Positions 1-64,000 of a stretch of 64,000 nucleotides of DNA are shown here, one piece after another (the first letter of the stretch is position 1; every line of letters begins with the position of its first letter). This stretch comes from Candidatus Kapaibacterium thiocyanatum (GTDB taxonomy: Bacteria; Bacteroidota; Ignavibacteria; Kapaibacteriales; Kapaibacteriaceae), in NCBI GenBank assembly GCA_001899175.1, contig MKVH01000024.1, positions 310,001-374,000 on the forward strand, in the 5' to 3' direction. The notes beneath the pieces are model-generated. The model was not told where the DNA came from. It was given only the letters and a program-made list of their open reading frames with translations, and did no database searches. The position numbers and the translations under genes were made by a program.

Positions 1-1
1 G

Positions 2-661
2 AGCGCCCAGCATTCCGATAACGTCAACGTCGGTCTCTTCACCTATCCGGTCCTGATGGCCGCTGACATCCTGCTCTACAACGCCGATCTCGTGCCGGTA
101 GGACAGGATCAGAAGCAGCATCTCGAACTCGCACGCAATCTGGCCGAGCGTTTCAACCATCACTACTCGCCCACGTTCACCGTGCCCGAGCCGTACATTC
201 CCGAAGTGGGTGGACGTATCATGTCGCTGCAGGAGCCCACGCGCAAGATGTCGAAGTCCGATCCCAACGAGAAGGCGTCGATCTTCCTCACGGACACCGA
301 CGACGAGATCCGGAACAAGATCAAACGCGCCGTGACGGATTCCGGCACCGAGATCCGCTACGACGAAGCGACCGGCCCGGGCATCTCCAATCTCATGTCG
401 CTCTATCACATCGCCACGGGCAGGACGTTCGCCGAGATCGAGCGGGAGTTCGCGGGATCGACGGGATATGCTCCCTTCAAGGAAGCCGTCGGTGAGGCCG
501 TGGCAGCCTACGTGCGTCCCATCCGCGAGCGGTTCATGGCCCTGCGGGCCGACGAGGAAGCCCTGCGGACCGTGCTGCGCCGTGGCGCCGAACATGCCCG
601 CGAACGCGCACGCAAGACTCTCCGCAAGGTCTACAAGAAAACGGGCTTCGTGGAGCTGTAG
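2..661 (+). CDS. trpS: Tryptophan--tRNA ligase, C-terminal part (cut by window edge)
   Basis: Class I aminoacyl-tRNA synthetase that charges tRNA-Trp in the cytoplasm. The reading frame is open from base 2, so the gene starts upstream of the window and about 220 C-terminal residues are visible. The TrpS-typical segment YNADLVPVGQDQKQHLELAR is followed by the KMSKS signature in RKMSKSDPNEK, which contacts ATP, and then by the helical anticodon-binding region. The protein ends in a basic tail near KVYKKTGF. About 95 bases separate its stop from the next gene. The family assignment is firm; only the N-terminal nucleotide-binding half with the HIGH-like motif is missing. Confidence 0.96.
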   Translation, partial: SAQHSDNVNVGLFTYPVLMAADILLYNADLVPVGQDQKQHLELARNLAERFNHHYSPTFTVPEPYIPEVGGRIMSLQEPTRKMSKSDPNEKASIFLTDTDDEIRNKIKRAVTDSGTEIRYDEATGPGISNLMSLYHIATGRTFAEIEREFAGSTGYAPFKEAVGEAVAAYVRPIRERFMALRADEEALRTVLRRGAEHARERARKTLRKVYKKTGFVEL

Positions 662-757
662 CCGGTCCGGTGGACAACCTTCCTACGGTACTTCCGCAGC
701 AGTTCGCGATTTTTGTGGAATCACCATCGCTTGTTGTTCACCACACGCCGCCCGACC

Positions 758-1003
758 ATGCCAACCTACGACTATCATTGCGCCACGTGCGGTAAGGATT
801 TCGAGGTCATCCAGTCGATGAAGGACGAGCCGCTGACGCATTGTCCTCCCGACGAATGTCCCCTGGCCGACAAGGGCAAGGGGAACGTGGAGCGTCGGTT
901 CTCCGCCGGTGGAGGAGTGATCTACAAGGGTGGAGGATTCTACCTGACCGATTATGTCCGCAAGGGCAAGGATTCTTCCTCAAGTAGCGGCTCCGATTCA
1001 TGA
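758..1003 (+). CDS. FmdB-family zinc ribbon protein
   Basis: Small 81-residue protein opening with MPTYDYHCATCGKDFE, the standard start of the FmdB/CxxC_CxxC_SSSS family. The CxxC pair near residues 7-10 and a second cysteine pair near residues 29-35 should bind one zinc ion. The tail is serine-rich (SSSSSGS), which is also typical. The ATG at 758 is chosen because the family begins exactly there; a longer reading frame from 713 adds unrelated residues. A near-consensus -7 element, GATTTTTG, lies at 706-713. Its stop overlaps the pcrA start by four bases (ATGA), so the two are probably co-translated. The cellular role of this family is poorly defined. Confidence 0.9.
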   Translation: MPTYDYHCATCGKDFEVIQSMKDEPLTHCPPDECPLADKGKGNVERRFSAGGGVIYKGGGFYLTDYVRKGKDSSSSSGSDS

Positions 1004-3255
1004 CCCTGCAACTCGTTCCCTTGACGTCTCCCGCATCCGACCTGCTCGAAGGCCTGAACGATGCACAACGGACCGCCGTATCGCATACGGAAGGCCCGCT
1101 GCTCATCATCGCCGGTGCAGGATCGGGCAAGACGCGCGTCCTGACCTATCGTATCGCCTACCTCCTGCGGATGGGTGTGCATCCGTCGCACCTGCTCGCA
1201 TTGACGTTCACCAACAAGGCCGCGCAGGAGATGAAGGAGCGTATCTCCCATCTCGTCGGTCAGGCACAGTCGAAGGCCATCTGGGCGGGAACGTTCCACG
1301 CCATCTTCGCACGGATCCTGCGTCAGCAGGCCGAGCGCATCGGCTACACGAACAGCTTCACCATCTACGATACCGACGATTCCCTCGGTGCCATCAAGGC
1401 CGTGATGAACGCTCTCGGCGTGTCGCAGCAGGTGCTGCCGCCGCAGGGCGTACGCGGGCGCATCTCCGCCGCGAAGAATGCCATGATTCCGTGGCAGGAA
1501 TATGCGCGCAATGCCGATACGATCATCGACAAGCAGACGGGGCAGATCTACGAGGAATACGAGAAACGTCTGCGCCAGAGCAATGCGATGGACTTCGACG
1601 ATCTCCTCCTCAACATGATCCGGCTGCTGGAGAATCATTCCGACGTCCTCGACCAGTATCAGGACCGGTTCCGGTACCTGCTGGTGGACGAGTACCAGGA
1701 CACGAACCGTGCCCAGTACAAGGTCGTCAACATGCTCGCGCGCAAGTACAGGAACATCTGCGTGGTCGGGGACGACGCCCAGAGTATCTACCGGTGGCGC
1801 GGCGCCGATATCCGCAACATCCTCGACTTCGAGCGGGACTACACGGACGCGACCGTCGTGCGCCTGGAACAGAACTATCGTTCCACCAAGGTCATCCTCG
1901 CCGCCGCCGACAGCGTCATCCGCAACAACCGCAAGCAACTGAAGAAGAAGCTGTGGACGGACAACGTCGAAGGCGAGAAGATCACCGTCCTGGCCTGCCG
2001 GGACGACCGGGACGAAGCCGAGAACGTGGCCCGCACCATCCGCACGAGGATCGAGCAGCACGGCTACAAGTACAGCGACGTCGCCATCCTCTATCGTACC
2101 AATGCGCAGTCGCAGTCCCTCGAAGACGCACTGCGACGGGTGAACCTCCCGTATCACATCGTCAGCGGCGTCAGCTTCTACAAGCGCAAGGAAGTCAAGG
2201 ATACGATCGCCTATCTGCGTCTCCTCGTGAATCCCACCGACAGCGAAAGCGTGCTGCGTGTGATCAACGAACCTGCGCGCGGCATCGGTCAGACCACGCT
2301 GGAGCGTTTGCAGGAGTATGCGACGCAGACCAATCAGCCACTCTTCGACGTACTGCGCGGCGTGGAGATGGTGCCGAACCTGCAGAAGCGCACGGTGACG
2401 GCCATCAAGGAATTCGTCGACCTCATCGTCCGCCATCAGGCGTCGATGGAGGAACTCACGCCGGCTTCGCTCGCGCAGTCGTATATCGAGGCGACGGGAC
2501 TCCCGTTCTTCTACAAGCAACAGGATACCGACGAGTCGCTCGACCGCTGGAACAACATCGAACGGGTGCTGTCCCACGTCGCCGAGCAGCAGGAGCTGGA
2601 CGAGACGCTGACGCTGGCGACGTATCTCGAACAGGTCGCGCTGGTGAGCGAACAGGACGATCCCGAACTCGGCAACAACCGCGTGGCGATGATGACGATG
2701 CACGCAGCGAAGGGGCTCGAGTTTCCGCTCGTGGTCATCGCAGGCATGGAGCAGGGGCTGTTTCCGCTGGCCAAGGCGGAGATGGATCCCAGTGAACAGG
2801 AAGAAGAACGACGACTGTTCTACGTAGGCATCACACGGGCACGCGAGCAGCTCGTCCTTTCCTTCGCCGAGCGCCGCTATCGCTTCGGCGAGCTCGTCTT
2901 CGCACGTCCGTCGATGTTCCTTTCCGAGCTCGACAAGGAGACGTTGCAGGTTACCGGACAGGTGATGCGCGGTGCGGGAGCGAGTACGTCCAGGCCGGCC
3001 ACACCTGCGCGTCCGCAACGACCCCAGGGATCATCGTATTCGCAGATCCCGTCGGGAGAATCCTATTCACAGGTGTCGGGAGCGGGCAGTGTTCCGTCCC
3101 TGCGCGTCGGGCAGCGTGTGCGCCATCCGATGTTCGGCGTCGGCACGGTCATGGGGATCAGTGGCGTCGGCCAGCAGGCCAAGGCCACCGTGCAGTTCGG
3201 CAACGGTCAGCGCAAGCAGCTCATGCTCGCCTACGCGAAGCTGGAGATCATCTGA
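1000..3255 (+). CDS. pcrA: UvrD/PcrA-type superfamily 1 DNA helicase
   Basis: ATP-dependent 3'-5' DNA helicase of the UvrD/PcrA/Rep family, acting in repair and replication restart. At 751 residues it has the usual length. All key motifs are visible: Walker A AGAGSGKT near residue 39, motif II VDEYQDTN near 229, motif III QSIYRWRGAD near 260, LEQNYRST, motif V TMHAAKGLEFP and motif VI FYVGITRARE. The C-terminus has a low-complexity linker and then a small domain beginning RVRHPMFGVGTV, the basic Tudor-like tail known from PcrA that contacts RNA polymerase. Motif III reads GDDAQ where many relatives have GDDDQ. It overlaps the FmdB gene by four bases. Confidence 0.95.
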   Translation: MTLQLVPLTSPASDLLEGLNDAQRTAVSHTEGPLLIIAGAGSGKTRVLTYRIAYLLRMGVHPSHLLALTFTNKAAQEMKERISHLVGQAQSKAIWAGTFHAIFARILRQQAERIGYTNSFTIYDTDDSLGAIKAVMNALGVSQQVLPPQGVRGRISAAKNAMIPWQEYARNADTIIDKQTGQIYEEYEKRLRQSNAMDFDDLLLNMIRLLENHSDVLDQYQDRFRYLLVDEYQDTNRAQYKVVNMLARKYRNICVVGDDAQSIYRWRGADIRNILDFERDYTDATVVRLEQNYRSTKVILAAADSVIRNNRKQLKKKLWTDNVEGEKITVLACRDDRDEAENVARTIRTRIEQHGYKYSDVAILYRTNAQSQSLEDALRRVNLPYHIVSGVSFYKRKEVKDTIAYLRLLVNPTDSESVLRVINEPARGIGQTTLERLQEYATQTNQPLFDVLRGVEMVPNLQKRTVTAIKEFVDLIVRHQASMEELTPASLAQSYIEATGLPFFYKQQDTDESLDRWNNIERVLSHVAEQQELDETLTLATYLEQVALVSEQDDPELGNNRVAMMTMHAAKGLEFPLVVIAGMEQGLFPLAKAEMDPSEQEEERRLFYVGITRAREQLVLSFAERRYRFGELVFARPSMFLSELDKETLQVTGQVMRGAGASTSRPATPARPQRPQGSSYSQIPSGESYSQVSGAGSVPSLRVGQRVRHPMFGVGTVMGISGVGQQAKATVQFGNGQRKQLMLAYAKLEII

Positions 3256-3263
3256 GGGTGTTC

Positions 3264-3280
3264 CCCGGTTCATGACCGGG
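3264..3280. terminator. Short hairpin between convergent pcrA and kinase gene
   Basis: CCCGGT and ACCGGG form a six-pair perfect stem around a five-base loop in the 63-base gap between two convergent genes. There is no T-run on either side, so terminator function is only suggested by position. Confidence 0.3.
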
Positions 3281-3318
3281 ATGCGGTGCAAGTGGACAGG
3301 ATGTCGGGCGAGGGACCG

Positions 3319-4410
3319 TTACACCGCCCTGGGCAGCGTGAAGGAGATCGACGTACCCAGGCCGAGGGCCGACGAGATCGTGAAGGTGCCGCCATGCAGT
3401 TCCACGAGGCGTTTGGCGATGATCAAACCGAGGCCCACACCCTGCTGTTCCTGACTCTTGCGGCGGAACTGACGATAGGCGCCGATCTGATGCAGTTCGT
3501 TCTCGTTCATCCCCACGCCGTGGTCGCGGATCGAGAAGACGATCTCGTTCGGACCGGGCGTGACATTGACGGTGATGGGCGTACCCGGCCGCGAGAAGTA
3601 GAGAGCGTTGTCGATGAGTTCGCCCGTGATCTTGTCGAGATGCTGCTCCATGATCCCCACCGGAATTCCCTCGATATCGAGGGCCAGCGAGACGTCCATC
3701 TGGCGCTGATGGGCTAGGGCGCGCTGGACGACGGCATCGTAGATGATGCTGGCGGGTTCGCGCGTGGTGCACAGCCTCATCCGGTCGATATGCATCGGGC
3801 TTTCGGCCAGTGTTTCGATCTGGGCGTACATCAGGAAGTTGTCCGTGGTACGCAGCAGGCGCCGTGCGGCCGAGAGGATTTCGGCACTGATTTCCCGGAT
3901 CTCCTCCGGACCCGATTCTGCCGCATGTCCATGAAGGTAGGAAGCGGAACCGATGATGTCCGTCAAAGGAGTGCGATATTCGTGAGGCAGGGCATAGAGC
4001 AGCGACGGCTGCGGGCTCTGTGGCTGCACGACGGGCGGAATTTCGCCCATCACCGGCAGCCCCTGAATCGTCAGTAACGAACGGATGCCGGCATCCGTCA
4101 ATGGACGCGAGATGACACCGTAGGGAACACTTGTCGTGGCCAGCGGCTCACGTTCGTCGGCGAGGACGATGAAGGGAACGTCGACGTTCAGTCCATGGAT
4201 GAACAGTTTTTCCCGCAGGTCCGTCTGGGCCAGAAACGACGCATCGAACAGCACGGCGCTCGGCCGGTGATGGCGTACGAGCTGCTGTGCCGTCGAGAGA
4301 TCGCCGGCGACGAGGACGGACACTTCATGCGGCAGAAGCTGCGCAGCCGTCTCCGTACGGCGCCCTGCGTCTGCATCCAGAAGAAGTATGGTGCGGGGAG
4401 AATTGGACAT
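3319..4410 (-). CDS. Receiver-first sensor histidine kinase
   Basis: Cytoplasmic 363-residue protein with an N-terminal receiver-like domain followed by a complete kinase core. The receiver part has LLLDADAG near residue 12 and the candidate phospho-acceptor Asp56 in VLFDASF. The conserved lysine position reads ISRPL (Arg102), so phosphorylation-driven switching may be weakened. The kinase part has the H-box LPHEYRTPL (His143), N-box GELIDNALYFS, G1 box RDHGVGM and G2 box GVGLGLIIAKRLVELHGG. There is no membrane segment, so it should be soluble and fed by another component. No response regulator partner is adjacent. An A/T-rich near-match to the -7 element (TATCTTTT, minus strand, 4426-4433) is close to the start. 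Confidence 0.9.
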   Translation of the reverse strand: MSNSPRTILLLDADAGRRTETAAQLLPHEVSVLVAGDLSTAQQLVRHHRPSAVLFDASFLAQTDLREKLFIHGLNVDVPFIVLADEREPLATTSVPYGVISRPLTDAGIRSLLTIQGLPVMGEIPPVVQPQSPQPSLLYALPHEYRTPLTDIIGSASYLHGHAAESGPEEIREISAEILSAARRLLRTTDNFLMYAQIETLAESPMHIDRMRLCTTREPASIIYDAVVQRALAHQRQMDVSLALDIEGIPVGIMEQHLDKITGELIDNALYFSRPGTPITVNVTPGPNEIVFSIRDHGVGMNENELHQIGAYRQFRRKSQEQQGVGLGLIIAKRLVELHGGTFTISSALGLGTSISFTLPRAV

Positions 4411-4524
4411 TCGAATCGAAATTAGAAAAGATACCTGACTTGCAACCCCGTTTTGTTACATGCCAGTATTGCCTCTGCGAAATCCTTGATGGCCCGTCAA
4501 CCTTCGTTCGGATACCGTGACGCC

Positions 4525-6408
4525 ATGCGTCTGGCACTCTTGCTCCTCGTGATGAATGCCGGGGGTCTGGTTGCGCAACAAATGGCACCTTTGTTACATC
4601 CCGATCCGAATATCCTTGGAAACGAATTGCGGTTCGGCGTGGACAAGATCGCGAACACCTTCCTGTTCACCGGAAACGCCGACGTCACCCAGGAGACACC
4701 GTTCGGAACGCTACGTTGGATCAATGCCTACCGCAGTTCGGCATTCCGTACGCAGACGACGGCGATTCGTGACGACGAGACGTCGCAACTGGGCTGGGAG
4801 TTTCCTCTCGGTACATCCATTACGGCATTACTACGGCAGTCGTGGATCCTGTCGCGGGATTCGCGTTCGCTCGGACTTTCCTCGCTGGAGCGGTTGAACG
4901 GGGCGGCTGGGGTACGATACGAACCCATTGCCGAAGCCCGCATCGAACTGCTCGGCGGCCTGGAGAATACCGCCCAACTCGGACAGGTGGCCACCGGCTC
5001 CATCATCGGGTTGTCCGGACGTCTGAGGGATTTCGGTATCGACGACTGGCTGTTCTCGTCGCGCCTGCTGGCCGACTATCACCGCATGGATGCCCAGCGG
5101 ACGAATACCGACGCCGAAGTCCGTGCCGACGTCGTGCGTACCATCGGCGATGGTTCCGCATTGCGCGTCGCGGCGGCATATACGTCGTTGCGGCGGGACT
5201 TCTTCACCACGCTCACCGGGGCGCCCAACGAGCTGTCCGTGGAAACGCGCGGCGAACGCCGCGTCCAGGTCGACGCCAACGTGATGTACCAGTTGACGGA
5301 AAACGTCAGGGCGGGGATGACGGCCTCCGTCCAGATGGCCGGAATCGATCGGCAGTACGGCCAGGCTGTCGCCGATATTCCCATCACGGCCGTCAACCGG
5401 AACCTCTCCGAACTCGTCATCGACCTCAACGCCGAGCTGGAAGGCCGCACGGCTTCCACGACCGGCCTCGTCAGCGCCTCTCTCTACCGACGCGACGAAC
5501 AGAACGGTGTGCTGGCCCGCTTCGGTATCGCCAGTGACGATCTGGCCTCGCTGCAGTCGCAGGAGAAACAGCGCGACAACAACACGCTGCGCACGAGCAT
5601 GATGGGTCGGGGAGAATGGCGGCCGTCACGCAACGATACCGTACGGCTGGAAGGGATGACGTCCCTCCTGCGCTACGACACGCCGAGCGACGTGAACTAC
5701 GACGACAGGGACGAGCTCACGGGCATCGTCAAGGTCAGCTATACACGGCGTGTCTCGGAGGGTCTGGCGGCCTCCGTCGAGCTGTCGGGCAAGTATCTTC
5801 ATACCGTCTTCCTGAAGGCCCAGCGTAGCGCGCAGAACAACGAGAACAGGGTTATCCGCCTCGCACCGCAGATATGGATCACCGGTCGCGTCGTGACGAT
5901 GCGTCCGTTGCTCGAAGTCCTGGCCAACTATACCGTCTATGATTTCGAGGATCGTGCCGCATCCATACGGTCGTTCAGCTTCCGGCAGATATCCTATCGC
6001 GACAGCATGCTCGTGCGATTGACGCCCACGCTGCATGGAGAAGCTCAGATCCTGATACGGTATGACGAGCGGTCGTTGTTCGCATGGGCGGACTTCGCCG
6101 AGGCCCCGGAGACGAGCAATCTCGAATACCTGACCAAATTCCTTGTATTTTCACGCCTGGGCACGATCCTTAGCGTCGGCGCAGGTGTCCGGTTGTACAG
6201 TCTCGAACGCAGGATGATCGACCAGACTCCGGGATTGCCGGGGCTCGGCAACTCGGTCAGGTTCTGGGCGCCCGAAACCTCGATCAGATACACCCTCACC
6301 AGCGGGTCCACGCTGACGGTCAGCGGATGGTATGAATTCCAGCATATCAACGTGACCGGTCGCAGGGAGCTGCCGAATCTCCTCCTTCAAGCACACGTCC
6401 TACTATAG
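4525..6408 (+). CDS. Secreted or outer-membrane protein of unknown function
   Basis: I do not recognise this 627-residue protein. The ATG at 4525 gives a good signal peptide (MRLALLLLVMNAGGLVAQQ) and is preferred over the upstream 4453 start, which adds a non-hydrophobic extension. The mature part has alternating short hydrophobic/polar strands and regularly spaced aromatic residues such as GRGEW, YTRRVSEG and SGWYEFQHI. There are no membrane helices, and the end resembles a barrel closure (NLLLQAHVLL). An outer-membrane beta-barrel is the likeliest reading. It is followed after one base by the small ATPase gene, so the two are probably co-transcribed. The start lies about 115 bases from the divergent kinase gene. 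Confidence 0.6.
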   Translation: MRLALLLLVMNAGGLVAQQMAPLLHPDPNILGNELRFGVDKIANTFLFTGNADVTQETPFGTLRWINAYRSSAFRTQTTAIRDDETSQLGWEFPLGTSITALLRQSWILSRDSRSLGLSSLERLNGAAGVRYEPIAEARIELLGGLENTAQLGQVATGSIIGLSGRLRDFGIDDWLFSSRLLADYHRMDAQRTNTDAEVRADVVRTIGDGSALRVAAAYTSLRRDFFTTLTGAPNELSVETRGERRVQVDANVMYQLTENVRAGMTASVQMAGIDRQYGQAVADIPITAVNRNLSELVIDLNAELEGRTASTTGLVSASLYRRDEQNGVLARFGIASDDLASLQSQEKQRDNNTLRTSMMGRGEWRPSRNDTVRLEGMTSLLRYDTPSDVNYDDRDELTGIVKVSYTRRVSEGLAASVELSGKYLHTVFLKAQRSAQNNENRVIRLAPQIWITGRVVTMRPLLEVLANYTVYDFEDRAASIRSFSFRQISYRDSMLVRLTPTLHGEAQILIRYDERSLFAWADFAEAPETSNLEYLTKFLVFSRLGTILSVGAGVRLYSLERRMIDQTPGLPGLGNSVRFWAPETSIRYTLTSGSTLTVSGWYEFQHINVTGRRELPNLLLQAHVLL

Positions 6409-6409
6409 C

Positions 6410-6826
6410 ATGAACGGGTTGCGGACATATACCTTGACATTGCCGAGCGAACGCTCCAGCATCACCGGTGTAGAACCGTTCCTCCAGAATATCGAAGCAT
6501 GCCACCGGCTCAGCCCCGACCGCTACCACAACCTGCTCGTCGCACTTACCGAAGCCGTCAACAACGCCATCATCCACGGCAACAACAGCGATCCGTCGAA
6601 GCCCGTCAACATCGACGTCCAGACGTCAGGACATGAAATCATCATTCTCGTGAGCGACAAGGGATCGGGCTTCGATCCCGATGCCGTACCGGATCCACGC
6701 GATCCCGACCGGCTGCTGCGCGAAGGCGGCAGGGGAGTGTTCCTGATACGTCATCTCGCGGACGTCGTGGAGTTCGCCTCGGGACCGGAGGGGATGACGG
6801 TGCTGATCAAGTATTTCCTCGCCTGA
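6410..6826 (+). CDS. RsbW-like ATP-binding protein (anti-sigma-factor kinase family)
   Basis: A 138-residue stand-alone HATPase_c domain. The N-box EAVNNAIIHGN, the G1 box DKGSGFDP and the glycine loop GGRGVFLIRHLAD are all present, matching serine-kinase/anti-sigma ATPases of the RsbW/SpoIIAB class. Such proteins phosphorylate an STAS-domain antagonist or bind a sigma factor in partner-switching circuits. No STAS protein, sigma factor or PP2C phosphatase is adjacent, so the partner is unknown. The start is one base after the preceding stop, which suggests translational coupling to the outer-membrane-type protein, an unusual neighbour for this family. Confidence 0.85.
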   Translation: MNGLRTYTLTLPSERSSITGVEPFLQNIEACHRLSPDRYHNLLVALTEAVNNAIIHGNNSDPSKPVNIDVQTSGHEIIILVSDKGSGFDPDAVPDPRDPDRLLREGGRGVFLIRHLADVVEFASGPEGMTVLIKYFLA

Positions 6827-6842
6827 CGAAACGAACCCGCAT

Positions 6843-8378
6843 ATGAATGCCTTCCTGCTGCACGTCTGTGCATCGTTCCTCATTGCCTTGCCGCTCGGTG
6901 CGGGTACGCTTCCGAACGACTTCAACGGACGCTTCGATACGGTGACGGCCCGCCGTCATCTCGACGTCCTGGCTTCCGACGACATGCGCGGCCGAAACAC
7001 TCCATCGCCCGAACTCGAACGTGCCGCCGACTATATCGCAGACCAGTTCCGCAGCTTCGGCCTGGAGCCGCTGAACGGCAGCTACTTCCATGGCTATCAC
7101 CTCGAGCGCATGCATCTCGCCGAGCCGACGACGCTGACGATCCTCAAGGGGCGCGACACCGTCCACATGGCGCTGAAGGCGGACTTCATCCCGTTCGAGA
7201 TGAGCGGTACGGGCAACGCCGATATCCGGAACAAGCGCGTCGTCTTCGCCGGTTTCGGCATCACGGTGCCGGAACAGCAGTACGACGACTATGCCGGTAT
7301 CGACGCCCGCGACGCCGTCGTTCTGGTGATGCGTGGCGAACCGTCGTCGATGAGGCAGCATGGTTCGATGACGGAGAAGATCCGCAACGCCCGTTCTCAC
7401 GGCGCCGTGGCCATCCTGGCCGTCGATGCCATGCGGGGCAGGGCGCTCACGGTATCGGGATATCCCTGGCCGATGCTGTATCCCAACCTTCCGAAGGATG
7501 CGGTGCCGTTGATGTGGACGAAACCCGACGTCAAGCTGCTGCCCGTCTTCCATGTGGGTGAAGCGGTACTGAAGGCACTCGTGGATTCCGTGGGTGTGTT
7601 GCGTGGGCGGTGTGCTCTCATCGATTCGCTTTGCGCTCCGCAGTCGATGGAACTGCCCGGCGTGCGCATCTCGTGCGTGGTCACGTTCGTACGCGACTCC
7701 GTGCCTGTGCGCAACGTCGTCGGTCTGCTCAAGGGTGCCGTTCATCCCGATGAATACGTCGTGATGGGCGCACACTACGATCACATCGGAACTGGGCGTC
7801 CCAACGAGAAGGGCGACAGTATCTTCAACGGTGCTGACGACAACGCATCGGGTACGGCAGGGCTGCTCATGAATGCCGAGGCCTTCGCGAAGGGGGCCGC
7901 GCGCCCGGATCGCAGCATCCTCTTCATCGCCTTCAGCGCCGAAGAACGGGGGCTGCTGGGATCGAAGGCCTATGCGGCGACACCTCTTCTTCCCCTGGCG
8001 AAGTGTGTGGGCATGCTGAACATGGATATGATCGGACGAAGCGAGAACGGAAAACTCAGCATCGGAGGGCATCTGCGGTGCCCGGACCTCATCGCCATCA
8101 ACGAGGAAGAGAACAAAGCCGCGGACAGACCGTTCACGCTCGCCTACGACATCGAGGCCTACTTCTTCCGTTCGGATCAGGCGAGCTTCGCGATGAAGCG
8201 TATTCCCGTGCTCTTCTATTTCACAGGCGAACATGGAGACTATCATCGTCAGGGCGACGAGATCGCGAAGATCAACTTCGCCGACCTCGTCCGTATCTCC
8301 TCGCTGGCGGGACGCGTGGCATGGCGCGTAGCCGGATCACCACGATCCACCTACCTTCCCGCAGGATGGGAAGACTGA
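6843..8378 (+). CDS. Secreted M28-family zinc peptidase with PA-like insertion
   Basis: A 511-residue exported aminopeptidase-type hydrolase. A signal peptide (MNAFLLHVCASFLIALPLGAG) is followed by an N-terminal lid and a protease-associated-like insert around residues 100-240. The di-zinc catalytic domain follows. Metal ligands and the catalytic Glu are readable in order: His in GAHYDHIG, Asp in GADDNASG, the Glu pair in FSAEERGLLG, Asp in NMDMIGR, and a C-terminal His in GEHGDYH. The family cleaves N-terminal residues or glutamyl/iso-peptides in the periplasm or outside the cell; the exact substrate cannot be read. It lies 16 bases after the RsbW-like gene and converges on the MoxR-like gene with a nine-base gap. 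Confidence 0.92.
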   Translation: MNAFLLHVCASFLIALPLGAGTLPNDFNGRFDTVTARRHLDVLASDDMRGRNTPSPELERAADYIADQFRSFGLEPLNGSYFHGYHLERMHLAEPTTLTILKGRDTVHMALKADFIPFEMSGTGNADIRNKRVVFAGFGITVPEQQYDDYAGIDARDAVVLVMRGEPSSMRQHGSMTEKIRNARSHGAVAILAVDAMRGRALTVSGYPWPMLYPNLPKDAVPLMWTKPDVKLLPVFHVGEAVLKALVDSVGVLRGRCALIDSLCAPQSMELPGVRISCVVTFVRDSVPVRNVVGLLKGAVHPDEYVVMGAHYDHIGTGRPNEKGDSIFNGADDNASGTAGLLMNAEAFAKGAARPDRSILFIAFSAEERGLLGSKAYAATPLLPLAKCVGMLNMDMIGRSENGKLSIGGHLRCPDLIAINEEENKAADRPFTLAYDIEAYFFRSDQASFAMKRIPVLFYFTGEHGDYHRQGDEIAKINFADLVRISSLAGRVAWRVAGSPRSTYLPAGWED

Positions 8379-8387
8379 CGGATCGTT

Positions 8388-9881
8388 CTACAGATCTTCG
8401 TCGTCGTCCATGTTGCCGGGCGTGAAGATCGACCCGACGAGATCGCGATATGACGGACCGTTGTCCGTATCGTCCTTGGCGATCTTGGAGTGCTGATGCA
8501 GGGCATCGAGCACGAACTCCATCGCCGTGGCCATCCTGACCGTATCGGCGGGATCGATCCCGAGCGTCGCAGCCGTCAGCCTCGCCAGTGTCGGCACCTG
8601 GACCAGCACGCCGTAGAATTCGTCGACCGGCATGGTATCGTCGAGATCGACATGGTTGCCCTGTTCGAACCACCGGACGATGGGCGCGTACGGATCTTCC
8701 TGCTGTCCCTGCTGCTTCCGCGAGCGTCTCACGTTCGGATCGGGGAAGTACATCCTGAACACCTCGCGTACGGCCTTGCCGATGAGAGCGTGTGCGACCT
8801 TCTGCGGGCCTTCCTGTTCGCCCTCGAAGACGAGTTCGACCTTGCCGGTGATGCCGGGAAGGGCGCGGGTGAGATCGCACAGACGGGGAGCGATCACGTC
8901 CTCGCCCGTCATGTAGGAGCGGCGTTCGGCATTGGAGACGACGTTCTCCATCGTGGCGATGGTGAGGCGGGCGCTGACGCCGCTGCTCTGATCCACGAAT
9001 TCGCTCGTGCGTGCGAGCATGGCCACGCTCTCCACGATCTGTCTGAGGAAGGACGGCAGGACGAGCCGCAGGTCCGAACGTTCGAGCCACGACTCCTGTG
9101 CCGTGATGATCATACCTTCGTCGATGGAACGCGGATAATGCGTCAGGATCTGCGACTGGATGCGATCCTTCAGCGGCGTGATGATGGAGCCGCGGTTCGT
9201 GTAGTCTTCGGGATTGGCCGTGAACACCATCAGGATGTCCATCGGCAGGCGGACGTTGAAGCCGCGTATCTGGATGTCGCGTTCCTGGAGGATGTTGAAG
9301 AGTGCGACCTGGATGCGGGGCTGGAGATCGGGCAGTTCGTTGATCACGAAGATGCCGCGATTGGAGCGCGGGACGATGCCGAAGTGGATGGCACCTTCGT
9401 GAGCGTAGTGCAGACGTTGCGTCGCGGCCTTGATGGGGTCGATGTCGCCGATGAGGTCGGCCACGCTCACGTCGGGTGTGGCGAGCTTCTCGCCGTAGCG
9501 TTCCTCGCGTCCGATCCATTCGATCGGAGTATCGTCGCCCATCTCTGCGACCATCGTCACGGCATGATGGGATACGGGATGGTAGGGATGGTCGTGGAGT
9601 TCCGACCCTCTGACGATCGGGATCCGTTCGTCGAGCAGATGGATGAGCTGGCGGGCGATGCGTGTCTTTGCCTGACCCCGCAGGCCGAGCAGAAGAATGT
9701 CGTGTCCACCCAGGATGGCGTTCACGATCTGGGGTATCACGGTATCGTCGAATCCGATGATGCCGTTGAAGACGGGCTTGCGATCACGCAGGCGCTGGAT
9801 CACGTTGCGTCGGAGTTCTTCCTTGACGGAGCCGCCTGCCCATCCCGAGGCCCTGAGCTCGCCGATCGTTGCTGGGTTCAT
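8388..9881 (-). CDS. MoxR-like AAA+ ATPase
   Basis: A 497-residue AAA+ protein of the MoxR/magnesium-chelatase-I group, which acts as a chaperone for protein maturation or metal insertion. The nucleotide loop reads LLLGLRGQAKTRIA, with Ala before the Lys, as is common in MoxR proteins. The Walker B region is IFVINELPDL, a polar variant in which Asn precedes Glu. FTANPEDYTNRG is the sensor-1 segment and PLKDRIQSQI follows it. The C-terminal 150 residues are helical and acidic at the end. No VWA-domain partner is next to it, although MoxR genes usually have one. It is the last gene of a minus-strand operon and starts one base after the ribE stop. Confidence 0.85.
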   Translation of the reverse strand: MNPATIGELRASGWAGGSVKEELRRNVIQRLRDRKPVFNGIIGFDDTVIPQIVNAILGGHDILLLGLRGQAKTRIARQLIHLLDERIPIVRGSELHDHPYHPVSHHAVTMVAEMGDDTPIEWIGREERYGEKLATPDVSVADLIGDIDPIKAATQRLHYAHEGAIHFGIVPRSNRGIFVINELPDLQPRIQVALFNILQERDIQIRGFNVRLPMDILMVFTANPEDYTNRGSIITPLKDRIQSQILTHYPRSIDEGMIITAQESWLERSDLRLVLPSFLRQIVESVAMLARTSEFVDQSSGVSARLTIATMENVVSNAERRSYMTGEDVIAPRLCDLTRALPGITGKVELVFEGEQEGPQKVAHALIGKAVREVFRMYFPDPNVRRSRKQQGQQEDPYAPIVRWFEQGNHVDLDDTMPVDEFYGVLVQVPTLARLTAATLGIDPADTVRMATAMEFVLDALHQHSKIAKDDTDNGPSYRDLVGSIFTPGNMDDDEDL

Positions 9882-9882
9882 G

Positions 9883-10473
9883 CTAGGCGTGATTCGTGAG
9901 ATTGTCGATGTACTTGGCGATCATATCGAATTCGAGATTGACGATATCGCCGATCCTTCGTTCTCCGATCGTCGTATGCGTCAGCGTATGGGGAATGATG
10001 GCCACCTTGCAGCGTTCGTCCTCGAGAGCGGCCACCGTGAGACTGATGCCGTCGATGCAGATCGAGCCGACGGGAATGAGCCACTTGCGATAGGCGGCGG
10101 GAAATCGCACCCAGATCTCGCGTCCGGTTTCGTTGACGATGATGTCGTCCACGATGCCCGTGGCATCCACGTGGCCCTGGACGAGATGTCCTCCGAGCCT
10201 GTCGTTCAGGCGTACGGCACGTTCGAGGTTGACCTTGTCGCCCTTGGCGAGATGGCCTGTCGTCGTCTTCCGCAGGGTTTCGGCGACGGCCGTGACGTCG
10301 AAGCTCGTGGCCGAGCGTTGCGTGACGGTAAGGCAGACGCCGTTGACGGAGATGGAGTGGTCGACGGCCAGGTCATCCATGACGTCCCGTGCAGTGATGG
10401 TGAACCGTACGCCGTCACCTTCGGGTGCCGTGTGGTCGATGGTGCCGATTTCTTCGATGAGTCCCGTGAACAC
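9883..10473 (-). CDS. ribE: Riboflavin synthase, alpha chain
   Basis: Catalyses the dismutation of two 6,7-dimethyl-8-ribityllumazine molecules to riboflavin. The 196-residue product has the two lumazine-binding repeats of the family. The first starts FTGLIEEIG and contains SVNGVCLTVT; the second contains GHVDATG and CIDGISLTVAAL. I set the start at the GTG codon ending at 10473 because the protein then begins with the canonical (V/M)FTGLIE. The upstream ATG at 10548 would add 25 residues read from inside the neighbouring gene. The GTG sits one base after the hydrolase stop, so coupling is likely. No other riboflavin genes are in the window. Confidence 0.95.
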   Translation of the reverse strand: MFTGLIEEIGTIDHTAPEGDGVRFTITARDVMDDLAVDHSISVNGVCLTVTQRSATSFDVTAVAETLRKTTTGHLAKGDKVNLERAVRLNDRLGGHLVQGHVDATGIVDDIIVNETGREIWVRFPAAYRKWLIPVGSICIDGISLTVAALEDERCKVAIIPHTLTHTTIGERRIGDIVNLEFDMIAKYIDNLTNHA

Positions 10474-10474
10474 G

Positions 10475-11320
10475 TCAATTGCCTTTGATGAATCCAATGA
10501 TGATGTCCATGTAGGTCCGCACTCCCATCGTTGCGGGAAGCGTTTCATGGTCGGCTCCTACGACGGGTATGAAGGTCTTCGGATTGTTGGCTGCGTCATA
10601 GAGAACGCGGCCGTTGGCCTCCATGTCGATGAACCGGTCGTCGGTCCCGTGCAGGATGAGGAGCGGCGCATGGATGCGTCTGACCCTGCCCTTGTTGTCG
10701 AACGTCCCGTCGAGCAGGTAGCCGCCGGGAATGTCGAGGAGCGTGCCGCTACGTACAAGCGTTTCGCCGTCGGCGAACGGGGCTTCGAGGATGACTGCAT
10801 GAGGTTGTGGCTGCCGGTCCGCCGCCTGCACGGTGGCCGCGACAGCGCCGAGGGAATAGCCGTAGCAGGTGACGCGCACGGAATCTTCGTTGATGTGGGA
10901 TGTCACGTAGTCGTAGGCCGCACGGGCGTCTTCGGACAATCCGGTTTCGCTGCTGGTGCCCTCGCTTCTGCCGTAGCCACGGTAGTCGTAGATGAAGACG
11001 TCGAAACCTGCCTTGTAGAGATACTCGACACGGTTCCAGTATTCGCCGATGTGATGCTTGTTGCCGTGGCTGTAGATGATGACGTCATGCGGTTTCTGCC
11101 GCACCGAATCCGGTTGCCGCACGAAGAAGCCGTAGATGCGGAAGCCACCGGACGAGAACTCTACCGCTTCGACGCGCGACACGGGAATGACCGAATCGGC
11201 AAGGTCGTACTGCGACAGGCGTGCAGGGTTGAAGAGGAAGGAATCCATGGTGCAACCGCCCGCGACGGGCAGCAGGAGCAGCAGGCAACGGATGGCCAGG
11301 TGATGGAATCGTAGGATCAT
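10475..11320 (-). CDS. Lipoprotein alpha/beta hydrolase
   Basis: A 281-residue exported serine hydrolase. The N-terminus is a lipoprotein signal with lipobox PVAGGC near residue 23, so it should be membrane-anchored. The alpha/beta-hydrolase fold is shown by VIIYSHGN (oxyanion strand), IYDYRGYGRSEG, the nucleophile elbow GYSLGA, the acid in LHGTDDRFID and the histidine in GADHETL. The nearest named relatives are BEM46/YqiK-like esterases; the substrate is unknown. The ATG at 11320 overlaps the upstream lipoprotein stop by four bases. The much longer frame to 12241 reads through that gene antiphase and is rejected. Confidence 0.88.
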   Translation of the reverse strand: MILRFHHLAIRCLLLLLPVAGGCTMDSFLFNPARLSQYDLADSVIPVSRVEAVEFSSGGFRIYGFFVRQPDSVRQKPHDVIIYSHGNKHHIGEYWNRVEYLYKAGFDVFIYDYRGYGRSEGTSSETGLSEDARAAYDYVTSHINEDSVRVTCYGYSLGAVAATVQAADRQPQPHAVILEAPFADGETLVRSGTLLDIPGGYLLDGTFDNKGRVRRIHAPLLILHGTDDRFIDMEANGRVLYDAANNPKTFIPVVGADHETLPATMGVRTYMDIIIGFIKGN

Positions 11321-11976
11321 AGTCTGAACGCTCCCCCGATGAAGCCGCCTGCCGAGCCGTGGCCCCCGATGGACGACCGTCCTTCGAGGACTCCGTTGCG
11401 CGTGACGTGGTTCACTGCCTGCCAGATGAACTCGGCCTGTATGGAGAACGACGCCGAAAGGGGAACCTGGAGTCCGGCGAACGGGCTCGCGAAATACCTC
11501 ACGGTCGTCGTCTGCAGTGTCTGATGAAGGCCGAAGTAGGCGAGCCATCCACCGCCCGTATCGTAGCTGAACGTGGCCGCGAGGTCCGGATAGAAGCGCA
11601 TGTCGCCGAAAGACCTGAAGTCCGAGAACAACATGAGTCGTGCCCCAACGGTGAGCTCCGGAAGCGAGCCGTTTTGATGCCATGCCCGTATGGAGGCTCC
11701 CGCATCGATGCCACCCACGCCGAAGGCCGCCATCAGCAGATGCGCATTGCCGTGTACGGTAATGTCGTCGGTCACACCGTGCATGACGCCGGCAGTGAGA
11801 TAGGGAATGATGACAGACGGGACCTTGCCGGGCGCGATGGGGCCGCCTGCCGAGGCCGTGATGGTCGTCGTCCCTGTCGGCATGACGCGCACGGGCTGGC
11901 CTGCACCGCACCCCCAGCATACGATGCACAGGAGAATAATGGTCAGCGGTTTGCACAGGTGAAGAGGGCGCATCAT
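11317..11976 (-). CDS. Lipoprotein of unknown function
   Basis: A 219-residue protein with a lipoprotein-type signal (hydrophobic stretch ending CIVCWGCGAG). The mature part is rich in Gly, Ala, Ser and aromatic residues, with short alternating strands (GGGWLAYFGLHQ, GHGSAGGFIGGAFRL). It ends in a Phe/Arg/Leu-type terminus like small outer-membrane barrels. I do not recognise a family. It heads a four-gene minus-strand operon with the lipoprotein hydrolase, riboflavin synthase and MoxR-like ATPase. A near-consensus -7 element lies 33 bases upstream of the ATG. Confidence 0.7.
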   Translation of the reverse strand: MMRPLHLCKPLTIILLCIVCWGCGAGQPVRVMPTGTTTITASAGGPIAPGKVPSVIIPYLTAGVMHGVTDDITVHGNAHLLMAAFGVGGIDAGASIRAWHQNGSLPELTVGARLMLFSDFRSFGDMRFYPDLAATFSYDTGGGWLAYFGLHQTLQTTTVRYFASPFAGLQVPLSASFSIQAEFIWQAVNHVTRNGVLEGRSSIGGHGSAGGFIGGAFRL

Positions 11977-12008
11977 ATTCGTCCACGACTACACGACGAT
12001 TGGGTGTG

Positions 12009-12016
12009 CGAAGATA
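12009..12016 (-). promoter_or_regulatory. -7 promoter element of the lipoprotein-ribE operon
   Basis: The minus strand reads TATCTTCG, one base from the Bacteroidota consensus TAnnTTTG. It lies 33 bases before the ATG at 11976 in a 75-base divergent intergenic region. Confidence 0.45.
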
Positions 12017-12051
12017 CGCTCCCCCTGCCTCATCCTCTTCCATGGAAGCAC

Positions 12052-15000
12052 ATGCATCGGTACGCGCAGTACGTCCATGACGGCCAGATACGGGATCTCC
12101 TGCAGACCCCGACGCTGGAAGCCTGCATGGCGTCGCTCGATTCCGAGCGTAGCCAGACGATGATCGTCGTGGTGCCGACGGTCCTGCATCAGCGCATCGC
12201 GCTGACCGCATGGGCACGGGCCCATGGCGGCGGTACGCCACCGCTGGTCATGACGATGAACGTGCTGCTCCGGCACCTTGCAGGGGCCGTTCTCGACGAA
12301 CGGCCGATGCTCTGTTCCGATGCCGATGCGAGCGTCCTGCTCCGTGAGGCGGCCATCAGGGCCGGACTCCCTCCCGGGGCCTTCGGCGTCACCGTGTCCC
12401 GTATCGTCGAATGGACTCTCGAAGGATGGAGTCCCGACCGGTTGTACGAATACGACGACGAGCTGGCACCGCGACGTCTCAGGCGTCTGCGCCAGGTCGC
12501 CGACCTCTGGTCTTCCTACCGCACGCTCAAGGGTACGGGGCTGGCCGACAGGGCCGATCTGGTGCTGAGGGTCACGGACGGCGTGGCCTGCGCCGATGAG
12601 GTCATCCTGCGTCTGCGCGATTCCGCGGAGCCGATCCGTACCCTGCTCGTGACGGGCCTGCACGACGTCACCTACGTCGAACGGATTCTTCTGCACATCC
12701 TCGCGCAGCGGGGATGGAACGTGGGTATACGCTGGCTTCCCGACGACGTCAGTGCGTCGAGGGCGGTCTCGGATCATACGACGTGGCTCGTCGGTCATGG
12801 TTGGCAGGTGGGCACGGTGGGCAGCGAAGAGCGGATGCCGATCCGCATCGTCGAACGCACGTTGCCCACGCGGCGTGACGAGGCTCGCCTCATCGCAGCA
12901 TTCGTGAAGCGTCGTCTGATGGAAGGTGACGTGACGCCTTCGCGGATATGCGTCGCCGTCGCATCGCGAAGCGATGCCGAACGTCATGTCCTCAATGCCT
13001 TTCGCGACGCAGGAGTGCCCGTTTCCCGAGAGGGGACACGGCGTCTTTCGACCGTCGGCTCCGTCACCGCCGTGCTCGCCGCACTCGACGTCATGAGATA
13101 CCGTTGGAGGCGTTCCGATATGGAGCGGCTGTTGCGCAGCGGATACGTGACGGGAATAGGTCACTACGGACATGCACTGCTGAATGCCGCCGAAGAAATC
13201 AAACTGCAGGGCGGTGAAGGTGCGCTCGACTGGAGTCGCAGACTCCAGCAACGCCGCATCATCGTTCGCGACATGCAGCGCAGGGAGGGTGACGACCACT
13301 GGTACGAACGGAAGCGCATGCTCGACGATGCCCTGACGGCCGTCGTCCACCTGCAGGAACGTCTGCCCCAGTTCGACGATTCCGTCTCCGCTGCGGACTT
13401 CGTCGCCATCGTACGCAAGGACATCGTCCAGGGCCTGGGCATCGGTCAGGCGGCACGCGAGCGTCAGCGTCGTGCCGATGTGCTCGACGTCGCAGCGGTC
13501 GACGAGGCCGGTATCACCACGCTGATGGAAACCTGCGACCGGTACGTCCGTCTCGCCGACGTCACCTCCATGAAGCCTGCACCCGTCGATCATCATGTCT
13601 CCGAGCTCATACGTATGGTGCTCGACATCGACGTACGCGTTCCGGATTCGTACGTGCACGGCGTGGATGTACTGCCTCCACAGGCCGTTTGCGAACGACG
13701 ATGGAGCATCGTCATCGTGCCGGCCATGACCGAAGGCGAATTCCCCGTACGGATACCGGACGGGGTCGACGAGGATCTCGTCCCCGGCCGTGCCGCCGCG
13801 CGCCAGCTCGATGCATTGCAGGACGTCATGGATGCCGTCGACGTCGACGGTCTGCTCCTGCTGACGCGGCCGCACGTCATCGATGACGCACCGACGATGC
13901 CCTCGACCTTCATCGCGATGATCAGGGATGTCACGGGCCGACGGTTCGATCACAGGGAGGTGACGGGAGACGGCATCCTCGACGCAGACGACACCAGCGG
14001 TTTCATCATGAACATCGACGAGGCGCGGATACGCGACGGCGAGCCCGATGCCTACGGCCACATCCGGCAGCAGGCCGTGATAGGACCGCATGCCGATCCT
14101 GCCGTCACGGAACGTATCGCCACGATCACACATCGTCCGCTCAGTCCATCGAGACTAGATACCGTCGCCGCTTGTCCCTATCAGTACTATGCAAGGCATC
14201 TCCTCGGTATCGACGTGGCTTCGCAACAGGATGACTCGCTGAGCGGCCTCGAGCGCGGCAATCTCCTGCATGACGTCGCACGCCGCTTCTACGAATCGTA
14301 TCGTACGGGCGAAGGTCCGATCGATATCACGGCCATTCCCGAGGCATCGCTGTATGACAGGCTCGTCGACGTCTATCATGCAGTCGCCCCCGAATTCGAT
14401 ATGGGACACACCTACGTCGACGTCGAGCGCAGGGCCATGCTCGGTACCGCCGATCGTGCAGGGATCCTGCGGCGCTGGCTCGCACTCGAGCTCTCCATCC
14501 AGAGAGCTTCGGCACGGCGCCCGGCATACTTCGAACACGAAGTCGACGATGCCATCGACATCGTAGGGCCCGACGGCACGCTACGGAACGAAGCCGTGTC
14601 GATGCGTGTCGACCGTATCGATATCGGAACTGGAGAAGAAGGTGTGGGAGTCGTCGTGACGGACTACAAGACGACCAGATCCTCCACGGCATCGCGCAGG
14701 GACGTCATCAGCGGTGTCAAGACGCAGATGACGCTCTATCTGGCGGCCGTCACCGCAAACATGAAGAAGAACGGTATCCCGGCCGTCGCCGCCTGTGCAC
14801 GATACGTGACCTTCGGACGTTCCATGCGTGCAACGGAAGATCCTGTGGAACGGATCGTCATCAACGATCCCGTCATCGGTGAACCGATGGCGGATCGATC
14901 ACGGCATCGGGACGAAGCGGCGATGCTTTCGGCGGAAGAACAAGTGTCGGCGCTGTTGAACGTCGTAGGCGGGCATGTCGACAGGATGCGCGCCGCATCC

Positions 15001-15102
15001 TATCCCGTCGATCCGGTCGATGGAGCGTGCCGTATGTGTTCGTTCAATGAACTCTGTCGGATCGATCACTGGGGCAGGGTGTCGCAAACAGTCATTACGT
15101 AA
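12052..15102 (+). CDS. AddB-like helicase/nuclease-family protein with PD-(D/E)XK domain
   Basis: A 1016-residue protein related to the AddB/AdnA subunit of double-strand-break resection machines. The N-terminal half resembles an SF1 helicase fold but has no Walker A loop; the corresponding region reads VVVPTVLHQR, so it is probably an inactive helicase module. The C-terminal 330 residues carry the RecB-like nuclease: ERGNLLHDVARRF, VVTDYKTTRS (catalytic D-x-K) and QMTLYLAAV. Cysteines in AACPYQYY and in CRMCSFNELC form the usual four-Cys iron-sulfur staple around the nuclease. The ATG at 12052 is chosen as the first methionine after the divergent promoter region. The helicase partner AddA is not adjacent. 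It is 11 bases upstream of the Lon-like gene. Confidence 0.85.
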   Translation: MHRYAQYVHDGQIRDLLQTPTLEACMASLDSERSQTMIVVVPTVLHQRIALTAWARAHGGGTPPLVMTMNVLLRHLAGAVLDERPMLCSDADASVLLREAAIRAGLPPGAFGVTVSRIVEWTLEGWSPDRLYEYDDELAPRRLRRLRQVADLWSSYRTLKGTGLADRADLVLRVTDGVACADEVILRLRDSAEPIRTLLVTGLHDVTYVERILLHILAQRGWNVGIRWLPDDVSASRAVSDHTTWLVGHGWQVGTVGSEERMPIRIVERTLPTRRDEARLIAAFVKRRLMEGDVTPSRICVAVASRSDAERHVLNAFRDAGVPVSREGTRRLSTVGSVTAVLAALDVMRYRWRRSDMERLLRSGYVTGIGHYGHALLNAAEEIKLQGGEGALDWSRRLQQRRIIVRDMQRREGDDHWYERKRMLDDALTAVVHLQERLPQFDDSVSAADFVAIVRKDIVQGLGIGQAARERQRRADVLDVAAVDEAGITTLMETCDRYVRLADVTSMKPAPVDHHVSELIRMVLDIDVRVPDSYVHGVDVLPPQAVCERRWSIVIVPAMTEGEFPVRIPDGVDEDLVPGRAAARQLDALQDVMDAVDVDGLLLLTRPHVIDDAPTMPSTFIAMIRDVTGRRFDHREVTGDGILDADDTSGFIMNIDEARIRDGEPDAYGHIRQQAVIGPHADPAVTERIATITHRPLSPSRLDTVAACPYQYYARHLLGIDVASQQDDSLSGLERGNLLHDVARRFYESYRTGEGPIDITAIPEASLYDRLVDVYHAVAPEFDMGHTYVDVERRAMLGTADRAGILRRWLALELSIQRASARRPAYFEHEVDDAIDIVGPDGTLRNEAVSMRVDRIDIGTGEEGVGVVVTDYKTTRSSTASRRDVISGVKTQMTLYLAAVTANMKKNGIPAVAACARYVTFGRSMRATEDPVERIVINDPVIGEPMADRSRHRDEAAMLSAEEQVSALLNVVGGHVDRMRAASYPVDPVDGACRMCSFNELCRIDHWGRVSQTVIT

Positions 15103-15113
15103 GGAAGAAGATC

Positions 15114-17555
15114 ATGGCGAAACGACCGATGATGCGAAAGTATGCACCTCTGCGTGCGGCACAACTGCGATGGACTTGTCCACCGTCCGCACTGCCCTTC
15201 AAGAGTACGCGCGAAGTCAAGCCGCTTACCCGTATTGTGGGACAGCAACGCGCCATGGACGCGATACGGCTCGGAGCGCAGATACGATCCCAGGGATATA
15301 ACATCTACGTGTCGGGTATGGTCGGTACCGGGCGTCTCACGACGGTGCAGACCATTCTCGACGAACACAAGAGCGACCCGAAGGAATTCTTCGACTTCGC
15401 TTACGTACACAACTTCAAGCAGACGGAGACGCCTGTCCTCATCCGTTTCCAGAAAGGCGAAGGCCGCGTCTTCGCCAGGATGATCGACGATGCCCTCGCC
15501 TACCTCAAGCGGCGCATTCCGCAACTGTTCGAGGAAGACCAGTTCCAGTCCGACCGCAAGAGCATCATCCAGAAGTATCAGTTGCAGGAGAAAGGGCTCC
15601 TCAACGAATTCGATTCCAAGCTGCGTCCGCGAGGCTTCGCCGTAGGACAGATGCAGGATGACGAAGGGAACGTGCGTACCGAGATATTTCCGGTGATCGA
15701 CGGAAAGCCCTTCGCCGTGGAGCAGCTCGACGAACTGATCCAGGCGGGAACGATGACGATGGATCGCGCCGCCCAGATCCGCGAGGAGTATGCGGCGCAC
15801 AAGGAAGAGCTGGTGGAGATCGGACGCAAGAGCATGCGCCTCATCGCCGAGTTCCGGAAGAGCCTCACGGAGTTCGACCAGATGTCGGTGGCCCTCATCG
15901 TCAATGCAGCGTTCGAAAGCGTGCGTACGAGTTTCACGAGGGACAGGGTCGTGGAGTACCTGAACGGCGTCCAGAAGCACCTGCTCGAACATCTCGACGA
16001 ACTCGTGCGACTCTTCGCCGCCCGTCAGACCGGCGCACCGGATGCCGCCGTCGACGAAGCGATCAAGGCCTTCTTCGCCCAGTACGGCGTGAATCTCGTA
16101 CTGGACAACTACGATACGAAGGTCGCTCCCGTCATCATCGAAACGTCTCCCACCTATGCTTCGCTCTTCGGGAGCATCGAGAAGCGTTACGATGCACGGG
16201 GCTTCTACATCAGCGACTTCACGCACATCAAACCGGGGGCCATCCTGCGCGCCGACGGCGGATACGTGATCATGAATGCCCTGGACGTGCTCGGCGACCC
16301 GCAGATATGGTCGGCCCTCAAGAAGGTGATGCTCTACAACCGGCTCGAAATCCAGAACACCGATTCGCAGTTCCAGTTGAATGCGCTGAAGCCGGAATGG
16401 ATCAAGGTCAACGTCAAGATCATCCTGCTCGGCGATCCTTCCATCTATCATTACCTGTGGGGATCGGACGAGGACTTCCACAAGATGTTCAAGGTCCATG
16501 CCGAATTCGATCATCAGATGGACCGCACGCAGGAGATGATCAAGAACTATGCGGCCTTCTTCTCACTGCTCGCGGCGGAGGATGGCCTGCTGCACTGCGA
16601 CCGTTCGGGTGCGGCAGCCCTCATCGAATGGGCCGTGGAGCGTACGGAGTCGCAGGACAAGATCACGTTGCAGTTCAGCTACGTCGCGGACCTCCTGCGT
16701 GAAGCCTCGTTCTACGCACACAAGGCCAACGCTCTGGTGATCTCCCGTTCCCATGTCCAGATGGCAATCGATCAACGGCACTGGCGAAGCAACAGCGTCG
16801 ACGAATCCATTCGCGAGCAGATCCGGAAGGGAACGCTGCTCGTGGATGTCAAGGGGGCACGCGTGGGACAGATCAACGGGCTCACGGTCTATAGCACCGG
16901 TATCGTGAGCTTCGGCAAACCAGCACGTATCACGACAACCGTCAGCGCCGGAAGTTCGGGTATCATCAATATCGAACGGGAAGTGGAGTTGAGCGGTGCC
17001 ATCCATTCCAAGGGAGTGCTCATCCTCGCAGGATTACTCCGCTCGCTGTTCTCGCGCTCGCAGCCCATTTCCTTCGCGGCCAGCATTGCCTTCGAGCAGT
17101 CGTATGGCGGTATCGACGGTGATAGTGCCTCGGCTGCCGAAATGGTGGCGCTCTTGAGCGCCATCTCGAATCTCCCCATCAGGCAGGATCTGGCCATCAC
17201 CGGATCGATCAACCAGAAAGGCGACATCCAGCCGATCGGCGGCGTCAACGAAAAGATCACGGGCTTCTTCGAAGTGTGCAGGGACAGGGGCCTGACCGGA
17301 AAGCAGGGCGTCCTCATTCCGGCGCAGAACGTCAGGGACCTCATGCTGCGGCAGGAGATCATCGATGCCGTCCAGCACAAGAAGTTCTTCATCTATCCCA
17401 TCAAGGTGCTCGAGGACGCCGTGGAGTTGCTACTGGACGTGCCAGTGGGAACGCCGGATAAACGCGGGCATTTTCCTCCGGAAACTGTATACTGCAAGGT
17501 TCAGCACAATCTCAACGTTCTGCATGAGGCCAGCCGCATGCACGGCAAGAATTGA
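15114..17555 (+). CDS. Lon-like ATP-dependent protease (AAA_32/Lon_C architecture)
   Basis: An 813-residue protein with an N-terminal LonB/YcbZ-type AAA region and a C-terminal Lon protease domain. The Ser-Lys dyad is visible: the Ser in GGIDGDSASAAE and the Lys in GGVNEKITGFFE. ITGSINQKGDIQPIGG is the usual linker between them. The nucleotide loop reads SGMVGTGRLTTV, with Arg where classical Walker A has Lys. I believe this occurs in relatives of this subgroup, but it makes ATP use uncertain. A long insertion with coiled-coil character lies near residues 130-290. A ribosome-binding site (GGAAGAAG) precedes the ATG. The three genes 12052-18769 are closely spaced and may form one operon. Confidence 0.9.
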   Translation: MAKRPMMRKYAPLRAAQLRWTCPPSALPFKSTREVKPLTRIVGQQRAMDAIRLGAQIRSQGYNIYVSGMVGTGRLTTVQTILDEHKSDPKEFFDFAYVHNFKQTETPVLIRFQKGEGRVFARMIDDALAYLKRRIPQLFEEDQFQSDRKSIIQKYQLQEKGLLNEFDSKLRPRGFAVGQMQDDEGNVRTEIFPVIDGKPFAVEQLDELIQAGTMTMDRAAQIREEYAAHKEELVEIGRKSMRLIAEFRKSLTEFDQMSVALIVNAAFESVRTSFTRDRVVEYLNGVQKHLLEHLDELVRLFAARQTGAPDAAVDEAIKAFFAQYGVNLVLDNYDTKVAPVIIETSPTYASLFGSIEKRYDARGFYISDFTHIKPGAILRADGGYVIMNALDVLGDPQIWSALKKVMLYNRLEIQNTDSQFQLNALKPEWIKVNVKIILLGDPSIYHYLWGSDEDFHKMFKVHAEFDHQMDRTQEMIKNYAAFFSLLAAEDGLLHCDRSGAAALIEWAVERTESQDKITLQFSYVADLLREASFYAHKANALVISRSHVQMAIDQRHWRSNSVDESIREQIRKGTLLVDVKGARVGQINGLTVYSTGIVSFGKPARITTTVSAGSSGIINIEREVELSGAIHSKGVLILAGLLRSLFSRSQPISFAASIAFEQSYGGIDGDSASAAEMVALLSAISNLPIRQDLAITGSINQKGDIQPIGGVNEKITGFFEVCRDRGLTGKQGVLIPAQNVRDLMLRQEIIDAVQHKKFFIYPIKVLEDAVELLLDVPVGTPDKRGHFPPETVYCKVQHNLNVLHEASRMHGKN

Positions 17556-17557
17556 CG

Positions 17558-18769
17558 ATGCCCTCAGTACACGCACCTGTCGTTGTCCGTAACATCTACG
17601 ATATCCTTGGCGATACGTCGCTCACGCAGCGACGTATCGCACCTCCGTTGCGCACCTATGTCGTCGAAAGTCCGTTGATCGATCTCGCACTCGAGCTCGA
17701 TCGAGGCCAGCCATTCTCGGTGCCTCTGCTCTATATGTGCGAGCGGCATGTGCGGACTACCGACGACGCGTCGTTCGACGTGGATCTCGGAGTCCTGAAA
17801 GCGATGGCGGCCATCCATCGCGATGATCACGAGGCCGCTCGGTCGATCCTGCGTGACGTGGTGCGACATCTCGACATCCTGTCGCGTTCGTCGCTGCGGA
17901 CGTACGTCATCCGCCTTCTCGATCTGCTGCTGCTGCCGGAGAAGACGTCGGCCGATCGTGTCCAGGTTCTCTGCGATACCATCGATGCCGCGGGCGACGA
18001 CGTGGCCCTGCTGTCCAGCTTCCTCGTCAATGCCGTCTATTACTGGGTCGATCACGGCCGGCCCGATCTTGCCTTTATCGGATGCCGGACGCTGGATTCG
18101 ATCGTACGTAATCATCATCTGGAGCGGCTGCAGGTGCGTTTTCTGGTCCTGCGCGGTTACGTCGATGCGATCACGACGGGACACGACAGCGGCCATCTGT
18201 TGTTCCGCCGTGCGATACAGGCAGCCGAGGCGATCGGGGACGCCCGTGTGGAATACGAAGCCCGCACGCTGCTGACGGAGTCCTTGCTCGTCATCGGCGA
18301 CGCTCCTGCGGCGCTCGAGCAAAGTGAAGCGCTGGCGCGGTTGCGGGACGGCATCGACACCTATCCGTCCTGTCGCTATACCGTATGGCGCCATGCGGAA
18401 ATCCTCGCCGAATCCGGACGACTGGCCGAGGCTCTCGCGATCGTCGAGCCGCATACGAGTGAAGCGCTTCCGCGCTACGTGCGTGCGATGGCACTGGTGC
18501 TTGATGCCGACGACATCGTCCTGCGCCGGAAATGCATCGGTGAACTCGAGGAGCTTTTCGCAGACGAAGGCAGGTGTCGTCTTGAGCCATGGCGCAAGCA
18601 GCGTATCGCAGGATTGCTCGCACGCTGCTATCAGGCTATCGGCGATCATCCGCGCGTCATTTCCTACATGGAGCGTACGCTCGCCTTGCGTAATGCCGCC
18701 GACGATATGCGTCGCAGACGCCGGGCATTGCTCGACATCGTACGTCTGCGAGGCAGGATACACGGCTGA
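17558..18769 (+). CDS. Helical-repeat (TPR-like) protein of unknown function
   Basis: A 403-residue soluble protein with no signal peptide. The sequence is almost entirely amphipathic helices, with TPR-like units in the second half (for example EARTLLTESLLVIGDAPAALEQSE and ARCYQAIGDHPRVISYMER). The C-terminus is very basic (RRRRALLDIVRLRGRIHG). No catalytic motif is visible. I use the ATG at 17558, two bases after the Lon-like stop, rather than the overlapping TTG at 17552. The tight spacing suggests co-expression with the protease, perhaps as an adaptor, but that is inference only. Confidence 0.6.
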   Translation: MPSVHAPVVVRNIYDILGDTSLTQRRIAPPLRTYVVESPLIDLALELDRGQPFSVPLLYMCERHVRTTDDASFDVDLGVLKAMAAIHRDDHEAARSILRDVVRHLDILSRSSLRTYVIRLLDLLLLPEKTSADRVQVLCDTIDAAGDDVALLSSFLVNAVYYWVDHGRPDLAFIGCRTLDSIVRNHHLERLQVRFLVLRGYVDAITTGHDSGHLLFRRAIQAAEAIGDARVEYEARTLLTESLLVIGDAPAALEQSEALARLRDGIDTYPSCRYTVWRHAEILAESGRLAEALAIVEPHTSEALPRYVRAMALVLDADDIVLRRKCIGELEELFADEGRCRLEPWRKQRIAGLLARCYQAIGDHPRVISYMERTLALRNAADDMRRRRRALLDIVRLRGRIHG

Positions 18770-18832
18770 TCGACCTGTCCGTGTTGTTCCATCACGGGCG
18801 TCATCCGGTCTCCTCTTCCCATCCATGGACAT

Positions 18833-19864
18833 ATGAAACACGTCCTCGTATCGCTGCTCTTCGTGATGCCGGTCGTACCGTCGCGTATCGCTGCGACGAC
18901 GTACGATCCGATGCAGAATGGAGGATCATGGACCCTTCCCGCATCCGGCGCGCAGATCAGCCGGTACATCAGACGGATGTATCAGGATCGATCCGGGAAC
19001 ATCTGGTTCGGTACCAACGATGATGGAGTATGTCGCTACGACGGGAAGGCCCTTGCCTGGTTCACCACGGCGCAGGGGCTCGGAGGCGATGCCGTGCGAG
19101 GCATCGTCCAGGACGCGAAGGGGAATATCTGGTTCGGTACGTCGGGAGGTGTGAGCCGGTACGATGGCCGATCGTTCACGACCTATACCGTGAAGGACGG
19201 ACTGAGGCACGATGAAGTCTGGAGCATGCTGCTGGACAGATCCGGAACATTATGGGTGGGCACGGCAGGCGGCGTCTCACGCTACGATGGGAGGAGATTC
19301 GTCGACTTCGCCCTTCCGGCGGTCGAACGTCGACACGCGTCGGGCAGCGTCTATGCAGCTCCGGATCTGGTGAGCTGCATCGTACAGGACAGGGGCGGAC
19401 GTATCTGGTTCGGTACGAACGGAAGAGGAGCGTATCGCTACGATGGGAAGACCCTGACCCGCATCTCGACACGGAACGGTCTCGGCGATGATCTCGTGCA
19501 GTGTATCCTGGAAGACCGTAAAGGAAATCTCTGGTTCGCCACACAGCGCGGCGGGATGAGCCGATACGACGGAACGTCGTTCACCAGGTTCGCGGTGCGC
19601 GATGGTATGGGGCGTGCGTTCGGGTGGACGATGATGGAGGACAGGGAAGGCAGGGTATGGATCGGTACCGTAGGTGACGGCCTGTACCGCTACGACGGCG
19701 CATCCTTCTTCCGTTATTCGCAGAAGGATGGTCTTGCCAGTGCCCATATCCAGAGCCTTTTGCAGGATACGAACGGGACGATATGGGTAGGTACGTCCGG
19801 TGGGGCCTATCGCTACGACGGGACGAAGTTCGTCAATTTCACCAGGGACCAGGTCGGGAGGTAG
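18833..19864 (+). CDS. Exported seven-repeat beta-propeller (Reg_prop repeats)
   Basis: A 343-residue protein made of a signal peptide (MKHVLVSLLFVMPVVPSRIAA) and seven repeats of about 40 residues. Each repeat contains a block of the form G-x-[IL]-W-[FVI]-G-T, then GG-x-x-RYDG. This is the two-component-regulator propeller repeat normally found in the periplasmic half of hybrid sensor kinases. Seven copies give one complete propeller with nothing attached: no membrane helix, kinase or DNA-binding domain follows. It may be a periplasmic or surface binding protein. The last repeat runs to the stop codon, which lies inside a strong hairpin. Confidence 0.85.
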   Translation: MKHVLVSLLFVMPVVPSRIAATTYDPMQNGGSWTLPASGAQISRYIRRMYQDRSGNIWFGTNDDGVCRYDGKALAWFTTAQGLGGDAVRGIVQDAKGNIWFGTSGGVSRYDGRSFTTYTVKDGLRHDEVWSMLLDRSGTLWVGTAGGVSRYDGRRFVDFALPAVERRHASGSVYAAPDLVSCIVQDRGGRIWFGTNGRGAYRYDGKTLTRISTRNGLGDDLVQCILEDRKGNLWFATQRGGMSRYDGTSFTRFAVRDGMGRAFGWTMMEDREGRVWIGTVGDGLYRYDGASFFRYSQKDGLASAHIQSLLQDTNGTIWVGTSGGAYRYDGTKFVNFTRDQVGR

Positions 19865-19884
19865 GGCATGACGCCCCACCTCCC
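19856..19884. terminator. Strong hairpin between convergent propeller gene and purH
   Basis: GGGAGGT and ACCTCCC pair, followed after an A/C mismatch by GGGC and GCCC around a five-base loop. The 5' arm contains the propeller gene's stop codon, and the hairpin lies between two convergent genes, so it can serve both. No long T-run follows. Confidence 0.6.
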
Positions 19885-19896
19885 CGGATGTTCTGC

Positions 19897-21420
19897 TCAG
19901 TGTCGGAAATGGCGCATGCCCGTCATCATCATCGCCAGTCCCTTTTCATTGGCCGCGGCGATGACTTCTTCGTCGCGGACCGACCCGCCAGGCTGGATGA
20001 CGCACGTCGCCCCTGCTTCCGCAGCCTGGATCAGGCCATCGGCGAAGGGGAAGAACGCATCCGAAGCCACGGCGCATCCCTTGAGATCGATGCCGGCATC
20101 CTCGGCCTTGCGTACGGCGATACGGGCGGAATCCAGACGTGACATCTGGCCTGCGCCGATGGCGAGCGTACGATCCTTGACGGCATAGACGATGGCATTG
20201 CTCTTGACGTGCTTGGCGATCTTCCATGCATACATCATCGCCGCCCGTTCATCATCGGTAGGATGGCGCTCGGTGACGGTGCGAAGAGCCGTCTCGTCGA
20301 GCAGTTCCTTGTCCGTGTCCTGGACGAGATAGCCGCCGGCCACGGTCCGTACGTCCATGCCGAGCGACGCCCGCAACGCGGCTTCGTCCATCGTCATCAG
20401 ACGGCGATCCTTCTTCTTGCGGAGGATGTCGAGGGCCTCGTCCGTGAAGGACGGGGCGATGAGCACTTCCGTGAACAGGGAATGGATTTCTTCGGCGAAG
20501 GCCTTGTCGACGATCCGGTTCAGGGCGATGATGCCGCCGAACGGACTTACCGTGTCGGTGGCGAAGGCCTTGCGATAGGCATCGACGAGGTCGGTGCCGC
20601 TGCCGACGCCGCATGGATTGTTGTGCTTGACGATGACGCAGGTGGGCTCGTCGAATTCCAGGACGAGCTTCGCGGCCGCGTCGATGTCGAGGATGTTGTT
20701 GTAGGACAGTTCCTTGCCGTGGAGCTGTGCGAAGATGTTCAGGAAGCCTCCGTAGAGAGCGGCCCGCTGATGCGGATTCTCTCCATAGCGCAGGGCCTGC
20801 TCCTTGCGCAGTGGCAATGCGCGCTCGTCCGGCAGCGCCAGACCTTCGGTACGTGCGAACCAGGACGATACCATGCCGTCATAGTAGGCCGTGTGGGAGA
20901 ATGCCTCGCGAGCGAGCTGACGTCTGAAGACCTGGGGCACGTTGCCGCTCTTCAGGTGGTCGATCAACTCGGAATAGCGGCCGGGATTGACCACGATGCA
21001 CGTATGCCTGAAGTTCTTCGCCGAGGCGCGTACCATGGCCGGACCGCCGATGTCGATGTTCTCGATCAGGTCTTCTTCCGTCGCCGACGGATTCGCCAGC
21101 GTCTTCTCGAAGGGATAGAGGTTGATGATGGCGATGTCGATGCTCGTGATGCCGTGCTCTTCCATTTCCCGGACGTGGGCGCTGTTGTCAAGAACGCCGA
21201 GCAGGGCGCCGTGGATCTTGGGGTGGAGGGTCTTCACGCGGCCGTCCATGATTTCCGGGAATCCGGTGATGTCGCTCACCTTCGTGACGGGGAGGCCCGC
21301 CTCCTTGAGCGCTGCGGCCGTTCCACCCGTGGAGATCAGACCGATGCCCAGGGCATGCAGTTCGCGGGCGAGATCGACGATACCGGTTTTGTCGGAGACG
21401 GAGAGCAGGGCTTGCATCAT
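19897..21420 (-). CDS. purH: Bifunctional AICAR transformylase / IMP cyclohydrolase
   Basis: Performs the last two steps of IMP synthesis. The 507-residue length matches the family. The N-terminal IMP cyclohydrolase domain starts [15 protein letters not shown] and includes STGGTA and [15 protein letters not shown]. The C-terminal transformylase domain has the catalytic [11 protein letters not shown] segment and [10 protein letters not shown], and ends TGMRHFRH. The start is placed at the first of two consecutive ATGs (21420 or 21417). The longer frame to 21513 is not supported by homology at the N-terminus. A -7-like element (TATTTTCG) lies about 38 bases upstream. Confidence 0.96.
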
Positions 21421-21457
21421 GTGAGGGCTGGGAGGCATGGATAATCGTTGCAGAACG

Positions 21458-21465
21458 CGAAAATA
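21458..21465 (-). promoter_or_regulatory. -7 promoter element of purH
   Basis: TATTTTCG on the minus strand, one base from TAnnTTTG, 38 bases before the purH start. Confidence 0.4.
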
Positions 21466-21546
21466 CGGCCTAGCCGTCAATGCATCATCCGACGGTACCC
21501 CGCCATCGGTCACGCCCGCCCTATCAGCCCGGACAATGGAATATCG

Positions 21547-21578
21547 TTTGACCGATTAGTCGGTCGTGCATAAATTCG
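21547..21578 (+). promoter_or_regulatory. Promoter of the PAS-UbiA fusion gene (TTTG-N20-TAAATTCG)
   Basis: TTTG at 21547-21550 and TAAATTCG at 21571-21578 are separated by 20 bases, fitting the Bacteroidota -33/-7 layout (TTTG, 19-21 bases, TAnnTTTG) with one mismatch. The ATG follows 46 bases downstream. The spacer is almost filled by a palindromic operator. Confidence 0.6.
21550..21565. promoter_or_regulatory. TetR-type operator palindrome in the PAS-UbiA promoter
   Basis: GACCGATTAGTCGGTC has perfect six-base arms (GACCGA/TCGGTC) around a four-base centre. It lies between the -33 and -7 elements, where a bound repressor would block RNA polymerase. A 13-of-16 match recurs at 30024-30039. 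The form is typical of TetR-family operators; no regulator gene is visible in the window. Confidence 0.6.
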
Positions 21579-21624
21579 TCCACTTCTTCGACGGGCACAT
21601 CTCCAGAAACCGGGACACGCGACG

Positions 21625-22866
21625 ATGAAAAGCACCATTACCTGCGACATGGAAGGCATCATCCAGACCTTCAACCAGGGGGCCGAGACGCTGTTCGGCT
21701 ACTCGAAGGAAGAAACGGTGGGCAAGCTGCGCGTTTCCGTATTCTCACCAGGAGAAATCGTCCTGCAGAACCTGAAGACGTGGCTCTCCCAGGCTGATGC
21801 GACGGGCGAGTACGTCACGGAAACCAACTTCATCAGGAAGAACGGCGACGTCTTCGGAGCGCGGATACGTCTGTCACCGACATTCAAGGACGGGCAGCAG
21901 ATCGGATACTGCGGCGTCACCGAGGAACTCGAACGTCCCGTCGACGTGCCGATCAGGACGGCGACGAAGATCGTCCGCTGGCTCGTCATCACGCGGGCAC
22001 CCTTCCTGACCGCGGCCCTGGTTCCGTGCTTCATCGGTCTCGCCTTCGCCGGTAGCGTGGCCGGTGTACCGATCAACGGCTTGTATGCGACCCTGGCGAT
22101 CCTCGGCGTGGCCCTCCTCCATCTCGCGAGCAATGTCTACAACGACTACTTCGACGTGAAGAGCGGTACGGACCAGGCGAATACGAAGTACTTCGTCCAG
22201 TATTCCGGCGGGTCACGTGCCATAGAGATGGGGCTGATCGATCTCAAGGGAACGCGGACCGTCGCCATGTGGCTCATGATCGGGGCCTTCGCCATCGGCC
22301 TGTTCCTGACGTGGCAGATCGGTATGGGCGTGCTCTGGTACGGTCTTGCGGGCCTGTTCTGCGGCTATCTCTATACCGCTCCGCCGGTCCGTCTCGTGGC
22401 GCGCAGGGGGCTGGGTGAAGTGACGATCGGCATGGCCTTCGGCCCGCTCATCACGGCCGGAATGTATTACGTGCTCACCGGTACGTCGTCGTGGGAAGCC
22501 TTCCTGATCGGCATTCCGACCGGACTGTTGACGACGAACATCCTGCTCATCAATCAGGTGCCCGATGCCGACAGTGACGCCACGACGGGAAAGAACCATC
22601 TCGTGGTGACGTTCGGCAAGGACGCGGCCGTCTGGTTCTATACGTTGTTCTGGGCCGGTGCCATCGCCACGACGGTATGGCTGGGCCTACGGCACCATGC
22701 GCCGCTCCTCTGGATCCCGGCCGGTATCGGGCTCGTCTATGGGGCCTGGGTCATCAGCTACATGCGCCGCAACATCCATTCACGTGCACTCGTGAAGGCC
22801 AACATCAACACCATCTATCTGCAGATCGTCGTCGGTGCACTGTTCGCCCTCATGCTGGTGTTCTGA
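21625..22866 (+). CDS. PAS domain fused to a UbiA-superfamily prenyltransferase
   Basis: A 413-residue fusion. Residues 1-105 form a PAS sensor domain: ITCDMEGIIQTFNQGAETLF, GYSKEETVGK, then the PAC part RKNGDVFGARIRLSPTF ending GYCGVTEEL. From residue 112 onward the protein is an integral-membrane prenyltransferase of about eight to nine helices. It carries both prenyl-diphosphate/Mg motifs: N173-D174-xx-D177-x5-D183 in NDYFDVKSGTD, and D314/D318 in NQVPDADSDATTGK. Such enzymes attach isoprenoid chains to aromatic quinone precursors; the second motif is MenA-like, but the acceptor is not readable. The fusion is in one uninterrupted frame with good coding character throughout. It is expressed alone from a TetR-type-operator promoter and converges on folC. 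Confidence 0.88.
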   Translation: MKSTITCDMEGIIQTFNQGAETLFGYSKEETVGKLRVSVFSPGEIVLQNLKTWLSQADATGEYVTETNFIRKNGDVFGARIRLSPTFKDGQQIGYCGVTEELERPVDVPIRTATKIVRWLVITRAPFLTAALVPCFIGLAFAGSVAGVPINGLYATLAILGVALLHLASNVYNDYFDVKSGTDQANTKYFVQYSGGSRAIEMGLIDLKGTRTVAMWLMIGAFAIGLFLTWQIGMGVLWYGLAGLFCGYLYTAPPVRLVARRGLGEVTIGMAFGPLITAGMYYVLTGTSSWEAFLIGIPTGLLTTNILLINQVPDADSDATTGKNHLVVTFGKDAAVWFYTLFWAGAIATTVWLGLRHHAPLLWIPAGIGLVYGAWVISYMRRNIHSRALVKANINTIYLQIVVGALFALMLVF

Positions 22867-22900
22867 TGGCCCGGGTAACGACATCCTCGTCGGCCGTGAT

Positions 22901-24211
22901 TTATCGATCGTTCGGCAGGACTGCGGACGCTTCCTCGGCCACGTAGAACGAACCGCAGACGAGCGTTGCCATGTCGGCTTCCAATGCCGCACGGACGGCG
23001 TCGGCGACCGTGCCGAACGTCCTTACGTCATCGAAGCCGTTCCTCATTGCGCGTTCGGCGAGTTCTTCCGGTGCCATCGAACGCTTGTAGTCCGGTGCAC
23101 AGACGTGGAGCGTCTGCGTGAGCGGTCTGAGATCCGCGAGCATGGCATCGGCATCCTTGTCGGCCATGACACCGAAGACGACCTGCCAGGGGTGCCCAGC
23201 GAGGCCGCAAGCCGCAAGCGTCTCGACGAGGGCCTTCATTCCCGCAGGGTTGTGGGCGACGTCGAGGACGATCGGTGGCTCGTGCCGTCGTAGCTGGATG
23301 CGTCCGGCATGTCCGGTTACCGCCTGCACACGTTGAAGGCCTAGGCGGACGTGCTCTTCGGAAATGAAGTAGATCGACCGCAATACGGGCAGGGCTGCGA
23401 TCACACCTGCCAGATTCCGCGCCTGATGCGGTCCGCACAGGTCGGTCGTCAGATAGTACCGGAAGTTCTGATCGATGACGCTCACGGTCATCGTGAGATC
23501 CGGATGATAGCTGTCGACGTCGACCTGCAGAACGTCGTCGACGAAGGTGAGGGGAGCATGGAGCCGTTGTGCTCGTTCTTCGAAGACGGAGCGGAGTTCC
23601 GGACGCGGTTCCGTGACGATGCACGGAACGTCGGCCTTGATGATGCCTGCCTTCTCTCCTGCGATCCCGGTCAGCGTCGAGCCGAGATACTCCTCGTGAT
23701 CGATGTCGATCGACGTGATGATCGTCAGCAGTGGAGACACGACGTTCGTCGCGTCGAGACGTCCACCGAGTCCCGTTTCGATGACGGCCACATCGACGCG
23801 CTGTTCGGCGAAGTACTGCAGTGCCATCGCCGTCGTCACCTCGAAGAACGTCCCGCCGATCGGCTTGGCGACATTCATGAGGGGCCGCGCCAGGCGGGCG
23901 ATATCCTCATCGGAGATCTCGGTGCCGTTTATCCGTATGCGTTCGTTGAAGCGGGCGATATGCGGTGATGTATAGAGTCCGGTCTTGTAGCCCGCCTGCT
24001 GCAGGATGGCAGCAAGCATGGCGCACGTACTGCCCTTGCCGTTCGTACCTGCGACGTGGATGACGGGAAGCATGACGTGCGGATCGCCGATGTGCGTGAG
24101 AAGCGTTTCGATACGTTCGAGGCCGGGCTTGATGCCGAAGAACGTCATGGCGAACAGTTCTTCGAGAAGAGGGGCGATGGACATGATGATGACGGGGTGG
24201 ATGACGGACAT
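22901..24211 (-). CDS. folC: Folylpolyglutamate synthase / dihydrofolate synthase
   Basis: Mur-ligase-family enzyme that adds glutamate to dihydropteroate or folates using ATP. The 436 residues match the family. Motifs in order are the P-loop VAGTNGKGSTCAML, TSPHIARFNERIRING, the ligase segment VIETGLGGRLDATNVV, ITSIDIDHEEYLG, GEKAGIIK, and the C-terminal VLDVAHNPAGMKAL. The start at 24211 is supported by a strong CCGGAGGT ribosome-binding site at 24228-24221 with a nine-base spacer. It follows rpsA on the same strand, but a terminator hairpin separates them. Confidence 0.95.
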   Translation of the reverse strand: MSVIHPVIIMSIAPLLEELFAMTFFGIKPGLERIETLLTHIGDPHVMLPVIHVAGTNGKGSTCAMLAAILQQAGYKTGLYTSPHIARFNERIRINGTEISDEDIARLARPLMNVAKPIGGTFFEVTTAMALQYFAEQRVDVAVIETGLGGRLDATNVVSPLLTIITSIDIDHEEYLGSTLTGIAGEKAGIIKADVPCIVTEPRPELRSVFEERAQRLHAPLTFVDDVLQVDVDSYHPDLTMTVSVIDQNFRYYLTTDLCGPHQARNLAGVIAALPVLRSIYFISEEHVRLGLQRVQAVTGHAGRIQLRRHEPPIVLDVAHNPAGMKALVETLAACGLAGHPWQVVFGVMADKDADAMLADLRPLTQTLHVCAPDYKRSMAPEELAERAMRNGFDDVRTFGTVADAVRAALEADMATLVCGSFYVAEEASAVLPNDR

Positions 24212-24235
24212 GCAAACATAACCTCCGGAAACACG

Positions 24236-24268
24236 AAGCCCCCTGCCGTCGGAACGGCAGGGGGCTTG
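24236..24268 (-). terminator. Terminator hairpin after rpsA
   Basis: AAGCCCCCTGCCGT pairs perfectly with ACGGCAGGGGGCTT over 14 base pairs around a small loop, in the 77-base gap between rpsA and folC. Only a short, interrupted T-stretch follows on the minus strand. It ends eight bases before the folC ribosome-binding site. Confidence 0.75.
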
Positions 24269-24288
24269 AAGATTACGTGCGGAATGTC

Positions 24289-26127
24289 TTAGGCGTTGTC
24301 GCCGCCGACGGGTTCGGATGACTCCAGGTCCTCGATGGACGTTTCGGCCGATGCCGTTCCGTCCGTGTTGTACTTGTCGGCATTCGGAACCGGGTGGTTC
24401 GCATTGTAGGCCGTGATCTCGTCCGTACCCTTGCCACGGAGGAATTCCACGGCGGAGAGGACGATCTTCTTCTGTTCCTTGTCGAATTCGACGACCCTCA
24501 GCGGAAGGACGTCACCGACATGGAAGAAGTCGGCGATGGTGCGTACCGGTGCGAACGAAAGTTGCGACACGGGAACGAAGCCGTCGACGCCTTCGGGCAG
24601 TTCCACGATGACACCCTTGTCGATGATGCGGACGACCGTGCCTTCGGTTTCCTTACCCACCGTGAAGGTGTTCTCGAACACGTCCCACGGATTGTCGCCG
24701 ATCTGCTTGTGACCAAGGGAGATGCGGCGGTGGTCGGAGTCGATGGACAGGACGATGACGTCGAGTTCGTCGCCCTTCTTCACGAATTCACCAGGGTGAC
24801 GGATCTTCTTCGTCCACGAGAGGTCGCTGATGTGGACGAGACCGTCGACGCCGGGCTCGAGTTCGACGAAGACGCCGAAGTTGGTGAGGTTACGAACCGT
24901 ACCCTTGTGAACGGAGTTCATGGGATACTTGGCCATGAGGTCCGACCACGGATCCGGCTCGAGCTGCTTCATGCCGAGAGCGAGCTTGCGATCGTGCTTG
25001 TCGATGTTGAGGACGACGGCTTCGATCTGCTGGCCGAGCGATACCATCTGCGACGGATGCTTGACGTGCTGCGTCCACGACATTTCACTGATGTGGATGA
25101 GACCTTCCACGCCCTTCTCGATTTCGATGAAGGCGCCGTAATCCGTCAGCGAAACGACCTTGCCACGTACCTTGGTACCCGGCTCGTACTTCTCGCCGAT
25201 CTGTTCCCACGGGTGGGAGGTGAGTTGCTTCATGCCGAGCGAAATGCGCTTCTTGTTCTCGTCGAAGTCCAGGACGACGACCTTGACGGTCTGGTCGAGC
25301 TGCACGATTTCCGACGGATGGGATACGCGGCCCCACGAGAGGTCCGTGATGTGGACGAGACCGTCCACGCCACCGAGGTCGACGAAGACACCGAAGTCCG
25401 AAATGGCCTTGACGGTACCTTCGAGGACGAGACCCTTCTCGAGTGTGCCGAGGATCTTGCCGCGTTGTTCGCTGAGTTGTTCTTCCAGCAGAACCTTGTG
25501 GCTGACGACGACGTTCTCACTGGGGTGGTTGACCTTCACGACGCGGACGTCGATAGCGCGGCCTACCCATGCGTCGAAGTCGCGTACCGGACGAACGTCG
25601 ATCTGCGAACCGGGCAGGAAGGCCTCGATACCGAGAAGGTCGACGACCATACCGCCCTTGATGCGGCGAAGGATGCGGACCGGAACAACCTGCTGGGTTT
25701 CGTACAGCTTGAGAATGTCTTCCCAGGTCTTCATGAAGTCCGCACGACGACGGCTGAGCATCAGGCGTCCTTGTGCGTCTTCGATCTTCTCCACGAATAC
25801 GTCGACGGTGTCGCCGGCCGTGAGCAGTTCAGCGCCTACGAATTCCGAGCGAGGTACCACGCCCAGCGACTTGAAGCCGATATCCACGAGGATTTCGTCC
25901 TTCGTCACGGAGACCACGGTACCGTGGACCATCTCGTCTTCCTTGACCTTCGACATGGAACGCTCGAAGAGCGCCTCGAAGGAGGAATCGTCCATGGAAA
26001 TGTTGTCCAGCTCACCGTTGAGGATAGCGGCAAGGGCCGTACGCTTCGGTGCTGCCGGCTTTTCGGCAGCCGTTGCAACGGCACTCATCGTGACGTCTTC
26101 ACCGGCAGCTGTCATGTTTTCCGACAT
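24289..26127 (-). CDS. rpsA: 30S ribosomal protein S1
   Basis: RNA-binding ribosomal protein that helps load mRNA on the 30S subunit. The 612 residues contain six S1 domains. Each of the later four shows the repeated pattern with GVFVELEPGVDGLVHISDLSW-like ends, variants being GAFIEIEKGVEGLIHISEMSW and GVFVDLGGVDGLVHITDLSW. The first two domains are more diverged, as usual for the ribosome-binding repeats. An Ala/Thr-rich N-terminal extension of about 45 residues precedes domain 1, and an acidic tail follows domain 6. It has its own promoter (TATCTTTG) and a strong downstream hairpin, so it is monocistronic. Confidence 0.96.
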   Translation of the reverse strand: MSENMTAAGEDVTMSAVATAAEKPAAPKRTALAAILNGELDNISMDDSSFEALFERSMSKVKEDEMVHGTVVSVTKDEILVDIGFKSLGVVPRSEFVGAELLTAGDTVDVFVEKIEDAQGRLMLSRRRADFMKTWEDILKLYETQQVVPVRILRRIKGGMVVDLLGIEAFLPGSQIDVRPVRDFDAWVGRAIDVRVVKVNHPSENVVVSHKVLLEEQLSEQRGKILGTLEKGLVLEGTVKAISDFGVFVDLGGVDGLVHITDLSWGRVSHPSEIVQLDQTVKVVVLDFDENKKRISLGMKQLTSHPWEQIGEKYEPGTKVRGKVVSLTDYGAFIEIEKGVEGLIHISEMSWTQHVKHPSQMVSLGQQIEAVVLNIDKHDRKLALGMKQLEPDPWSDLMAKYPMNSVHKGTVRNLTNFGVFVELEPGVDGLVHISDLSWTKKIRHPGEFVKKGDELDVIVLSIDSDHRRISLGHKQIGDNPWDVFENTFTVGKETEGTVVRIIDKGVIVELPEGVDGFVPVSQLSFAPVRTIADFFHVGDVLPLRVVEFDKEQKKIVLSAVEFLRGKGTDEITAYNANHPVPNADKYNTDGTASAETSIEDLESSEPVGGDNA

Positions 26128-26219
26128 ACTTACTCCTACTGTCGATCATCGTGCTCGGCCCGGGCGCGATGCCGACGGAAACAGTGGTGAAACAAACTGC
26201 AAGGGCCGAAAAAGGGAGG

Positions 26220-26227
26220 CAAAGATA
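26220..26227 (-). promoter_or_regulatory. -7 promoter element of rpsA
   Basis: The minus strand reads TATCTTTG, an exact TAnnTTTG match, about 93 bases before the ATG. A TTTG lies 23 bases further upstream in an A/T-rich tract. The long leader could hold autoregulatory structure, as for S1 in other bacteria, but I see no clear fold. Confidence 0.6.
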
Positions 26228-26369
26228 GGTAATAATTCACTAAATGCAAGCAAATGAGAGCCTTAGGTCTTGTGTGGAAAACTTTGGCATCAGGATTGCT
26301 GTAACATTAGGGCGCGTTATGGTGTTACTGTACGTGTACGCACACACTAGCGTTTCCGGGCATACGGTT

Positions 26370-26618
26370 ATGGATTACTTTGATGCATTCGACGAGGTCT
26401 TTGCCTCGATCGAACAGTTCGTACAGGAGCACGGCCGTGCTCCCAAGGAAGTAGCGGTCTCTCCCTCGCTCTACACATGGCTCGCCGAACTGCAACGCGA
26501 GGCGGCCCTGCTCGAAGGAGTGGGGAATCACGATCCGGTCAGCCTGGATTCACCATACGGGAGTATCCGTATCGCGATCGACGAAACCCTGTCACCCTGG
26601 GAAATCGTTCCGATGTAA
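26370..26618 (+). CDS. Small protein of unknown function
   Basis: An 82-residue acidic protein beginning MDYFDAFDEVFASIEQF. I choose the ATG at 26370 because the upstream extension from 26244 is non-coding in character and overlaps the divergent rpsA promoter region. It has a predicted helix, then AVSPSLYTWLAELQREA and a strand-rich end (GSIRIAIDETLSPWEIVPM). I know no family for it. It is a single gene, convergent with the DinB-like gene across 56 bases. Confidence 0.55.
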   Translation: MDYFDAFDEVFASIEQFVQEHGRAPKEVAVSPSLYTWLAELQREAALLEGVGNHDPVSLDSPYGSIRIAIDETLSPWEIVPM

Positions 26619-26674
26619 CCCCATTCCGATCATGACAAATCGGCAGGAATGCCAGCTCCAATGGCAGTCGACCG

Positions 26675-27157
26675 TCAGATCGTATGGATTCCGTGCAGTT
26701 TGCACAGCCAGCCCAGATGTCCGGCATGTGCGCCTTCGTGACGGATGGCATGGAAGACGACCGTCCGTTTCGGGACGTCGCGTCCGAAGAGCGGGAAGGG
26801 CATGACCGTCATCAGTTCTTCTTCGGGCAGACCACGCAGGACGTCGACCGACGTCCGGTGAATGACGTCCATCGCCGTCTTCACATCCTCGAATTCCGGC
26901 CAGGCATCGGTCGATTCTCCACGCGACTCGATACTGAACGTATCCAGCCATTCGTACGGACTGGGGACGTTGCCCAGCGCCCCGGCGATCATCGACTGTT
27001 CGGCCCACGCGAGGTGGGCACAGATCCATAGCGGCGCATTGAGCTGGATACCATTGGCGTCATAATGTCGCTTCATGTCGATGTCCTGCAGATGGCCGAG
27101 GTAGAACTTCGTCATGTTGCGAGTGTAGTCGAGCAGGTCGGCGAGGGTGGCGGACAT
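26675..27157 (-). CDS. DinB-superfamily protein
   Basis: A 160-residue four-helix-bundle protein of the DinB/YfiT metal-dependent group. The likely metal histidines are in WICAHLAWAEQ and in the C-terminal HEGAHAGHLGW, matching the family's H...HxxxH layout. Members include thiol-dependent transferases such as bacillithiol S-transferases, but most are uncharacterised. The ATG at 27157 is supported by an AAGGAAAC ribosome-binding site; the longer frame to 27238 lacks one. It lies 96 bases downstream of the DHFR-like gene on the same strand. Confidence 0.85.
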   Translation of the reverse strand: MSATLADLLDYTRNMTKFYLGHLQDIDMKRHYDANGIQLNAPLWICAHLAWAEQSMIAGALGNVPSPYEWLDTFSIESRGESTDAWPEFEDVKTAMDVIHRTSVDVLRGLPEEELMTVMPFPLFGRDVPKRTVVFHAIRHEGAHAGHLGWLCKLHGIHTI

Positions 27158-27253
27158 GGCTGTTTCCTTGATTGATCGTCGGTCGGGACGGTGAAGAAAA
27201 GCGGGACGACGCGTTGACCCTGGCGGAATGGCGTTCATGACAATGGGTATCCG

Positions 27254-27808
27254 CTATCGGGCTGCCGGTACGTAGTAGTGCATCACCGCGCCAGAACCGA
27301 ATGTCTTCGTGTTGATCAACGTCAGAACCATTCTGTCGCTGATATGCCTGAAGAGCGGCAACCCCTTTCCCGCGATGACCGGATGGATACAGAGCTGGAA
27401 CTCGTCGATCAGCCGGAGCTCCGTCAACGCGGCAATCAGACTGGGACTTCCTACGAGAGTGTCCTTGCCTGGTTGTTGCCTGATCGCCAGGACTTCTTCC
27501 TCGAGATCGCGGCGGGTCAGGCGCGTATTGCGCCATTCGACACGTTCCAACGTATGCGAGAACACGACTTTCGGGATGTTGTCGATAGCCAATGCGAAGT
27601 CGTCCATCGATTTGTCTCCGGAGGGGCGTTCGACCAATGCAGGCCAGTACCCCTCCATAAGCTGATAGGTAGTCCTTCCGTAGAGAAGCGTGCCACTGTT
27701 CAGAAGGAGTTCCGTGTAGTGCTGGTGAAGTTCCTCATCCGCGATCCCGGCCGTGTGATCGCAGAATCCGTCGATGGTCATGTTGATGCCGGCGATAATT
27801 CTCGTCAT
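27254..27808 (-). CDS. Dihydrofolate-reductase-like (RibD C-terminal fold) oxidoreductase
   Basis: A 184-residue protein starting MTRIIAGINMTIDGF, the usual opening of the stand-alone DHFR/RibD_C family. Further signatures are LLYGRTTYQLMEGYWP, PKVVFSHTLERVEWRNT, the GSPSLIAALTELRLIDEF dinucleotide-binding helix, and HPVIAGKGLPLF. These proteins probably use NADPH on unknown pterin-like or other substrates; they are not the essential folate enzyme. The ATG at 27808 matches the family start and has AGGATC upstream. The extension to 27880 is rejected. Confidence 0.9.
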   Translation of the reverse strand: MTRIIAGINMTIDGFCDHTAGIADEELHQHYTELLLNSGTLLYGRTTYQLMEGYWPALVERPSGDKSMDDFALAIDNIPKVVFSHTLERVEWRNTRLTRRDLEEEVLAIRQQPGKDTLVGSPSLIAALTELRLIDEFQLCIHPVIAGKGLPLFRHISDRMVLTLINTKTFGSGAVMHYYVPAAR

Positions 27809-27993
27809 GTGGGTGATCCTGAGTGTCGTAACCAGCTGGTTCCATGTCGGGAAAATCCTGAATAACCGGTGCATGGCCAAAACACTTCTCGCGTATCCCG
27901 TTCTGGTTCCCGGCGGTCGGACGATTGCGGCGGTTCAGACTGGAAGTAGTACGTAGTTCTTCGTGACGAAAACGGTGTGCGTGTATCTAGGCC

Positions 27994-28023
27994 GAAACAG
28001 GAACCCCTTTCATGTACTGTTTC
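27994..28023. repeat. Inverted repeat before the cysteine-rich gene
   Basis: GAAACAG at 27994-28000 is mirrored by CTGTTTC at 28017-28023 with a 16-base spacer, and the outer bases extend the pairing partly (CCG/CGG). It ends 11 bases before the signal-peptide ATG, so it could be an operator or a leader hairpin. Its function is unknown. Confidence 0.35.
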
Positions 28024-28034
28024 CGGAATACGAT

Positions 28035-28768
28035 ATGCGTAGCCTTTTCGCCATTCTCGTACTGGCATTCGTAGTTGTCGTCTGTGCTCGCGCACAGCCG
28101 GGCCGATATGCGATCCGATTCTTAATCCGTGCCCGGAATTGTCATATCTCTTCAAGAATCAGTCCTGTGGTTGCGCGGTGACAGAGTGTCCTTCCACGCC
28201 TTGGCGGGACCTTATCGTTACCGATGGGCAGTTCCTCAACGATGCAGACAGCGGTTCCTGTGTGAATGGAATACCATTCAAGGCTAGGCTCAACTTCAAG
28301 TACAGATTCTGCAATGGGGTGCTTGAACTTTGTAGTAGTATAGAAGGCTTTGCCCTCGCGGATGGGTGGTTGCACTGCACGACAACTGGAATTTGCCTGT
28401 CAGACTATCGCGTGAACCTAAGCTATGCACTGGAAGTCATGAGACGAAGGGGGTTGTTGACCGTCAGCAATTGCCCCGCATATCAAAGCGTGAAATGGTA
28501 TGTCTGTACCAAATGTCTTCCGGCAGGAGATGTCTGTACGATTTCTTCAAGTCGATGCTACATGTGGATCAATGTATGCAACGAGGGCTATTCACAATGC
28601 TCGGCATGCTCGCCCTATCTATTTACCGGGGCCAATGCAAGGCTGAAGTTCGAACTTGTCGGAGTCTATTCTACCGAGGCATGCCAGCCACCCGGTTCCG
28701 GCTGTACACCAGGGTGCCAGTTGGTCTATGATTTCATGAAGTGCTTCGATTCACTGCCAAATCCCTGA
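28035..28768 (+). pseudogene. Cysteine-rich secreted protein interrupted by a one-base frameshift
   Basis: The gene starts with a clear signal peptide (MRSLFAILVLAFVVVVCARAQ, ATG at 28035). After the cleavage site, about 28098-28104, this frame degrades and soon stops. The -1 frame continues seamlessly as PICDPILNPCPELSYLFKN and runs 221 residues to 28768. One missing base in the GGGCC run would restore a secreted protein of about 244 residues. The mature part has 22 cysteines, many in CxxC or CxC spacing, consistent with about 11 disulfides, and no recognised domain. Base composition is less G+C-rich than the neighbours, with more A/T at third positions, which hints at acquisition. Sequencing error, true mutation and phase switching cannot be told apart here. 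Confidence 0.65.
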
Positions 28769-28828
28769 CGAAGCATTCGGCGTCTCGGTTTGCGCCTCAA
28801 ATCTACCTGCTGACTCCCTGCCTCTTCG

Positions 28829-28836
28829 TAACTTTG
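28829..28836 (+). promoter_or_regulatory. -7 promoter element of tRNA-Arg
   Basis: TAACTTTG is an exact TAnnTTTG match ending seven bases before the mature tRNA 5' end, the expected distance to the transcription start. Confidence 0.65.
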
Positions 28837-28843
28837 CAGTGCT

Positions 28844-28920
28844 GCGCCCATAGCTCAGCTGGATAGAGCAACAGCCTTCTAAGCTGTGGGTCGCAGGTTC
28901 GAGTCCTGCTGGGCGCGCCA
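28844..28920 (+). tRNA. tRNA-Arg (anticodon TCT)
   Basis: A 77-base cloverleaf. The acceptor stem GCGCCCA pairs with TGGGCGC, then comes discriminator G and an encoded CCA. The D-arm is GCTCAGCTGGATAGAGC. The anticodon loop CTTCTAA gives anticodon TCT, reading AGA/AGG. The T-arm GCAGGTTCGAGTCCTGC pairs fully. Confidence 0.96.
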
Positions 28921-29037
28921 ACGTTGCGGGAGTTCCGATATTCCCGTTCACACACACACGAGTCGAGATCGGATGATGGAGCTTCTTTCGCTCCATTCCA
29001 ACGGATTCGGCCCGACGTACTTCTCAGTGATCGACCT

Positions 29038-29511
29038 ATGAGTGAACCAGTCCTCGACATGTCGGGAATCGATCCCGAACGCGATATCGTGACGAGAAGA
29101 GTGCTCCAGGCGCCGCGGCATGTCGTCTACAAGGCCTGGGCCGATCCTGCGCATCTCGCGAAGTGGTGGGGCCCGAAGGGCTTCACGAATACGTTTACCG
29201 ATTGCGAACTCGAGCCCAACGGGAAGTGGATCTTCACGATGCATGCACCGGACGGTGCGGACTATCCGAACGAGTCCGTCTTCGTGAAGATCGTCGAACA
29301 TGAACTGATCGTATGGGATCACATCTCCGGCCATCGCTTCCGCGCCGTGGCCAGCTTCGAGGAGATCGATCCCGACCGTACGGCCGTGGCCTACAGGATG
29401 CGGTTCGACAGTATCGACGAGTACAGGAAGATGAAAGACTTCATCGTCGAGAAGAACGAAGAGAACTTCGACAAGCTCGAAGACGAAGTGAAGGACATGA
29501 TGGCCGGGTGA
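29038..29511 (+). CDS. AHSA1/SRPBCC-family START-like protein
   Basis: A 157-residue helix-grip-fold protein of the AHSA1/CalC group. Typical segments are RRVLQAPRHVVYKAWADPAHLAKWWGPKGFTNTF, the KWIFTMHAPDGADYPNE strand pair, and EHELIVWDHISGHRFRAVASFEE. These proteins bind small hydrophobic ligands; bacterial roles are mostly unknown. The ATG at 29038 is chosen because similarity begins right after it and the upstream extension includes sequence next to the tRNA. It is followed by a strong bidirectional hairpin. Confidence 0.9.
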   Translation: MSEPVLDMSGIDPERDIVTRRVLQAPRHVVYKAWADPAHLAKWWGPKGFTNTFTDCELEPNGKWIFTMHAPDGADYPNESVFVKIVEHELIVWDHISGHRFRAVASFEEIDPDRTAVAYRMRFDSIDEYRKMKDFIVEKNEENFDKLEDEVKDMMAG

Positions 29512-29537
29512 CGGAGCCGTGCAATGACGAAGACGAC

Positions 29538-29580
29538 ATCGCCCGCATTCCTTCGATGGAATGCGGGCGATCTCTTTCCT
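29538..29580. terminator. Bidirectional terminator between AHSA1-like and SnoaL-like genes
   Basis: A 14-base-pair perfect stem (ATCGCCCGCATTCC with GGAATGCGGGCGAT) has a six-base loop and is followed by CTCTTTCCT. It lies between convergent genes. Confidence 0.8.
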
Positions 29581-29596
29581 GGCATTGCGCCGTCGG

Positions 29597-29959
29597 TCAG
29601 GCCGCTGTCGAGTATAGTTGGGACGTGTCGACGTAGATCAGGTACTTGCTGATGAGGTCACCCTTCCGCATGAGGATGTTGGCGAACGGGACCTGCAGCG
29701 TGCTGCCATCGTGGCGCGTATAGGTCACCGAACCGTTGCAGATGAGGGCGTCGTCCTGCAGCCAGTGCGTATGCAGTTGATGTTTCAGGCCACGGATACT
29801 GTCGAAGAAGCCGGCGATGACGTCGCGTACGAGGTCGCGTCCCTGGATGGGCTCGGCATTGCCGAACTGCAGGACGACGTCCTCGGTAAGGAAGGATGCG
29901 AAGGTGTCGGCGTCGCTGTTGTCGATACTGCTGAACAGGTCACGCATGCGCTGTTCCAT
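29597..29959 (-). CDS. SnoaL/NTF2-like small protein
   Basis: A 120-residue protein of the nuclear-transport-factor-2 fold. It begins with a helix ([23 protein letters not shown]), then [17 protein letters not shown] and [16 protein letters not shown], and ends in curved strands ([24 protein letters not shown]). The family includes polyketide cyclases, isomerases and uncharacterised single-domain proteins; no catalytic residue can be assigned safely. It is divergent from hmgA. A TetR-type palindrome lies about 65 bases upstream, placed in the spacer of a plausible minus-strand promoter. Confidence 0.88.
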
Positions 29960-30023
29960 GTCGGTCTCTCCGGATGAATGGCGATCGTTGATTGTCGTCG
30001 AACTTACTGAAGTCGACGATAAT

Positions 30024-30039
30024 AACCGACTGGTCGGTC
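30024..30039. promoter_or_regulatory. Second TetR-type operator palindrome
   Basis: AACCGACTGGTCGGTC contains the arms ACCGAC/GTCGGT (30025-30038) around TG and matches the site at 21550-21565 at 13 of 16 positions. On the minus strand a TTTG lies just upstream and weak -7 matches (TATTATCG or TATCGTCG) lie just downstream, the same layout as the first site. Control of the SnoaL-like gene is therefore more likely than control of hmgA, whose promoter is about 70 bases away. Confidence 0.55.
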
Positions 30040-30089
30040 AATCAAAGCCACGTGTGAAGGATGCCGTAGTAAATAGGCTCGTGAGGGCG

Positions 30090-30120
30090 TTCGCACAGAG
30101 GCCGGGCGACAGTATATTTG
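30090..30120 (+). promoter_or_regulatory. Promoter of hmgA (TTCG-N19-TATATTTG)
   Basis: TATATTTG at 30113-30120 matches TAnnTTTG exactly, with TTCG 19 bases upstream as a near -33 element. The hmgA ATG follows after 32 bases. Confidence 0.6.
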
Positions 30121-30152
30121 CCCCGCAGGAGAATTTGATCTGGAGTCATGGA

Positions 30153-31436
30153 ATGAATCAGTACATGTCCGGTTTCGGTAATGAGTTCGCCACGGAGGCC
30201 GTGCCGGGAGCGCTGCCGGAAGGACGCAATTCGCCCCAGAAGCCGGCCTATGGCCTTTATGCGGAACAGGTAAGCGGCACGCCCTTCACCGCGCCACGCT
30301 CGGCGAACAAGCGGTCGTGGCTGTACCGCATCCGCCCGTCCGTCGTCCATAAACCCTATGAACGTATCGATAACGGTCTGATCCGTTCCAGATTCGACGA
30401 GGTCGAGACGACGCCGAACCAGCTTCGCTGGGATCCGCTGCCGTTTCCCGAACGTCCGACGACGTTCATCGAAGGTATCGTCACGATGGCGGGGAACGGC
30501 GACCTGCACGTCCATGCTGGCAATGCCATCCACGTCTACGTGGCCAACGCGTCGATGACGAAGCAGTTCTTCTACAATGCCGACGGTGAGATGCTCATCG
30601 TCCTGCAGGAAGGCGCGTTACGTTTCTATACCGAACTGGGAATCATCGATGCGGTGCCTGGTGAGATCGTCGTCATTCCGCGCGGGATCAAATTCCGTGT
30701 TGAGATGGACGGTCCGAGCCGTGGTTACATCCTCGAGAACTACGGTGCGTTGCTGCGTCTTCCCGATCTGGGACCGATCGGTGCGAACGGCCTGGCCTAT
30801 CCGCGCGACTTCCTGACGCCGGTGGCATGGTACGAGCAGACGACCGATATCGTGGACGTCATCGCCAAGTTCCAGGGTAATCTCTGGAAGGGACTCTACG
30901 ATCATTCGCCGCTCAACGTCGTGGCATGGCATGGCAACTATGCGCCGTACAAGTACGATCTGCGCAAGTTCCAGTGCATCAATACCGTATCGTTCGATCA
31001 TCCCGACCCATCCATCTACACGGTGCTGACATCTCCCTCGGAGATTCCGGGCACGGCGAACATGGACTTCGTCGTCTTCCCGCCGAGATGGATGGTGGCC
31101 GAGAACACGTTCCGTCCGCCGTGGTTCCATCGTAACTTCATGAACGAATTCATGGGCCTGATCGAAGGCATCTACGATGCCAAGGAAGGCGGCGGCTTCG
31201 TACCGGGTGGCGCATCGCTGCACAACTGCATGAGTGGCCATGGTCCCGACGCGGATACGTACAAGAAAATGACGCAGGTGGAGTTGAAGCCGGTGAAGCT
31301 CGACGGCACGCTGGCCTTCATGTTCGAGACGCGATTCGTGAGCAAGCCTACGGCGTTCGCCATGAGTTGCGCAGAGCTGCAGACCGACTACTGGGAATGC
31401 TGGCAGGGGCTGACGCCGGAATTCAAGCGCCCCTGA
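30153..31436 (+). CDS. hmgA: Homogentisate 1,2-dioxygenase
   Basis: Fe(II) dioxygenase that opens the aromatic ring of homogentisate to maleylacetoacetate in tyrosine/phenylalanine catabolism. The 427 residues match the family. Signatures are the opening [33 protein letters not shown], and the C-terminal iron site. That site has H and E in [12 protein letters not shown] near residue 325, and the second His in [11 protein letters not shown]. The start is the ATG at 30153, which has a GGAG site upstream; the longer frame from 29817 runs through the divergent intergenic region. The other pathway enzymes (HppD, maleylacetoacetate isomerase, fumarylacetoacetase) are not in the window. Confidence 0.96.
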
Positions 31437-31469
31437 GCGTTTTTCCGCTGTCAATTCAAATGGGTTTCC

Positions 31470-31477
31470 TATATTTG
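31470..31477 (+). promoter_or_regulatory. -7 promoter element of the SRP RNA
   Basis: TATATTTG is an exact consensus match, 20 bases before the base-paired 5' end of the RNA. Confidence 0.55.
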
Positions 31478-31497
31478 TGACCCCACAAGAAAGTTAC

Positions 31498-31599
31498 GGC
31501 CAAGTCCCGTGCGGTTGTAGCGAACCCAACCCCGCCAGGTCCGGAAGGAAGCAACGGTCAGTTTGTCTACAAGGCGCCACGGTAAACTTGGCTTTTTTT
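31498..31599 (+). ncRNA. ffs: Small signal recognition particle RNA (4.5S type)
   Basis: RNA scaffold of the signal recognition particle that works with Ffh in co-translational targeting. The universally conserved tip is present as CCAGGTCCGGAAGGAAGCA. The ends pair (GGCCAAGT with ACTTGGC at 31586-31592), giving one long hairpin of about 95 bases without an Alu domain. A run of seven T follows at 31593-31599 and acts as the terminator. The rng gene starts 33 bases downstream. Confidence 0.93.
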
Positions 31600-31632
31600 A
31601 TTTCTACCCCTCGCTCGACGTGAGGGTCCCCT

Positions 31633-33237
31633 ATGGTCCGACGGATCCTGATCAATTCAACGCCGACCCACGTCCGTATCGCTATCACGGAGGACGGACG
31701 ACTGGCCGAGCTGTTCACGGAAGAACCCGATCGCGAAAACCAGGTCGGTAACATCTATCTCGGGCGCGTCACGAAGATCCTGCAGGGTATGAATGCAGCC
31801 TTCGTGAACATCGGTCTCGAACAGGATGCCTTCCTCCATTTCTCCGACGTCGACCAGTCGATGGAAGAACTGTCGACGGACGACGATGACGATGACGAAG
31901 CCCCGCAGCCGGTAGCCGACACGGTGGACAGTGCCGCCGTAGCCCTGCGCCAGGCCAAGGCTTCGCCCAAGAAACGTCTCCCAACCTTTTCCACGAAGCG
32001 TTCCGGACAGGTGACGATCAACCTGCAGGCGAAGCAGCAGGTCATCGTCCAGGTTACACGTGACGCCTATGGTCAAAAGGGTGTGCGGGTTACGACGAAG
32101 GTCGGTATGGCCGGCCGTAACGTCGTCCTTCTGCCGTTCGACGATTCCATCGGTGTCTCGCGCAAGGTCGTTTCCCTCCGCGAACGTCGCCGTCTTCGCA
32201 GCCTCGCCAAGTCCATCCTGCCCGAAGGTACCGGATGCATCATCCGGACGGCCGCTGCCGGCTTGCCGGACAGTGACGTCCAGCGCGACTTCGAGGCCTT
32301 GATCGAAAAGTGGCGCGACGTCGAAGCCGAAGTCGCGAAGGCGAAGGGCCCGCAACTGCTCTACCGCGAGCCCGGCATCACGCACAGCGTCATCCGCGAC
32401 CTGTTCAAGGACGATGTCGCCCAGGTCATCGTCGACGACCACGACCTCTACCGCGACATCAAGGCCTACGTTACCCGTACGGCCCCGCACCTCGACGGCA
32501 AGATCGAATTCCACGACGACAACCAGCCCCTGTTCGATATCTACGGTGTGGAAGCCGAAGTCCAGCTCACGCATGCACGCAAGGTGCCGCTGCCTAGCGG
32601 TGGCTCCGTCGTGATCGATCACACGGAAGCCATGCACGTCGTGGACGTCAACAGCGGCCGCGCTTCCAACGAGCGGACGCAGGAACACAATGCCGTCAAG
32701 ACCAACTTCGAGGCAGTTCGTGAAGTGGCCAAGCAGCTCCGGTTGCGCGACATCGGCGGCATCATCCTCATCGACTTCATCGACATGCAGCAGGAGGAGA
32801 ACCGCCGCCGTCTCATGAGCGAGATGCGGCGCGAACTGTCCCGCGATCGTGCGAAGACCGTCGTCTATCCCGTCACGCAACTGGGCATCATGCAGATCAC
32901 CCGCCAGCGCATCCGACGCAACATCGCCGAGCGCTCGAGCGAGGACTGTCCGCTCTGCTTCGGCATGGGCAAGGTGCAGAATCCGGAAACGACGGTGACG
33001 GGGATCGACCGGTGGCTGCGGAACTACAGGGCGCGCACGTGGGGTCTGCGTATCTCCATCGCCGCCCACCCCTACATCGTACACTTCATCGAACGTCATC
33101 GTGGTACGACGCTCCGCCGATGGCTGCGCAAGTACTTCCTCTTCGTATCGCTGGTCGAGGACGACAAGCTCGAGGCCGGTGAATTCCGCGCCTTCCGTCC
33201 CGGCACATCGAAGGACATCACCCGCCAGTTCATGTAA
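31633..33237 (+). CDS. rng: Ribonuclease E/G family endoribonuclease
   Basis: Single-strand endoribonuclease for rRNA/tRNA maturation and mRNA decay. The 534 residues start VRRILINSTPTHVRIAI and contain the S1 domain (GNIYLGRVTKILQGMNAAFVN). This is interrupted at residues 75-110 by an acidic, proline-containing insert with six consecutive Asp. Catalytic Asp residues lie in HVVDVNSGRAS and IILIDFIDM, and the zinc-link cysteines are in EDCPLCFGMG. It lacks the long RNase E scaffold tail, so it is RNase G-like. It begins a tight operon with dxr, rseP and surE. Confidence 0.94.
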   Translation: MVRRILINSTPTHVRIAITEDGRLAELFTEEPDRENQVGNIYLGRVTKILQGMNAAFVNIGLEQDAFLHFSDVDQSMEELSTDDDDDDEAPQPVADTVDSAAVALRQAKASPKKRLPTFSTKRSGQVTINLQAKQQVIVQVTRDAYGQKGVRVTTKVGMAGRNVVLLPFDDSIGVSRKVVSLRERRRLRSLAKSILPEGTGCIIRTAAAGLPDSDVQRDFEALIEKWRDVEAEVAKAKGPQLLYREPGITHSVIRDLFKDDVAQVIVDDHDLYRDIKAYVTRTAPHLDGKIEFHDDNQPLFDIYGVEAEVQLTHARKVPLPSGGSVVIDHTEAMHVVDVNSGRASNERTQEHNAVKTNFEAVREVAKQLRLRDIGGIILIDFIDMQQEENRRRLMSEMRRELSRDRAKTVVYPVTQLGIMQITRQRIRRNIAERSSEDCPLCFGMGKVQNPETTVTGIDRWLRNYRARTWGLRISIAAHPYIVHFIERHRGTTLRRWLRKYFLFVSLVEDDKLEAGEFRAFRPGTSKDITRQFM

Positions 33238-33243
33238 GGCCTC

Positions 33244-34407
33244 ATGTCCGGCTCTCCCCGCACCATCACCATCCTCGGGTCTACGGGATCGATCGGCTCG
33301 CAAACGCTCGATATCCTCACCCGTCGTGGTGACGACTTCCGACTGAACTTCATCACCTGCAATACCAGGGTCGACGATCTGATCGCCCAGGTGCGCCGCC
33401 ACGAACCACGTGGCGTCGCCATCCGCGACGAAGAGGCCTGGCGCAGCTTCCGTATGCAGTGTCCGGAATTCAGGGGTCCCGTCCTCCTCGGCGAGGAAGG
33501 ACTGTGCGAAGCCGCCGCCCATTCCGATAACGACATCGTCATGAGCGCCATGGTCGGTTTCAGTGGTGTCGTGCCGACGATGGCCGCCATCCGCACGGGC
33601 GTGGTGATAGGCCTGGCCAACAAGGAAACGCTCGTGAGTGCCGGCGACGTGATGACGGCCGCGGCGCGTGAACACGGAGCCACGCTCATCGCCGTGGACA
33701 GCGAACACAGTGCCATCCTGCAATGCATGGCCGGCGAGCGTATCGCCGACATCGAGAAATTCATCATCACGGCGTCGGGAGGACCATTCCGGACCTTCAC
33801 GCACGAGCAGCTCGCAGACGTCACGGCGGAGCAGGCCCTGCGACATCCCAACTGGACGATGGGAGCGAAGATCACGATCGATTCGGCGACGCTCATGAAC
33901 AAGGGCTTCGAGGTGATCGAAGCGCGATGGCTGTTCGATCTGGCTCCGGAGCACATCGACGTCGTCATCCATCCCCAATCCATCATCCACAGCATGGTGC
34001 AGTTCGTCGATGGCAGCGTCAAGGCGCAGATGGGACTGCCCACCATGCTCGTACCCATCCAGTACGCCCTGACCTATCCCGTACGGATGCCGCTCGACAT
34101 TCCACGCATGGATCTCGCCGCGATGTCCACGCTGACGTTCGAACGTCCGGACGTCGACAGATTCCCGTGCCTCAGGATCGCCTACGACGTCCTGAAGGAA
34201 GGGGGAACGGCAGCCTGCGTAGCCAACGCCGCGAACGAGATCGCCGTGGCGGCCTTCCTCGAAGGGCGCTGCAGCTTCACCGGAATAGCGTCGTTGATCG
34301 AGCGTACGCTGGCGGACATGGAAAGCGTGGCTCATCCGTCATTGGATGACGTCGTCGCCGTCGATGCCGAAGCCCGCCGCCGGGCCCGTATCTTCCTGAA
34401 CATCTGA
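33244..34407 (+). CDS. dxr: 1-deoxy-D-xylulose 5-phosphate reductoisomerase
   Basis: NADPH-dependent second enzyme of the MEP isoprenoid pathway, producing 2-C-methyl-D-erythritol 4-phosphate. The 387 residues include the dinucleotide loop ILGSTGSIGSQTLDIL, ANKETLVSAG, the metal/substrate segment VDSEHSAILQ, ASGGPFR, and the hallmark NWTMGAKITIDSATLMNKG followed by EARWLFDL. The start is six bases after rng. Its presence shows the cell makes isoprenoids by the MEP route, which would supply the prenyl chains used by the UbiA-family enzyme in this window. Confidence 0.97.
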   Translation: MSGSPRTITILGSTGSIGSQTLDILTRRGDDFRLNFITCNTRVDDLIAQVRRHEPRGVAIRDEEAWRSFRMQCPEFRGPVLLGEEGLCEAAAHSDNDIVMSAMVGFSGVVPTMAAIRTGVVIGLANKETLVSAGDVMTAAAREHGATLIAVDSEHSAILQCMAGERIADIEKFIITASGGPFRTFTHEQLADVTAEQALRHPNWTMGAKITIDSATLMNKGFEVIEARWLFDLAPEHIDVVIHPQSIIHSMVQFVDGSVKAQMGLPTMLVPIQYALTYPVRMPLDIPRMDLAAMSTLTFERPDVDRFPCLRIAYDVLKEGGTAACVANAANEIAVAAFLEGRCSFTGIASLIERTLADMESVAHPSLDDVVAVDAEARRRARIFLNI

Positions 34408-34425
34408 TATCATTTCGACCGGACT

Positions 34426-35811
34426 ATGGAACTTCTACAGACTGTCCTTTCCTTCCTCGTCGTGATCGGCGTACTGGTCTTCGTACATGAGCTCGGACAT
34501 TTCCTGACCGCCAAATGGACCGGAATGCGTGCCGACGTCTTCGCGCTCGGCATGGGCCGTCGTCTGTTCGGATGGAACTGGAAGACGGGCTTCACGTTCG
34601 GTCCCATTCCGGAAGACCTCGATCTCGAGGGGCGGACCGATTATCGTCTGTGCCTGCTGCCGGTCGGGGGCTATGTGAAGATCGTGGGAATGATCGACGA
34701 AAGCTTCGATACGGAGTTCGTCGACAAAGCTCCGCAGCCATACGAGTTTCGCGTCAAGAAGAACTGGCAAAAGGCCCTGGTTCTCGTGGCCGGTGTCGTG
34801 ATGAACATCCTGTTCGCCATCGCCGTTTTCTGGGCCATCCCGATGTTCAATGGCCGCGAGGAACATGTCGTCAGCAGATTGTCGTACGTCGAACCCGGCT
34901 CCGTCGCGCAACGGGCTGGCCTCCAGGCAGGGGACCAGATCGTACGCGTGGACGGGAAGTCCGTATCGACCTGGGAGGAGATCGGAGAGTCCTTCGGGCT
35001 GATCGCCTCTACGGGGCTGTCCGGTTCCACCGGAGATCACGTCGTCGATATCCGCCGCGGCAGCGAAGAGCGTGCCGTGCGCATTCCGGGGCGTGATGTC
35101 GTGCGAGCGATGGCCGCGGGTCAGGGGCTGGGCATGAATCCGGAAGGAATGCGCGTCAGCCTGGCCGGTGTCGTGACGCTGGCGCCTGCCGGCAAGGCGG
35201 GACTGCAGGCGGGCGACATCATCCTCGCCGCCGATTCCATGGCCGTACGCACGACGCCGCAACTCCAGAAGTACGTTCGTGCCCATGCAGGCCGTAGCCT
35301 CGTCCTGCACGTCGAACGGAAGGGCACCACGTTGCCCGTGCCGCTGACGGTGAGCGAGGACAGTACGATCGGTGTCGAACTCGCACAGAGTTACGTCGGA
35401 GAAACCCGCACGACGACCTACGGTCCGTTGACGTCGCTGTCGATGGCCATCGGCGAAGTCGGGGGCACGATCAGCATGATCGGCGCTTCCGTTACCCACG
35501 TATTCCGTGGCGACGTGAGCGTCAAGCAGAGCTTCGGCGGCCCTATCCGGATCGCACAGATGGCATCGCGCAGCAGTGAGCTCGGAGCCGAAGCCTTCTT
35601 CCGCTTCATGGCCCTGATCTCCATCTCCCTTGCCGTCATGAACCTGCTTCCTCTCCCGGGGCTCGACGGTGGACACCTCGTCTTCGTCGGCATCGAGTCC
35701 ATCATCCGTCGTGAGATACCGACGAACGTCAAGATGCGTTTTCAGCAGGTCGGTGTGGCGTTGCTGCTTGGACTGATGGTATTCGTAATCTATCTCGACA
35801 TCACACGATGA
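34426..35811 (+). CDS. rseP: RseP-type site-2 zinc metalloprotease
   Basis: Inner-membrane intramembrane protease that cleaves anti-sigma factors or signal-peptide remnants. The 461 residues have HELGH at 21-25 in the first helix and the third metal ligand in NLLPLPGLDGGHLVF near the C-terminus. Two PDZ domains lie between: SYVEPGSVAQRAGLQAGDQI and VVTLAPAGKAGLQAGDIIL. The last helix is QVGVALLLGLMVFVIYLD. It overlaps surE by four bases. The gene order dxr-rseP is conserved across many bacteria. Confidence 0.95.
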   Translation: MELLQTVLSFLVVIGVLVFVHELGHFLTAKWTGMRADVFALGMGRRLFGWNWKTGFTFGPIPEDLDLEGRTDYRLCLLPVGGYVKIVGMIDESFDTEFVDKAPQPYEFRVKKNWQKALVLVAGVVMNILFAIAVFWAIPMFNGREEHVVSRLSYVEPGSVAQRAGLQAGDQIVRVDGKSVSTWEEIGESFGLIASTGLSGSTGDHVVDIRRGSEERAVRIPGRDVVRAMAAGQGLGMNPEGMRVSLAGVVTLAPAGKAGLQAGDIILAADSMAVRTTPQLQKYVRAHAGRSLVLHVERKGTTLPVPLTVSEDSTIGVELAQSYVGETRTTTYGPLTSLSMAIGEVGGTISMIGASVTHVFRGDVSVKQSFGGPIRIAQMASRSSELGAEAFFRFMALISISLAVMNLLPLPGLDGGHLVFVGIESIIRREIPTNVKMRFQQVGVALLLGLMVFVIYLDITR

Positions 35812-36569
35812 CACGACGCATTCTCGTAACGAACGACGACGGAATAGACTCGCCGGGAATCTTCGCTCTCGTGCAGAGCATGCGCAGGCTGGGCGACGTC
35901 GTCGTCGTGGCTCCCGATCGTCAGCAGAGTGCGGTAGGCCATGCCCTCACCGTCGCGAGTCCATTGCGCGCCACGCCGTTCTATCGCGACGGAATGATGT
36001 TCGGCTACGCCATCAACGGTACGCCGGCCGATTGCGTGAAGCTGGCTATCAGTACGTTGCTGCCCGAGCCGCCGGACATCGTGGTCAGTGGCATCAATCA
36101 CGGGAGCAATACGAGCGTCAACGCCATCTACTCCGGAACGGTCAGCGCCGCAACGGAGGGAACGCTGATGGGTGTACCAAGCATGGCGGTATCCCAGACC
36201 TCATGGGACATGCATGCGGATTGCTCGCTGGCAGCCGACGTCGCCCATACGGTAGCGGGAAAGCTGGTCGAGGCGGGTCTGCCGAAAGGAACACTGCTCA
36301 ACGTCAACGTCCCCTCCATCGACAGAAGCGAGTTCAAGGGAATCAAGGTCACACGGCAGGGACGAAGCGTCTGGAACGATCACTATGAACGGCGACTCGA
36401 TCCTCACGGCCGTGAATACTTCTGGCTCACTGGCGACTTCGTCCAGCTCGAGCCCGTCGAAGGGGCGGACGACATCGCCGTCGGCGAAGGCTATGCCGCC
36501 ATCACACCATTGCATTACGAGCTCACGAACTTCGCCGTGCTCGATCATCTGCGCGACTACTTCGCGTAA
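35808..36569 (+). CDS. surE: 5'/3'-nucleotidase SurE
   Basis: Metal-dependent nucleoside-monophosphate phosphatase of survival metabolism. The 253 residues open with RRILVTNDDGIDSPGI, whose two Asp bind the metal. DRQQSAVGHALTV follows, then the conserved SGINHGSNTSVNAIYSGTVSAA loop with the third and fourth ligands, and GTLLNVNVP. Its start overlaps the rseP stop (ATGA). It is the last gene of the rng operon; 247 bases without a gene follow. Confidence 0.96.
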   Translation: MTRRILVTNDDGIDSPGIFALVQSMRRLGDVVVVAPDRQQSAVGHALTVASPLRATPFYRDGMMFGYAINGTPADCVKLAISTLLPEPPDIVVSGINHGSNTSVNAIYSGTVSAATEGTLMGVPSMAVSQTSWDMHADCSLAADVAHTVAGKLVEAGLPKGTLLNVNVPSIDRSEFKGIKVTRQGRSVWNDHYERRLDPHGREYFWLTGDFVQLEPVEGADDIAVGEGYAAITPLHYELTNFAVLDHLRDYFA

Positions 36570-36816
36570 CCGTATTCCATGATGCACGGCCCGAACCCGT
36601 TCGACGGTAAGGGTATGTCGCCCGGGTGCGACGGATGTGGGACCGAGGGTGAGATAGATATACGAGGTTCCTGATATCGGTCGTTCGCATTGCCGAATGT
36701 CCTGTGACGAACTCCCTCGATGTCGATCATAGCGGTACATCGGGCTGCGGTCAGGCTGCAGCTCGACGGCATTGTTATGTTTGTATAGGCATTCACAACC
36801 ATTCGTCACGGGATCC
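36570..36816. other. Intergenic region with a promoter element
   Basis: No gene or RNA seen. TATGTTTG at 36776-36783 (plus strand) matches TAnnTTTG exactly, 33 bases before the next ATG, and is the likely promoter of the lipoprotein gene. No T-rich terminator for the surE operon is evident. Confidence 0.5.
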
Positions 36817-38316
36817 ATGCGATCGATCTTCTACCTCCTGTCCGGAATCCTGGTCATGGTCATCGTGAGTGGCTGTGGGAGCGATACCGTCAAACCGTCC
36901 GAACAGTTCGGCGTCATCAAGGGAACGGTATACAGCGCAAGGATACAGGTGCCTGTCCCCCTGGCCTTCGTATCGACGCTGCCGCCTACGCAGAGCGTAC
37001 GTACGGATGCCAACGGCGCGTTCACGATCACCGATGTGCCTGTGGGGACGTATGTCGTGAGCGCCGTGGCCGGTGACAGCGGCCGGGGATCCAGCAACGT
37101 CTCCGTCGTATCGGGCCGTACAGCGACAGCCGATATCCTCCTGAGCAGGGAGCCCGGGACAACGGGAAGTATCATCGGAACGGTGACGAAGGATGGCCAG
37201 GCGCTATCGGGCATCGTCGTTACGACCATTCCTGCATTGGAGGCCGTGACTACCAATGCCGACGGGAGATATGCGTTCGGCAACGTCCAGCCCGGTACCT
37301 ATACCGTCAGTGCCAGAAAGGAAGGCGCGGGCTATGGGGTGCAGACCGTACAGGTCGGTATCGATGCCACGTCCACCGCGGATATCATCCTTTCCGATCA
37401 GGACCCCGACAAGGCCACCATCACCGGTCTCGTTCTTCTCGCCGGTAGCGAAAGCCCGATCGCAAACGCGACGATAGGTCTGGTGTCGGAAGGCCGGACG
37501 ACGTCGTCGGGTAGCGATGGCAGATTCTCCTTCGGCAATGTGGCGGTGGGCAAGGTGTCGCTGAAGATCGAGGCAGGTGGCTTCCCCGCGATCACGAGGA
37601 TGGTAACGACCGAAATGGGGAAGAACAGCCACATCGTCGTTCGCGTCGGCCAGTCCGATCTGCTCCCCGTCACGGATGGGCTCGTAGCTTTTTTCCCGCT
37701 CGATGGCGACATCAGCGAGGTCGCGGGAATCGGTAGTACGGGAACGGTATCGGAGATTCAGCCGGCAGCGAATCGCAAGGGTGAGCAAGGCAAGGCCATG
37801 CAGTTCGCAGGACACACCACCTCGTATGCGGAAGCGACCTTACCGAGGCGTGTACAACAATTCCCGTTGACCGTGTCGTTCTGGATGAAGTACGACCGAC
37901 TGACGGACTTGTCGCAGGTCGTGTGCAAGTACCGTCATCCCGACGGTAACGGCATGAGCTTCTTCTGGGAGAACTCGAACTTCGTCGGATTCTACGCGAG
38001 CAATCACTTCTCGTCACATGTGCGCAGGGATGTCACCTCGCCAGCGCCGATGGTCTGGCATCATGTATGTGCGGTCTTCACCGCCAATGGCGGGCGTTTC
38101 TTCATCGACGGACAACTGCAAGGGGAAGGCACGATACCCTGGAATGGCTCCCCGATTTCGCCGACGACCGACGAACCCATGCGCCTGGCCGTGATACGGT
38201 CCGACTATACGGGGCTGGACAGACCAACGCCGTACAAAGGAATCATCGACGACGTGGCGTGGTATGACAGGGCGCTTTCCGATGACGAGGTCCGTATGTT
38301 GACCGAGGATCGGTAA
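36817..38316 (+). CDS. Lipoprotein with carboxypeptidase-regulatory-like repeats and a LamG-type domain
   Basis: A 499-residue surface-type lipoprotein. The signal ends at lipobox IVSGC near residue 19. Three carboxypeptidase regulatory-like (transthyretin-like) domains follow, each with the DANGAFTITDVPVGTYVV pattern (others are NADGRYAFGNVQPGTYTV and GSDGRFSFGNVAVGKV). The C-terminal 200 residues are a concanavalin/LamG fold: GLVAFFPLDGDISEVAG, PLTVSFWMKYD, FIDGQLQGEG and DDVAWYDRALSDDEVRML. Such proteins bind carbohydrates or act as adhesins. The ATG at 36817 is chosen from the signal peptide; the alternative TTG start at 36772 lies upstream of it. Confidence 0.82.
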   Translation: MRSIFYLLSGILVMVIVSGCGSDTVKPSEQFGVIKGTVYSARIQVPVPLAFVSTLPPTQSVRTDANGAFTITDVPVGTYVVSAVAGDSGRGSSNVSVVSGRTATADILLSREPGTTGSIIGTVTKDGQALSGIVVTTIPALEAVTTNADGRYAFGNVQPGTYTVSARKEGAGYGVQTVQVGIDATSTADIILSDQDPDKATITGLVLLAGSESPIANATIGLVSEGRTTSSGSDGRFSFGNVAVGKVSLKIEAGGFPAITRMVTTEMGKNSHIVVRVGQSDLLPVTDGLVAFFPLDGDISEVAGIGSTGTVSEIQPAANRKGEQGKAMQFAGHTTSYAEATLPRRVQQFPLTVSFWMKYDRLTDLSQVVCKYRHPDGNGMSFFWENSNFVGFYASNHFSSHVRRDVTSPAPMVWHHVCAVFTANGGRFFIDGQLQGEGTIPWNGSPISPTTDEPMRLAVIRSDYTGLDRPTPYKGIIDDVAWYDRALSDDEVRMLTEDR

Positions 38317-38348
38317 GCGTCGGTTTCGTGAGTAATACGAGGAACAAC

Positions 38349-39224
38349 ATGGGTGCGGTTGCGCGCAGGATGCTGCTACCGGTGGATGAAGACCGTTGTC
38401 TGCCATTGCTGAATACGTTTCCGACGGATCAGTATCGCGATTGGTCGGTGCTGTTCCGCAATGGCTGGAACCGGATCGACGACGTGGTCGGTGTCGGAGT
38501 ATTCGACGACGGGAACGCCGTCGGATACCTGGGCACTATCCAGACCGAACGGCATCTCGGCGGACATGTCTTCCGTACCGTCAGCCTGTCCACCTGGTAC
38601 GTGCTAAAGGAGTATCGGGCTCATAGCATGGATCTGCAGCGTGCCGTTCTGGAATACGATCGCTGCGTCGTCGTCGGGCATACGCCCATTCCGCAGATCA
38701 TGAAGCGTTACGATTCCCTTGGGTATCGAAGCTTCGACACCAACGTGAGGCTTCTCTTCCCGCATCCGAAAGGATTGTTCGGCATGCGGGACGGTGTGGG
38801 TGTAACGGTGGGCCTCGAAGCGATCTCACCGCATCTGACCGACGTCGAACGGACCCTCGTCGCGGACCATCTCCCATATGGTTGCGTTCCGATACGCGTC
38901 GCATCGACGGATGGACGGTCGACGAACCTGATCGCCCAGCGCGTCATGCGCAGGTACAAGGGCTTCACGCTGCCGACGGCCCACATTGTGTATCTTTCCG
39001 ATCCTGCATTCTTCGCGGAAGTGTCCGTCGTATGCCGGGGAGACATCATGCGGCACATGCGGTCAAGGTTGATCGCGATGGATGCGCGAATGTATCCATC
39101 GTCCGCAGCTTCCTTCAGCATGCTCGTTCCGCTCGTCACGCCGAGGATCTATCGATCGACCTTCGAGATCGATACGTCGTTGCTGGACAATCTCTATTCC
39201 GAATTGGTCCTTTTTTCGTTCTGA
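38349..39224 (+). CDS. GNAT-like acyltransferase of unknown substrate
   Basis: A 291-residue protein with weak GNAT features: a strand block DGNAVGYLGTIQTER, then LSTWYVLKEYRAHSMDLQRA (resembling the acetyl-CoA loop and following helix), and IPQIMKRYDSLGYRSFD (resembling the C-terminal AxxxYxxxGF segment). The remaining half is unfamiliar. I place the start at ATG 38349, which has AGGA seven bases upstream; a GTG at 38328 is possible. It precedes a glycosyltransferase-like gene by three bases, so modification of a surface glycan or lipid is likely. Confidence 0.55.
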   Translation: MGAVARRMLLPVDEDRCLPLLNTFPTDQYRDWSVLFRNGWNRIDDVVGVGVFDDGNAVGYLGTIQTERHLGGHVFRTVSLSTWYVLKEYRAHSMDLQRAVLEYDRCVVVGHTPIPQIMKRYDSLGYRSFDTNVRLLFPHPKGLFGMRDGVGVTVGLEAISPHLTDVERTLVADHLPYGCVPIRVASTDGRSTNLIAQRVMRRYKGFTLPTAHIVYLSDPAFFAEVSVVCRGDIMRHMRSRLIAMDARMYPSSAASFSMLVPLVTPRIYRSTFEIDTSLLDNLYSELVLFSF

Positions 39225-39227
39225 GAC

Positions 39228-40535
39228 ATGCGCGTTGTTCTAGACGTCGGTGTGACCGATCGGCAGTTCGTACTGAACCTACGTGACAGATTCGATATCC
39301 TGTGTACGGGTCATGTCGTCCCATCGGCCCAGCCGTCCGTTCTTGACATGGAAGTGACGACCGGTGCGCCCGATCCTGTCGACGACGCCAGGTGGTATCG
39401 ATTTCCGATGGTGGTCGTGCGGTTCCTCCGTACAGGGACGGATGATGTTCTGCTGACGGAACATATCCGGTTCGTGAACTACAGTACCGGCGCCAATCGT
39501 GCCGATCTCGTGAATGCTCTCGCCCTCGGCCTGGCCAAACTCGCCGGTACCGGCGGCCTGGACGTACAGTCGGTACGCGTTACCGCGGTGATCGATCCCG
39601 CACAGTCCGGCCGGACGCAGCATCCTGCCATGTCGATCCTGCTGAAGCGTCTCAAAGGACTTTTCGTCTACGAGCAATGGAACTGCGGTATCGGCAGGCT
39701 GGAAGAAGCGGATCTCAAGGCCGGCGGCCCCCTGGCGCTACCGCAGCACATGCACTGGCTGCCCTGGCCCAGGGTGAGGACATTCAATGCCGATCCGTTC
39801 GTCGTCGATATCGACGGCATTCCGTGGATACTCTACGAATACATCGATTCCCGTGAGAAGGGCGAGATACGCGCACGTTCATGGGACGGCAGGCGTTGGG
39901 GAGACGAGATATCGTTGCTGGTCGGAGACGGGCACTATTCCTATCCCTGCATCTTCCGTCATGGTGGTGAGATATTCGTTCTGCCGGAGGGCAGTGCCTC
40001 GGGCAGGACGGTGTTGTACCGTCTCGCCACGGATACGATGCGCCTTGTGGAACATGCAGTACTCTTCGAGGACAAGGGAATCATCGATCCCACCATCGTT
40101 CACCGTGATGGATACTGGTGGCTCTGGGGAGGGATACCGGGACTGCAGGAGAATGCATCGGTCTTTCTATGGTATGCAACCGCTCCGCATGGACCATGGG
40201 TATCGCATCCGTCCAGTCCTCTGTCCCTGGACGTCCGGAGCAGTCGTCCGGGTGGCTCCGTATGGGAGCAGGGCGGCATGCTGTATCGTCCTGCACAGGA
40301 CAGTTCCCGTGGATATGGATGCGCCGTGGCTATACACAGGATCGACCGTCTCACACCGGAACACTATGCCGAAACACCGGTCGGGACGATGCCGCCCGCC
40401 GCGAACTGGAAGCAACCCGCGGGGTTCCATACGTTGAGCCGTGACGGGCAGTGGGTGGTCGTGGACGCCCTGCGGAACCGGTATTCGCTATGGCTTCCGT
40501 TCGCGCGGATATTCGAACGGATCATCGGGCGCTGA
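39228..40535 (+). CDS. GINT1-like glycosyltransferase (glucosamine inositolphosphorylceramide transferase family)
   Basis: A 435-residue protein. The N-terminal 150 residues resemble a formyl-transferase-like module. The rest is a five-bladed-propeller-like region starting FNADPFVVDIDGIPWILYE, followed by EKGEIRARSWDGRRWG, YSYPCIFRHGGEIFVLPE, GIIDPTIVHRDGYWWLWGG and NWKQPAGFHTLS. This string is characteristic of bacterial homologues of plant GINT1-type enzymes found in polysaccharide loci. Acceptor and sugar are unknown. It follows the GNAT-like gene by three bases and precedes a methyltransferase. Confidence 0.72.
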   Translation: MRVVLDVGVTDRQFVLNLRDRFDILCTGHVVPSAQPSVLDMEVTTGAPDPVDDARWYRFPMVVVRFLRTGTDDVLLTEHIRFVNYSTGANRADLVNALALGLAKLAGTGGLDVQSVRVTAVIDPAQSGRTQHPAMSILLKRLKGLFVYEQWNCGIGRLEEADLKAGGPLALPQHMHWLPWPRVRTFNADPFVVDIDGIPWILYEYIDSREKGEIRARSWDGRRWGDEISLLVGDGHYSYPCIFRHGGEIFVLPEGSASGRTVLYRLATDTMRLVEHAVLFEDKGIIDPTIVHRDGYWWLWGGIPGLQENASVFLWYATAPHGPWVSHPSSPLSLDVRSSRPGGSVWEQGGMLYRPAQDSSRGYGCAVAIHRIDRLTPEHYAETPVGTMPPAANWKQPAGFHTLSRDGQWVVVDALRNRYSLWLPFARIFERIIGR

Positions 40536-40581
40536 GCGCAGTGTATTCCGCCGTCCGTATGGCGCATTGCCTGTGCCGAGC

Positions 40582-40589
40582 GATATTTG
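40582..40589 (+). promoter_or_regulatory. Near-consensus -7 element just before the methyltransferase gene
   Basis: GATATTTG differs from TAnnTTTG at one base and ends four bases before the ATG at 40594, so a transcript from it would be leaderless or nearly so. Confidence 0.35.
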
Positions 40590-40593
40590 CACA

Positions 40594-41439
40594 ATGAAGA
40601 CAGAACATATCGACGAACGGTTGCTGCGTGATATCGATGCACATGCACGACGACTGCGCTTTCTCTACCGCATCAAAGGATTCGGATACGAACGCGCGAT
40701 AGAGCTCCCGCTCATCGCTTCACGACTGGAACCACTGTTCGGGAAGCCGTTGCGTTATCTCGATATCGGTACCGGCCCCTCGTTGTTTCCGACGTGGATC
40801 CTGAAACGTTCGTCGTGGGACGTGACCTGTCTTGACAAGTTCTCGTGGGTACAGATCCAGAAGGACTATGCCCGAAAGGTGATGGGTGGTGCGGACGTCT
40901 CGGGACGATTCCACGTGATCGAACAGGACTTCCTGGCGTCCGAACTGGAGCCGGAATCGTTCGACATCATCACCAACATTTCCGTCATCGAACATTTCGA
41001 AGGCAATCTGGACAGCGAGGCGATGGCGAAGAGCGCCCGTCTGCTGAAACCCGGAGGCCTGTACGTCCTTACCACGCCCCTGAACGAAGGCCACTACAAG
41101 GAATGGTTCCTGGACCAGGACGTTTACGGTGAGAAGTACACGTCGAAGCCGGTCTTCTTTCAACGGCACCATGATCTGGCCTCGTTCCAGGAGCGCATCG
41201 TGGCCCCGACCGGGCTCGAAGAAGTCGAGCGTGTCTACTATGGTGACTATGAGATCCCGTTCTTCAACGACAAGATCGTCGTAGGAGGATGGCGAAAGGT
41301 GCCGCGTACGCTCAGGCAGATGAACACGGTACGGCATGCACTGCGGCATGGCAGTTATCGTGACTATCCCGTTTCCATGCCCGGCATGAAGATCTATACG
41401 TCGGCCGGTGTATTCGTGGTGCTGCGCAAGAATAGCTGA
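40594..41439 (+). CDS. SAM-dependent class I methyltransferase
   Basis: A 281-residue soluble protein. The SAM-binding loop is LRYLDIGTGPSLFPTWIL, followed by the acidic strand end VTCLDKFSW. SFDIITNISVIEHFEGN and the LLKPGGLYVLTTPLNE strand complete the Rossmann core. The C-terminal 100 residues (MNTVRHALRHGSYRD and SMPGMKIYTSAGVFVV) are specific to this subfamily and unfamiliar. The ATG at 40594 is supported by the start of coding similarity; the frame open from 40441 overlaps the preceding gene. The neighbours suggest glycan or lipid methylation. It converges on the FkbM gene with an 18-base gap. Confidence 0.85.
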   Translation: MKTEHIDERLLRDIDAHARRLRFLYRIKGFGYERAIELPLIASRLEPLFGKPLRYLDIGTGPSLFPTWILKRSSWDVTCLDKFSWVQIQKDYARKVMGGADVSGRFHVIEQDFLASELEPESFDIITNISVIEHFEGNLDSEAMAKSARLLKPGGLYVLTTPLNEGHYKEWFLDQDVYGEKYTSKPVFFQRHHDLASFQERIVAPTGLEEVERVYYGDYEIPFFNDKIVVGGWRKVPRTLRQMNTVRHALRHGSYRDYPVSMPGMKIYTSAGVFVVLRKNS

Positions 41440-41456
41440 TTCTTGGCGCTGTGTGG

Positions 41457-42353
41457 TTATCCCCGGATCAGAGGCCGTGCCCTGTCCATGTTGTCCGAAT
41501 GTATGAAGGCGATATTGTCGTTGAGATGATATTCGTCGACGGGACTCGTTCGCAGCGAGCCGTCATCGTCGATGCGGAATGAGGAATACCCTCGGTCGGC
41601 AAGGAGCGCTTTCAATTGTTGCGTCGTGAAGTCCCGGGACTTCTGCAGGCCGTCGCTCAGCTCCATCACGATGACCGGGAACAACCTCGACAATGTCCTG
41701 GTGCCACCGAGGATGACTTCCAGTTCCGCACCTTCGACGTCGATCTTGATGAGATCGAGCCTCGGTATCGAACGGGCTTCGACGAAGGCATCGATGGTCG
41801 TAGCCGGGATCTCGATGTAGTCGGTACTGACGTTGTGTTCGACGAATACGGTCGAATGCGTTCCCGCATTGTTGTCGCGTGACAGGAAGAGCTTCAGCGT
41901 ACCCGTCTTGTCGGAGAGTGCGCACTGCTCGATGTTGACGTTGGCGAGTCCGTTCAACTGGACGTTGTTCCGGAGTCGCATGGCATTCGTCGTTTCCGGT
42001 TCGAACGAGTAGATGGTCGTACCGCCTTCGGCCGCCTTGCCCATGACCAGGCTCAGATAGCCGATCTGTGCACCGACGTCGAACACGACGTCATGGCGCT
42101 GCAGATATCGCCGGAGAAAGCGTACGGTGGGCAGTTCATAGCTTCCGAACACGAAGAGGTGAGCCTGCAGGTACTCCGAAAGATCGAGGTTCATCCTGAT
42201 GCCGAAGTGCAGATCATCCACGATGACGTACGTGGACGACGGGGCCAGCCATCTGAAGTAGATACGGGTCAGGATGGAATACTTGCCGTGCTCTTTCGGA
42301 AAGAAACGCATCAGGCGTGAGAATACGTGGCGCACGAACTGTGGGGCGGGCAT
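41457..42353 (-). CDS. FkbM-family methyltransferase
   Basis: A 298-residue methyltransferase. The family core is clear: DVVFDVGAQIGYLSLVMGK (SAM loop), IYSFEPETTNAMRLRNNVQLNG, TTIDAFVEARSIPRLDLIKIDVEGAELEVILGG and VIVMELSDG. FkbM proteins O-methylate sugars or small molecules, often in surface polysaccharide loci. The start at 42353 is the first ATG after the -7 element; the frame extending to 43268 overlaps the divergent Kelch gene. An N-terminal basic/hydrophobic segment (HVFSRLMRFFPKE) may associate with the membrane. Confidence 0.9.
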   Translation of the reverse strand: MPAPQFVRHVFSRLMRFFPKEHGKYSILTRIYFRWLAPSSTYVIVDDLHFGIRMNLDLSEYLQAHLFVFGSYELPTVRFLRRYLQRHDVVFDVGAQIGYLSLVMGKAAEGGTTIYSFEPETTNAMRLRNNVQLNGLANVNIEQCALSDKTGTLKLFLSRDNNAGTHSTVFVEHNVSTDYIEIPATTIDAFVEARSIPRLDLIKIDVEGAELEVILGGTRTLSRLFPVIVMELSDGLQKSRDFTTQQLKALLADRGYSSFRIDDDGSLRTSPVDEYHLNDNIAFIHSDNMDRARPLIRG

Positions 42354-42379
42354 AGGCGATCGGATAGGGAGCAATACCG

Positions 42380-42387
42380 CAAAATTA
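42380..42387 (-). promoter_or_regulatory. -7 promoter element of the FkbM gene
   Basis: TAATTTTG on the minus strand is an exact TAnnTTTG match, 26 bases before the ATG at 42353. Confidence 0.5.
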
Positions 42388-42434
42388 TCCAGCACACGGT
42401 ATTTTATGGCCAAAATATGATATGACGAGGTCGT

Positions 42435-44555
42435 ATGCAGGTACGGATAACGGCGCTGTTGCTTTCCCTCATGCTTCCCGGTACCCTGGCTGCACAAGAA
42501 ATTCGATGGAGATTCTTCGGGACCTTGTTGAGCGCAAGGGCATTTCCCGTAACCGTGCATATCGGACACGGAAAGGTCCTCGTCATTGGTGGAATCGGTC
42601 CTTCGCGCGACAGGAACTGTGAGATCATCGACGTCAATACCGGCCACGTCGAGCTGGCGAAGCCGATGCTCAGGAATCGGCATACGCATACCGCACTGTT
42701 CGACAAGGACTCGAACATCATCGTCATCGGTGGCTACGATAACGGGGCCAGTGTCGACGAGGTGGAGCGATACGATCGTACGACCGGGACGTGGAGCGTG
42801 ATCGGTTCGCTCCTGGTCGGACGTGCCCAGCATGCGGCGTACTGGCTGGATGACGACAGGATACTGGTCGTCGGTGGTCGTGACGAGAGCATCGTTCCCA
42901 TGGCCCTGGCCGAGATATTCACGGTATCCACGGGGAAGTCCGTTCGGATCAGATCCCATCCGTTTCCCATGAGTACGCCGGTTACCGTACGGGGCAGGAC
43001 GGGACAATGGGCCGTGGTGGGCGGTAGAGGCGGCCAGAAGAATTCCTATCGGGAGCGGTACGGATATTCCTATGTCGACAGTGCCTGGACGCGCACGATG
43101 GCGCTGAACGACAGTGTCTGTTATCCCGCAACGACGCAGTTGTGGGACGGACGCGCACTCATCTGTGGCGGCGCATATCAGGAAGAGCCGTTCGTGACAT
43201 CCGACAGGGCCTATGTCTTCGACGGGACACAGGTGCATGAGATCGGGCGCATGACGGATGGACGGCAATGGGCGGGTGTAGCGCAGATATCGCCGTCAAG
43301 AGCCGTCGTCGCTGGTGGGAATGCCACGAATGTCGTCGTCCTCAGCTCGTCCGACTGGATCGATCTCGACGCCGGGAGCATCCGCCCCGGACCGTCGATG
43401 AAGGGTCCGCGTGTATTCCACGGAACCGTCTCCGTTCCCACCGCATATGGGCTGGATGGTGTTCCGACGAATGCCGTGGCTCTCGTTATCGGTGGTCGCG
43501 ACGAACGTGACAGTCTGTTGTCCACGATCGAGATCCTTGCCAGGACATGTTCCGACAGTATCGACGCCATTCGCGACGATGCCGTACGTATGGCCGGAAG
43601 CACGAAGACGATGGATGATGACGGCGTCCTGCTGACGGATGCGATTCCGTTTTCGGCCGGTGCGATATGGAGAACGACGAAGGTCTCCACCGGTCTTGGC
43701 TTTACCGTGTCCTTCAGATTCCGGATGATGGAGGGGCACGATGGCGATTTACCCGACGGATCGCTTCCCGGGGCCGACGGTATCGTCTTCGTCGTACAGA
43801 ACGATGGGCCGGCCCAGGTCGGCAAGGTCGGTGAGGGCATCGGATACGATGGGACACCGAAAGCTCTCGCCGTCGAGTTCGATACGTATCTCAATCCAGC
43901 ATATAGCGATCCCGACGGCAATCACATCGCCGTTCAGACAGGTGGGCTCGGTCCTTGTCGAGCGGAGCACGTCGCACCGTACAACCTCGGGATCACGACC
44001 AAGGTCGTTGCGATCGTTCCCGACGGCAGGATCTATCACGGCAGGATCGACTACCATGGACGGACGCTGAAGATCTATCTTGATACGACGGGGCGGTTCG
44101 ATTGGCCTGCACTGGTCGTCAACGACGTCGACCTGGCACCATTGCTCGGACTCGATCCCTCGACGACCGCATGGATCGGTTTCACGTCCGCCACGGGTAA
44201 ATCCGTCGAACGTCACGAACTGCTCTCATGGACACTCGATGGATGTAGTGGTCTCGCTACGTCGGTTGCCGACGGTGTCGTCTCTCCGGTCCCGAAGGAG
44301 CTGACGGGCAGTACCGTTATCGTTCCCATGCCGTCCCAGAACCGGGGACGCTTGTATACGGAAGTGGTCTTCGGCGACAATACGGTGATAGTGCTGGAGG
44401 ACGCCGCCGGCAGAGCGCTGGGTACCGTGCATGTTCGAGGTGGCGAGTTGAGGCAGGGTTTCGAACTTCCGTTCCATCCCGCGGCAGGCTCCTATCTCGT
44501 TCGGATCACGGATGGCATGCATTCAGCTTCCGTTCCCTGGATCGTTCTGAAGTGA
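42435..44555 (+). CDS. Secreted Kelch-repeat / L-type-lectin protein with T9SS-like C-terminal domain
   Basis: A 706-residue exported protein. A signal peptide (ITALLLSLMLPGTLAAQ) is followed by about six Kelch blades over residues 40-370, marked by VLVIGGIG, NIIVIGGYDNG, RILVVGGRD, ALICGGAY and ALVIGGRDERD. An L-type lectin domain follows around 385-610 (LPDGSLPGADGIVFVVQNDG, GIGYDGTPKALAVEFDTYLN, TSATGKSVERHELLSW). The last 80 residues (IVPMPSQNRGRLYTEVVF through FHPAAGSYLVRITDG) resemble a type-A T9SS sorting domain. It is probably a surface carbohydrate-binding protein. The start at 42435 fits the signal peptide. A truncated paralogue lies immediately downstream. Confidence 0.85.
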   Translation: MQVRITALLLSLMLPGTLAAQEIRWRFFGTLLSARAFPVTVHIGHGKVLVIGGIGPSRDRNCEIIDVNTGHVELAKPMLRNRHTHTALFDKDSNIIVIGGYDNGASVDEVERYDRTTGTWSVIGSLLVGRAQHAAYWLDDDRILVVGGRDESIVPMALAEIFTVSTGKSVRIRSHPFPMSTPVTVRGRTGQWAVVGGRGGQKNSYRERYGYSYVDSAWTRTMALNDSVCYPATTQLWDGRALICGGAYQEEPFVTSDRAYVFDGTQVHEIGRMTDGRQWAGVAQISPSRAVVAGGNATNVVVLSSSDWIDLDAGSIRPGPSMKGPRVFHGTVSVPTAYGLDGVPTNAVALVIGGRDERDSLLSTIEILARTCSDSIDAIRDDAVRMAGSTKTMDDDGVLLTDAIPFSAGAIWRTTKVSTGLGFTVSFRFRMMEGHDGDLPDGSLPGADGIVFVVQNDGPAQVGKVGEGIGYDGTPKALAVEFDTYLNPAYSDPDGNHIAVQTGGLGPCRAEHVAPYNLGITTKVVAIVPDGRIYHGRIDYHGRTLKIYLDTTGRFDWPALVVNDVDLAPLLGLDPSTTAWIGFTSATGKSVERHELLSWTLDGCSGLATSVADGVVSPVPKELTGSTVIVPMPSQNRGRLYTEVVFGDNTVIVLEDAAGRALGTVHVRGGELRQGFELPFHPAAGSYLVRITDGMHSASVPWIVLK

Positions 44556-44575
44556 TGTACTGCTGACGGTATGGA

Positions 44576-44614
44576 GTCCCCTTCTCGTGCGTGGTGTGAA
44601 CGAGCAGTGGGGAC
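44576..44614. terminator. Interrupted hairpin after the Kelch-lectin gene
   Basis: GTCCCC/GGGGAC and an inner CTCGT/ACGAG pair across an 11-base loop, 20 bases after the stop codon. There is no T-run; terminator function is tentative. Confidence 0.35.
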
Positions 44615-44728
44615 GCTGTCGGGATACTACATCTGCGCTTTCCCGAATCGAACCGTTGTGACGATACTACCCGATTGGGCTCATGCATATTCGATCTATG
44701 AGCTCATCTCAATATTGTGGTGTCTGAT

Positions 44729-45670
44729 ATGCTCCTACGAATGGCGGTAGTCGCGATATTGTTATCCATGGCCTGCTTGCTAAGAGCGCAGGACCCTGAA
44801 TGGCAGAATTTTGGGAACCTGAATCAGGCAAGAACCCACGCTCAGGTCGCGAATCTTGGCCATGGTCTGGAAGGACTTCGAAGGGGAGGACTACCATGCG
44901 GCAGGCACTACCCGCATCGATGGTGGAACCGTGGTCCTCACGGAAACGCAGCCGTATTCGGATGGTGCGGTCTGGAGCAGGAAGCAGGTTGAAGGTATGG
45001 GAGGCTTCGCCACGACCTTCACGTTTCGCATGACGAACGGCAACGATAACGAGTTGCCGGACGGCTCCCTTCCCGGTGCCGACGGTATCGTGTTCGTGGT
45101 CCAGAACTCGGGCCCGACGGCACTCGGCAAATCCGGCGAAGGTATCGGCTACGAAGGAATGCCGAAGACGTTGGCCGTGGAATTCGACACGTATCTCAAT
45201 CCCGCACGACGGGACGTTTCGAGCGCCCGGCATTGGTCGTCGATAGTGTCGATATCGCAAGTCTGCTGGGACTCGGTCCGACCGGCACGGCCTGGATGGG
45301 CTTTACGTCCGCGACGGGCAAGTCCGTCGAACGTCATGAACTGTTGTCATGGCGCATGAGCGATTGCAGCGGTCTTCTCGCGACCTCGGTGGATGAGGGC
45401 TCCGACGGTCATGGGGCGTCGGGTGCATCGCGTATCGTACCGATGCCTTCACGCGATGCAGCACGTCTGTTCTCGACGGCGATGACCGAAGGGAAGGTGA
45501 CGATCGTGCTGTATGACGTTACTGGCGCCACGCTCGGTACTACTGTGGCCGGAGCCGGTGAGCTGGCCTATGGTGTCGATCTCCCGTTCCGTCCGTCGAC
45601 GGGCACGTATTACATCCACCTCACCGATGGTATGCGATCCATCACGTTGCCGTGGGTCGTGATGCGATGA
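44729..45670 (+). pseudogene. Deletion-scarred paralogue of the Kelch-lectin gene
   Basis: Three reading frames in succession match the upstream neighbour. 44729-44870 encodes a signal peptide and the first mature residues (AQDPEWQNFGNL). Then a frame change omits all Kelch blades. 44856-45212 resumes with the lectin domain (LPDGSLPGADGIVFVVQNSG, EFDTYLNPA). A second jump at about 45212 removes roughly 60 residues, and the frame of 45233-45670 continues TTGRFERPALVVDSVD, TSATGKSVERHELLSW and the T9SS-like tail. The middle frame therefore reads out of register to a stop at 45359. The two losses and frame breaks argue for a dead gene; an assembly collapse between near-identical copies is the alternative. 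Confidence 0.8.
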
Positions 45671-45698
45671 AGCCAGATCGTGTGGAACGGTCGGTGAA

Positions 45699-46406
45699 CT
45701 ATCCCTGGAGCGGATGGCCGATACTGCGCAGAAGGGCCTCGATCTGCAGGTCTCCGTATCCGTACTCCGGATGCTCCTGCAGGAACCGTACCATGATGTC
45801 GTACGATGACGTGATGCCCTGGTCGATATAGGAGCGGAGGATGGCCACGTCGCTCGCTACCGGATTGTCCGGACCCGTCACCCTGCCGAGGTGGAGCCTG
45901 CACGCCTCCCGTAAGGGGAGCAGGACAGGCGGTGCATCTTCCTGAACGGCGAGGGCCATTTCTGCCGCATCGCCGCCCGCATAGATACGCCACATACGTG
46001 CGGCATAGGCGAGGTCCTCATGATGCAGTTCGATGGAAGAGTCGCTGCAGCGGACGTGGATCCGTGCGCCCATGGTATAGGGTGGGCGCAGATGATAGAG
46101 CAGGAAGGCCTGATTGATCTGGCACATCAGGTCCTCGTCGAACCATAGCCGCAGGTCCCTGATCCTTCCGGTGGCGGTGATGCGCGTGAACTCTTCGACG
46201 ACCTTCGTGCGGTAGTCGCTGGTATCCGCGCCGTAGGTCGTGCGGATGAAGGCCTCGCGTAGATTCCAGAATGCCTCGTTCGCGATGGGGCCGTCGATCG
46301 GGCCTATGGCCAGTATTTCGCGCCATACGGCGATGGAATTTCCGGGGAACCGTTCCTGAAGGTCGGTTACGGCAAGGTCGCCGTTGGCGACATGAAGTAC
46401 GTTCAT
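45699..46406 (-). CDS. DUF1835-family protein
   Basis: A 235-residue soluble protein starting MNVLHVANGDLAVTDLQE, the usual opening of DUF1835 proteins, with ILAIGPIDG and a central ARIRDLRLWFDEDLMCQINQ-like segment (here GRIRDLRLWFDEDL), then helices to the C-terminus. The biochemical role of the family is not known. It overlaps the upstream AEC transporter gene by four bases, implying coupled expression. It converges on the pseudogene. Confidence 0.75.
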   Translation of the reverse strand: MNVLHVANGDLAVTDLQERFPGNSIAVWREILAIGPIDGPIANEAFWNLREAFIRTTYGADTSDYRTKVVEEFTRITATGRIRDLRLWFDEDLMCQINQAFLLYHLRPPYTMGARIHVRCSDSSIELHHEDLAYAARMWRIYAGGDAAEMALAVQEDAPPVLLPLREACRLHLGRVTGPDNPVASDVAILRSYIDQGITSSYDIMVRFLQEHPEYGYGDLQIEALLRSIGHPLQG

Positions 46407-47314
46407 ACGAGATACGGTAGTGTAAGCATGGAAACTACGGTACCTACCAGGATGGTCTGGGCGAGAATCGCTTCATCCAGGCCGTACCGTTCGGCGAAGA
46501 CCATCGTGAGGACCATCGTGGGCATCCCCGCTTCGAGCATCGTCGCACGCAGGACGTCCGGATCGGCGATCCACAGATGGACCAGCGGCGAGGCGAGCAA
46601 TGGGGCCACGACGAGCTTGATGCCCACCGATGGCAACGTCCATGGAAGGATCTTCCATTGCGGAGGCCTCAACGCCAAACCTACGGCGAAGATCATCAAC
46701 GGCGCCACGCAGCGTCCGGCCATCTCACAGGCCTGACCGATGGCATCCGGCAGCGGTACGTCGAGGAGGTTGAGCGTGATGCCTGCGATGGCTGCCACGA
46801 GCGGTGGCAGTGTGGCGATCTGACGCAGCGCTTCGCCGATGGTATGACGTTTGCCCTTCGTGCCGTATTCCACGGCAATCAGCGTACCGAGCGTGAACAG
46901 CATTGGGGACATGCCAAGAAGGTCGAACAGGACGGGAACGCGGCGAACGTGGTCGCCGATCATCGCTGCCGTGACGGGCAAGCCGAGATAGGTGGCATTG
47001 CACCATGCGGCTGCGAGGATGAGGGCTCCGATGGTAGGCCCCGCGAGACGCTTGCGCAGCAGCATACCGTAGACGAGCCATGCCAGCGCCGCGGTGCCGA
47101 GAATCGTGACGATCGATACGGCAGGTACGGCGATCAGATCCGTGGTTTCGGGCGCGGTATATAGGACGTGGAACGTGAGTGCCGGAAGGAAAATGTTGAG
47201 CACGATGCTTCCGATGATGCGCCGCACGTCCGACGGCGGCGGAACGTTCCTGATCCATCGATAGGCGATGCCTGCACCGAGCAGAAGGAAGAGGGAGAAG
47301 AATGCAGCGATCAT
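46403..47314 (-). CDS. AEC-family (auxin efflux carrier-like) membrane transporter
   Basis: A 303-residue inner-membrane protein with about ten hydrophobic helices in two inverted halves, separated by a cytoplasmic loop near residues 155-165 (EYGTKGKRHTIGEAL). Typical features are the N-terminal LFLLLGAGIAYRW, VLNIFLPALTFHVLY, and ATMLEAGMPTMVLTMVFAERYGLD in the second half, which carries the conserved broken-helix proline. AEC proteins export small organic acids or amino acids; the substrate is unknown. It starts in a 503-base gap and leads a two-gene unit with the DUF1835 protein. Confidence 0.88.
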   Translation of the reverse strand: MIAAFFSLFLLLGAGIAYRWIRNVPPPSDVRRIIGSIVLNIFLPALTFHVLYTAPETTDLIAVPAVSIVTILGTAALAWLVYGMLLRKRLAGPTIGALILAAAWCNATYLGLPVTAAMIGDHVRRVPVLFDLLGMSPMLFTLGTLIAVEYGTKGKRHTIGEALRQIATLPPLVAAIAGITLNLLDVPLPDAIGQACEMAGRCVAPLMIFAVGLALRPPQWKILPWTLPSVGIKLVVAPLLASPLVHLWIADPDVLRATMLEAGMPTMVLTMVFAERYGLDEAILAQTILVGTVVSMLTLPYLV

Positions 47315-47817
47315 GCAGGCTCGCAGGCCGGGGCGATGTTGTTGGGATGATGTCCGTGACGTTTGCCGACGTCGCGAATCTATGGGGAAAAGGAATGCTG
47401 CCGTGATCGCAGCCCGCCCGTATGCCGGGCCGACGCTTGCAGCACTCTCGCGACGGCACCATTCGATGCAGGTCCTGTTCCATCGGAATCGCGTGTCCGT
47501 TCAGCTCTCTGTATGCGGCATGCGGTACTCCGATATGGACAGGGACCATCCCGTGGAATCGTGTCCCCCGGGATACGATACGTTCACAATGCGGACGATG
47601 ATCCGGACGACCTCCGTTCCGGACACATACCACCATGTCGATACGGACATAGGCGATAGTAATCAGTTGTTCAAGCCATACCACCCCAACGTAAAGTATG
47701 GGTAGCGAAAGAGTACCCTAAGTCGTAATTGTGCTGATACAACTGCGTGGGAACGTCACACGAGCGCAGGCTTGGGTACGGTATGGCTATACAATCCGAT
47801 ATTCTGAAGGGCTACTG
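47315..47817. other. 503-base intergenic region
   Basis: Separates the divergent AEC transporter and LytTR regulator genes. Open frames here are short, arginine/cysteine-rich and antiphase, so I do not call a gene. A near -7 element for the transporter (CGAATCTA on the plus strand, TAGATTCG on the minus strand) lies at about 47376-47383. A small hairpin GGGTA/TACCC with a nine-base loop is near 47700. The region is long for this genome and may hold LytTR or other regulator sites that I cannot identify. Confidence 0.4.
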
Positions 47818-48573
47818 ATGACGATGCACACGGTGCTGATGATGGATGGCAAGAAACAACAGATAGTGGAATCCTTGCTGGAGCATATCGACATCATTGA
47901 CTACGAGATCAAGATCGTTGACGTCTGTACTACGGCTCTGGCCCTTCGGGAAGTTCTGCGCATGACGAAGCCCGACCTCGTCATCATGGATCCCGGTGTC
48001 GACCAGGGGATCACGTTGAGATCATGGCAGCAGAGGTACGGGACCAGGCCGGCATTGATGTGCATCACCGCCGACGCCCGGTTCGCGATGGATGCCTTCG
48101 ATGCCGGCGCCGCGCACTATCTCCTGATGCCGCTCGATCTCCCGGTGTTCATGGAGGGCTTGTCCCGCATACGCCGTCAGTTGCTGCACAATGCTTCCTA
48201 TGGCGCGACGACGCGGGAGCGTCTGTTCCCGTTCCATAACAATCTCGTCGCCCTTCCGGGCAACAAGGGAATCGACCTGCGTCCGAGCGAACAGATCATC
48301 CGTGTGCGTGGTGAAGGCAGTTACAGCAGGTTCTTCCTGGCGAAGGAGTCGGCGAAGGTGCTGGCGAAGAGTATCGGAGAATGCGAGAAGGTGCTGGCGA
48401 AGATGGGCTTCGTCCGTGTCCATCGCTCGAACCTCGTGAACGTCCAGCATATCAGTCGTATCGTGCGTGGCAAGGCCTTCCGCCTGCAGATGAGTAACGG
48501 TGACGAAGTCGAGATCTCGGACAGGTATCGCAACGAGCTCCTGTCGATGCTGCCCACACCGGGACGTCATTGA
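47818..48573 (+). CDS. LytTR-type response regulator with degenerate receiver
   Basis: A 251-residue transcription factor. The receiver domain (residues 1-120) keeps the candidate acceptor Asp58 in DLVIMDPGVD. It has only one acidic residue at the N-terminal metal site (VLMMDGKK), and Met104 replaces the conserved Lys (YLLMPLD), so normal phosphorylation chemistry is doubtful. The C-terminal LytTR DNA-binding domain is intact: IIRVRGEGSYSRFFL, KMGFVRVHRSNLVNVQHI and MSNGDEVEISDRYRNELL. No histidine kinase is next to it. The ATG at 47818 is chosen because the earlier frame from 47731 lacks receiver similarity. The secreted glycine-rich protein gene starts 31 bases downstream and may be a target or operon partner. 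Confidence 0.87.
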   Translation: MTMHTVLMMDGKKQQIVESLLEHIDIIDYEIKIVDVCTTALALREVLRMTKPDLVIMDPGVDQGITLRSWQQRYGTRPALMCITADARFAMDAFDAGAAHYLLMPLDLPVFMEGLSRIRRQLLHNASYGATTRERLFPFHNNLVALPGNKGIDLRPSEQIIRVRGEGSYSRFFLAKESAKVLAKSIGECEKVLAKMGFVRVHRSNLVNVQHISRIVRGKAFRLQMSNGDEVEISDRYRNELLSMLPTPGRH

Positions 48574-48604
48574 CGGATGAAGGACGTGTCGTACATTACC
48601 GTCC

Positions 48605-50875
48605 ATGATCCGCAGGTTCCTATTCTTTCTCGTGGTGACATGTTGTACGGCGTCGGCGCAGCCCGTCCGTATCGGTGGAATCATCAATGACTATGCCGAA
48701 GTGCTGGATCTCGCCCTTTGCGCGAATACGGTCCGGGTCGACGACGTATCGGGCTTCACCACAGGCGACGTCGTGCTTCTCATCCAGATGCAGGGTGCCA
48801 CGCAGGATACGAATCCCGGAGCTGGACAGGGTAGACTGCGTTCGATAGGCACGACCGGCCGTTTCGAACGTAACGTCGTCGCCTCCATCACGGCGAGTGC
48901 CACTCCGGGCTCGACGGGCGGCGACATCGTCCTGCGCAACCGGATATCCCAGCCGTTCACACCCGGTAACGGCGTACAACTCGTACGGATGCCGGTCTAT
49001 GCTTCGGCCGTCGTCGTATCCCGCTTGACATGCCGTCCATGGGACGGGCGTCTTGGCGGCGTCCTGGCCCTGCAGGTCAGCGATACGCTCTATATGGAAG
49101 AGGACATCTCGGTGGCAGGACGAGGCTTCCGTGGCGGTCGTGCGAGGAAGGGTAACGGGGCGATCGTCGATACGGTCGGTGCGACGGATGATGCGGCCGG
49201 CTTCGTTGGAAGCCGTGGCGAGTCGGTGACCGCGAATGCCCTGCCTTATGGAACGGCACGCTCCGTCAATGGCGGTGGTGGCGGAGGGGCAATCCTCGGA
49301 GGAGGCCAGGGAGGTTCGCATCTCGGATGCGGAGGACGTGCCTATCGTCGGTACAACGCTACGTCCGGTGACCCGCTGTCCTATGATGCCGGTGTGAACT
49401 GGCTGTTCATGGGCGGCGGTGGAGGTTCCGCATTCCGTAACGGTGGTGAAGCTCATGGTGGCGACGGTGGGGGCATCCTCGTGATCGACGTGCCCGTGCT
49501 GAAGGGCGATGGAACGCATGTGATCTCCGCTGCGGGTGGCGATGGTGCTTCGGAACCCAACGGTGCAGGCGGTGGTGGCGGGGCCGGAGGCGCGATGCTG
49601 ATCACGGCCGTTTCCATCGTCGACGTCCCGACGCTGCTGGCGCACGGTGGTGCAGGGGCCACGGGAGGTCCCGATCCGTACGGTAATGGCGGCGGCGGCG
49701 GTGGTGGAGTCGTTCGCCTCGGAACCATCAATGCATTCAACCTGAATCCGAGCTCGTATGCGGGTGGACGTGGCGGACGGAAGATCGATTCGGTACGCCT
49801 CGGCGAAACGGGATGCGACGGAAGCGTCTTCTATAACGTGACCATCAACGGCGATACGAATGCCTTCGAACCGGCATCCTTCCATCTCAGTCCCGATACG
49901 GCCGTATGTACGGGCTCCATCGTACGGCTGGTCGCGAGCGGAGGCCTCACGACGATGTGGTTCGGTCCGGATGGTCCGATATGCGATGATTGCGATTCGT
50001 TGTCATGGCAGGCCGATTCGTCAGTGACGTTGAGCGCGATCGTCGTGTTCCCCGGTGGTTGCGCCGATACGGCGAGCATACGCATCACCGTGCGGGAGAG
50101 ACCGGAACTGAAGGTCGTCGATCCACCCCCGATATGCCTCGGTGATACGGTACGGATCGAAGCGCCGGCAGGATTCGCATCATACCTGTGGACGACGGGC
50201 GCGACGTCGCGCTCCATCGACGTCACCGTTGCGGGAGTGTACGGGGTCGATGCTACGGATGCAGGAGGCTGTACGGGGACGGCGAGCTTCGCGGTCCGGT
50301 ACAGGGAGGGAAATGGCCTGTCCTTCGTCGACGGTGATGCCCGACGAGGAGAGATCGCATGGTTCGATCTGGCCCCCGGCCAGCGCATCTGCCGTACGCT
50401 GACGCTCCGGAATTCGGCGGACACGGCTGTCGTCATCACGGCGCCGAGGTTCGCACGCGGAGTCGACGTGTCGTCGCCACCCGGCCAGTTCCCGATCGGT
50501 GTCGCACCACACGGCGATGCCGTCATCGTCGTCTGTGCCGGAGGTACGATGCCCGGTGAATATCGCGATACGTGTTACGTACCTGCCGGATGTTCCGAGT
50601 TGCCCCTGGAGATGGTGCTGTTCGTTTCCGAGACACGTGCGTTCACACGTTGCAACGTGGAAGTCACGAGCGACGGAGAACGGCATGTCGTCGTCCCGGT
50701 CGTGGAGGCACACGAGTCGATAGAACTGATCGCGGAAGGCCAGGAGTGGTCGATGTATGCGACGGACGGTGCCCTGCGCGCGAGTCGGGGCGATGCGGGA
50801 TCGTTGTTGCATATCGCGTCGGGAGTCTATGCCTTGCATACGCCGAAACACGTCACGCTGATGCTGATCTACTAG
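48605..50875 (+). CDS. Secreted glycine-rich protein with T9SS-like C-terminus
   Basis: A 756-residue exported protein with a signal peptide (FLFFLVVTCCTASAQ). Residues 20-180 are strand-rich. Residues 210-390 form a glycine-rich core with many GGGGG runs (for example VNGGGGGGAILGGGQGG and GNGGGGGGGVVRLG). After that come Ig-like or PKD-like modules with disulfide-type Cys pairs (VCTGSIVRLVASGG, ICLGDTVRIEAPAGFASYLW, typical of Bacteroidota gliding-type repeats). The final 75 residues (SMYATDGALRASRG, ASGVYALHTPKHVTLML) look like a type-A T9SS sorting domain. Probably a surface structural protein. It directly follows the LytTR gene. Confidence 0.78.
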   Translation: MIRRFLFFLVVTCCTASAQPVRIGGIINDYAEVLDLALCANTVRVDDVSGFTTGDVVLLIQMQGATQDTNPGAGQGRLRSIGTTGRFERNVVASITASATPGSTGGDIVLRNRISQPFTPGNGVQLVRMPVYASAVVVSRLTCRPWDGRLGGVLALQVSDTLYMEEDISVAGRGFRGGRARKGNGAIVDTVGATDDAAGFVGSRGESVTANALPYGTARSVNGGGGGGAILGGGQGGSHLGCGGRAYRRYNATSGDPLSYDAGVNWLFMGGGGGSAFRNGGEAHGGDGGGILVIDVPVLKGDGTHVISAAGGDGASEPNGAGGGGGAGGAMLITAVSIVDVPTLLAHGGAGATGGPDPYGNGGGGGGGVVRLGTINAFNLNPSSYAGGRGGRKIDSVRLGETGCDGSVFYNVTINGDTNAFEPASFHLSPDTAVCTGSIVRLVASGGLTTMWFGPDGPICDDCDSLSWQADSSVTLSAIVVFPGGCADTASIRITVRERPELKVVDPPPICLGDTVRIEAPAGFASYLWTTGATSRSIDVTVAGVYGVDATDAGGCTGTASFAVRYREGNGLSFVDGDARRGEIAWFDLAPGQRICRTLTLRNSADTAVVITAPRFARGVDVSSPPGQFPIGVAPHGDAVIVVCAGGTMPGEYRDTCYVPAGCSELPLEMVLFVSETRAFTRCNVEVTSDGERHVVVPVVEAHESIELIAEGQEWSMYATDGALRASRGDAGSLLHIASGVYALHTPKHVTLMLIY

Positions 50876-50930
50876 CGCATGTCGCTCGTTGTCGCCGTTC
50901 GACCATCGTATGGCGGGGTATCGCGACGTA

Positions 50931-52766
50931 CTATGCCGTGCGCAGGAAGGCACGGAGCATGGCGAGACGCCAGACGAACAGAGCGTGGCGGTTCTCGCCA
51001 CGACGATACTGATCGATGATCTGCATCAGGGCCTTGTGGTCGACGACGTCGTTCATTTCCTCCCACCCGCCCTCCAGCAGATAGGCCAACGGACCGCGGA
51101 GCCAGGTGATGTGACCCGGTGTCGTGAATCCCGTCTTGTCCTTGCGATCCAGCACCGCATCCGGTACGATGCCGCGCATGCCGGCACGCAGGACGCGCTT
51201 CGTCTCGCCACGATGGACCTTGTGATCGTTCGGCAGGGAGAAGCAGTACTGGACCAGGCGATGATCGAGGAAGGGGACGCGCGACTCGATCGAGAAGGCC
51301 ATCGCGTTGATGTCTTCCGTATGCAGGAGCGTGGGGAGCAGCGTCACGCGGAGCAGGTTGTAGAGGAAGCCGTTCAGCTTCGAACCTGCGGGCAGTTCCA
51401 GACGCAAGGGGACGTCGTCGGCCGATTGCCTGAGGATCCAGGGATATACCTTGCGGAATTCGAGGGCATACATGGAGGGCTCGTCGCGCACTGCCGACAG
51501 CACGCTCTTGCCGAGAATGTCGATGCGCTTTCCTGCCGGGTATCCCTGGCGTGATCCGTGGGCATTCAGATCGGCCAGAGCTTCGCCGATGTGTCCGCCA
51601 CGAAGATGGTCGGCGATGATCCTGTACATCGAATGCATATACCCGCCCATGATCTCGTCCGAACCCTGACCGTCGAGCACGACCTTGACCCCCTGCTGCG
51701 ATGCCAGTTGCATGACGAAGTACTGCGACACGTAGGAAGACGACGGCATCGGTGCATCCATGATCCACGTGATGCGGTCGATGGCCGCTGCGATGTCGTC
51801 GGCGTCGGGAGAGATGTAGTGGGCCTCGATCTGCGGATAGGCCTTCAGCACATGATCGATGTAGGGGCGTTCGTCCACTTCGCCCTTGTTCGTGTAGTAG
51901 GCCGTGAAGGTCTTGATCCTGTGCTCGTCCGTGCTGCTGGCAAGCGTGCTGACGATGCTCGTGCTGTCGAGGCCGCCGCTCAGGCAGACGCCCATCGGAA
52001 CGTCGCGACGAGCCGTAAGGCGCACGGAATCCATGAACAGGTCACGGAAGCCGGCCGCATGTTCCTCGAACGATCCTTCGTCGGTCGTATAGGTGTCGAC
52101 GTCGGCATACCTCACGATCCGGATTCGTCCGTTCTGCCATATGAGGTTGTGCGAAGCGGGCAGTGCCTTGATGTCGTTGAAGTAGGTCTCTTCGTGATGA
52201 TGCATCCATCCGAGATAGAGTCCGCGTGCGATCTGTGCTTCGTTGAGGCCGCCGCGGAAGAGCGGAGTGCCTTTCAATCCCTTGATCTCGCTGGCGAAGT
52301 AGAGGCGTCCGTCACGTTCGATGTAGTGGAACGGCTTGATGCCGAAACGATCGCGTGAGCAGAAAAGCTCCTTCGATGCATCGTCCCATATGGCGAAGGC
52401 CCACATGCCGATGAAGCGTTCCACGCAGGTGTGCCCCCACCGCCGGTAGGCGGCCAGAATGACTTCCGTATCTCCCGATGTGGTGAAGACGAAGCCGTCG
52501 CTCTCGAGCTCCTGCCGCAGCTCGATGTAGTTGTACACTTCACCGTTGTAGGTGATCGTCAGATCGCCATACGTCATCGGCTGGTTCGAGGCACTGGAGA
52601 GGTCGATGATGCTCAGGCGGTTGTGCCCCAGCACGACGGGCGGCGTGCACCATATTCCCCGGTGATCCGGACCGCGGTGCGATGTGACGTCGAGCATGGC
52701 CAGGCCGATCCGCGTCGCATCGTGTTGGGATTGTTGTGGATCGACAAGACCGATGATGCCGCACAT
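50931..52766 (-). CDS. asnB: Glutamine-hydrolysing asparagine synthetase
   Basis: A 611-residue enzyme that transfers glutamine-derived ammonia to aspartate, or to an unknown acceptor in polysaccharide-linked homologues. The start is fixed by MCGIIGLVD, since Cys2 is the glutaminase nucleophile after Met removal. The N-terminal Ntn domain has SHRGPDHRGIW, NGEVYNYIELR and DRFGIKPFHY. The synthetase domain has the ATP loop VCLSGGLDSTSIVS and VLDGQGSDEIMGGY. Copies like this next to heparinase-like and flippase genes are frequent in exopolysaccharide loci, which fits the divergent neighbour. A -7 element lies 38 bases upstream. Confidence 0.93.
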   Translation of the reverse strand: MCGIIGLVDPQQSQHDATRIGLAMLDVTSHRGPDHRGIWCTPPVVLGHNRLSIIDLSSASNQPMTYGDLTITYNGEVYNYIELRQELESDGFVFTTSGDTEVILAAYRRWGHTCVERFIGMWAFAIWDDASKELFCSRDRFGIKPFHYIERDGRLYFASEIKGLKGTPLFRGGLNEAQIARGLYLGWMHHHEETYFNDIKALPASHNLIWQNGRIRIVRYADVDTYTTDEGSFEEHAAGFRDLFMDSVRLTARRDVPMGVCLSGGLDSTSIVSTLASSTDEHRIKTFTAYYTNKGEVDERPYIDHVLKAYPQIEAHYISPDADDIAAAIDRITWIMDAPMPSSSYVSQYFVMQLASQQGVKVVLDGQGSDEIMGGYMHSMYRIIADHLRGGHIGEALADLNAHGSRQGYPAGKRIDILGKSVLSAVRDEPSMYALEFRKVYPWILRQSADDVPLRLELPAGSKLNGFLYNLLRVTLLPTLLHTEDINAMAFSIESRVPFLDHRLVQYCFSLPNDHKVHRGETKRVLRAGMRGIVPDAVLDRKDKTGFTTPGHITWLRGPLAYLLEGGWEEMNDVVDHKALMQIIDQYRRGENRHALFVWRLAMLRAFLRTA

Positions 52767-52804
52767 GCAAGGACTTCTTGGTGTTGGGTTGGGACGCTGA
52801 CGGG

Positions 52805-52812
52805 CAAAAATA
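52805..52812 (-). promoter_or_regulatory. -7 promoter element of asnB
   Basis: TATTTTTG on the minus strand matches TAnnTTTG exactly, 38 bases before the asnB start. Confidence 0.55.
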
Positions 52813-52831
52813 GGATGGTAACTTGTACGGA

Positions 52832-54712
52832 ATGGACAGACTGACACGAATACGCCTGACGCTCGGCCCTGCGCGGCCCTTCATCCTGGGCAAGCTGATG
52901 GACAGGCTGCGTCTCGGCCGTGCCGATCGGGAGCTGCGCGCCCGTGCAGCAGAGGGCTCGACGTATACACGGCCGTCCACATTGTGGAATCTGAAGGCGG
53001 GACTCGCCCCCACCCCACCGGCAGCATGGATCGATCTTCACGGCCCGGCCATCCTGGCACGCGCGGAAGAGATCGCACGGCACCGGTTCGACATCCTCGG
53101 TAGCGGGCCGTATACCAGTGCCGCTCCGCGATGGTGGTGGGAGGGGCCGACGGCCGGTATCCATGCCGATACCATCGTCGATGCACGCGAACGGGCGGCG
53201 GAGCTGCCCTGCGATCACGTGCCCCTCGACTGGACGCTCGATCCCGTGCACGGACATCGCTTCGACGCTACGGCATGGTATGCCGACGTCAAGGTCGTCG
53301 TCCAGAAAGCCGATTTCAAACTTCCCCACGAGTTCGGCCGCGGCCATCAGTGGCCGGTCTGTGCGCTCGCCGCCCTCGTCGACCAGGAGCGGCGCGATCA
53401 CTGGTACGGCGTCCTGCGCGCACAGATCATCGACTTCATCGTCTCCTGTCCTCCGCAGTACGGCCCGCAGTGGACCGTCGCCACCGGCCCGGGAATACGC
53501 ATCTACAACATGTTGCTCGCCTGGGACTGGGCGCGGCAGTCCGGTATGGGCGACGGCAGCCTCGATGCATGGATCGCCGCTTCCGTCGTGGATCATGCGG
53601 AACACATCATGGCCACACGCGAATGGAGCGGAGGGATGCGCAACAGCCATTACCTCGCGAACCTGTTCGGCCTCGTCGCCTGCGGTCTCTATCTCGATGG
53701 ATATGCCGAAGCCCGTTCATGGCTCACCTTCGCCGTCGGCGAACTCGATCGTGAACTGCGGATCCAGTTCCTCGACGACGGCGGCAACTTCGAAGCCAGC
53801 ACGGGATATCATCGGCACTGCATCGACTTCGTCGAGCACGTCACGGCATTGCTCGATGCCGCCGTCGTGCAGGACGATACGATCCCGCGCCCTGGGCCGG
53901 AATGGCGCCGCCGTCTGGACGTCGCCCGTCGTTTCCTGGCGGCCGTCACCCCGAATCCGTTGATCGGTGATAACGACGACGGCATGGGTGTCATGCTTCC
54001 CGACATGCTGACGATTCCCGCACGGGAACCCTTCATGCATTTCCCGGACTTCGGGCTCACCGTATGGCATCGGCCGTCGTTCCGGCTGACGGCCCGGTGC
54101 GGTCCCATCGGTCAGCACGGCAAGGGCGGACATGCCCACAACGACCAGAACAGTATCACCCTGCGCGTCGATGACGAAGACGTCGTCATCGATGCCGGAA
54201 CGTTCACCTACGGGGCCGACCCGCGACGTCGCAACGAGGACCGCAGCACGGCCGTCCACAGTACCCTGGTGGTGCAGGGACTGGAGCAGAACGACTGGCC
54301 TGACGACTCCGTCGAAGGACTGTTCTGGATGATGGGGGACAGGGCGAAGGGGACGATCCTCTCGGCTTCGGCGACGACATGGGATGCCGTCCATCGCGGA
54401 TACGATCGCCCGCACAGCAGGCAGCTGGTCGTGACAGACGATATGATCGAGGGCGCCGATCGTTACGACGGACGCCATGACGCCCGGGTCTGTTTCCACA
54501 TCGCTCCTGCCGTCGGCATCGATATCCACCAGGAGGGCAGGGTCGTACTGACGGGACGTACCTGTACCGTGGAGCTGACGTGGAGTGGTGGTGCGGTCGA
54601 TACCGTTCCGGCATCATGTGCGCCAGGCTATGGCCGGACGTTACCCTCGACGATCGTACGGCTGCATCTCGACGGACCATCGATGACATGGCGTCTGCGC
54701 GTCCTGGGCTGA
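52832..54712 (+). CDS. Heparinase II/III-family (polysaccharide lyase-like) protein
   Basis: A 626-residue protein with the two-part layout of the family. The N-terminal alpha/alpha-toroid covers residues 90-380: LDWTLDPVHGHRF, KADFKLPHEFGRGHQWPV, the catalytic-region segment GGMRNSHYLANLFGL, and FEASTGYHRHCIDF. The C-terminal beta-sandwich starts near residue 395 with FPDFGLTVWHRPSF, HGKGGHAHNDQNSITL, VIDAGTFTYGADPRRRNEDR and STAVHSTLVVQG. No signal peptide is evident at the ATG (52832), so a cytoplasmic or non-classical location is possible, as for homologues in exopolysaccharide operons. It is the first gene of the plus-strand envelope block and is divergent from asnB. Confidence 0.9.
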   Translation: MDRLTRIRLTLGPARPFILGKLMDRLRLGRADRELRARAAEGSTYTRPSTLWNLKAGLAPTPPAAWIDLHGPAILARAEEIARHRFDILGSGPYTSAAPRWWWEGPTAGIHADTIVDARERAAELPCDHVPLDWTLDPVHGHRFDATAWYADVKVVVQKADFKLPHEFGRGHQWPVCALAALVDQERRDHWYGVLRAQIIDFIVSCPPQYGPQWTVATGPGIRIYNMLLAWDWARQSGMGDGSLDAWIAASVVDHAEHIMATREWSGGMRNSHYLANLFGLVACGLYLDGYAEARSWLTFAVGELDRELRIQFLDDGGNFEASTGYHRHCIDFVEHVTALLDAAVVQDDTIPRPGPEWRRRLDVARRFLAAVTPNPLIGDNDDGMGVMLPDMLTIPAREPFMHFPDFGLTVWHRPSFRLTARCGPIGQHGKGGHAHNDQNSITLRVDDEDVVIDAGTFTYGADPRRRNEDRSTAVHSTLVVQGLEQNDWPDDSVEGLFWMMGDRAKGTILSASATTWDAVHRGYDRPHSRQLVVTDDMIEGADRYDGRHDARVCFHIAPAVGIDIHQEGRVVLTGRTCTVELTWSGGAVDTVPASCAPGYGRTLPSTIVRLHLDGPSMTWRLRVLG

Positions 54713-54723
54713 ACCTTCTTCCG

Positions 54724-54731
54724 TACTTTTG
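54724..54731 (+). promoter_or_regulatory. -7 promoter element seven bases before the flippase ATG
   Basis: TACTTTTG is an exact TAnnTTTG match. Its end is only six bases from the ATG at 54738, so the transcript would be leaderless or nearly so. Confidence 0.45.
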
Positions 54732-54737
54732 CCCTTC

Positions 54738-56045
54738 ATGAAAATCACCGCACACCTGGGCAAGATATCGTGGTCGCTGGCGGACAAGGTCCTCTACGTC
54801 GGCTACGGTCTCGTCCAGCTTCAGCAGATCAAGGCTCTCTCCCCTGACGTCTACGGAGTGTTCTCACTTCTCGTAGCGCTGAACACGTGGATCATGATCA
54901 TTTCCGATGGTGCTGCGGTACAGGGGCTGATCCAGTTCGGAGTCCGGCCCGAAGAACGTCCGAAGGTCAACACCATCGGCCTCGTCTTCTATACGTTCAT
55001 CGTCGGTGCCTCGGTATTGCTCGTCTATCTGCTGCAGCAACCGCTCACGGATATCTTCCACGAGCCTCGATTCACCACGGTGGCGGACATGCTGCCGCTG
55101 TACTGCCTGCTCACGCTGCCGCGGATGTTCTGTCTGAAGCTGATCTATCGCGATCTCCGGATGCGGGATCTCTTCATCGTCGATACGGTATGGTTCGGCA
55201 TCCGCACGGTGATGACGATATGGGCCCTGCATAACGGGACGCTGAACTCGCTCGAGGATATCATCTTCATCGACTTCGTGGGAATGGGGGCCAGTTCGTT
55301 GTGCGCCATCGTCCTTACGCATCGGGAACTCGTCTTCGGCCTGACGGGTGGCATCACGGTACGCGACTACCTGCGGTACGGTATTCCGTTGGCGGTCGCC
55401 ACGACGCTGAGTACGACGCCGCGTCAGCTCGACGTCTTCATGATCGCGAGTTTCTTCGGGACCGGTGTGGTCGGGGTCTACAATCCCGCCAAGAACCTGT
55501 ACCGGTTCTTCGAACAGGCCTTCGATGCGGTCACGGTACTCATCTACCCTGCGGCCGTACGACTGCATGCCGCACACAAGAACGAAGAGCTGGGCCATCT
55601 GATCACGAAGGCGATGTCGGTCACCCTGCTGCCCTGCATCATCGCACTGATCGTTCTGGAATCCGGTGGTAGTAACGTCATCATCCCGCTTCTCGGTCCG
55701 AAGTACGCCGCCGCCGTCGGGCACTTCAACGTGCTGATCCTTGCTGCGCTCGGCATGCCCTTCTTCCTCATGGCATCCGTCATCAGCGCGTTGGGGGACA
55801 GCACGGTCATCGTGCGTTACTCGGCGATAGGTCTGGTCGTGAGCGTCATCGTACAACTGGCTATCGGCTTCGCCGGACTGTATCAGTGGGTGGGGCTCGG
55901 TCTGGTCGTCAATACGATCGTCGTCGGAGTCCTCTGTACCGCACATATCCGTCGTACGATACACTTCGAATGGAGGGACCTGTTCCGCATCGTGGGCGAT
56001 GCCCGGAACGCCGTACGTCTGAGGCGGGGAGGTGGCGCGTCATGA
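54738..56045 (+). CDS. Wzx-like oligosaccharide flippase (MOP superfamily)
   Basis: A 435-residue polytopic inner-membrane protein with about 12-14 hydrophobic segments and no soluble domain. The N-terminal SWSLADKVLYVGYGLVQLQQ, LIYRDLRMRDLFIVDTVWF, the mid-segment TTLSTTPRQLDVFMIASFFG, TGVVGVYNPAKNLYRFFEQ and VLILAALGMPFFLM fit polysaccharide-biosynthesis/export flippases that move lipid-linked oligosaccharides. It is 25 bases after the heparinase-like gene and overlaps the FtsX-like gene by four bases. The ATG at 54738 is preferred over a TTG at 54729. Confidence 0.88.
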   Translation: MKITAHLGKISWSLADKVLYVGYGLVQLQQIKALSPDVYGVFSLLVALNTWIMIISDGAAVQGLIQFGVRPEERPKVNTIGLVFYTFIVGASVLLVYLLQQPLTDIFHEPRFTTVADMLPLYCLLTLPRMFCLKLIYRDLRMRDLFIVDTVWFGIRTVMTIWALHNGTLNSLEDIIFIDFVGMGASSLCAIVLTHRELVFGLTGGITVRDYLRYGIPLAVATTLSTTPRQLDVFMIASFFGTGVVGVYNPAKNLYRFFEQAFDAVTVLIYPAAVRLHAAHKNEELGHLITKAMSVTLLPCIIALIVLESGGSNVIIPLLGPKYAAAVGHFNVLILAALGMPFFLMASVISALGDSTVIVRYSAIGLVVSVIVQLAIGFAGLYQWVGLGLVVNTIVVGVLCTAHIRRTIHFEWRDLFRIVGDARNAVRLRRGGGAS

Positions 56046-56917
56046 CGATGTGGTTCCATGTGTCGTCGATGCGCCGGCTGATGGCGCGCCGCAGGGGACC
56101 GTGCATCAGGATGATGCTCACGGCCTTCGTCGGTACGCTATGGTGTCTGGTCGGTGCCGCATGGGCACTGGGTACCTGGCGCGATACGGAGCGGATGGCC
56201 GCGGACGTACGGATGGACGTCATGCTGCATGCCGGTACGCCCGATTCCGTGATCCGCAGCCTCGTCCATACGTTGCGGACCATGCCCTCGGTAGGAGGAG
56301 TTGAATGGCGTACACCTGAACGCATGTGGTCGGAATTCTCCCGTGACCTTCGCCTCGACGACGATCTCAGGACCGTCGTCGACGTCCCCGACGTGGTGCG
56401 TCTGCGGCCTTCCGATGCAGCCTTGAACGAACGTTCCATGACGCTGCTGGCTTCGGCCTGCGAGGATTCCTGGCCCGACGTCTACAAGGTCGTATGGCCC
56501 ATCGACTACGTCCGCGCCATCGACAGCCGTCGTCGTGACGTCATGATACTTGGTGGAGCGGCCGCCGTATTGTCGTTCATCCTGTTCATGACGGCACTGC
56601 TCCATGCCTTCCGCAGTGAACTGCATCGTGCGGAGCAGGACATGAGGATCGGCGCATCGATGGGGGCCACACCGTCCTTCATGGCCGCCCCGCATCTTCT
56701 CATCGGTATCGTGACGGGTTCTATCGGTCTTTCGCTCGCCGTCGGTCTGATCTCCGTGTCGTGGTCGTCGATCCTTGCCACGATGCCGTGGATGGGCACG
56801 GTGCGGACCGAGGAGTTCGCCATGTGGGTCGGTATCCTGGCAGTCGGAGGACTGGCGATATGCTGGTGGCAGGGACTCAATGCCGCCCGACGTGCGGGAA
56901 GGAGGCGGACGGCATGA
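56042..56917 (+). CDS. FtsX-like permease
   Basis: A 291-residue membrane protein with the FtsX layout: a basic cytoplasmic N-terminus, one hydrophobic helix (MLTAFVGTLWCLVGAAWALG), and an extracytoplasmic domain of about 140 residues containing VRLRPSDAAL. Three C-terminal helices follow, with a basic loop (HRAEQDMRIGASMGATPSFM). FtsX works with the ATPase FtsE to switch on peptidoglycan hydrolases during division. No ftsE is next to it, and it overlaps both neighbours by four bases (ATGA), which places it inside an envelope operon rather than a division cluster. FtsX is the best assignment; another small ABC-type permease cannot be excluded. Confidence 0.72.
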   Translation: MTMWFHVSSMRRLMARRRGPCIRMMLTAFVGTLWCLVGAAWALGTWRDTERMAADVRMDVMLHAGTPDSVIRSLVHTLRTMPSVGGVEWRTPERMWSEFSRDLRLDDDLRTVVDVPDVVRLRPSDAALNERSMTLLASACEDSWPDVYKVVWPIDYVRAIDSRRRDVMILGGAAAVLSFILFMTALLHAFRSELHRAEQDMRIGASMGATPSFMAAPHLLIGIVTGSIGLSLAVGLISVSWSSILATMPWMGTVRTEEFAMWVGILAVGGLAICWWQGLNAARRAGRRRTA

Positions 56918-57999
56918 TACGGATCATCGATCGCTACGTGGTGCGGCAGTACGTATCCACTCTCGTCTTCTCCATCGGCGCACTCTGTCTGATCTTCATC
57001 ATCGTCGACCTGTTCGAGAGTCTCGACGACTTCCTCGACAACAAGGCCACGTTCGGCGTCATCGTCGACTTCTACCTTTCCTTCCTGCCCAACATCCTCA
57101 AGCTTCTCATCCCCATCGGCATGCTCCTGGCGTCGCTGTTCTCCGTCGGCCGCCTGTCGGGCAACAACGAGATCACGGCCATGCGTTCCGGAGGGCAGAG
57201 CCTCCTGCGGTTCATGCTGCCGCTCATGATCCTCGGGATGCTCATGAGCGCGGGGCAGCTCTACTTCAACGGCTGGGTGGTGCCGAAGGCCAATGCGAGG
57301 AAGTTCGCCAACGAGCGTACCTACCTTCAGCGCAGTACCGGAGCCCAGACCCTGTTCAACCTCTATTTCCGGGACACGCCTACGCGTAACGTCTCGATAG
57401 AGTTCTTCGACGGCAGCACCGGTACGGCACGTGGCGTGAACATCGAAGAGTATTCGAGCGTGACGTCTCCCCGTATCGTATGGCGTATCGATGCGCCCGG
57501 CATGCGCTGGGATACGGCGGGCGGAGGGTGGATCATCGATTCAGGTCTGCGGCGTACCTTCAGGAACGACTCCGTCATCGTCGATGAAGTCCAGGGCGTC
57601 AAGGCGCCGTTCTCCATCCGCAACGACCAGATCGAGCGTCTGCAGCGCAACGTAGAGGAGATGAATTTCGACGAGTTGAGGGACTATATCGGCACCTTGA
57701 AGAAAGGTGGCAAGAACACGCGTCAACAGGAGATAGACTACTACGGCCAATGGGCTTTCCCCTGGGCCAACTTCATCGTCGTCATGCTGGCGGTGCCCTT
57801 CGCCTCGGTACGGCGCAGGGGGGGGATTGCCGTACAGATTGCGGCGGCAATGGCCATCAGTTTTGTGTACATTGCGTTCACCAAAGTATCCCAAGCCATG
57901 GGAGTGAACCTTCCGGTGCCTGTGGAGGTTGTCGCGTGGTCGGCGAATGCACTGTTCTTTCTTGTCGGAATAGGCATTCTGCTTCGAACGAAGAGTTGA
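56914..57999 (+). CDS. LptF/LptG-family lipopolysaccharide transport permease
   Basis: A 361-residue YjgP/YjgQ-family membrane protein of the LPS export machine (LptB2FG). It starts IRIIDRYVVRQYVSTLVFS and has three N-terminal helices (LLIPIGMLLASLFSVGRLSGNNE is the signature loop, here followed by EITAMRSGGQSL). A large periplasmic jellyroll domain follows (residues 125-270), then YYGQWAFPWANFIVVMLAVPFASVRRRGG and the C-terminal helices. LptF and LptG are homologous and cannot be separated here. The start overlaps the FtsX-like stop by four bases. It implies an outer membrane carrying LPS. Confidence 0.92.
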   Translation: MIRIIDRYVVRQYVSTLVFSIGALCLIFIIVDLFESLDDFLDNKATFGVIVDFYLSFLPNILKLLIPIGMLLASLFSVGRLSGNNEITAMRSGGQSLLRFMLPLMILGMLMSAGQLYFNGWVVPKANARKFANERTYLQRSTGAQTLFNLYFRDTPTRNVSIEFFDGSTGTARGVNIEEYSSVTSPRIVWRIDAPGMRWDTAGGGWIIDSGLRRTFRNDSVIVDEVQGVKAPFSIRNDQIERLQRNVEEMNFDELRDYIGTLKKGGKNTRQQEIDYYGQWAFPWANFIVVMLAVPFASVRRRGGIAVQIAAAMAISFVYIAFTKVSQAMGVNLPVPVEVVAWSANALFFLVGIGILLRTKS

Positions 58000-58041
58000 C
58001 GAAGAGATGTAGAAACAAGGGATGTGGAGCCAAGGGGGCCT

Positions 58042-61000
58042 ATGAAGATCTCGAAAGGGGTTGCCGGGCTGGCCGTTGCCATCACGATAGCCGTATTGGA
58101 CGTCGGCACCGCTGCTGCCCAGCGATTCGAGCGCCTGAAAGAGTCCGTGTCGGGAATCACGTTCGCCAACGTGATCACCGAGAGTGATTCGTTCAACATC
58201 GTACACGACTTCTACGCCTACAACGGTTGCGGAGTCGCAGCCGGTGACGTGAACGGCGACGGCCTTGTGGATCTGGTCTTTACCGGAACGCAGGTAGGAG
58301 CCCGTCTCTACGTCAACAAGGGGGGCCTGGGCTTCGAAGATCAGACCGCTTCCCTCAACTATCCTTCCTCATCGTTCGATAACTGCTCCGGTGCCCTGCT
58401 GGCCGACCTCGACAGTGACGGCGACCTGGACATCTACATCTGCAGACGCTACAAGCCGAATCTCTACTTCGTCAACGACGGTCGCGGTTCCTTCCTCGAG
58501 GAGGGTAGGGTGGCCGGACTCGACATCCATGCCATGTCGACCATGGCGGCTCCCTTCGACTACGATCGTGACGGTGATCTCGATCTTTATCTTCTGAACA
58601 ACGGCGAAGCACGTCGACAGGGATACTGGAATCCCGGCGTATCGGACCGTCTACTGCGCAACGACGGGAACGGACGGTTTACGGACGTCTCGAAAAGCGC
58701 CGGCATCTCGGACATCGGCTACGGTCTGAGCGTGAGCATCGGCGACCTCGACGACGACGGCTGGCCGGATATCTACGTAGCCAACGACTTCGAGGAACGG
58801 GACAAGCTCTACTACAACAACGGCGACGGAACGTTCAGGGAACGGGCCATGTCGGCGTTGCAGAACATGTCGTGGGCGTCGATGGGCAGCGATATCGGAG
58901 ACGTCAACGGCGACGGCCTTCTCGACGTCGTCACGCTCGACATGCTGCCAGAACGTCACCAGCGCCGCATGACGCAGCTCGGTGGGGGCAGTATCTACAG
59001 CCCTTTCTTCGACAGCACGCAGCGCATCCACAATACCTATCAGCTCAACCGGGGTAATGGACATTTCTCGAACATCTGCTATCTGGCAGGAATGGCCGCG
59101 ACGGACTGGTCGTGGTCCTGTCTGATCGCCGACTTCGACAATAACGGCCGCAACGACATCTTCATCACGAACGGGACGAAGCGGGACATCGGGGACCAGG
59201 ATCATTCCTACAACCTGCAGGCGACGAAGAACGTGCTTCCCGATTCCTACAAGACCATGCCCCGGTCGAAGTTGCAGAACTACATGTTCTACAACGACGG
59301 TGCCCTGCCCTTGCGCAACGTGGCCGGTACGGCGGGACTGGCCGACAGTGTCGTATCGAACGGAGCGGCCTTCGCCGACCTGGACAACGATGGCGATCTC
59401 GACCTCGTCCTCAACAACACCGATACGGTGGCCTTCATCTACCGGAACATGACGGTCGAAGACGGAGCCCACGGCCACAACTACCTGCGGTTGTCACTGA
59501 AGGACCAGCCCGGAAATACACACGGTATAGGTGCGAGGGTGACGGTGCATGCCGGTGCCGTGAAGCTCGTGCGGGAGCATTACGTCACACGCGGCTACCT
59601 GTCGAGCGTGGACCCCGTCATGCATATCGGTCTCGGTGGCATCACGTCGATCGACAGTCTGGTCATACGATGGTCCGACGGCCAGCGGTCCGTCGTCGGG
59701 AAGCCGGGAGTGAATACGACAGCCGTCGCCACGTATGGCGGTACGACGGTGTGGCACCCCGAACCCGGCGTCCATCCGTTGATGACGCGCCAGGATGCGA
59801 CGCTGGTGCCCTTCCGCCATCGTGAGAACTACTACGACGACTTCAAGCGTGAACGGCTCCTGCCGCACCGGTTCTCCCAGAACGGTCCCGGTATCGCCGC
59901 CGGAGACCTGAACGGTGATGGACTGATCGACCTCGTCTGCACCGGCGCCAAATATGCCGCAACGCAGGTCCTGTTCCAGACCGCGTCGAAGACATTCGAA
60001 CCGCAGACGACGTCGGGTCTGGAAGAGGCGACGGAATCGGAAGACGTCGCGGCCTTGCTCTTCGACGTCGACAACGACAACGATCTCGACCTGCTCGTCG
60101 TGACGGGCGGGAACGAGTTCAATCTCGACGACGAGGAACTGAAGGACAGGCTCTATCTCAACGACGGCAAGGGACGCTTCACGCAGGTGCCGAATGGCGT
60201 TCCCAATGGTACGGCGAGCGGATCCTGTGCTACCGCGGCGGACTTCGACGATGACGGTGATCTCGATCTCTTCATCGGCGGTTCCGTCGTACCGGGGATG
60301 TTCCCCCAACCCTGCCGCAGCACCTTGCTCCGCAACGACGAAGGGAGCTTCGTCGACGTCACTGATCGGCTCGCTCCCGGCCTCGCAACGGCCGGAATGA
60401 CGTCGGGTGCGATATGGACCGACTACGATAACGACGGCGATCCCGATCTCCTCGTCGTCGGCCTGTGGATGGCACCACGGTTGTGGCGCAATGACGGCAA
60501 GACGTTCACGGACGTTACGGCCGCCCTGGCCCTCGATACGCTGACCGGGTGGTGGAATTGCGTCGTGCCCGTCGACGTCGACAACGATGGAGACATGGAC
60601 TACGTTCTCGGAAACCTGGGGCTCAACAGCAGGTTCAAGGTGTCGCAGGCCGCGCCCATGAAACTCGTCGCCGCGGACTTCGACGATAACGGAAGCATCG
60701 ATCCGCTCGTATCCTATGACGTCGACGGAGTGCAGCGCCCGCAACGTCCGCGCATGGCCGTAGCGCAACACATGCCCGTCCTTACGAGAACCTTCACGTC
60801 CTTCAGTAAATGGTCGGAAGCCACGATGGCCGATATCGTGCCTGCTGTATTGCCGGCCTCGGCGATCCGCCTGACGACATCGACGTTCCAGTCCGGAGTC
60901 CTTGTGAACGAGGGTAAACGATTCACCTTCCGTCCGCTCCCCGATATGGCCCAGATCTCTCCGGTCTACGGAATCCTTGCCATGGACGTCGATGGAGACG

Positions 61001-61488
61001 ACGACATGGACCTGATTCTCGATGGGAACAGCAAGGGCGCGGACGCCGAGATCATCGGCTACGATGCCGGCATCGGTCTGGTTCTGGAAGGCGATGGCAG
61101 GGGAGGCTTCGCACCTGTCCGTTCCGATTCGTCGGGCTTCGTCGTACCCGACGTCGGCCGCGGTCTGGTGGCCATGCCGTGGGGAGGCGATTCCGTCCTG
61201 GTCGTCGCAGCCATCAACGGCGGCGTGCCGTCGGCCTTCACGTTCCCCGTGGGACGTACAGGTGGGGTGTCGAGTCCGTACGGCTGGATCACACCCGGCC
61301 TCATGACGTCTCCGACATCGGCCGTCATCACGCTGCCCAAGGGACGCCGGATGCGCCGGGAATTCCCGTGTGCGACGGTAACGGGATCCCAGACCCTGTA
61401 CAGTCCGTCGGCCGGCCCCGGAGTCTACTCCGTACCCCGTTCCACACCGTCGGAAAAGACACGATCCAGACAGAAGCGCGGCCGCTAG
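58042..61488 (+). CDS. CRTAC1-family secreted protein with FG-GAP/VCBS repeats and ASPIC/UnbV domain
   Basis: A 1149-residue exported protein. A signal peptide (ITIAVLDVGTAAAQ) is followed by at least eight FG-GAP/VCBS-type repeats, each with a calcium-loop-like DxDGDLDL or DVNGDGLVDLVFTG motif. An ASPIC/UnbV segment lies around residue 500 (NTHGIGARVTVHAGAVKLVREHYV, IDSLVIRWSDGQ). A second group of repeats follows (GDLNGDGLIDLVCTGAK, DVDNDNDLDLLVV, YDNDGDPDLLVVG) up to about residue 1050. The propellers are probably calcium-stabilised, on the surface or in the periplasm. The ATG at 58042 has an AGGGGG site four bases upstream; a GTG at 58024 would extend it by six residues. It ends in a hairpin-forming palindrome. 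Confidence 0.88.
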   Translation: MKISKGVAGLAVAITIAVLDVGTAAAQRFERLKESVSGITFANVITESDSFNIVHDFYAYNGCGVAAGDVNGDGLVDLVFTGTQVGARLYVNKGGLGFEDQTASLNYPSSSFDNCSGALLADLDSDGDLDIYICRRYKPNLYFVNDGRGSFLEEGRVAGLDIHAMSTMAAPFDYDRDGDLDLYLLNNGEARRQGYWNPGVSDRLLRNDGNGRFTDVSKSAGISDIGYGLSVSIGDLDDDGWPDIYVANDFEERDKLYYNNGDGTFRERAMSALQNMSWASMGSDIGDVNGDGLLDVVTLDMLPERHQRRMTQLGGGSIYSPFFDSTQRIHNTYQLNRGNGHFSNICYLAGMAATDWSWSCLIADFDNNGRNDIFITNGTKRDIGDQDHSYNLQATKNVLPDSYKTMPRSKLQNYMFYNDGALPLRNVAGTAGLADSVVSNGAAFADLDNDGDLDLVLNNTDTVAFIYRNMTVEDGAHGHNYLRLSLKDQPGNTHGIGARVTVHAGAVKLVREHYVTRGYLSSVDPVMHIGLGGITSIDSLVIRWSDGQRSVVGKPGVNTTAVATYGGTTVWHPEPGVHPLMTRQDATLVPFRHRENYYDDFKRERLLPHRFSQNGPGIAAGDLNGDGLIDLVCTGAKYAATQVLFQTASKTFEPQTTSGLEEATESEDVAALLFDVDNDNDLDLLVVTGGNEFNLDDEELKDRLYLNDGKGRFTQVPNGVPNGTASGSCATAADFDDDGDLDLFIGGSVVPGMFPQPCRSTLLRNDEGSFVDVTDRLAPGLATAGMTSGAIWTDYDNDGDPDLLVVGLWMAPRLWRNDGKTFTDVTAALALDTLTGWWNCVVPVDVDNDGDMDYVLGNLGLNSRFKVSQAAPMKLVAADFDDNGSIDPLVSYDVDGVQRPQRPRMAVAQHMPVLTRTFTSFSKWSEATMADIVPAVLPASAIRLTTSTFQSGVLVNEGKRFTFRPLPDMAQISPVYGILAMDVDGDDDMDLILDGNSKGADAEIIGYDAGIGLVLEGDGRGGFAPVRSDSSGFVVPDVGRGLVAMPWGGDSVLVVAAINGGVPSAFTFPVGRTGGVSSPYGWITPGLMTSPTSAVITLPKGRRMRREFPCATVTGSQTLYSPSAGPGVYSVPRSTPSEKTRSRQKRGR

Positions 61489-61495
61489 CGGCCGC
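61478..61495. repeat. Perfect 18-base palindrome at the CRTAC1 stop codon
   Basis: GCGGCCGCTAGCGGCCGC reads the same on both strands and contains the gene's TAG stop. It can form a very G+C-rich hairpin and may act as terminator or 3'-end protector; no T-run follows. The next promoter begins 19 bases later. Confidence 0.5.
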
Positions 61496-61513
61496 CGACT
61501 CGTTCCGGGAGAG

Positions 61514-61521
61514 TATATTTG
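61514..61521 (+). promoter_or_regulatory. -7 promoter element of the haloperoxidase-family gene
   Basis: TATATTTG, an exact match also seen before hmgA and the SRP RNA. The ATG at 61579 follows 57 bases downstream. Confidence 0.6.
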
Positions 61522-61578
61522 CGATCGTGCCATCCGCGACGGATGTGTCGTGTCTTGTTGTTCAGGTTCCGGAACCCC

Positions 61579-62880
61579 ATGAAGCAGATCAGCCTTTTCC
61601 TGCTCCTCATTCTGATGAGCTGGATGCCGGTTTCAGCACAGTTGGACGGTGCGACGCTCGTACATGAGTGGAATCGTCTCGTGATCGATGTCATCATGGA
61701 GGATGGCTTCGGTCCGCCCATCGCGGCCCGTATCCATACCTACGCGAATCTCGCCGGATATCAGGCCGCCTTCTATGCCGAGCCCGGCTATGTGAGCCTG
61801 GTGGGCAAGCTCAACGGATTCAAGGAATGTCCGGTACCCGACAAGAACAAGACCTATGACTGGCGCGTGAGCGCCATCGCCGCCTATCAGACGGCCTGCA
61901 GCAAGCTTCTCTACCGCATCAACTTTTCCGACAGCCTGGCCAACGTCCAGTTCAAGAAGCTGCAGGGCGTCGTCGACGCCGACGTCTTCGAGCGGTCGAA
62001 ACTGTTCGGCACCGCCGTCGGAAAGGCGATCAACGCCTATGCGAAGGCCGATGGCTTCCCCCGCACCCAGGGCCTGCCGGATTGGGAGTGGCCTCGTTGC
62101 GATTCCTGCTGGGAGCCGACTCCACCGAACTTCGCGAAGCCCCTCTCCCCATACTGCGGCACGGTCCGTACGATCGTCCTGAAGAAGGCCGAGCAGTTCC
62201 CCGTGGAGCCGAACGTGCCGTTCAGCACACGCAAGGGCTCTCCGTTCTACAAGGCCGCCTACGAAGTGTACATGACGGGCAAGAACCTGACGCCGGAGCA
62301 GAAGGAGATCGCCAACTTCTGGAACGACAACCCCGTGGTCACGAGCTACCGTGGGCACTTCGTCTACAATTCCAGACAGATCTCGCCCGGTGGCCACTGG
62401 ATGAACATCGCCCAGGAGGTGATGCTGAAGGAAAAGACGGGCATGGTCAAGAGCATGGAAGTCTATACCATGCTGGCCAGCGCCCTGTTCGACGCATTCA
62501 CGGCGTGCTGGGCGGAAAAATTCAAGAGCAACCTGATTCGTCCTGTTACCTACATCAACAAGTACATCGACGTCAGTTGGGAACCGTTCCTGCAGACGCC
62601 GCCGTTCCCGGAGCATGCCAGCGGTCATAGTACGATCACGGCGGCTGCGGCCGTGGTGCTCACCCACCACTTCGGCGACATGCCCTTCGTGGATTCCACG
62701 GAAGTGCCGTTCGGCTTTCCGCCGCGTTCGTTCAAGAGTTTCAAGCACGCTTCCGAGGAAGCAGGCATCTCCAGAATGTATGGCGGTATTCACTACAGGC
62801 GCGCCTGCGACGCCGGTGCCCAGCATGGGACCATGATCGGCAATGAAGTGGTTGCCGTGATGAAGATGAAGGAGGAATGA
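61579..62880 (+). CDS. Vanadium-dependent haloperoxidase / PAP2-family protein
   Basis: A 433-residue exported protein (signal ISLFLLLILMSWMPVSAQ) of the vanadate haloperoxidase/acid-phosphatase superfamily. The three active-site motifs are readable: K-x6-RP in KFKSNLIRPVTYI, the SGH motif in PPFPEHASGHSTITAAAA (EHASGH where PSGH is standard), and SRMYGGIHYRRAC with the vanadate-binding His. Whether it oxidises halide or acts as a phosphatase cannot be decided from sequence. The ATG at 61579 is chosen from the signal peptide. A HmuY-like lipoprotein gene begins five bases after its stop and uses a ribosome site inside this gene's 3' end. Confidence 0.85.
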   Translation: MKQISLFLLLILMSWMPVSAQLDGATLVHEWNRLVIDVIMEDGFGPPIAARIHTYANLAGYQAAFYAEPGYVSLVGKLNGFKECPVPDKNKTYDWRVSAIAAYQTACSKLLYRINFSDSLANVQFKKLQGVVDADVFERSKLFGTAVGKAINAYAKADGFPRTQGLPDWEWPRCDSCWEPTPPNFAKPLSPYCGTVRTIVLKKAEQFPVEPNVPFSTRKGSPFYKAAYEVYMTGKNLTPEQKEIANFWNDNPVVTSYRGHFVYNSRQISPGGHWMNIAQEVMLKEKTGMVKSMEVYTMLASALFDAFTACWAEKFKSNLIRPVTYINKYIDVSWEPFLQTPPFPEHASGHSTITAAAAVVLTHHFGDMPFVDSTEVPFGFPPRSFKSFKHASEEAGISRMYGGIHYRRACDAGAQHGTMIGNEVVAVMKMKEE

Positions 62881-62885
62881 GAGAT

Positions 62886-63509
62886 ATGACGAAGACGACG
62901 ATCATCGCCGGCATGCTCGGACTGGCCGTTCTCCTGGCGCCGGGCTGCAGCAGCGACACGACGACGGGCCCCGGGCCCGCACCCGTCGTGCAGACGAAGA
63001 CCAACATGCGTCCTGACAGTACCGAGGGATGGCTCTACTATTCGTTCGACGGCGATTCCATCGTTCCGGCTTCGAAGAAGGCGACCGATGAGTGGGACGT
63101 ACGCTTCGCCTACCTGCAAGGGGAGGGCCGTACGCGTACCGTCGACATCGAGCTGAATTCCGGAACGGTCGGCATCGGTGTGACGCAAGGCGCCGTCGTG
63201 ACGTCGCGCTTCGAAGGCTTCGTCAGTATCGACGCGGCACCTGCCTTGCGGTCCGACGACACCGCAGCCGCCAATCGCGTCGTGCCGAACTGCGTGACGT
63301 GCCCCAATGCACTCTTCGTCTACGATCCACTACGACATACGATCAATCCGAGTCCGGACAAGGTCGTACTGGTCCGTACCGGCAAGGGCGGATACGTGAA
63401 GTTCCAGGTGACGAGCATCTACAAGGATGCGGAGGCCAATCCCACGATGCTGACGCCGATGGGATATTATCATCTGCGGTATCAGCATGCGCAGAGCGGG
63501 AAATTCTGA
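62886..63509 (+). CDS. HmuY-family lipoprotein
   Basis: A 207-residue lipoprotein (signal with lipobox LLAPGC) followed by a HmuY-like domain. EGWLYYSFDGDSIVPAS and DEWDVRFAYLQGEGRTRTVDIELNSGTVG match the family's N-terminal half. KVVLVRTGKGGYVKFQVTSIY and MGYYHLRYQHAQSG match the C-terminal strands. HmuY proteins bind haem at the cell surface in Bacteroidota; the haem-ligand histidines of Porphyromonas HmuY cannot be assigned here, so haem binding is unproven. The start at 62886 is preferred to the ATG at 62877 because the GGAGG at 62871-62875 then has a ten-base spacer. The CxxC in NCVTCPN is unexplained. Confidence 0.75.
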   Translation: MTKTTIIAGMLGLAVLLAPGCSSDTTTGPGPAPVVQTKTNMRPDSTEGWLYYSFDGDSIVPASKKATDEWDVRFAYLQGEGRTRTVDIELNSGTVGIGVTQGAVVTSRFEGFVSIDAAPALRSDDTAAANRVVPNCVTCPNALFVYDPLRHTINPSPDKVVLVRTGKGGYVKFQVTSIYKDAEANPTMLTPMGYYHLRYQHAQSGKF

Positions 63510-63542
63510 TGCTAACCAACGCAAGTAATCGAGGAGAATGTC

Positions 63543-64000
63543 ATGTACGGTAATCTGAGCATGGTCGAAGCTCCCACGGCGGAGCAGCTCGACGAGGATG
63601 CCGGGAAGCTGGCCGAATTCGAGGAACGCATCGCACGCGGAGAGAAGATCGAACCGCATGACTGGATGCCGAAGGAATACCGGCGTCAGCTCGTCCGCAT
63701 GATCGAACAGCATGCCCATTCCGAAATCATCGGTGCCCTGCCCGAAGGAACATGGATCACCCGTGCACCGGGCTTCAAGCGGAAGCTGGCCCTCATGGCG
63801 AAGGTCCAGGATGAAGTGGGCCATGCCCAGCTTCTCTACAGCGCTGCCGAGACGCTCGGCAAGCCGCGCGAGAAGATGATCGACGATCTCCTCAACGGAA
63901 AGTCGAAATATTCGAACGTCTTCAACTATCCTGCGATGACGTGGGCCGATACGGCCGTGATCGCATGGCTCATCGACGCCGCCGCCATCATCAACCAGGT
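63543..64000 (+). CDS. paaA: 1,2-phenylacetyl-CoA epoxidase subunit A, N-terminal part (cut by window edge)
   Basis: The ATG at 63543 with GAGGAGAA upstream starts a frame that runs off the right edge after about 152 codons. It encodes PaaA, the catalytic di-iron subunit of the ring 1,2-epoxidase in phenylacetate degradation. Diagnostic residues are [25 protein letters not shown] and [20 protein letters not shown], whose Glu and ExxH residues bind iron. The rest of the paa operon should lie beyond the window. No TetR-type palindrome like the two described here is present in the 33-base gap upstream. Confidence 0.95.

Follow-up and report, generated by a model that had tools for sequence, protein, structure and literature searches.

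A PAS domain joined in frame to a UbiA-family prenyltransferase in Kapaibacteriaceae and other bacterial lineages

Introduction

PAS domains that report redox state through bound FAD include those of NifL, MmoS and Aer. In the available part of one study (PMC10468136), a Trp at a defined place is the primary determinant of FAD binding in these sensors, and a His and an Asn are secondary determinants. According to the available part of another (PMC10874727), the PAS domain of PA0285 looked fit for FAD, yet showed no FAD binding. On the side of quinone biosynthesis, the available part of PMC13386864 describes many lineages, chiefly of Bacillota and Chloroflexota, in which no known quinone pathway is found, and raises the prospect of quinones yet to be discovered.

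Here we describe a gene in which a PAS domain precedes a UbiA prenyltransferase, an architecture that the preliminary description of this DNA did not know as a characterized system. Our full-text literature search, which covers few subscription papers, agrees: it returned no published description of such a fusion, and nothing that joins Kapabacteria with menaquinone. The available parts of PMC3914697, PMC5492636 and PMC6338057 contain nothing on the fusion gene or on Kapabacteria quinone genes, and PMC3534657 has no mention of fusion- or quinone-related terms. The PAS–UbiA fusion is a new architecture of a known kind of enzyme. We propose, giving the proposal an even chance, that it is a MenA-like quinone prenyltransferase controlled by a redox-sensing PAS domain that probably binds flavin.

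Structure of the fusion gene

The window, a 64,000-nucleotide stretch of DNA, encodes the fusion and its surroundings as follows.

21625..22866, + strand: PAS–UbiA fusion gene, 413 amino acids, no internal stop (open reading frame and Pfam)
21625..21939, + strand: PAS domain, residues 1–105 (PF13426, 1e-8; model against 3lyx, Z 17.6, rmsd 1.3 over 104 residues)
21643..21645, + strand: Cys7 in the first PAS strand (residues 3–8, from the model); in 59 of 59 distinct PAS sequences with a residue there
21781..21783, + strand: Trp53 in PAS helix 43–60; in 61 of 61 sequences, aligned with the Trp of Aer (8dik) and NifL (2gj3)
21910..21912, + strand: Cys96 in the last PAS strand (residues 91–101); in 60 of 61 PAS sequences
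21931..21996, + strand: linker and short helix 112–123 leading into the first membrane helix (model; residues 103–116, 36% identity)
21973..22863, + strand: UbiA prenyltransferase domain, residues 117–413 (PF01040, 3.9e-32; UBIAD1 8djk, Z 26.0, rmsd 3.0 over 267 residues)
22132..22155, + strand: first metal motif, N170–D177 (N170, N173, D174 and D177 invariant in 21 sequences)
22552..22578, + strand: second metal motif, N310–D318 (N310, D314 and D318 invariant in 21 sequences)
19897..21513, − strand: purH, left flank, context only (open reading frame, named by eye)
22901..24211, − strand: folC, right flank, context only (open reading frame, named by eye; homologue in 6 of 6 genomes searched)
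33244..34407, + strand: dxr, about 10 kb from the fusion (named by eye)

Both halves are recognized by profile and by predicted fold. PAS_9 matches residues 5–95 (1e-8) over its cut-off, as do PAS and PAS_4, and the UbiA profile matches residues 131–384 with 111.9 bits against a cut-off of 34.2. The two Asp-rich metal motifs of the UbiA superfamily, N170-x3-D174-x2-D177 and N310-x3-D314-x3-D318, are invariant in 21 sequences from several phyla. In an AlphaFold2 model built from an alignment of 21 rows (pLDDT 86.1, pTM 0.81), residues 1–105 match PAS structures (3lyx, Z 17.6; Aer, Z 15.9; NifL, Z 15.4) and residues 112–413 match UbiA structures (UBIAD1, Z 26.0; Aeropyrum UbiA, Z 21.7), and the second membrane helix ends in the first metal motif. 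The number of helices, read with the usual UbiA topology, would put the N-terminus on the cytoplasmic side together with the active site. An in-frame fusion with both metal motifs intact, as originally described, is thus what the reading frame, the profiles, the motifs and the model all show. The nearby dxr that was brought up in the same context is present, with no special link to the fusion.

The PAS domain and what it may sense

Mean pairwise identity across 21 sequences is 63.1% in the PAS domain, 49.2% in the enzyme and 36.3% in the linker, and the PAS domain is more conserved than the enzyme in 15 of 15 between-group comparisons; by this measure of its sequence it is under strong constraint. 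The poorly conserved linker gives no support for a rigid coupling between PAS domain and enzyme. Residue counts were drawn from 62 distinct PAS sequences and, because one of our search patterns contains Cys96, this residue was counted again in 40 loci found independently of the pattern, 39 of which have it.

Trp53 is present in all 61 sequences and aligns with the Fα Trp of Aer and NifL, the place of the FAD determinant in NifL, MmoS and Aer. This fits the earlier suggestion of a PAS domain of the redox-sensor kind, and the domain probably binds flavin. Against flavin sensing, the 62 sequences have no conserved His, and 3lyx, the closest PAS structure listed, lacks a Trp at the place of Trp53.

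Two other cofactor classes were considered and rejected. A haem-binding PAS domain of the FixL/DosP type has a His in Fα, which does not fit a PAS domain with no His in the window protein and none conserved in the family. In LOV domains the flavin-binding Cys lies in the Eα helix region, and the only two cysteines of the window's PAS domain are in its first and last strands, outside that region.

The strong conservation would also be expected of a fixed partner, and it is possible, though on balance unlikely, that the same enzyme carries its PAS domain as a structural or docking part that holds a dimer or a partner enzyme (UbiE or a thioesterase, for example) at the membrane without sensing anything. 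PAS domains commonly form dimers, and in the 99 and 196 genomes searched this one never occurs as a separate gene. However, a cofactor or redox role better explains why Trp53 is invariant at the FAD position and why the two cysteines nearly are, and, one two-locus cluster aside, gene neighbours are shared no further than the lineage.

The PAS domain might instead sense a ligand (the ring precursor, the quinone or the polyprenyl diphosphate) rather than redox state, and so exert feedback on the enzyme. Mycobacteria have such a control, in which DHNA feeds back on MenD. PAS domains bind various cofactors and ligands (available part of PMC10468136), yet Trp53 indicates FAD, and we consider ligand sensing quite unlikely.

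Relationship of the enzyme to MenA

We return to the proposed redox-controlled quinone enzyme. The curated families nearest to its prenyltransferase part are MenA types, which, with the UbiA fold and intact motifs, upholds the initial assignment to quinone-type enzymes. All the MenA equivalog cut-offs listed are missed (NF004751, 116.4 against 264 bits; TIGR00751, 66.2 against 102.15), and we therefore do not call it a MenA, although we argue that it works like one. A second copy in the window's genome, without a PAS domain, passes both cut-offs and adjoins ubiE.

Among 23 genomes of the family searched at E up to 1e-5, 9 combine the fusion with a MenA-like gene that lacks a PAS domain, 11 have the fusion only, 3 have a MenA-like gene only (one of them, G001, in two copies) and none has neither. 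Independent distribution of the two genes would leave about 1.4 genomes with neither, and the counts alone are therefore weak. Synteny is stronger. The gene order in G000 and G001 is lipoprotein–menA–ubiE; in five fusion-only genomes (G010, G012, G015, G018 and G022) ubiE is kept right beside the lipoprotein gene, and tblastn with the G000 menA found no menA at the locus. In the fusion-less G007 and G019 a MenA-like gene lies beside ubiE, and in the fusion-only G005 and G011 ubiE has different surroundings. Of the 12 family genomes tested for UbiE, 11 exceed the cut-off and G020 falls just short of it.

A Pfam UbiA search found no MenA-type member in 8 of the 11 fusion-only genomes (G005, G010, G011, G012, G015, G018, G020 and G022), with the remaining UbiA copies assigned by context (by eye) in some genomes and by similar scores elsewhere. 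Context identifies CyoE in G000 and G005 and a DprE-linked member in G000, G005, G010, G012 and G015. The other members in G005, a single contig, are CyoE in the cox cluster, the DprE-linked gene and a weak match of 285 amino acids (by eye). From this genome content, the fusion appears to replace MenA in 11 of the 23 genomes of its own family, or about half.

The 285-residue protein of G005 (L112, 2140–2997) is a remote UbiA-like protein of no clear family.

Gene neighbourhoods

Within the window's family the shared neighbours are purH and folC; members of one marine clade have a DnaK gene (by eye) and a thioesterase gene in common. The latter encodes a hotdog thioesterase and lies 62–72 bases upstream of the fusion, in the same direction, in six marine Flavobacteriales loci:

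L060, 5511–5936: hotdog thioesterase gene; same place in L061, L062, L063, L069 and L071

The L060 product, the one copy tested, matches models of EntH and of the DHNA-CoA hydrolase MenI below their cut-offs, which would fit an aryl-CoA precursor freed right before prenylation. In five other Flavobacteriales loci (L158, 9301–9627; L162, L165, L166 and L171) the fusion is directly followed by a gene for a 108-residue protein; the one copy tested, from L158, matches 4a-hydroxytetrahydrobiopterin dehydratase models below cut-off.

Genes for the quinone ring

The genes that make DHNA, the companions expected of a MenA, were not found with the fusion. We searched 38 genomes, comprising the 23 of the family and 15 fusion genomes of other lineages, with control genomes positive. 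No genome of the 38 has MenD over the cut-off: the 23 of the family give no match at 1e-10, and weak matches under the cut-off occur in 10 of the other 15. MqnC is missing from all 38 at 1e-10, including family genomes that keep MenA; the fusion Flavobacteriales covered by this search were G106–G109. MenB is over its cut-off in 7 of 64 genomes, none of them in the family and none with the fusion. The ring may come from uptake or from an unknown route. Proteins of the MqnA/MqnD type (PF02621) match at about 26–36 bits in nine family genomes; in G099 and G100, both with the fusion, they match at 68–70 bits. On these matches, a partial futalosine-like set may be present there.

All 23 family genomes (G000–G022) have a menA-like gene or the fusion, yet none has MenD, MqnC or MenB over cut-off.

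In Flavobacteriales, MenB was scored in 80 selected genomes: 22 with the fusion, G107–G109, and 55 fusion-less ones, small genomes first. It is over cut-off in 0 of 25 fusion genomes, in 40 of 40 fusion-less genomes with a MenA-like gene and in 1 of 15 with neither, or 0 of 25 against 41 of 55 (Fisher p 4e-11, among relatives that are not independent). Against a tight link between the fusion and a missing pathway, MenB and MenD are missing from MenA-bearing family genomes as well, and other families in the order of the window's family lack both MenB and the fusion, as do 14 Flavobacteriales. Among genomes with the fusion, UbiE is over cut-off in 13 of 25 Flavobacteriales and in 7 of 11 from other lineages, compared with 7 of 7 MenB genomes and 9 of 9 genomes with neither; of the 14 Flavobacteriales just mentioned, the nine tested have it over cut-off.

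These 14 genomes, which have no fusion, no MenA-like gene (1e-8) and no MenB, are G121, G124, G127, G128, G135, G137, G139, G140, G147, G149, G150, G154, G156 and G159.

Homogentisate, which would make the product plastoquinone-like, was considered as a ring substrate through the distribution of HPPD (E up to 1e-20). HPPD occurs in 21 of 25 fusion Flavobacteriales against 11 of 12 with neither fusion nor MenB. Of the small genomes with MenB, 9 of 16 have it; in the family it is present in 11 of 11, whether or not they carry the fusion, and among fusion genomes from other lineages in only 6 of 11. As it is not specific to fusion genomes, this substrate was set aside.

Several of these results would suit a product that is not a respiratory quinone, for example a prenylated pigment or protective lipid: the missed MenA cut-offs, the MenA-like gene that accompanies the fusion in 9 of 23 family genomes, and the 12 of 25 fusion Flavobacteriales without UbiE over cut-off. 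We nevertheless rate this as improbable. The fusion is the sole MenA-like UbiA found in 11 family genomes. Four marine Flavobacteriales genomes have just two UbiA genes each, the fusion being one; the second, looked at in G106, lies beside cytochrome oxidase genes (L114, by eye).

Distribution and origin of the fusion

The fusion is present in 20 of the 23 family genomes (the window's own and 22 others searched), whose contigs are titled, for example, Ignavibacteria bacterium or Candidatus Kapaibacterium. Seventeen copies are in one piece (that of G006 cut at a contig end), those of G008 and G014 are split across two contigs, and of that in G021 there is a C-terminal piece, next to folC where the contig ends. 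It is missing from G001, of the same genus, and from G007 and G019; there folC and purH adjoin directly (by eye), which from the sequence reads as either a clean loss or an empty site.

The same in-frame junction recurs in 16 further family sequences at 64–72% identity (one cut at a contig end) and in other lineages at 42–59% identity, which excludes chance or misassembly. A scan of contigs with two peptide patterns returned 66 matching stretches and 39 confirmed loci, in the window's family and its relatives, Chloroflexota, marine Flavobacteriales, one Gemmatimonadota and one Gammaproteobacteria MAG. Independently of the patterns, a profile search of 196 sampled Flavobacteriales genomes detected the fusion in 22. 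Two of these copies are cut at contig ends (G210 and G307), and in two more (G206 and G183) a stop or frameshift interrupts the enzyme part. Nearly all titled fusion loci are MAGs, small ones of which may miss genes, and no cultured host was identified among them.

The preliminary description had named an assembly error, or separate genes in relatives, as findings that would overturn the fusion. Neither was encountered: no relative among the 99 and 196 genomes searched encodes the PAS domain and the enzyme as separate genes, and the PAS-only matches sit in frames of 388–1582 amino acids and therefore belong to other PAS proteins. That the junction is an assembly or annotation artefact has negligible probability, as no point in its favour was found, the junction recurs in the 16 further family sequences, in Flavobacteriales and in further phyla, and the broken copies of G183 and G206 break within the UbiA part, away from it.

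In a quick midpoint-rooted tree of 82 rows, from which three short rows and matches below 50 bits were left out, the fusions and two broken copies form a group of 59 rows with an SH-aLRT of 85, below the starred level. The two broken copies, L145 (G206) and L148 (G183), are labelled enzyme-only in the tree and are broken fusion genes with PAS in an adjoining frame. Since the fused sequences group together, the tree suggests, with moderate support, a single fusion event followed by spread.

Spread on plasmids was considered and rejected. Eleven plasmid records match, none over more than 80% of the query, and the 10 matches listed start at residue 94 or later and hence lack the PAS domain. Among those 10, 6 are annotated as DHNA polyprenyltransferase and 4 have no annotation under the match.

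In G103 (contig C11, 40235–42323) the fusion adjoins a second UbiA gene that resembles haem O synthase (by eye, L055). UbiA matches in other families in the order of the window's family (G026, G035, G040, G042, G048, G057 and G058) lie in open frames of 456–544 amino acids, which may be other fusions or merely long open frames.

Proposed mechanism

In the mechanism that we propose, the enzyme would catalyse, as MenA does, the joining of a polyprenyl chain to the ring precursor of a respiratory quinone. The PAS domain, on the cytoplasmic side like the active site, would most likely hold a flavin (FAD), and the redox state of this flavin, possibly together with Cys7 and Cys96, would report the redox state of the cell. 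The signal could pass from the last PAS strand through the linker and helix 112–123 to the first membrane helix and there set the enzyme's activity, turning prenylation of the ring acid up or down, and quinone production would thereby track the redox state of the cell.

In favour of this proposal are the UbiA fold with intact motifs, the MenA types as nearest families, the DHNA polyprenyltransferase annotation of 6 of the 10 plasmid matches listed, the menA missing beside ubiE in five fusion-only genomes, the thioesterase upstream in six loci, a PAS domain that outconserves its enzyme, and Trp53 (61 of 61) at the Trp of Aer and NifL. Against it are the missed MenA cut-offs, the MenA-like gene kept by nine family genomes, the patchy UbiE in fusion genomes outside the family and a ring source that was not found. 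More tentatively, in a reading that is on balance unlikely, the fusion could prenylate the ring in a respiratory-quinone route not yet described, in lineages that lack the known menaquinone pathways; a flavin-bearing PAS domain would then let the cell's redox state set the size of the quinone pool by direct action on the enzyme.

If the proposal is true, a sensor built into the prenyltransferase would link the redox state of the cell directly to the pool of electron carriers. For the question of bacteria without a known quinone pathway, raised in the available part of PMC13386864, the fusion offers a concrete gene in such genomes from several phyla.

Comparison with known systems

Among described PAS domains, the FAD-binding ones of Aer, NifL and MmoS share the fold of the fusion's (Z 14.5–15.9). 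With Aer and NifL it also shares the Fα Trp; with MmoS the comparison is one of fold. In the alignment, Aer has Thr and Met where the fusion has Cys7 and Cys96. The closest solved PAS structure among the matches listed, 3lyx from Colwellia CPS_1291 (rmsd 1.3 over 104 residues), belongs to a GGDEF protein and lacks Trp53 and both cysteines. Whereas Aer, NifL and MmoS are a chemoreceptor and regulatory kinases or kinase-like proteins, the PAS domain described here sits on a membrane biosynthetic enzyme.

For that enzyme, the closest solved UbiA fold among the matches listed is UBIAD1 (8djk, Z 26.0), an animal enzyme that is not known to carry a PAS domain. The best-scoring curated family is MenA (NF004751, TIGR00751), which shares the UbiA fold and the two Asp motifs. 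The fusion differs from it in its second motif (NQxPDxxxD, against NNLRDxxxD in the MenA of the window's genome), in its own group in the tree (SH-aLRT 85) and in the PAS domain that it carries.
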